DNA from: Candidatus Hodarchaeota archaeon
Lineage (GTDB): Archaea > Asgardarchaeota > Heimdallarchaeia > Hodarchaeales > Hodarchaeaceae
Assembly (NCBI GenBank): GCA_016840285.1
Contig: JAEOSR010000091.1
Location: 1-9,480, forward strand
Length of the DNA: 9,480 nucleotides
Direction of reading: 5' to 3'
Shown here: positions 1 through 9,480 of the stretch, in pieces
Layout of the letters: every line of letters starts with the position of its first letter
Position numbering within the stretch: position 1 is the first letter of the stretch
Translations under genes and position numbers: made by a program
The notes under the pieces: model-generated
What the model was told of the DNA's origin: nothing
Databases searched by the model: none
Seen by the model: the letters and a program-made list of their open reading frames with translations, nothing else

Positions 1-72
1 CGTTCTTATTGTTTCATCAAAAAAGCCTTTAATTTCAAGGTGGCTCCCTCAGGCGTACCATATCAATTGTGA
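1..72 (+). other. window edge; possible 3' end of a plus-strand gene
   Basis: Frame 1 is open from the first base to a TGA at 70-72 and would encode about 23 residues ending in VAPSGVPYQL. If real, it is the tail of a gene running in from the left and converging on the minus-strand gene that ends at 88. Frame 2 is also open, to 109, so an open frame this short proves little. No family can be recognised. Confidence 0.2.
19..24 (-). terminator. possible T-tract terminator
   Basis: Read on the minus strand this is a run of six T residues, about 64 nt past the stop of the MEDS/DUF5752 gene. Archaeal transcription can end at simple T-tracts without a hairpin. The run is short and in AT-rich DNA, so the call is tentative. 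Confidence 0.22.
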
Positions 73-87
73 ATCAACTAATCGGAT

Positions 88-1290
88 TTACCCGAATTCT
101 CCAACAGAAAGGTAAGATAATCTTGATTTAATTAACTTTAAAACAGCAGATTTGATCGTCAACTGGGTAAATCTTGATCCACCTTCAAGTGTTTTAGCCC
201 GATCGCCAAGAGAATGACTTACTGTATTATAGATTTGATGAGCTAATTGTGTGTCACCAATTGAATATTCAATCCAAAGAGCAATGTCACTTCTGGGGCT
301 AGGTGATACATTTTTACCAGCAAGAGTAGAAGTACTAATTCTGTAGCAATGAAAACAAAAAACTTCTAATGAGACATGTTTTAATTGGTTGTAGAAGCCT
401 TCGAGATTATTGGCTTCCCCGATGATCTCTCCACCTTGATAAAAATAGAATGGAGAATTAGCCTTTGAAAACGCTCGTTTAGCAACATATGGAAGAGAAC
501 TATCAGATAAAATTATCGAGGGGTCTATGTTTGGTTCCCAGGCCATTTCTTGATTAGTATAGGGATGATGCTTCAATCTTGGTATTTGAAATTGGTCAAA
601 TATTTGATATCCTTCATGAAGATCTACTAGTTCGGCAAAATCCAGAACATCAATAGAAGATGGGTAGAGACAACAACAATCTATAGGAAACCCGAATTTA
701 TTCTGAAATAAGTCTTTCAGAATTCTTTCAAAATCAAGGATGGCGGATTTGTTAGATAAAAAAAGCTCGTGAAAATTAAATATATAGCTAATCCCTACAA
801 TATTTTCCTTTTTAATTGCTCCCCAAATTTGGTTTCGGATTATTTCTCGGATTTTTTCAAATTTTTTCTGATCACTTAACCTAATGATAGTACTGACTGA
901 ATAAAATCTCAACGGTTTTTGATAGTAAAAATCATCATTATTTTCAGATCGAACTATGGCATCAAGGAATGTTTGGTTGATTAACTTCCCATCATAGACT
1001 AATAATCCCTTCTGATCAAGATATTGGTTCATAACCCAACCTTTGATAACATTCCAAGCGATGTCGGCTTCAAATAGAAGCATTTCATGTCCATTGATTA
1101 CCGGATGTTCAATGATAGAAGGAGAATTGTCTATTAAATCTGATTGCATACTGTTCCTTTCTTTATGGACATTTATCCCGACAAGAATATGAATCCATCT
1201 ATCCACCAAATGGTGAACCGTTTCCCCGCTAGGATAGTTGAGCGGGATGTCTACACCCATATAGGACATAGATCTTGGAACAAGAATCAT
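88..1290 (-). CDS. MEDS-like sensor domain protein with C-terminal DUF5752-like domain
   Basis: A 400-residue soluble protein with no signal peptide or membrane helix. Residues about 66-235 resemble the MEDS domain (methanogen/methylotroph DcmR sensory domain, a RecA/KaiC-like fold). The points of resemblance are an opening GHEMLLFE strand, an alpha/beta alternation, and the CLYPSSID...LVDLHEGYQIFD stretch at 207-231, the position where MEDS proteins have a Cys/Tyr strand followed by a conserved His. Residues about 278-385 fit DUF5752: FYFYQGGEIIGEANNLEGF, then FHCYR and RSDIALWI...GDTQLA. DUF5752 has no established reaction; MEDS domains are thought to sense small ligands and regulate, so a regulatory role is inference. 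The start is uncertain: ATG 1290 has no clear ribosome site, while ATG at 1149 (Met48) has AAAGGAA just upstream and would give a 353-residue protein that still holds both domains. The first 47 residues match nothing I recognise. Confidence 0.72.
   Translation of the reverse strand: MILVPRSMSYMGVDIPLNYPSGETVHHLVDRWIHILVGINVHKERNSMQSDLIDNSPSIIEHPVINGHEMLLFEADIAWNVIKGWVMNQYLDQKGLLVYDGKLINQTFLDAIVRSENNDDFYYQKPLRFYSVSTIIRLSDQKKFEKIREIIRNQIWGAIKKENIVGISYIFNFHELFLSNKSAILDFERILKDLFQNKFGFPIDCCCLYPSSIDVLDFAELVDLHEGYQIFDQFQIPRLKHHPYTNQEMAWEPNIDPSIILSDSSLPYVAKRAFSKANSPFYFYQGGEIIGEANNLEGFYNQLKHVSLEVFCFHCYRISTSTLAGKNVSPSPRSDIALWIEYSIGDTQLAHQIYNTVSHSLGDRAKTLEGGSRFTQLTIKSAVLKLIKSRLSYLSVGEFG
1154..1160 (-). 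promoter_or_regulatory. candidate ribosome binding site for an internal start
   Basis: Minus-strand AAAGGAA lies 4 nt before an in-frame ATG at 1149-1147 (Met48 of the gene ending at 88). It is the best Shine-Dalgarno-like match near any possible start of this gene and favours the 353-residue form over the 400-residue form. Confidence 0.4.
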
Positions 1291-1321
1291 TGATCTGGTG
1301 TGTGCGTCTCCGAGAAGTCTC

Positions 1322-1408
1322 CTATGTTCGGATAGCCCAAAAGTTCGGGTGATTAATTTCTACCACGGCATTGGGGAACCTGTGGTTTAATTTAAGGTGT
1401 AACTTCAT
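1322..1408 (-). other. possible 28-residue leader ORF
   Basis: An ATG at 1408 opens 28 codons ending in TAG at 1324-1322, upstream of the MEDS/DUF5752 gene. The peptide begins MKLHLKLNHRFPNAVV and is basic and soluble. No ribosome binding site is visible. It would lie in the leader if transcription starts near 1478. In the overlap the reading frame of the downstream gene is also open (back to about 1360), and the third frame is open from about 1351 and ends in a TGA overlapping the ATG at 1290. So this may be a leader peptide, a remnant of a frameshifted gene, or chance. There is nothing to identify it. Confidence 0.2.
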
Positions 1409-1449
1409 ATTTTTTAGAATCTTAGGCCTTTTTAAACTTCCTCATTTGG

Positions 1450-1462
1450 TCTCGGGTCGAGA
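1450..1462 (-). repeat. small hairpin in the presumed leader
   Basis: A perfect 5-bp inverted repeat (TCTCG / CGAGA, 3-nt loop) lies in a locally GC-richer patch. If transcription from the TATA-like element at 1498-1507 starts near 1478, this hairpin would form about 15 nt into the RNA. Its function is unknown; it could affect early elongation or protect the 5' end. Confidence 0.3.
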
Positions 1463-1477
1463 GCTGTATACCCTCGT

Positions 1478-1492
1478 ATGTACAGTGTACAT
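1478..1492. promoter_or_regulatory. candidate operator palindrome (ATGTAC-AGT-GTACAT)
   Basis: A perfect 15-bp palindrome with 6-bp arms and a 3-bp centre, holding two TGTACA sextamers 7 bp apart (1479-1484 and 1486-1491). A further short palindrome, GTATAC, lies at 1466-1471. The site falls between the minus-strand TATA-like box (1498-1507) and the expected start point near 1478. Archaeal repressors often bind there, where they block RNA polymerase recruitment. The geometry is visible in the sequence; binding by a regulator is inference. Confidence 0.5.
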
Positions 1493-1497
1493 TCCAG

Positions 1498-1507
1498 TTA
1501 TATAAAA
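1498..1507 (-). promoter_or_regulatory. TATA-box-like promoter element
   Basis: Read on the minus strand this is TTTTATATAA, a near-ideal archaeal TATA box. It would start transcription about 25 nt downstream, near 1478, and drive the MEDS/DUF5752 gene with a leader of about 190 nt (330 nt if the Met48 start is used). Read on the plus strand it would only give antisense RNA to the acyltransferase gene, so the minus orientation makes more sense. The upstream BRE is not obvious. Confidence 0.5.
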
Positions 1508-1570
1508 CCATCCAATAGAGACTCTAATCTAATAACGATTTTGATAAAGTCCTTTTTAAACATCTTTGAT

Positions 1571-2791
1571 CTACCTTTTAGCCCACCAGCGCCATTGTGC
1601 TCTTTGTAACTGCAAGATCATCCATTCCAAGCTGTACTTGAAGTGCCATCTTTGCCAGATAAACGCCACAAGAACGAAAAATAATGAATAGAGTAGCCCA
1701 ACAGCCATAGCAGCTGTTTCAGAAGAAATTAATAACTTAAAAATCGGGAGTTCGGGAGAGATAATAAAAGCAACATTATGGACAATAAAGATTGTCAAAG
1801 TTATCTTGCTAATCAAAATAAGAGGAAAAAACGGCTTGTTAGCAATTTGATGGAGATCTCTTGTGTTTAAATCAATGAAAAGAATTAAGAACATGGTAGA
1901 AAGTATTACGGTTCCAATGCTTATGAATAAGAATGAAGATGAGGCAGGATAAGCTACTGGGGTTGAAATATACCTTTCAATTCCTAAAAAACCTATTCCT
2001 AGAATCATTGGAACTATTCCGATTAATAATACGTATCTTGCATTCTTCAATACTTCAGGCTTATGTTTATGAGGTAAATCAAGAAAGATAGCCATAATCC
2101 CACCAATAACTGGAAAAATAAGCCAAGGAATTAACGGATTTTGACCATATTCATACAGCATTCGTGTGAGAATTGAGTCAATAGTTAAATCAACATACAT
2201 TTGTCCAAATCCTTGACTACTTGTATAATCATGAAAGATCAAGAAAATTCCAAGGATTATTATCAAGACGACCACTAAAACACTTAAACTAACTTTTCGA
2301 TGGCAATAATTTCTAATATCCTCCATTTTCCAAGTAAATTCAAATATTATCAAAAAGAAGATCGTAGAGAAAGAGAATAGGTGAAACAATTCCCAGGTGA
2401 GTAGAAAATTGAGTAAATATTCTGGATTTGTCACTAATGCGGTTGATCCTTCAGCAAATTCTGCAATTAAGAAGAAAAGTAACGTGCGTTTTAAAAGTCT
2501 AATCCTACTTTGTTGACGGTCAGCTTTTGTCGTTCTCCTCAGAAGAGAATTAACCACATTAAAGCTATAAAGAAAGAAAAACAAAGGGGGGATTAACATG
2601 GCAGTTGCCATAAAGACTGAAGCAATGAATGAAACCTCTGGCCATTTTGAATCAATAAAATGATCCCACCAAAGCATTGTATGAAATGTCACCACGAAAA
2701 ATATAGAAATCCCTTGAAGTATATCTACTGACGCTAGGTAGAACTGTTCTTGCTTGACTGATGGATTAATACTCAAATCTAGTCGGCTCAC
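1571..2791 (-). CDS. multi-pass membrane acyltransferase-like protein (DUF1624/HGSNAT/YeiB type)
   Basis: A 406-residue membrane protein with about ten hydrophobic helices (roughly residues 25-42, 55-82, 100-120, 128-151, 168-188, 218-238, 252-272, 284-306, 321-345, 357-379). The N-terminal SVDILQGISIFFVVTFH matches the family signature of an S-x-D-x-L-R-G turn leading into the first helix with a conserved His (here His37), except that the usual Arg is Gln26. Also family-like are the NPLIPWLIFPVIGG segment (218-231) and SKITLTIFIVHN (328-339), the counterpart of the sLT-Y-H motif of DUF418/YeiB proteins. Relatives transfer acetyl or acyl groups across the membrane to sugars or other acceptors; the acceptor here cannot be told. 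The start is GTG, since an in-frame TAA lies four codons upstream and the next ATG is inside the first helices. It is divergent from hsdMS. An acyltransferase-3 family assignment is the main alternative. Confidence 0.65.
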   Translation of the reverse strand: MSRLDLSINPSVKQEQFYLASVDILQGISIFFVVTFHTMLWWDHFIDSKWPEVSFIASVFMATAMLIPPLFFFLYSFNVVNSLLRRTTKADRQQSRIRLLKRTLLFFLIAEFAEGSTALVTNPEYLLNFLLTWELFHLFSFSTIFFLIIFEFTWKMEDIRNYCHRKVSLSVLVVVLIIILGIFLIFHDYTSSQGFGQMYVDLTIDSILTRMLYEYGQNPLIPWLIFPVIGGIMAIFLDLPHKHKPEVLKNARYVLLIGIVPMILGIGFLGIERYISTPVAYPASSSFLFISIGTVILSTMFLILFIDLNTRDLHQIANKPFFPLILISKITLTIFIVHNVAFIISPELPIFKLLISSETAAMAVGLLYSLFFVLVAFIWQRWHFKYSLEWMILQLQRAQWRWWAKR

Positions 2792-2838
2792 AGATACAAA
2801 TTACAAAGTGATTATTAACCTCGTCTTTTCCTCATGAT

Positions 2839-2850
2839 ATTTTTAAAAAC
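2839..2850 (-). promoter_or_regulatory. TATA-like element for the acyltransferase gene
   Basis: On the minus strand this reads GTTTTTAAAAAT, an A/T-rich TATA-like stretch. Transcription would begin near 2820, about 29 nt before the GTG start at 2791. A GAGGT at the very start of that leader is too far from the GTG to act as a normal ribosome site. The match is only moderate. Confidence 0.35.
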
Positions 2851-2866
2851 GCTCTTCTTAGGAAAA

Positions 2867-2875
2867 ACTATATAT
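2867..2875 (+). promoter_or_regulatory. TATA box for the hsdMS-glycosidase unit
   Basis: ACTATATAT preceded by the purine-rich GGAAAAA (BRE-like) lies about 30 nt before the ATG at 2902. The expected start point is about 2896-2898, so the message would be leaderless or nearly so. It shares a 110-bp intergenic region with the divergent acyltransferase gene. Confidence 0.55.
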
Positions 2876-2884
2876 CGGAACTAG

Positions 2885-2897
2885 AAGGAAAGGCAGG
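2885..2897 (+). promoter_or_regulatory. purine-rich ribosome-site-like stretch before hsdMS
   Basis: AAGGAAAGGCAGG ends 4 nt before the ATG at 2902 and contains GGAAAGG and AGG. It would serve as a ribosome binding site only if transcription begins upstream of it; the TATA box position suggests the start may fall at or just after it. Confidence 0.35.
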
Positions 2898-2901
2898 TTA
2901 A

Positions 2902-5028
2902 ATGCCAGAAAAGCAGTATCAAGATAAGCTCCATCGGTTCCTGGGAATAAAATTGAACCAGCAGGAGCTGGAAAAACATCTTTGGGAAGCTGGAAATATT
3001 CTACGTGGGAGTGTGGATGCTTCCGAATATAAACATTTTATTTTTGGCTTGTTATTCTTGAAACGATTGAACGACATTTTTGAAGAAGAATTAGAAAAGC
3101 ATATTTCAACGGGTTATTCTGAAACTGAACTGAAGGATCCGAGTAAATATGATATTTATATACCTCCTAAAGCCCGATGGAGTTTGCTCAATTCAGCTTC
3201 AATCCAAGAAGCTTGCTTAATCATCGAAGAGAACAATCCATCTTTAAGAGGGATTTTAAGTGGAATTGGTTTTAATATTGGTGATCGTTTAGCTGATGAG
3301 ACATTAGATCAATTAATTCAGCATTTTAGCCTTTACAGACTTCGTAATAGTGATTTAGTTGATCCTGATATTTTAGGAAGAGCTTACGAATTCCTAGTAG
3401 CACATTTCGCTGAATCAGCTGGTAAAAAGGGAGGGGAATTTTACACTCCAGATATGGTCTCGAAGTTACTCGTTGAATTACTTCAACCTAGAGAAGGAAT
3501 GCGAATAGCAGACCCAACAATAGGATCTGGTGGTATGCTAATTCGATGTACAGAATATATTAAGGAGAATGGTGGGGACTGGAGAAGTTTGGCGTTATAT
3601 GGTCAAGAAAAAAACTTGTACACTTGGATTATCTGTAAAATGAATATGCTTCTTCATGGGATCTTAAATTCTCGGATTGAGAAAGGTGATACAATTCGAA
3701 ACCCCCGATTAGTCGAAGAAGATAAATTGTTGCTTTTTGATATTGTTATTGCAAATCCACCGTTTTCTTTGTCCAATTGGGGAATCGAAATAGCTCAAAA
3801 TGATTCTTATAATCGTTTTAGTCTCGGGATCCCATCAAAAAATTATGGAGATTTAGCTTTCTTACAGCATATGATAACTACACTTCGTAATGACGGTAGA
3901 ATGGGAGTAATATTACCACACGGGGTCTTATTTAGAGGGGGAGCTGAAAAAAAGATCAGAAAAGCATTAATTGAGAGAGATTTAATTGAAGCAGTTATCG
4001 GTTTACCCCCTAATCTCTTTTACAGCACCTCAATTCCAGCAGCTATTATCATAATTAATAAGAATAAGAGAGATGTCCAAAAAGGACAGATCCTGTTCAT
4101 TGATGCTTATAATTGTTATAAGGAGGTAAGATCTCAAAACGTCCTTAGACAAAAAGACATAGAAAAGACTGTATCAGCATTTAAAGAATTTAAATCAATC
4201 AAAAAATTCTCAAGGATTGTCTCCTCTGAAGAAATTCTTGGTTTTGATTTTAATCTAAACATTCCTTTATATGTCGAAAGCACAAAAGAGGAGGAATCAA
4301 TTAATCTAGGTCAAGTTCTTTTTGAAATTTCAAAGTTGAAAACATTAGAAAAGGAGTATCAGGATCTTAGTAAAAAGATTCTTGCAGAAATGAATGAAGA
4401 TGGCAATATTCAGTCAGACATATGGGAGGTTGCAGAACTAGGGGATTTGGTAGATTTGGAAACAGGGAAAAGAGCAAAAGGTGGAGCTCTGAAGGAGGGA
4501 ACTGTAGCTAGTATCGGAGGAGAGCATATCAATGAATCTGGATCCGTAGTCTGGGAGAATATCAAATTTATTCCAGAGGACTTGTATGACAAGCATTTAA
4601 CACAAGGAAAGGTTCAAATGAATGATATTCTGATGGTTAAAGATGGGGCAACAACAGGGAAAGTCGCTCAATTAAAAGAATTACCATTTGAGAAAATTGC
4701 TGTCAATGAGCATGTGTTTATAGTTAGAAGTAAAGATAGAGATATTTTGGATAATAATTTTCTATTCTATTTGTTATTCTCTTCACTCTGTCAGAATCAA
4801 ATAAAAAAACGATTTCATGGGGTTGTGGGAGGAATCAACAGGTCTGATTTTAAAACTATTCAAGTTCCTCTTCCCCCTATATCGGAGCAAAGAGATATTG
4901 TAGAAATTTTATCTTCAGTGGATGCTAGAATAACAACGACACAACAGATCCTTGATGAAACCACTCGATTAAAAAAGGGGCTCATGCAGCAGTTATTGTC
5001 TGGGAAACTTCGTAAGAGGAAGCAATAG
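2902..5028 (+). CDS. fused Type I DNA adenine methyltransferase and half specificity subunit (HsdM-HsdS')
   Basis: A 708-residue cytoplasmic fusion. Residues about 21-140 are the helical HsdM N-domain (LWEAGNILRGSVDASEYKHF, then FLKRLND). Residues 155-460 are the N6-adenine methyltransferase domain: GGEFYTP at 177-183, the SAM-binding motif I DPTIGSGGM at 204-212, and catalytic motif IV NPPF at 285-288. Motif I usually reads (T/A)CG(S/T)GG; here the Cys is Ile207. A charged helix (about 465-500) links to one target recognition domain (about 505-655) and one conserved helical repeat (660-702) with SEQRDIVEILSSVD and LKKGLMQQLLSGK. A normal HsdS has two target domains and two repeats, so this is half, and by analogy with engineered half-subunits two copies may pair to read a symmetric split site. 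It methylates adenine in its own DNA target. No HsdR is in the window. The glycosidase gene starts 3 bp after the stop. Confidence 0.9.
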   Translation: MPEKQYQDKLHRFLGIKLNQQELEKHLWEAGNILRGSVDASEYKHFIFGLLFLKRLNDIFEEELEKHISTGYSETELKDPSKYDIYIPPKARWSLLNSASIQEACLIIEENNPSLRGILSGIGFNIGDRLADETLDQLIQHFSLYRLRNSDLVDPDILGRAYEFLVAHFAESAGKKGGEFYTPDMVSKLLVELLQPREGMRIADPTIGSGGMLIRCTEYIKENGGDWRSLALYGQEKNLYTWIICKMNMLLHGILNSRIEKGDTIRNPRLVEEDKLLLFDIVIANPPFSLSNWGIEIAQNDSYNRFSLGIPSKNYGDLAFLQHMITTLRNDGRMGVILPHGVLFRGGAEKKIRKALIERDLIEAVIGLPPNLFYSTSIPAAIIIINKNKRDVQKGQILFIDAYNCYKEVRSQNVLRQKDIEKTVSAFKEFKSIKKFSRIVSSEEILGFDFNLNIPLYVESTKEEESINLGQVLFEISKLKTLEKEYQDLSKKILAEMNEDGNIQSDIWEVAELGDLVDLETGKRAKGGALKEGTVASIGGEHINESGSVVWENIKFIPEDLYDKHLTQGKVQMNDILMVKDGATTGKVAQLKELPFEKIAVNEHVFIVRSKDRDILDNNFLFYLLFSSLCQNQIKKRFHGVVGGINRSDFKTIQVPLPPISEQRDIVEILSSVDARITTTQQILDETTRLKKGLMQQLLSGKLRKRKQ

Positions 5029-5031
5029 ATA

Positions 5032-6852
5032 GTGGAGACTCCAAGGCAATTAATTCTATCGAATGGTCTTCTTTGGGTGTATCTTGAATCTGAGAACGTC
5101 CACCTTTTTTCACTTGGAGATTGGTTACTGAGTTATGAAGTCCCACCAGAACTCTCTATGAATCATCAACCTGAAGTTTTAGATCAAGGTGACTCTGCTA
5201 CCATCACTTATTCTAACATGCTTACTAGGGGTCTCTCTCTCGAAAAAAATATTTTGAAAGACCATAGTCTCCTTTCTGCTCAATACAAATTTAATCCTAC
5301 TTTTCAAACCAGTTTTCATTTTCGCAGAGATTTTGTGCCACAAATAAGAAGACGAATAATTTCACTTGAAAACAATGAATACATGCGACAGGGTTACCCA
5401 AAAATTAAAATTATTGAAGAAAAGAATGAATTCAGAGTTTTATGCACTTTTCCCAGGAGTAGAGATACTACAATAGAATGTATTACCTTTAATAAGTGGT
5501 GTATGTCTCAACCTAAGATTTTGACCCAGAATAGGTCTCTTCACTCACTTTTTCAGAACTCATTACGTTCATTGTATAAGCTACGTCTACTGACTCCGGA
5601 AGGACCGATACGAGCTGCTGGATTTCCATACTTCCCCTCACTTTTTGGAAGAGATTTCTGTATTAGTGCTTTGGGAGAAATATACATTGACCCTCTGGAG
5701 GTACAGAGGGAAGCTGAAGTACATTTAAGACATATTGGAGAGAAAAAGAGTTATTTCAGTGGTGAACAGATTGGTAGAGCAGTTCATGAATTCCCTTATG
5801 ATATCGAAACATTGTCTAATCGCTATGAGGAATTTCCAAGTTGGTTTTCAAATGATGCCAATCCATTACTTCTTATCACTATTTTCAGGTTAGGACGAAT
5901 TCAGAATGATTTTTCGTTGATTGAAGGTTATTCGAGAGAAATCCTCTTTTTATGGGAACATATGTTATCACTCGATTTAGATAGTGATGGTTTGATTGAA
6001 TACAAGCATAAACCAGGGCAGCTTCTCATCCATCAAACTTGGCGAGATGGGGGTGATCATATTCAGTATCCTGAAGGAGGAACCGTAAATCAACCTATTG
6101 CTCCTTTACATGATCAATTGTGCATGATTGGAGCGATGAAAGAAATTTTATTATATCAACAATTCACTGGGAAATCTCCAATACAGACTGAAACAACTGA
6201 GTTATTAGAGAAAATTAAAAAGCTTCAAAATTTCATTGAACGAGCTTACTGGATGCCTTCATTGGGTGCTTATGCGTTAGCTCTTGATGGAGAAAATCAA
6301 CAAGTGAGGGTAGTTAATTCTGATGTATGTTTCGGATATTATTATGAAATTTTTAGTGAATCAAAAGCAAAAAAACAGTATAAAGCCATGATTGATCCAG
6401 ATAGATTGCTAGATTCAATAGGTTTGAGAACTGTCTCAAAAGAGCATCCTCTTTATTCTGCAATAAGCTACCAACGGGGAGGTGTTTGGCCTTGGCAATT
6501 GGCGATAAGTATCGCTGGAGTACGAAAATATGGATTTGATGTAGAACCCTTCATGCGTTGTTTTCACACACTCTCAAAGGAAGCATCAATTGCAGAGGTC
6601 TACCGTGCTGATGAAGATTTTCCAATACCCATCACAGGTTGTGTCGAGCAAAGATGGTCTTCTGCGGTCCCCTGGTTATTTCTGGTTGAAGGAATTCTCG
6701 GTCAGGAAATTAATTATGATATTAAAACCCCTGACATGAATTTCAAAACTTTACAAAGAATATTTCAACAAATTGGTGTTACCAATCTACCTTTAAAGGG
6801 AAAACGATATAAGATATTTATAGATGAGCAGGGGAAGGTAGAAATCATTTAA
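5032..6852 (+). CDS. six-hairpin glycosidase, amylo-alpha-1,6-glucosidase/GH63-like
   Basis: A 606-residue protein without signal peptide or membrane helix, so probably cytoplasmic. Residues 1-165 look like a beta-sandwich N-domain; 170-560 form an (alpha/alpha)6 barrel with the landmarks of the glycogen-debranching/GH63 group: RAAGFPYFPSLFGRD (194-208), SNDANPLLL (273-281), DLDSDGLIEY (315-324), HQTWRDGGD (334-342), QRGGVWPW (481-488) and CVEQRWSSA (537-545). Asp339 or Asp342 in the WRDGGD segment is the likely general acid by analogy. Relatives cleave alpha-glucosidic bonds in glycogen, trehalose-like or glucosyl/mannosylglycerate compounds; the substrate here cannot be chosen. The start is GTG, 3 bp after the hsdMS stop, with GAGGA about 13 nt upstream, so it is almost certainly co-transcribed with hsdMS. 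The pairing of a DNA methyltransferase with a sugar hydrolase is unusual and may be accidental. Confidence 0.72.
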   Translation: METPRQLILSNGLLWVYLESENVHLFSLGDWLLSYEVPPELSMNHQPEVLDQGDSATITYSNMLTRGLSLEKNILKDHSLLSAQYKFNPTFQTSFHFRRDFVPQIRRRIISLENNEYMRQGYPKIKIIEEKNEFRVLCTFPRSRDTTIECITFNKWCMSQPKILTQNRSLHSLFQNSLRSLYKLRLLTPEGPIRAAGFPYFPSLFGRDFCISALGEIYIDPLEVQREAEVHLRHIGEKKSYFSGEQIGRAVHEFPYDIETLSNRYEEFPSWFSNDANPLLLITIFRLGRIQNDFSLIEGYSREILFLWEHMLSLDLDSDGLIEYKHKPGQLLIHQTWRDGGDHIQYPEGGTVNQPIAPLHDQLCMIGAMKEILLYQQFTGKSPIQTETTELLEKIKKLQNFIERAYWMPSLGAYALALDGENQQVRVVNSDVCFGYYYEIFSESKAKKQYKAMIDPDRLLDSIGLRTVSKEHPLYSAISYQRGGVWPWQLAISIAGVRKYGFDVEPFMRCFHTLSKEASIAEVYRADEDFPIPITGCVEQRWSSAVPWLFLVEGILGQEINYDIKTPDMNFKTLQRIFQQIGVTNLPLKGKRYKIFIDEQGKVEII

Positions 6853-6935
6853 GAAGTAGCATAAAATCAAAAAAAGGCTTTAAGTAAATCGTTCTACTTC
6901 ATCTGGATTAATCCTCTTAAATGGCATAATTTTAG

Positions 6936-6955
6936 CATATCTTGCTAGAGATATG
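6936..6955. repeat. inverted repeat 1 of the 6853-7042 spacer
   Basis: Perfect 7-bp arms CATATCT / AGATATG around a 6-nt loop, about 85 nt after the glycosidase stop. It is the first of three inverted repeats in the 190-bp spacer. It may be a 3' RNA hairpin of the glycosidase message or a protein site. Confidence 0.35.
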
Positions 6956-6972
6956 GATTTTCTTGAAGTACC

Positions 6973-6985
6973 TGAGGAAACCTCA
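6973..6985. repeat. inverted repeat 2 of the 6853-7042 spacer
   Basis: TGAGG / CCTCA with an AAA loop, a tight 5-bp hairpin 17 nt downstream of the first repeat. Its short arms make chance more likely than for its neighbours. Confidence 0.25.
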
Positions 6986-6997
6986 AAAGGTCTGATA

Positions 6998-7022
6998 TAG
7001 CTGACTTATTAAAGGTCAGCTA
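6998..7022 (+). promoter_or_regulatory. 8-bp inverted repeat enclosing a TATA-like box before the RING-protein gene
   Basis: Perfect arms TAGCTGAC (6998-7005) and GTCAGCTA (7015-7022) flank the 9-bp TTATTAAAG. The enclosed TTATTAAA is a fair archaeal TATA box placed about 34 bp before the TTG start at 7043, which would give a near-leaderless message. A dimeric regulator on the two arms would cover the TATA box. The same sequence could instead fold as an RNA hairpin at the end of the glycosidase message, but it is not followed by a clear T-run. Confidence 0.5.
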
Positions 7023-7042
7023 CTTTATTAACGCAGAATTAC

Positions 7043-7777
7043 TTGCTATTTTTTCAAATCCTCATCATCATTTCGTTAGTATTGGTGATTCTAGGTACAG
7101 TTCAGTTAAGTTCCTATTGGACTTACTCAAGTCAGTTAGGTATTTGTTGTATTTGTAGGAGAGGTGTATTGACTGAAGAGAGTTATTTTTTGTGCCCAGT
7201 TTGCAAATCAGTTTTCCACTATGAACATCTCAAATTCTGGTTAGAAATTAAAAATAAGTGTCCTATGTGTAACATTGGGCTCCCAAATATTCAACATTAT
7301 ATCATGAATCAGACACAAAATCCCCCATTCTTATCAGCAGGGACAAAACTCAATTCTAGGATTCAATCAGACCAAAAAAATCAAGAGAGAAGATCCAGAA
7401 TCAATCTAAAGAAAAGGAAGTCGTTTTTAATCAATTGTCCACGTTGTGCTACTGTACGTCTAATAAATATCGGAAAAAGTTCTACCATTTGCCCTGTTTG
7501 TGGAGTTCGAATTGTTTGGAGACGAAGGGATACCCACCAAAACAATATTGTTAAGGATTATAACAAGATTATCTCGTTATATCCAACAGAACAAAGAGGA
7601 AAAAAGAAGAAAAAAAAGAGAAAATATATCGAAGAAAGTCTGAAGTTAAGGAGGAAACCAAAGGTGAGGAAAAAGGTATGTAAAGAGAATCAAACAAGAG
7701 AAGAAAACCTCTTTGTTCTTAAGATATTGCTTTATTCAATTTTATTCTTATTATCAGTCCTCTTTGTTGTAAATTAA
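7043..7777 (+). CDS. membrane-anchored RING-like zinc finger protein with zinc ribbon
   Basis: A 244-residue protein. Residues 3-23 form an N-terminal membrane helix and 224-243 a C-terminal one, so the basic 200-residue middle should face the cytosol at both ends. Residues 35-76 are a RING-like finger with ligands Cys35, Cys38, Cys51, Cys54, His59, His62, Cys73 and Cys76; the FHYEHLKFWLEIKNKCPMC core closely follows the RING-H2 pattern FH-x2-C-x3-W...CPxC, with His62 in place of the usual Cys. A zinc ribbon follows at 132-153 (CPRC...CPVC), then a Lys-rich stretch (187-194). RING fingers recruit E2 enzymes for ubiquitin transfer in eukaryotes, and Asgard genomes encode related ubiquitin systems; an E3 role is inference, and no ubiquitin, E1 or E2 gene is nearby. 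The start must be TTG: an in-frame TAA lies at 7010-7012 and no ATG follows before the helix. Confidence 0.75.
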   Translation: MLFFQILIIISLVLVILGTVQLSSYWTYSSQLGICCICRRGVLTEESYFLCPVCKSVFHYEHLKFWLEIKNKCPMCNIGLPNIQHYIMNQTQNPPFLSAGTKLNSRIQSDQKNQERRSRINLKKRKSFLINCPRCATVRLINIGKSSTICPVCGVRIVWRRRDTHQNNIVKDYNKIISLYPTEQRGKKKKKKRKYIEESLKLRRKPKVRKKVCKENQTREENLFVLKILLYSILFLLSVLFVVN

Positions 7778-7983
7778 TCGGGGGTCGTTGATTGAATATG
7801 ATTAGAAATTATTGAAGAAGTGACATAATCGAATCAAGGCGTTTCGTCCCTTTAATTTATCGTTTGAAATCAAAAGTCGCATTAATTTGTATCTCGGATT
7901 AAGCAAAAGGTTTTTTAACTTTCTACTTGGTTAAACGACTACTCTTCTCTAACATCCTTATCATTGTTTCAGAGTGAATTAAT
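7778..7983. other. intergenic region before the MFS gene
   Basis: 206 bp without a convincing gene. It holds a TATA-like TTTAATTTAT at 7851-7860, a T6 run at 7911-7916 that could end transcription of the RING-protein gene, and a 6-bp inverted repeat TTTAAC-N10-GTTAAA at 7914-7935 centred about 60 bp before the ATG at 7984. The right arm (GTTAAAC) could also act as a weak TATA element with a leader of about 25 nt. No Shine-Dalgarno sequence precedes the ATG. In DNA this AT-rich each element alone is weak. Confidence 0.3.
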
Positions 7984-9321
7984 ATGGCAGCAACCGAGAA
8001 AACTAGTAAAGTTCCCGTTTTAATAGCAGGCATAATTGGTTGGGCCCATGATGGGTTCGCGTTGGTGCTAGTAAGTCTTCTTGCAACAACTATAAGTGCT
8101 GCATATGGTGTGGATAAAATAGCGATAGGATTCGTATTCTCTGCACAATATGTTATGACTGTACCAGGAGCAATTCTCTTTGGTGAACTTGCTGATCGTT
8201 TTGGAAGAAAAAATGTCCTTCTACTCTCTGTTCTCTGGGATTCTATTTTTACGTCGCTTTCCGCGATTGCGCCAACCTTTGAAATATTCGCCTTACTGCG
8301 GTTACTCTCTGGGCTTGGTGTTTCCTGGGGTATTTCATTCTCTTTACTATCAGAAACGTTTTCATCAGAGAAGCGAGGAGCTGCTGGTGGATTGGTTCAC
8401 GCAACATTTGTGGTTGGTTATATCGGAGCCGTACTAGTCACTCTGATCTTTGGAAACATTGAACCAATTACATTGGGGCCTTTAGTTCTCGACGGATGGC
8501 GAATCTGTTTCCTCTCGGCTCTTTTCCCTATCCCATTTTTGATATATTTGGAATTTACTTTAGATGAATCTCAAGTTTGGACTGATTATAAGAAATCAGT
8601 ACAACTCGAAGAAGAAGTAAAACGAGAAAAAGTTCGGATTTTTGACATTTTAAAGGGGAAATGGCTTAAATTAACTTTATTATTAACCTTATTATTCTGG
8701 CTTTCAGAATTTGCCTATCATACGCTCGCAGATTGGGCACCTACTTATTTTGAGTATCTGTTTACTTATGAGCTGCAAAAGGTTAATGGGAATGTTGACT
8801 CTGCTGGTACTCTTGCAATGGTAGTGATGTTAGGCGTGATGGTTATTGCTGCATTTGCATTATTCACTACTGGTTGGCTGAGTGATCGTATTGGGAGGAG
8901 AAATGCATTTTATGGATGTTCTATAATCGGTCTCATTGGGGCATCTATTTTCTTTGTTTCCAATTTTTTACTAGTCTTTACCCCTTTAATTGTAATAGGA
9001 TGTCTAGTATTAACAGTGTCATTTGGAATGCATGGAGTATTTGGAGTTTGGTCCAGTGAGGTCTTTCCCACAAGGATCCGTGCAACAGCTACTTCAGTTA
9101 TTTTTTCCGTAGCCCGTGGGTTAGCTTGGGGTGCTTTTTTCGTTGGCATAGTTGCAGAAACTCTCGAACCCACCGTATCGGTACTGGAAAACCCTTTAGG
9201 ACACGCCCAAGCGTTAGCTGTTGCAATGCTCGCCTGTACATTTGCCTATCTTGCTATGTTAGTCGTCCCACGACTAATCCCTGAAACGAAAGGGATCGAT
9301 ATCACAAAAATTCAGGAATAA
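7984..9321 (+). CDS. MFS transporter, metabolite:H+ symporter type
   Basis: A 445-residue integral membrane protein with 12 predicted helices (about 11-38, 47-69, 78-96, 100-122, 136-157, 172-190, 228-250, 277-298, 306-327, 331-355, 370-392, 406-428) and a charged cytoplasmic loop between helices 6 and 7. The MFS motif A is clear after helix 2 (GELADRFGRK, 67-76) and repeated after helix 8 (GWLSDRIGRR, 297-306). The RLLSGLGVSWG stretch in helix 4 and the PETKG near the C-terminus (433-437) are typical of the sugar and organic-acid symporter branches. The opening GWAHDGFALVLVS is like the GW-x-FDGFD start of carboxylate and aromatic-acid permeases. It would carry a small organic solute across the cytoplasmic membrane with protons; the solute cannot be told. 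The ATG start fits the first helix. Confidence 0.88.
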   Translation: MAATEKTSKVPVLIAGIIGWAHDGFALVLVSLLATTISAAYGVDKIAIGFVFSAQYVMTVPGAILFGELADRFGRKNVLLLSVLWDSIFTSLSAIAPTFEIFALLRLLSGLGVSWGISFSLLSETFSSEKRGAAGGLVHATFVVGYIGAVLVTLIFGNIEPITLGPLVLDGWRICFLSALFPIPFLIYLEFTLDESQVWTDYKKSVQLEEEVKREKVRIFDILKGKWLKLTLLLTLLFWLSEFAYHTLADWAPTYFEYLFTYELQKVNGNVDSAGTLAMVVMLGVMVIAAFALFTTGWLSDRIGRRNAFYGCSIIGLIGASIFFVSNFLLVFTPLIVIGCLVLTVSFGMHGVFGVWSSEVFPTRIRATATSVIFSVARGLAWGAFFVGIVAETLEPTVSVLENPLGHAQALAVAMLACTFAYLAMLVVPRLIPETKGIDITKIQE

Positions 9322-9365
9322 TCGAAATCCTCTAGAAAACGTTCTCAAGAGATCTACAATCCTCT

Positions 9366-9480
9366 TTATCCAAAAATAGATCGGAGTAATTGATTTAAAT
9401 GTTCTTGAATTTTCTCATCCGCGTCCCCCTTTGCTGCGATCTTTTGCCATGCTTCTTCTGTCAGTCCATATTCCTGTAAC
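9366..9480 (-). CDS. 3' end of an unidentified minus-strand gene
   Basis: On the minus strand one frame is open from the window end to a TAA at 9368-9366. The last 38 codons read as a soluble, charged, helical tail containing EYGLTEEAWQKIAAKG and ending QLLRSIFG. The composition looks coding, and the gene converges on the MFS gene with 44 bp between stops. The N-terminal part is outside the window. I do not recognise the family from the tail. Confidence 0.6.
   Translation of the reverse strand, partial: LQEYGLTEEAWQKIAAKGDADEKIQEHLNQLLRSIFG

Follow-up and report, generated by a model that had tools for sequence, protein, structure and literature searches.

Ubiquitin tagging of membrane proteins is the entry step of eukaryotic ERAD and ESCRT sorting. 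In archaea, as far as the published accounts consulted show, ubiquitylation has so far been reconstituted from soluble operon proteins. The E3 of Caldiarchaeum (sRFP) needs I30 and W58 for full ubiquitylation and is impaired by R69A; it has an extra Cys, and its ligands C3 and H4 are offset by two residues (PMC5654768). A link between ESCRT sorting and ubiquitin has also been described for Asgard archaea (PMC10936438). Among the titles and abstract openings of the best-ranked papers retrieved, a set outside which preprints and most subscription papers lie, no membrane-anchored archaeal RING is named.

We analyzed a gene in a window of 9,480 nucleotides (i.e., the whole stretch of DNA under study) from a Candidatus Hodarchaeota archaeon. 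Its product, here called the hairpin protein, appears to be a new membrane-hairpin form of a known kind of protein, the archaeal C4H2C2 RING E3, with predicted ligase activity. On the basis of its predicted fold, conserved zinc ligands, family membership, and two-ended hydrophobic layout, and of the ubiquitin system of a sister genome, we infer that it is a ubiquitin E3 ligase of the RING type, held in the archaeal plasma membrane by its two terminal helices (estimated probability, about 65%).

Gene layout and relatives

The features of the gene, in window positions, are as follows.

7043..7777, + strand: complete ORF of the membrane-hairpin RING protein, 244 aa, TTG start; orthologue L001:10001-10717, 55% identity
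7046..7126, + strand: N-terminal hydrophobic helix, residues 2-28, with one residue ahead of it (hydropathy; AlphaFold2 helix 2-28)
7145..7270, + strand: RING finger, residues 35-76, C-x2-C-x12-C-x2-C-x4-H-x2-H-x10-C-x2-C
7436..7501, + strand: zinc ribbon, residues 132-153, CPRC...CPVC (four invariant Cys; predicted beta strands)
7604..7627, + strand: Lys-rich run, residues 188-195, inside the basic loop
7715..7771, + strand: C-terminal hydrophobic helix, residues 225-243, with one residue behind it (hydropathy; AlphaFold2 helix 213-243)

The order in the protein is therefore helix (2-28), RING (35-76), variable linker, ribbon (132-153), basic tail with the Lys run, and hydrophobic helix. The nearest relative found was the chromosome of Heimdallarchaeota bin6 (CP070695.1), in line with the Asgard setting supposed in the first pass; its orthologue also begins with TTG, and in-frame stops lie 11 codons upstream of this start in the hairpin gene and 9 codons upstream in the orthologue. 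In the database copy of the hairpin protein (P0001), the annotated start is a downstream GTG at 7085, a choice that would shorten the first helix.

The gene order methylase, RING gene, MFS transporter is common to the source contig and bin6, the former having an additional glycoside-hydrolase-like gene between the methylase and the RING gene. Identity to bin6 is 80% for the methylase (570 codons compared) and 92% for the transporter. The hairpin gene lies outside any ubiquitin operon, its neighbors being the HsdM-HsdS gene, the glycoside-hydrolase-like gene, and the MFS transporter gene. The 708-aa methylase gene (2902-5028, + strand) fuses HsdM and HsdS domains, as does a similar gene beside the RING gene in bin6; no HsdR match was found among the six ORFs of the source stretch scanned with Pfam. 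A 400-aa protein (88-1290, - strand) matched DUF5752 marginally (23.3 bits; cut-off, 23).

A single-sequence, full-length search of the protein database returned only the hairpin protein's own copy, and bin6 was the sole match in a single-sequence scan of genome contigs; more distant homologs were recovered only with a three-sequence profile. Besides that copy, the profile matched 14 database proteins, with Hodarchaeota, Hermodarchaeota, Heimdallarchaeota, and an unclassified Promethearchaeota archaeon as named sources. One of them (P0002) is a truncated model of a bin6 paralogue (L003), a second full-length copy that is 28 to 29% identical. In NCBI, the label "RING finger protein" is already attached to some relatives, and "E3 ubiquitin protein ligase" to the small bin6 RING. 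A tblastn search of a phage collection gave no match to the hairpin protein. In genome G070, four tandem frames with this RING finger occur within 2.3 kb (L036:981-3223, - strand), one of them cut at the first Cys; they may represent a local expansion or fragments of a larger gene.

Membrane topology and selection on the segments

Mean hydropathy is 2.86 for residues 2-20 and 2.69 for residues 225-243, and AlphaFold2 places helices at 2-28 and 213-243, in agreement with the helix at each end described in the first-pass annotation. Among 16 sequences (the hairpin protein included), TM segments were predicted at both ends in nine, at the C-terminal end only in two, and in none of the remaining five. 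The loop of about 200 residues between the helices has a net charge of +30 in the hairpin protein and the bin6 orthologue and of between +21 and +30 in the remaining relatives with TM segments, and helix 1 has no Lys or Arg ahead of it in the hairpin protein, the bin6 orthologue, or the bin6 paralogue (as annotated, P0007 begins with charged residues). By the positive-inside rule, this combination would place the two termini outside the cell and the loop within it, so that the RING and ribbon would sit on the cytoplasmic face. We also considered a signal peptide in place of the first TM helix; the hydrophobic start lacking Lys and Arg and the strongly basic loop favor an N-out anchor.

The second CxxC...CxxC zinc ribbon noted in the first pass is present, its four Cys being invariant in 14/14 aligned sequences (hairpin protein included), and AlphaFold2 beta strands in this region cover residues 127-131, 138-142, 147-149, and 156-158. 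Between the hairpin protein and the bin6 orthologue, identity reaches 71% in the RING and 81% in the ribbon vs 31% in the linker and 38% in the tail. Rough values from these short segments of a single pair give dN/dS of ~0.12 for the RING (dN, 0.22; dS, 1.8, near saturation), ~0.11 for the ribbon (dN, 0.11; dS, 1.0), ~0.8 for the nearly unconstrained linker (dN, 0.46; dS, 0.56), and ~0.5 for the tail, which is intermediate (dN, 0.43; dS, 0.82). The low ratios in the RING and ribbon indicate that both zinc modules are under purifying selection.

The loop charge and the methylase gene retained beside the RING gene in bin6 could be taken to describe a membrane-tethered nucleic-acid binder, perhaps linked to HsdM-HsdS. 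We give this reading hardly any weight: conservation is concentrated in the zinc modules rather than in the linker and tail, and the neighbors of the bin6 paralogue include, by eye, no methylase-type gene. A methylase neighbor common to two close relatives is sufficiently explained by plain synteny. A function tied to the methylase was likewise rejected, given the different neighbors of the paralogue.

The RING finger and the Asgard ubiquitin system

All eight ligands of the C-C-C-C-H-H-C-C finger recognized in the first pass are present (C35, C38, C51, C54, H59, H62, C73, and C76) and invariant in 7/7 RING cores. Across 14 aligned sequences, the hairpin protein included, C35, C38, C54, H59, C73, and C76 are invariant, while C51 and H62 are missing in P0014 only. 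Homologs more widely keep the ligands too: 48 distinct cores from the fetched loci fit the C4H2C2 pattern vs 2 that do not, as do 66/71 database proteins (P0002 left out). Single-sequence Pfam support is marginal, zf-RING_2 only just passing its cut-off (27.6 bits vs 27.3; E, 3.6e-6), but a 7-sequence profile reaches PDB RING fingers down to an E value of 1.7e-7. The best PDB matches of the single sequence were RNF24 (2.4e-5) and synoviolin (7.1e-3), both covering the RING alone. The likeness to eukaryotic membrane RING proteins proposed earlier extends to the layout and goes no further; the two terminal hydrophobic helices around a +30 loop would suit an ERAD-type membrane E3 if the RING is cytoplasmic. 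The predicted fold is RING-like, as the first pass anticipated, with a two-zinc cross-brace in the model and RING chains as the best structural matches. Chance Cys pairs were considered and are ruled out by the profile, fold, and selection results.

The two His are ligands 5 and 6 (C-x2-C-x4-H-x2-H), whereas those of the RING-H2 (C3H2C3) subclass are ligands 4 and 5 with the spacing C-x-H-x2-H; the finger thus falls outside that subclass and has the order C4H2C2. The departure from RING-H2 order remarked on in the first-pass annotation is thus real, but it is no peculiarity of this gene; across the cores and database proteins compared, an Asgard RING family regularly has His as ligand 6. The finger has all the marks of that family (C-x2-C, CPxC-x4-H-x2-H, x10, C-P-x-C, I/V at C1+2, and Trp at H6+4), which takes in small RING proteins beside E2 genes. 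C-x2-C-x4-H-x2-[CH] spacing is typical of PHD and FYVE fingers rather than RINGs, and some PHD chains appear lower in the match lists (PHF8 and DPF3 in the sequence-profile list; Pygo and PPS in another). A finger of PHD or FYVE type, recognizing a lipid head group or a protein tail at the membrane, is nevertheless improbable, given that RINGs are the best matches in both fold and sequence and that small RINGs of identical spacing lie near E2 genes. No FYVE chain was seen among the matches listed.

A more serious alternative is a RING-like fold used for assembly, in which finger and ribbon hold a membrane complex together with no E2 contact, as the RING-like ends of GATOR2, IFT-A, and HOPS subunits do. 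The predicted structure does match chains of GATOR2, SEA, and IFT-A in fold, among others, and the hairpin protein has a match, below the family's cut-off, to zf-RING_16, which we take to be a family including GATOR2 subunits. No E2 gene adjoins the hairpin gene, and the linchpin position after the last Cys is N77 rather than Arg or Lys, which would also suit such a role. On the other side, the presumed E2-contact residues I37, W66, and P74, plus L67, are invariant in 14/14 aligned sequences, and the character of the first three positions is retained across the RING family. The sRFP residues I30 and W58, matched by description, would correspond to I37 and W66.

N77 is the weak point of the ligase reading. 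Arg or Lys occupies this position in 20/48 distinct cores and 42/66 proteins. However, an Arg/Lys linchpin is not strictly defining for E3 ligases: the Asn of Rbx1 stimulates Cdc34 and Ubc12 better than Arg does, and UbcH5 less, and the membrane E3 Doa10 has His and leaves priming to one particular E2 (PMC7667886). Given these precedents, N77 may signal selective E2 pairing rather than a loss of function.

The distribution of the family also argues against a purely structural role. The RING family (E, 1e-5) and E2 were each found in 167/227 genomes of the phylum and agree in 219/227 (both in 163, neither in 56), a count that ignores kinship among possibly incomplete genomes and, since 47/56 double negatives are adjacent in genome listing order, represents far fewer than 219 independent events. 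The exceptions are four genomes with the RING and no E2 (G094, G096, G117, and G141) and four with E2 and no RING (G085, G098, G153, and G165), of which G085 and G098 match the polytopic RING described below. Small RINGs of the same family lie 0.3 to 0.8 kb from E2 in L054-L061 and 2.7 to 2.9 kb from E2 in L051 (bin6, small RING at L051:9064-9393) and L062-L064; none was found in the E2 regions L065-L070. Six of these regions had been chosen for RING adjacency, and among the 11 not so chosen, 5 have a RING within 3 kb of E2. The four best E2 matches (L038-L041), two of which coincide with L056 and L061, all have a small RING near. Taken with the contact residues, this association makes the assembly-only reading unlikely.

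The ubiquitin-like E1 and E2 proteins on which the earlier ligase proposal depended are present, together with ubiquitin, in the nearest relative genome. In bin6, we found 4 E2-family, 5 ThiF (E1-like), and 4 JAB matches, as well as 2 ubiquitin matches above the cut-off and 2 weaker ones; one of the ubiquitins has three further residues after its terminal GG. Four E2-like ORFs occur in the ubiquitin regions (two coincide with Pfam matches; two were assigned by eye), three having an HPN or HVN motif followed by Cys (L051:12057-12512, L052:6627-7154, and L053:9105-9656) and the fourth lacking that Cys. An E2-like protein with a long tail and no active-site Cys (L051:1205-1963, - strand), encoded ~4 to 5 kb from E1 and ubiquitin genes, is possibly an ESCRT-I Vps23-type UEV, judged by eye.

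A 19-row RING profile gave 10 bin6 matches at an E value of 0.01, of which 8 fit a RING pattern and two were not classified; 5 of the 8 proteins have predicted TM segments. One of these bin6 proteins (L052:4511-5668, - strand) combines five hydrophobic segments with a C-terminal RING-like finger, in which ligand 6 is degenerate and for which Pfam gave no match at an E value of 1e-3. Its gene comes after ubiquitin, E1, E2, and JAB genes on one strand. A whole-protein search with it matched 121/227 genomes at an E value of 1e-6, many of the weaker matches covering the RING only, and in at least 31 of 70 hand-picked matches this polytopic RING lies 814 to 1003 bases downstream of E2 on the same strand. 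These genes seem to form a conserved Asgard Ub-E1-E2-JAMM-membrane RING cluster. Together, the findings suggest that membrane RINGs belong to the Asgard ubiquitin gene set, which in turn supports the ligase reading of the hairpin gene. Relatives of the polytopic RING also occur in L095-L104. Elsewhere in bin6 (L006/L086 and L007/L082), the same RING family is found at the C terminus of repeat-rich, possibly alpha-solenoid proteins (by eye), one in an open frame of 1050 aa and one with a TM segment ahead of the repeats; this layout recalls HOPS/GATOR2 subunits.

As a membrane-anchored ligase, the hairpin protein would bind one zinc through C35, C38, H59, and H62 and the other through C51, C54, C73, and C76, in the standard cross-brace order. 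I37, W66, and the C-P-M-C loop would recruit a loaded E2 from the cytoplasm, and archaeal ubiquitin would be passed to membrane or membrane-near proteins. The ribbon, variable linker, and basic tail may choose the substrate or bind a partner; for the ribbon, which is conserved, binding of a client or partner is the probable role. A possible outcome would be JAMM-edited turnover or ESCRT sorting.

Comparison with known RING systems

We tentatively extend this reading to an Asgard membrane-surface ubiquitylation that predates eukaryotes, in which several membrane layouts of one C4H2C2 RING family (i.e., the TM-RING-ribbon-TM hairpin, the polytopic RING of the Ub-E1-E2-JAMM cluster, and a TM-repeat-RING form) might tag membrane proteins for such turnover or sorting. 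If so, Asgard membrane RINGs would be, in function, the precursors of the E3 ligases of ERAD and endosomes. If Asgard membrane E3s exist, the tagging of membrane proteins with ubiquitin can be older than internal membranes, and the system would be testable in vitro from one chromosome, which supplies E1s, E2s, ubiquitin, JAB, and membrane RINGs of at least two kinds.

The RING fold is common to the hairpin protein and the eukaryotic RNF24, Hrd1/synoviolin, gp78/AMFR, and Doa10, which are membrane anchored with the RING on the cytoplasmic side. Eukaryotic membrane RINGs have the ligand order C3H2C3 or C4HC3 rather than C4H2C2, and we know of no eukaryotic membrane RING-H2 ligase with the order TM-RING-ribbon-TM. 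The RING-like ends of GATOR2 and IFT-A subunits match the hairpin-protein RING in fold but have no membrane helices and sit on large solenoid/WD40 subunits. Rbx1 binds three zinc ions and has no membrane helix, unlike the hairpin protein; the two share an Asn linchpin (PMC7667886). The linchpin of Caldiarchaeum sRFP, by contrast, is Arg69, and from its description we read the C3/H4 shift of that E3 as probably the same C4H2C2 pattern. The small Asgard RINGs near E2 share the full ligand pattern, at 25 to 37% identity to the hairpin-protein core (30 to 34% for six of them in a second comparison). Those examined have ~70 to 130 aa and lie near E1/E2/Ub genes, and the bin6 one lacks a TM segment, whereas the hairpin protein has 244 aa, bears helices at both termini as well as a second zinc ribbon, and is encoded outside the cluster of E1/E2/Ub genes.
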